Assembly: GCA_007127695.1 (NCBI GenBank)
Contig: SKYW01000263.1
Span: 1-5,097, forward strand
Direction of reading: 5' to 3'
Length of the DNA: 5,097 nucleotides
Source of the DNA: Balneolales bacterium
GTDB lineage: Bacteria > Bacteroidota > Rhodothermia > Balneolales > Natronogracilivirgulaceae
Both the position numbers and the translations under genes were made by a program. The notes below the pieces were generated by a model. It was given only the letters and a program-made list of their open reading frames with translations, made no database searches and was not told the DNA's origin. Below, piece after piece: positions 1-5,097 of this stretch; the first letter of the stretch is position 1; each line of letters opens with the position of its first letter.

Positions 1-1
1 G

Positions 2-1474
2 GAAGCTGCTGCCGATACCCTGCTCAAAGCCGTGATGATCAACCAGAAAATGGGAATCAGTCCGTCTCTGATCCAGAATTATTACAACCTCGCTCAGATC
101 TACCTGGAGACGGACCAGCTGAACCTTGCCTACTCCTTTTATAGACAGGGATATGAGGAGAGTGAGTCCGTCAGCTTCATTCCTGGCATCATGTACCATG
201 CGGTCGGACTTGCCGATGCGCTTTTCGAAAAAGAGCGTTATGATGAAGTGCGGCAATACCTGGAGGTGTCCAAGGAACTGGCGGAGCAGATAAACAACCT
301 GGAGGTTCTGGCAAGAGCCTGGAATACGGAATCGCTGCTCAATGAGCAACTGGGCAACTATCCGGAAGCTCTTGCCGCCATGCGTGAGCAGCGAAATTAT
401 GTGGATCAGATCGACAGCCTGCGGCGGCATCGTGAGTTTGAAGAAGTGCGCGGCCGGCTTGAGCTGGAGTTGAAAACGGCAGAGAACGAATTGCTCAGAC
501 AGCAGCTTGACTACCGGGAGCGTCTGGGACGGAATCAGCAGCTCATACTTTTTTCACTCATCCTGGGGGTGCTGATAACGGCAACGCTGCTTGTGATCCT
601 TTTCCGGAACAAGTACAAGCTCGAGAAAGTGAACCAGTTCCTGAAGGAGAAAAACCAGGTGATTACGGCGAAGAACAGGCAACTACGGGACCTGAACGCG
701 GAACTCAAGCATCTCAATGATGAAAAAAGCCGGCTGGTCGGGATGATCATCCACGACTTGCGCAATCCGCTGTTTGCCGTCATCGGCTTTCTGGAACTGA
801 TCGATGAATCGCTGACAGATGAGTCGGAGAAAGAGCACCTAAAGATGGCCATGAACTCGGCAACCCGGCTCAATCAATTGATAAACAGCCTGCTCGAGGT
901 TCATTCGCTGGAAAAAGAGACCAAGCATTTGAAACTGGAACAAATATCGGTGGATGATCTCGTAAGCAATGCCGTCGTCAACTTCCAGGAGATTGCCAGA
1001 AAGAAGAATATTCAAATCCAGGAAAATATTTCCATGGTTGATGCCTACTCGGACCCGGCCTATCTGAGTCGTATCGTTGACAATCTCATATCCAATGCGG
1101 TAAAATATTCGCCGCGGCATTCCCGTATGCTGATCGAGCTGCTCGACAAAGGGGAAACCTGGGAATTTGCCGTGAAGGATGAAGGTCCGGGTATCTCCGA
1201 GGAAGACCAGGCCAACCTCTACCAGATGTTCGGCAGGCTGTCCGCCAAACCCACAGGCGGGGAAGAGTCCACAGGGCTTGGCCTTTATACGGTGAAAATG
1301 CTTGTAGGGCGGCTGGGAGGACGCATCCGTCTTGAGAGTGCGATCGGTAAAGGAAGCCGGTTCATCTGTGAGTTCCCGGTCAAACCCGACCTGGAACTTG
1401 AGGCCAGCGTCCTGCAGGAGACAAACGGGGAAGAGGAACCCAGCCTGGAGCCCGAAGGCACGGCTGGATACTGA
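2..1474 (+). CDS. TPR-containing transmembrane sensor histidine kinase (5' end outside window)
   Basis: The reading frame is open from base 2 to the TGA at 1472-1474, giving 490 visible residues (numbered here from base 2). The GTG at 32 and ATG at 35 lie inside a continuing TPR region, so I treat them as internal and the gene as 5'-truncated by the window. Visible order: about three TPR-like helical repeats (residues ~18-138), a charged coiled coil (~140-178), one membrane helix (~181-201), a second coiled coil (~202-243), the DHp helix with the phospho-acceptor motif HDLRNP (His251), then an HATPase domain with N box (DNLISNA, 360-366), G1 box (DEGPG, 393-397) and G2 box (GLGL, 425-428), and an acidic tail. 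By family knowledge this autophosphorylates on His and passes phosphate to a response regulator. The TPRs before the membrane helix are probably extracytoplasmic sensing or interaction modules (inference). No receiver domain or partner regulator is visible, so signal and output are unknown. All catalytic boxes are intact. Confidence 0.93.
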   Translation, partial: EAAADTLLKAVMINQKMGISPSLIQNYYNLAQIYLETDQLNLAYSFYRQGYEESESVSFIPGIMYHAVGLADALFEKERYDEVRQYLEVSKELAEQINNLEVLARAWNTESLLNEQLGNYPEALAAMREQRNYVDQIDSLRRHREFEEVRGRLELELKTAENELLRQQLDYRERLGRNQQLILFSLILGVLITATLLVILFRNKYKLEKVNQFLKEKNQVITAKNRQLRDLNAELKHLNDEKSRLVGMIIHDLRNPLFAVIGFLELIDESLTDESEKEHLKMAMNSATRLNQLINSLLEVHSLEKETKHLKLEQISVDDLVSNAVVNFQEIARKKNIQIQENISMVDAYSDPAYLSRIVDNLISNAVKYSPRHSRMLIELLDKGETWEFAVKDEGPGISEEDQANLYQMFGRLSAKPTGGEESTGLGLYTVKMLVGRLGGRIRLESAIGKGSRFICEFPVKPDLELEASVLQETNGEEEPSLEPEGTAGY

Positions 1475-1490
1475 CTGCGGCCGATGACGG

Positions 1491-1503
1491 CGACATGATG
1501 TCG
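1491..1503. terminator. small dyad between convergent genes, possible weak bidirectional terminator
   Basis: CGACATGATGTCG reads as a 5-bp perfect stem with a 3-base loop, in the 45-base gap between the kinase stop (1474) and the amidohydrolase stop (1520). The position suits a shared terminator, but the stem is short and no T-run follows on either strand, so this is only a candidate. Confidence 0.2.
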
Positions 1504-1519
1504 ATTAGGTCGATAGTGG

Positions 1520-2764
1520 TCAATCCATTTTGTACCGCAGCACGCCGTCGATGAAGACGTGTGTTGGACGTGTGGTGTATTCGAACGGGTCTCCGTTGAA
1601 GATGACCAGGTCGGCGTCCTTGCCGGAGCGCAGCGATCCGAGCCGCTCATCCATGCCAAACAGCGCCGCCGGTCCGGCAGTAAGTGCGTGCAGCGCCGCA
1701 GTCCTGTCCAGACCGTATCCCACGGCTACGGCAGCTTCGAACAGCACCACGCGGGTTTTGGGCACGTAACTTTCGTATCCGCTCTGGAAAACAAAAGGAA
1801 TACCTGCCTCGTGCAATTTTTGAGCCGTATCGAACGCCGCATTTTCCGTCTCGCCGCGGAGCCGCACCATGGGGGGATGGAGGATGACGGTCGCCCCGGC
1901 TTCCCTGATCTCATCCAGAAGCAGATAGGCCTCCGAAGCGCCGTCCAGCAGCATCGGGAATCCGAACTCGCGTTGCAGCCGCAGGGCGGTCATGATGTCA
2001 TGGGTCTTGTGGGCGGTAATAAGGGCGAACAGGCGGCCTTCCAGCATATCGGCCAGGGCGTCCAGGCGCAGGTCGCGGTCGGGACGATGGTCGGCATCCT
2101 CGTGACGCCGTTTTTCGGCGTAATCGGCGGCCCGGATCAGCTCCTGGCGCAGCATGGCAATGCCTTTGGACCGGGTGCCGGGCGTGTCGAACTGGCCGCG
2201 GACACCGGGTCCCAGTGTGATGGCCAGGGCCGTGGTCGAATCCAGCAGGGCCTCATCCACCGTTCCGCCGGCGGTTTTGACGATCATGGTCTGTCCGCTC
2301 ACGATGGCCCCGGGCGCATGTCCGGTGTGCACGGTTGTAACCCCGTTCTGGCGAAGGAAACCGACCAGTTCTTCACGGGCGTTGTACGCGTCAATGGCAC
2401 GCAGGTCAGGCTGCAGGGCGTGCGAACGCTCCAGCTGGTCCTGATCGTGTTCCTGGTTGAAATACCCCGCCAGGCCGACCACCGACCGGGCGTCAAAAAG
2501 TCCGGGCGTGACAACAACCCCCTCATGACGTTCGTAGCCGTCGGGTATGGCGACGTCCGAAGCCGGACCCACACGCTCGATCTTGCCATCCCGGATGAGC
2601 ACCACGCCGTCCACAACAGGCTCTCCTTCCATGGTGTAGACGGTATCGGCGATGACGGCAATCTGGGAGGATGCGGTTGGCGGCAGGAACAGCAGGATGG
2701 CGATGAGCGCCAGGATGGCGGCCGGATGTGTCAGGGATCGAAAGGGACGGATGACAGTAAGCAT
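1520..2764 (-). CDS. secreted amidohydrolase-like protein with degenerate metal site (probable pseudoenzyme)
   Basis: This is a 414-residue protein if it starts at the ATG at 2764-2762. A TTG at 2773-2771 would add three residues and is less likely. Residues 1-34 form a signal peptide (basic start with R6 and R9, hydrophobic 15-28, then PPTASSQ), so the protein is exported. The rest follows the COG1228 imidazolonepropionase-like fold from end to end: an N-terminal beta segment (VVLIRDGKIERVG), VVTPGLFDA at 84-92, the VSGQT motif (155-159), and the C-terminal GSLRSGKDADLVIFNGDP signature (376-393). The metal ligands are missing. HxH is replaced by R93-S-V95, the strand-5 His by T250, the strand-6 His by G275 and the strand-8 Asp by G329 (alignment by eye to the upstream gene). 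It follows that gene after an 18-base gap in the same frame, so the two are almost certainly co-transcribed. Either it is non-catalytic (partner or binding subunit) or it uses a different chemistry. Substrate unknown. Confidence 0.88.
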   Translation of the reverse strand: MLTVIRPFRSLTHPAAILALIAILLFLPPTASSQIAVIADTVYTMEGEPVVDGVVLIRDGKIERVGPASDVAIPDGYERHEGVVVTPGLFDARSVVGLAGYFNQEHDQDQLERSHALQPDLRAIDAYNAREELVGFLRQNGVTTVHTGHAPGAIVSGQTMIVKTAGGTVDEALLDSTTALAITLGPGVRGQFDTPGTRSKGIAMLRQELIRAADYAEKRRHEDADHRPDRDLRLDALADMLEGRLFALITAHKTHDIMTALRLQREFGFPMLLDGASEAYLLLDEIREAGATVILHPPMVRLRGETENAAFDTAQKLHEAGIPFVFQSGYESYVPKTRVVLFEAAVAVGYGLDRTAALHALTAGPAALFGMDERLGSLRSGKDADLVIFNGDPFEYTTRPTHVFIDGVLRYKMD

Positions 2765-2782
2765 CTTGTTCAATGAGTTTTG

Positions 2783-4117
2783 TTAGTGATCGTGATGGTG
2801 TCCGTGACCGCTGCTGCGGATCACCTGGTATCCCCCGGTGGCGTACTTCCGGTCTTCGGGATCCTCGATATCCCATACTTTCCGGCCTTCGATCCAGGTC
2901 TGCTCCACCCGGGTGTAGACGCTGAACGGGTCGCCGGACAGGATGATGAAATCGGCGTCCTTGCCGGGTTCCAGCGAGCCGACCCGGTCCTCGATATCCA
3001 TCATGCGGGCATTGGCTATGGTGACCGACTCAAGCGCTTTCTGCCGGCTGAGGCCCTCTCTGATGCCAAAAGCGGGCGAACGGAGCAAAAGGCGGGAATC
3101 GGTGATGGGATCGTCGGTGTGGAAACCGAAATCAGCTCCGGCCTTCTCCAGAATGGGAGCCGCCTTGGGCAGCAGGTTGATCGCCTCAAGCTTGCCGCCC
3201 GGCGAATCGATGTAGATGATGGATGCGGGATAGCCGGAAGCGGCGATTTCGTCGGCCACTTTCCAGGCGTCTGTGACGTGGTGCAGCACCATCCGGTACC
3301 CGAATTCATCGGCCAGGCGGATAGCCGTCAGCACATCGTCGTGGCGGTGGGTGTGGTTGTGGACGATGCGATTGCCTTCCAGCACCTCCACCAGAGTCTC
3401 CAGGGCAAGGTCGCGGGACGGCATGCGTTCCGGATCGCCCTGCGCCGCCTCGATGCGGGCCTGGTATTCCTGGGCGCGGATGAACATGGCGCGGACCATG
3501 GCCGCCGATTTGGCGCGCGTACCGGGAAATGGCGGCTGCCGCAACGGATTGGTACCATTGGCCATTTTGAGTCCGCCGTAAATGCCGCGTTCCTCATCCA
3601 CATAGATCAGCATCTCCTCAACCGTGTTGGCGGGACGCAGTTTCAGGTAGACCGTCTGGCCGCTGACGAGGTGTCCGGATCCGGGCATCACGTTCACGGC
3701 AGTCAGTCCGCCGGCCAGCGCGCGCCGGAACGAGTCGCTTCGCGGATAGATGGTGTCCATGATCCGCACGTCCGGATGCAGTGCGGCGGAACGGTCCCCT
3801 CCGTCACCCTCGCCGATGTGCGAGTGCGAATCCACCAGTCCCGGCATGACCACTTTGCCGGTTGCGTCGATTACTTCGGCGTCAGACGGGATGGATACCG
3901 AAGCGGCGTCACCCACGGCGATGATGCGTCCGTCGCGGACCAGCAGGGTGCCGTTTTCGTACGTTTCGCCGGTCACGGTGATGATCTCCGCGCCGGTGAC
4001 GGCTACGGGATGCTCCTGGGCGAATAGTTGGCCGGGAGTTCCGGGAAACAGGTCTGTACCGTTCAGGAGCAGGAAAAGCAGCGGTGACAGAAGCAGGATT
4101 CGAAAGGGTGTCTTCAT
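2783..4117 (-). CDS. secreted metal-dependent amidohydrolase (COG1228, imidazolonepropionase-like)
   Basis: This 444-residue protein starts at the ATG at 4117-4115. An in-frame TAA at 4138-4136 with no start codon between makes this the only possible start. Residues 1-34 are a signal peptide (MKTPFR, then a Leu-rich core, processing near LFAQ), which points to the periplasm or outside. The metal-site motifs look complete: PGLVDSHSH with H98 and H100 after strand 1, HNHTHRHDD (253-261) on strand 5, LHH (278-280) on strand 6, and HTDDP (333-337) with the strand-8 Asp. LKMANGTNP (183-191) may carry the bridging lysine K184 (inference). The C-terminal VGSLEPGKDADFIILSGDP (379-397) is the standard signature of the family. 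The last residues form a His-rich tail (GHGHHHDH). By family knowledge it hydrolyses an amide or peptide-type bond using one or two metal ions, but sequence alone does not give the substrate. It is the first gene of a two-gene unit with a degenerate paralogue behind it. No clear Shine-Dalgarno sequence precedes it. Confidence 0.92.
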   Translation of the reverse strand: MKTPFRILLLSPLLFLLLNGTDLFPGTPGQLFAQEHPVAVTGAEIITVTGETYENGTLLVRDGRIIAVGDAASVSIPSDAEVIDATGKVVMPGLVDSHSHIGEGDGGDRSAALHPDVRIMDTIYPRSDSFRRALAGGLTAVNVMPGSGHLVSGQTVYLKLRPANTVEEMLIYVDEERGIYGGLKMANGTNPLRQPPFPGTRAKSAAMVRAMFIRAQEYQARIEAAQGDPERMPSRDLALETLVEVLEGNRIVHNHTHRHDDVLTAIRLADEFGYRMVLHHVTDAWKVADEIAASGYPASIIYIDSPGGKLEAINLLPKAAPILEKAGADFGFHTDDPITDSRLLLRSPAFGIREGLSRQKALESVTIANARMMDIEDRVGSLEPGKDADFIILSGDPFSVYTRVEQTWIEGRKVWDIEDPEDRKYATGGYQVIRSSGHGHHHDH

Positions 4118-4134
4118 GTGTTTACATTTTCTGA

Positions 4135-4140
4135 TTTATA
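4135..4140 (-). promoter_or_regulatory. possible -10 element for the amidohydrolase unit
   Basis: On the minus strand TATAAA lies 17 bases before the ATG at 4117, in an AT-rich stretch. This spacing would give a very short leader of roughly ten bases. No convincing -35 element is present at the right distance, so the call rests on position and composition only. Confidence 0.2.
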
Positions 4141-4153
4141 ATGTCACATGGAG

Positions 4154-4205
4154 CATCCATGGGTATAATCATGTGCCTGTGTGTCCTAAATGTCGGCCAT
4201 GGATG
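4154..4205. repeat. 9-bp perfect inverted repeat, arms CATCCATGG / CCATGGATG
   Basis: The arm CATCCATGG (4154-4162) is the exact reverse complement of CCATGGATG (4197-4205). The arms are 34 bases apart and enclose the first 25-bp direct repeat. It lies 37-88 bases upstream of the amidohydrolase start, so it could be a paired protein-binding site or a hairpin in a transcript. No regulator can be named. Confidence 0.5.
4161..4185 (+). repeat. 25-bp direct repeat, copy 1
   Basis: Copy 1 of a pair with 4261-4285. The two copies match at 20 of 25 positions, sharing AATCATG and TGTGTGTC blocks, and begin exactly 100 bases apart. Flanking sequence on either side does not align, so this is not simply the remnant of a longer duplication. 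A TATAAT hexamer (4164-4169) lies inside this copy. Possible operator; no known motif recognised. Confidence 0.5.
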
Positions 4206-4260
4206 TTTCATCTGTTTATATCAATTTCGATTCATAGGGTCAGAATGATCTCACACGACA

Positions 4261-4285
4261 GGATACAATCATGCCCATGTGTGTC
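4261..4285 (+). repeat. 25-bp direct repeat, copy 2
   Basis: Copy 2 of the pair described at 4161-4185, with five substitutions (TATAAT becomes TACAAT here). It abuts the GC-rich inverted repeat starting at 4288. The conserved blocks AATCATG and TGTGTGTC keep the same internal spacing in both copies, as expected of a two-part binding site. Confidence 0.5.
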
Positions 4286-4287
4286 AG

Positions 4288-4330
4288 CCGGCAGCATGAT
4301 AACAGGTAACATGCGGCAATGTGCTGCCGG
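4288..4330. repeat. GC-rich 9-bp inverted repeat able to form a hairpin, with an alternative inner stem
   Basis: CCGGCAGCA (4288-4296) pairs perfectly with TGCTGCCGG (4322-4330), extendable by two G-T wobbles. An inner pair GCATG (4294-4298) with CATGC (4310-4314) shares bases with the outer stem, so the two structures exclude each other. On the plus strand the stem is followed by GTTCGTTTGT, only mildly T-rich, so it is a weak terminator candidate. It could also be a leader structure or a DNA-level operator. No known riboswitch class recognised. Confidence 0.45.
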
Positions 4331-4410
4331 GTTCGTTTGTGCAGATCGGTCGCGGTTTTTTGAGAGCGAATACCGCGGCTGATGTGGATACCGGCAGACC
4401 GCCACAAGGT

Positions 4411-4447
4411 ATGAATATGCAAAAAGGACATGAATATCCAAAAAAAC
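4411..4447 (+). repeat. two-copy direct repeat ATGAATATnCAAAAA, period 19
   Basis: ATGAATATGCAAAAA begins at 4411 and ATGAATATCCAAAAA at 4430, differing at one base, with a 19-bp period (close to two helical turns). Each copy ends in an A-tract. Read as protein in any frame the copies do not make sense as a coding repeat, because 19 is not a multiple of three. It could be a pair of binding sites or a slippage duplication. Confidence 0.5.
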
Positions 4448-4558
4448 AATTGGAGAGGCCCGCCGTGACGATGAAACCGAAGCTGGCCGGTTCTCTTAGC
4501 GCTTTTTGTCCAAATACGTTACCTTTTCAGGATAGACCACAGAATACTGTCGCGGATT

Positions 4559-4618
4559 CAGGCACTTGTCACCCGGTACAGGCATCTGTCACCCGGTACA
4601 GGCACTTGTCAGCCGATT
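4559..4618 (+). repeat. tandem array of 20-bp units upstream of GH97 gene
   Basis: Three head-to-tail units begin at 4559, 4579 and 4599. Units 1 and 2 match at 18 of 20 positions and units 1 and 3 at 17 of 20; the shared core is CAGGCA..TGTCA.CCG. More diverged copies seem to continue at 4620 and 4641 (CAGG....TCACC.GGT kept in the last) and perhaps one precedes at 4540, with spacing of 19-21 bp, near two DNA turns. The unit length is not a multiple of three, so this is not a coding repeat. The array ends about 30 bases before the GH97 start codon, consistent with multiple regulator sites stacked on one face of the helix (inference). Confidence 0.7.
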
Positions 4619-4624
4619 TCGGGC

Positions 4625-4638
4625 ACCTGCCGGCAGGT
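4625..4638. promoter_or_regulatory. 14-bp perfect palindrome, candidate operator
   Basis: ACCTGCCGGCAGGT is its own exact reverse complement and lies 52 bases before the GH97 start codon, inside the fourth, diverged unit of the 20-bp array. Perfect symmetry of this length suits a dimeric repressor or activator, or a short hairpin if transcribed. The regulator is not identifiable from this window. Confidence 0.4.
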
Positions 4639-4690
4639 TTCAGGATGCCTTCACCGGTCTTGAACCACCAACCGATACACAGGGAATCAC

Positions 4691-5097
4691 ATGGGCTCAC
4701 GATTACTTGCCATACTCGTCGCGATTATCGCGCTTTTTGCATTGCTTTTTTTCCTCCTCACACGGGGTATTGACACCGGAACGCACGGTGTCACTTCGCC
4801 GGGTTACATCAACTCCATCACTTTTCAGCTCGACGGTGACGGTGTCCCGTACTATTCGGTCAAGCATCGCGGCAAGACCGTCATCGCACCGTCCCGCCTG
4901 GGTTTCGAACTGGCCGGAGTGCCCGATCTGCGCGACAATTTTGTCGTGGCATCCATCGACTTCACGGAATTGGACGAAACCTGGGAGCAGGTCTGGGGCG
5001 AAAAGCAGTTCATACGAAACAACTACAACGAGTTGCGGGTGAACCTGACCGAGGAACGCGACGACGGACGCGAACTCACCGTCATCTTCCGCGCCTA
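4691..5097 (+). CDS. glycoside hydrolase family 97 (SusB-like) protein, N-terminal part
   Basis: The frame runs from the ATG at 4691 to the window edge without a stop (135 complete codons), so the gene is 3'-truncated. An AGGGA at 4681-4685, five bases upstream, is a fair ribosome site. An in-frame TGA at 4661-4663 with no start codon in between rules out an earlier start. Residues ~4-24 are a long hydrophobic helix (LLAILVAIIALFALLFFLL) with no clear signal-peptidase site, so it looks like a signal anchor. From ~35 the sequence fits the GH97 N-terminal beta-sandwich: SPGYINSITFQLDGDGVPYY, the LGFEL stretch, DETWEQVWGEKQFIRNNYNEL and the ELTVIFRAY end. By family knowledge GH97 enzymes are calcium-dependent exo-acting alpha-glucosidases, or retaining alpha-galactosidases in another subgroup. 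The catalytic barrel lies beyond the window, so specificity cannot be decided. Its promoter region holds the repeat array just upstream. Confidence 0.88.
   Translation, partial: MGSRLLAILVAIIALFALLFFLLTRGIDTGTHGVTSPGYINSITFQLDGDGVPYYSVKHRGKTVIAPSRLGFELAGVPDLRDNFVVASIDFTELDETWEQVWGEKQFIRNNYNELRVNLTEERDDGRELTVIFRA

Follow-up and report, generated by a model that had tools for sequence, protein, structure and literature searches.

What is the role of an amidohydrolase-like protein that has lost its metal site and is encoded directly behind an intact relative? This question is raised by two genes in a 5,097-nt stretch of DNA (hereafter the window), which lies within a 2.03-Mb draft genome. Both are open reading frames on the minus strand. 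Gene A (2783..4117) encodes a predicted exported amidohydrolase of 444 amino acids with an intact metal site, and gene B (1520..2764) a predicted exported amidohydrolase-fold protein of 414 amino acids, counted from its ATG, in which the metal site is lost. An alternative TTG start for B is possible at 2773. Export is predicted from the hydrophobic N-terminus that is visible by eye in both proteins. B lies downstream of A, and the A stop and the B ATG are separated by 18 nt (2765..2782, minus strand), in which no terminator-like site is listed. On the plus strand the window also carries a TPR-containing sensor histidine kinase (2-1474), whose frame is still open at the 5' side where the window begins, and the first part of a protein of glycosyl hydrolase family 97 (4691-5095, Pfam GH97_N), which is truncated by the window end.

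The first-pass annotation had claimed that A and B align lengthwise and that the metal ligands of A are exchanged for other residues in B. Both claims held, as the two proteins align over 387 positions with 34% identity (E 3e-54, an E value for a single comparison). In Pfam, A and B each score above the curated cut-offs of amidohydrolase families (for A, Amidohydro_3 with 77.2 bits against a gathering cut-off of 29.7), and the families matched above cut-off are the broad amidohydrolase ones only. By fold and homology B is thus a member of the superfamily. Among the 25 NCBIfam models listed per protein, out of 39 and 78 matched, none of the amidohydrolase models (prolidase-like, imidazolonepropionase and others) reached its cut-off; the best scores were 47.2 of the 500 needed for B and 80.4 of the 391 needed for A.

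Protein A has all six site residues, H98, H100, K184, H255, H280 and D335 (HHKHHD), which we take from knowledge of the superfamily to be the ligands of a two-metal set (HxH, K, H, H, D); conservation among relatives agrees with this assignment. The codons of the HSH motif in A (H98-S99-H100, 3818..3826, minus strand) align with those of R93-S94-V95 in B (2480..2488, minus strand), and the residues that follow in B are A181, T250 and G275. At the position of D335, B has G329 in the ungapped register; with an insertion of two residues, E331 falls there. The HxH, K, H, H, D set of a two-metal enzyme is thus absent from B, including the exchange of K184 for A181, which had been overlooked. In the best 120 of about 8000 scored relatives of A, H98, H100, K184, H280 and D335 were found in 120/120 and H255 in 119/120; in the best 120 of about 8000 scored relatives of B, V or T stands in place of H100, the K is missing and H280 is replaced by G. 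This contrast between the sites of A and B exceeds chance.

To describe the losses in B we used the best 80 B loci from species genomes, which are a sample. They come from nine phyla: Balneolota (38), Bacteroidota (15), Ignavibacteriota (7), Rhodothermota (6), Acidobacteriota (4), Chlorobiota (4), Calditrichota (3), Gemmatimonadota (2) and Myxococcota (1). This breadth bears out the idea of a kept ligand-poor lineage. The residues named earlier for the B of the window are right, but the replacements are not all universal among its relatives. The second histidine, the lysine and H280 are gone in 80/80 loci, with V (75) or T (5) for H100, K184 retained nowhere, and G (77) or S (3) for H280; H255 is lost in 78 and kept in two. 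The first histidine is however retained in 38 loci and replaced by R in 42. In a gapped alignment the D335 position is glutamate in all 80 proteins. Among the A partners in 79 loci, 76 read HHKHHD; in the other three the frame used does not contain the first of these residues, owing to contig ends in two (L046, L082) and to a stop in one (L017). In the latter, the stop falls just after HSH in the A frame (just upstream of 6931) and the adjoining B is open; it is either a genuine loss or a sequencing error of the draft genome.

The pairing of the two genes is close to exceptionless. A lies upstream of B on the same strand in 79/80 B loci, and the remaining locus (L010) ends at a contig edge there. 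In 78 of the 80, A adjoins B directly, and in 20/79 pairs the A stop and the B start, called mechanically as the longest frame, overlap by one base. A single sampled pair (L085:7184-7967) has 784 nt, with a 226-aa frame on either strand, between A and B. When 117 genomes of the window's class were searched (thresholds of at least 473 bits for B and at least 395 bits for A), 75 had B, the same 75 had A and 40 had neither; of the other two, one carries a chimeric gene (G060) and in one A is truncated by a contig end (G038). These two were again the exceptions when 296 genomes sampled from the window's phylum were searched: both genes were found in 66 and neither in 228 at E 1e-95, a threshold at which genomes without a match may hold more distant kin. 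As 50 of the 66 are also in the class sample, the union comprises 91 B-bearing genomes. In 90 of these, A precedes B on the same contig and strand with less than 600 nt between the matched ends, and in the 91st (G043) the pair is divided between contigs. For the phylum to which the Acidobacteriota locus L077 belongs, B was present in 19/149 genomes and A in the same 19, all adjacent according to coordinates read by eye. The conserved pairing with an HxH-type neighbor, which the first-pass annotation had put forward, is thereby supported, and in these samples the possibility that B usually occurs without A is ruled out.

We also looked for a conserved further operon gene, and this candidate was rejected, since no other gene family recurred next to A and B in more than 11 of the 80 loci. 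The commonest neighbors resemble, by eye, metK, ruvB and uvrA.

The chimeric gene mentioned above encodes 408 amino acids (L098:6052-7275), and is the only dyad-type A or B gene in its one-contig genome. Its first half is A-like with H, H, K and H kept, and its second half is B-like with G and E-E-Y-V-P-K-T-R, so that it looks like the result of a deletion between A and B at a common stretch. Together with the stop in the A frame of L017, the chimera indicates that the pair can be given up.

Natural A-B fusions were searched for with a query in which A and B were joined end to end. Among the best 120 of 566 matches, 78 proteins were longer than 780 amino acids, and all 78 were in the order A-B. 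Where the organism was named, the hosts belonged to Acidobacteriota or to a Planctomycetota group. The first halves read HHKHHD in 78/78, and the second halves had lost H100, K, H255 and H280 in 78/78, kept H98 in 56 and had E in the D335 column in every case. Judged by their sequences, these fusions are natural linkages of exactly the two window proteins. An intact gene and its ligand-poor paralogue are thus kept together in loci, in genomes and as fusions.

Since the pair is kept together or fused in several phyla, the two proteins are likely to form one two-part enzyme. Our favored reading, which we regard as probable with real room for doubt, is that A and B are the two kinds of chain in a predicted exported hetero-oligomeric amidohydrolase, A being the catalytic one and B a noncatalytic partner subunit. 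Its observed basis is the lost ligands, purifying selection acting on B (described below), the order A then B and the A-B fusions. We infer that the two chains associate, that A works with two metal ions and that B lacks an activity of its own. The earlier view of a predicted secreted enzyme with a conserved pseudoenzyme partner is in this way supported by the kept lineage, the pairing and the fusions.

Intact and ligand-poor sisters are not limited to the A-B dyad. Contig C102 (L097) of the window's own genome has a frame of 951 amino acids in which a ligand-poor domain is followed by one reading HHKHHD; the contig stops before any third gene position. We surveyed 32 such loci in the class, made up of C102, 11 and 20 further stretches, and 26 of them are triads in the order pseudo-intact-pseudo, with the first two genes fused in 14 and separate in 12. 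The rest are three other dyads, the cut C102, the chimera and the cut A. All 30 intact domains in these loci, the chimera and the cut A aside, read HHKHHD. The three other dyads (L100, L101 and L102) represent a second intact-pseudo dyad; the three genomes that carry it all belong to one family (f12) and have the A-B dyad as well.

Intact and ligand-poor sisters also stand together outside the class, in 20 loci from the window's phylum and 20 from the phylum of L084 (Gemmatimonadales) that were picked from the profile matches given below and judged on the first five site positions, as the D335 column is gapped for most of the added rows. At these positions all 40 intact domains read H, H, K, H and H, and each has at least one ligand-poor sister, which is next downstream in 37, with gaps up to about 500 nt, and fused upstream in the other three (L132, L135 and L141). 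One frame of 930 amino acids (L160:4292-7081) joins an intact and a downstream ligand-poor domain. A profile of the triads' intact domain matches 157/296 phylum genomes at E 1e-90 and, at the looser E 1e-60, 68/81 genomes of the phylum of L084; for these counts the neighbors were inspected in the fetched loci only.

One or two of the six residues survive in some of the ligand-poor members, which indicates that the losses differ between branches. The first-position pseudo domains of L108 and L114 have kept HxH and lost the other site residues, L133, L136 and other downstream sisters retain a His in the 255 column, and a few other ligand-poor domains carry a single His or Lys at a site column.

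The main rival to the partner-subunit reading, and one we consider possible though unlikely, is that B is an enzyme that catalyzes a reaction of its own, without metal or with a different metal site, at a step before or after that of A in one pathway. What B has kept speaks for this. Conservation of at least 95% is seen at 47 positions across 158 B-type sequences (the 80 loci and the 78 fusion halves), including a polar set consisting of N103, D107, Q108, D109, R122, D125, R301, E331, Y333, K336, R338 and E343, much of it on the active-site face; V334 and P335 are equally conserved. Four of these residues (N103, D107, Q108 and D109) lie in the loop after strand 1 (2438..2458, minus strand). 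Others form the motif E331-S-Y-V-P-K-T-R338 after strand 8 (1751..1774, minus strand; consensus E-x-Y-V-P-K-x-R), which occupies the place of the metal-binding aspartate of A. The active sites of amidohydrolases sit at the C-terminal ends of the barrel strands, and many of the conserved positions in B are in loops at these ends, with the strands taken from a model of B whose low-confidence stretches include 96-113 and 332-337, the loops with the conserved residues. At this E331/D335 stretch the third members of the triads have other residues than B, as if the site had been retuned. Furthermore, the 80 separate B proteins hardly vary at H146, H149 and H296, and D107, D109 and E331 are kept in both separate proteins and fusion halves. 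In separate B proteins a new metal site could in principle be built from these six residues, and an acidic site from D107, D109 and E331 could exist in B. Fusion also fits this reading, as enzymes of one pathway are often fused.

On the other hand, the three histidines are no longer among the positions conserved in at least 95% when the fusion halves are added, so no histidine-based replacement site is general, and we rejected this candidate as a feature of all B-type proteins. The near-exceptionless one-to-one pairing with no further pathway gene conserved nearby, and triads in which two ligand-poor sisters surround one intact member, also argue against chemistry of its own in B. The conservation of the pocket side was compared with the rest of the barrel by circular shifts, using loop windows that were set by hand from the model strands. 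For A, 0/265 shifts do as well as the pocket side, whereas for B 25/263 do, and its pocket side is thus not clearly more conserved.

Alternatively, B could be an accessory factor such as a chaperone, a metal loader or a regulator, needed for making or tuning A and not a lasting subunit. The near 1:1 pairing of the genes and the predicted export of both proteins would fit such a helper, as would the His-rich C-terminal tail of A (2786..2812, minus strand), with GHGHHHDH at its very end. At least three His are found within the final 16 residues in 46/79 A relatives, and a role of this tail in gathering metal is our guess. Single-chain A-B fusions, however, are easier to reconcile with a partner that stays bound 1:1 than with a helper that acts transiently, and we regard this explanation as improbable, more so than an independent chemistry of B.

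Selection and ancestry were analyzed for both genes. In nine chosen pairs, of which seven per gene allowed dS to be estimated, dN/dS (NG86) ranged from 0.036 to 0.151 for B and from 0.055 to 0.173 for A; B is under purifying selection, as is expected from the earlier assertion that the locus does not reflect decay. In a tree of 71 domains from chosen loci, a single branch separates the 30 intact from the 41 ligand-poor domains with a support of 98 (bootstrap) and 96 (SH-aLRT), and the A and B copies of the sampled phyla fall into separate groups. Three rows were dropped, namely two distant outgroups, which had been badly placed in an earlier quick tree, and a long-branched first-position pseudo domain (L123). 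As the tree is without outgroups, its root and the status of the ligand-poor side as a single clade are not proven. The simplest reading of the sequences is one old duplication followed by loss of the site, with the pair presumably co-inherited since. That B is a duplicate in decay, or an annotation artifact within a common superfamily, is therefore highly improbable and was rejected: loss of metal ligands is the first thing decay would allow and the chimera demonstrates that the pair can break down, but the separate old branch of B, with A and B copies grouping apart, the low dN/dS, the conserved motif and the fusions all argue against it.

How could a catalytically silent sister contribute? 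In homo-oligomeric amidohydrolases copies of one chain fill all positions of the oligomer. In the partner-subunit reading B would be made next to A and would take the positions otherwise filled by a second A. The conserved loops of B, on the same face of the barrel as the active site of A, may then help to shape the substrate pocket of A or to hold substrate there, and A would hydrolyze a small amide or peptide bond. Several observations weigh against the reading of B as a subunit. Fusion and linkage would fit two enzymes of one pathway as well, the conserved charged set on the active-site face of B exceeds the needs of a plain scaffold, 40/117 class genomes live without the pair, and the pair can be given up, as seen in the chimera and in the stop of L017.

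More tentatively, and with less confidence than we place in the A-B subunit model itself, the dyads, triads and fusions may together represent an old and widespread class of exported enzymes, with one catalytic amidohydrolase barrel and one or two ligand-poor sisters. In dyads and fusions the site of the sister would have been rebuilt into a D-Q-D / E-x-Y-V-P-K-x-R pocket, a second, metal-free substrate site that feeds the catalytic barrel. Where we examined them closely, entries named "amidohydrolase family protein" proved to be kept in sets, an intact member with one or two ligand-poor sisters. Should these sisters make up a single enzyme, assays of such proteins singly would fail or mislead. 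The separate genes, fusions on either side and loci with two sisters would then be a natural series for the path from a dead copy to an indispensable subunit.

Among solved structures, only 3ooq matches A and B along the whole domain at the thresholds used. This Thermotoga maritima protein, presumably the product of TM0814, has an intact site; the ten chains of the entry all share one sequence, and no ligand-poor sister is among them. In the titles and abstract openings that made up the literature searched, we found neither the A-B pairing nor an amidohydrolase class of dyads, triads and fusions; a mention of 3OOQ was likewise not found there, with subscription titles mostly outside the search.

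Inactive paralogues as subunits are a known kind. In the mitochondrial processing peptidase (alpha/beta) and in paired M16B peptidases, two homologous chains act together, one of them catalytic and the other not. These pairs differ from A-B in fold and chemistry. The CRMPs (dihydropyrimidinase-related proteins) have the amidohydrolase fold and have lost the enzymatic metal sites, but unlike B they are eukaryotic and cytosolic, and are not known to be genetically paired with an intact sister. We know of no pair of an enzyme and its inactive paralogue within the amidohydrolase superfamily. The nearest proven parallel in this fold known to us is the aspartate transcarbamoylase (ATCase) of Pseudomonas aeruginosa. 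An inactive dihydroorotase-like chain (pDHO) is reported to be required there for the activity of its partner, and the two form a dodecamer with six of each chain (PMC7053772). The pDHO chain resembles the role proposed for B in being an inactive chain of amidohydrolase fold that its partner requires; the difference is that the partner of pDHO is an unrelated transcarbamoylase, whereas the partner of B would be its own intact sister.
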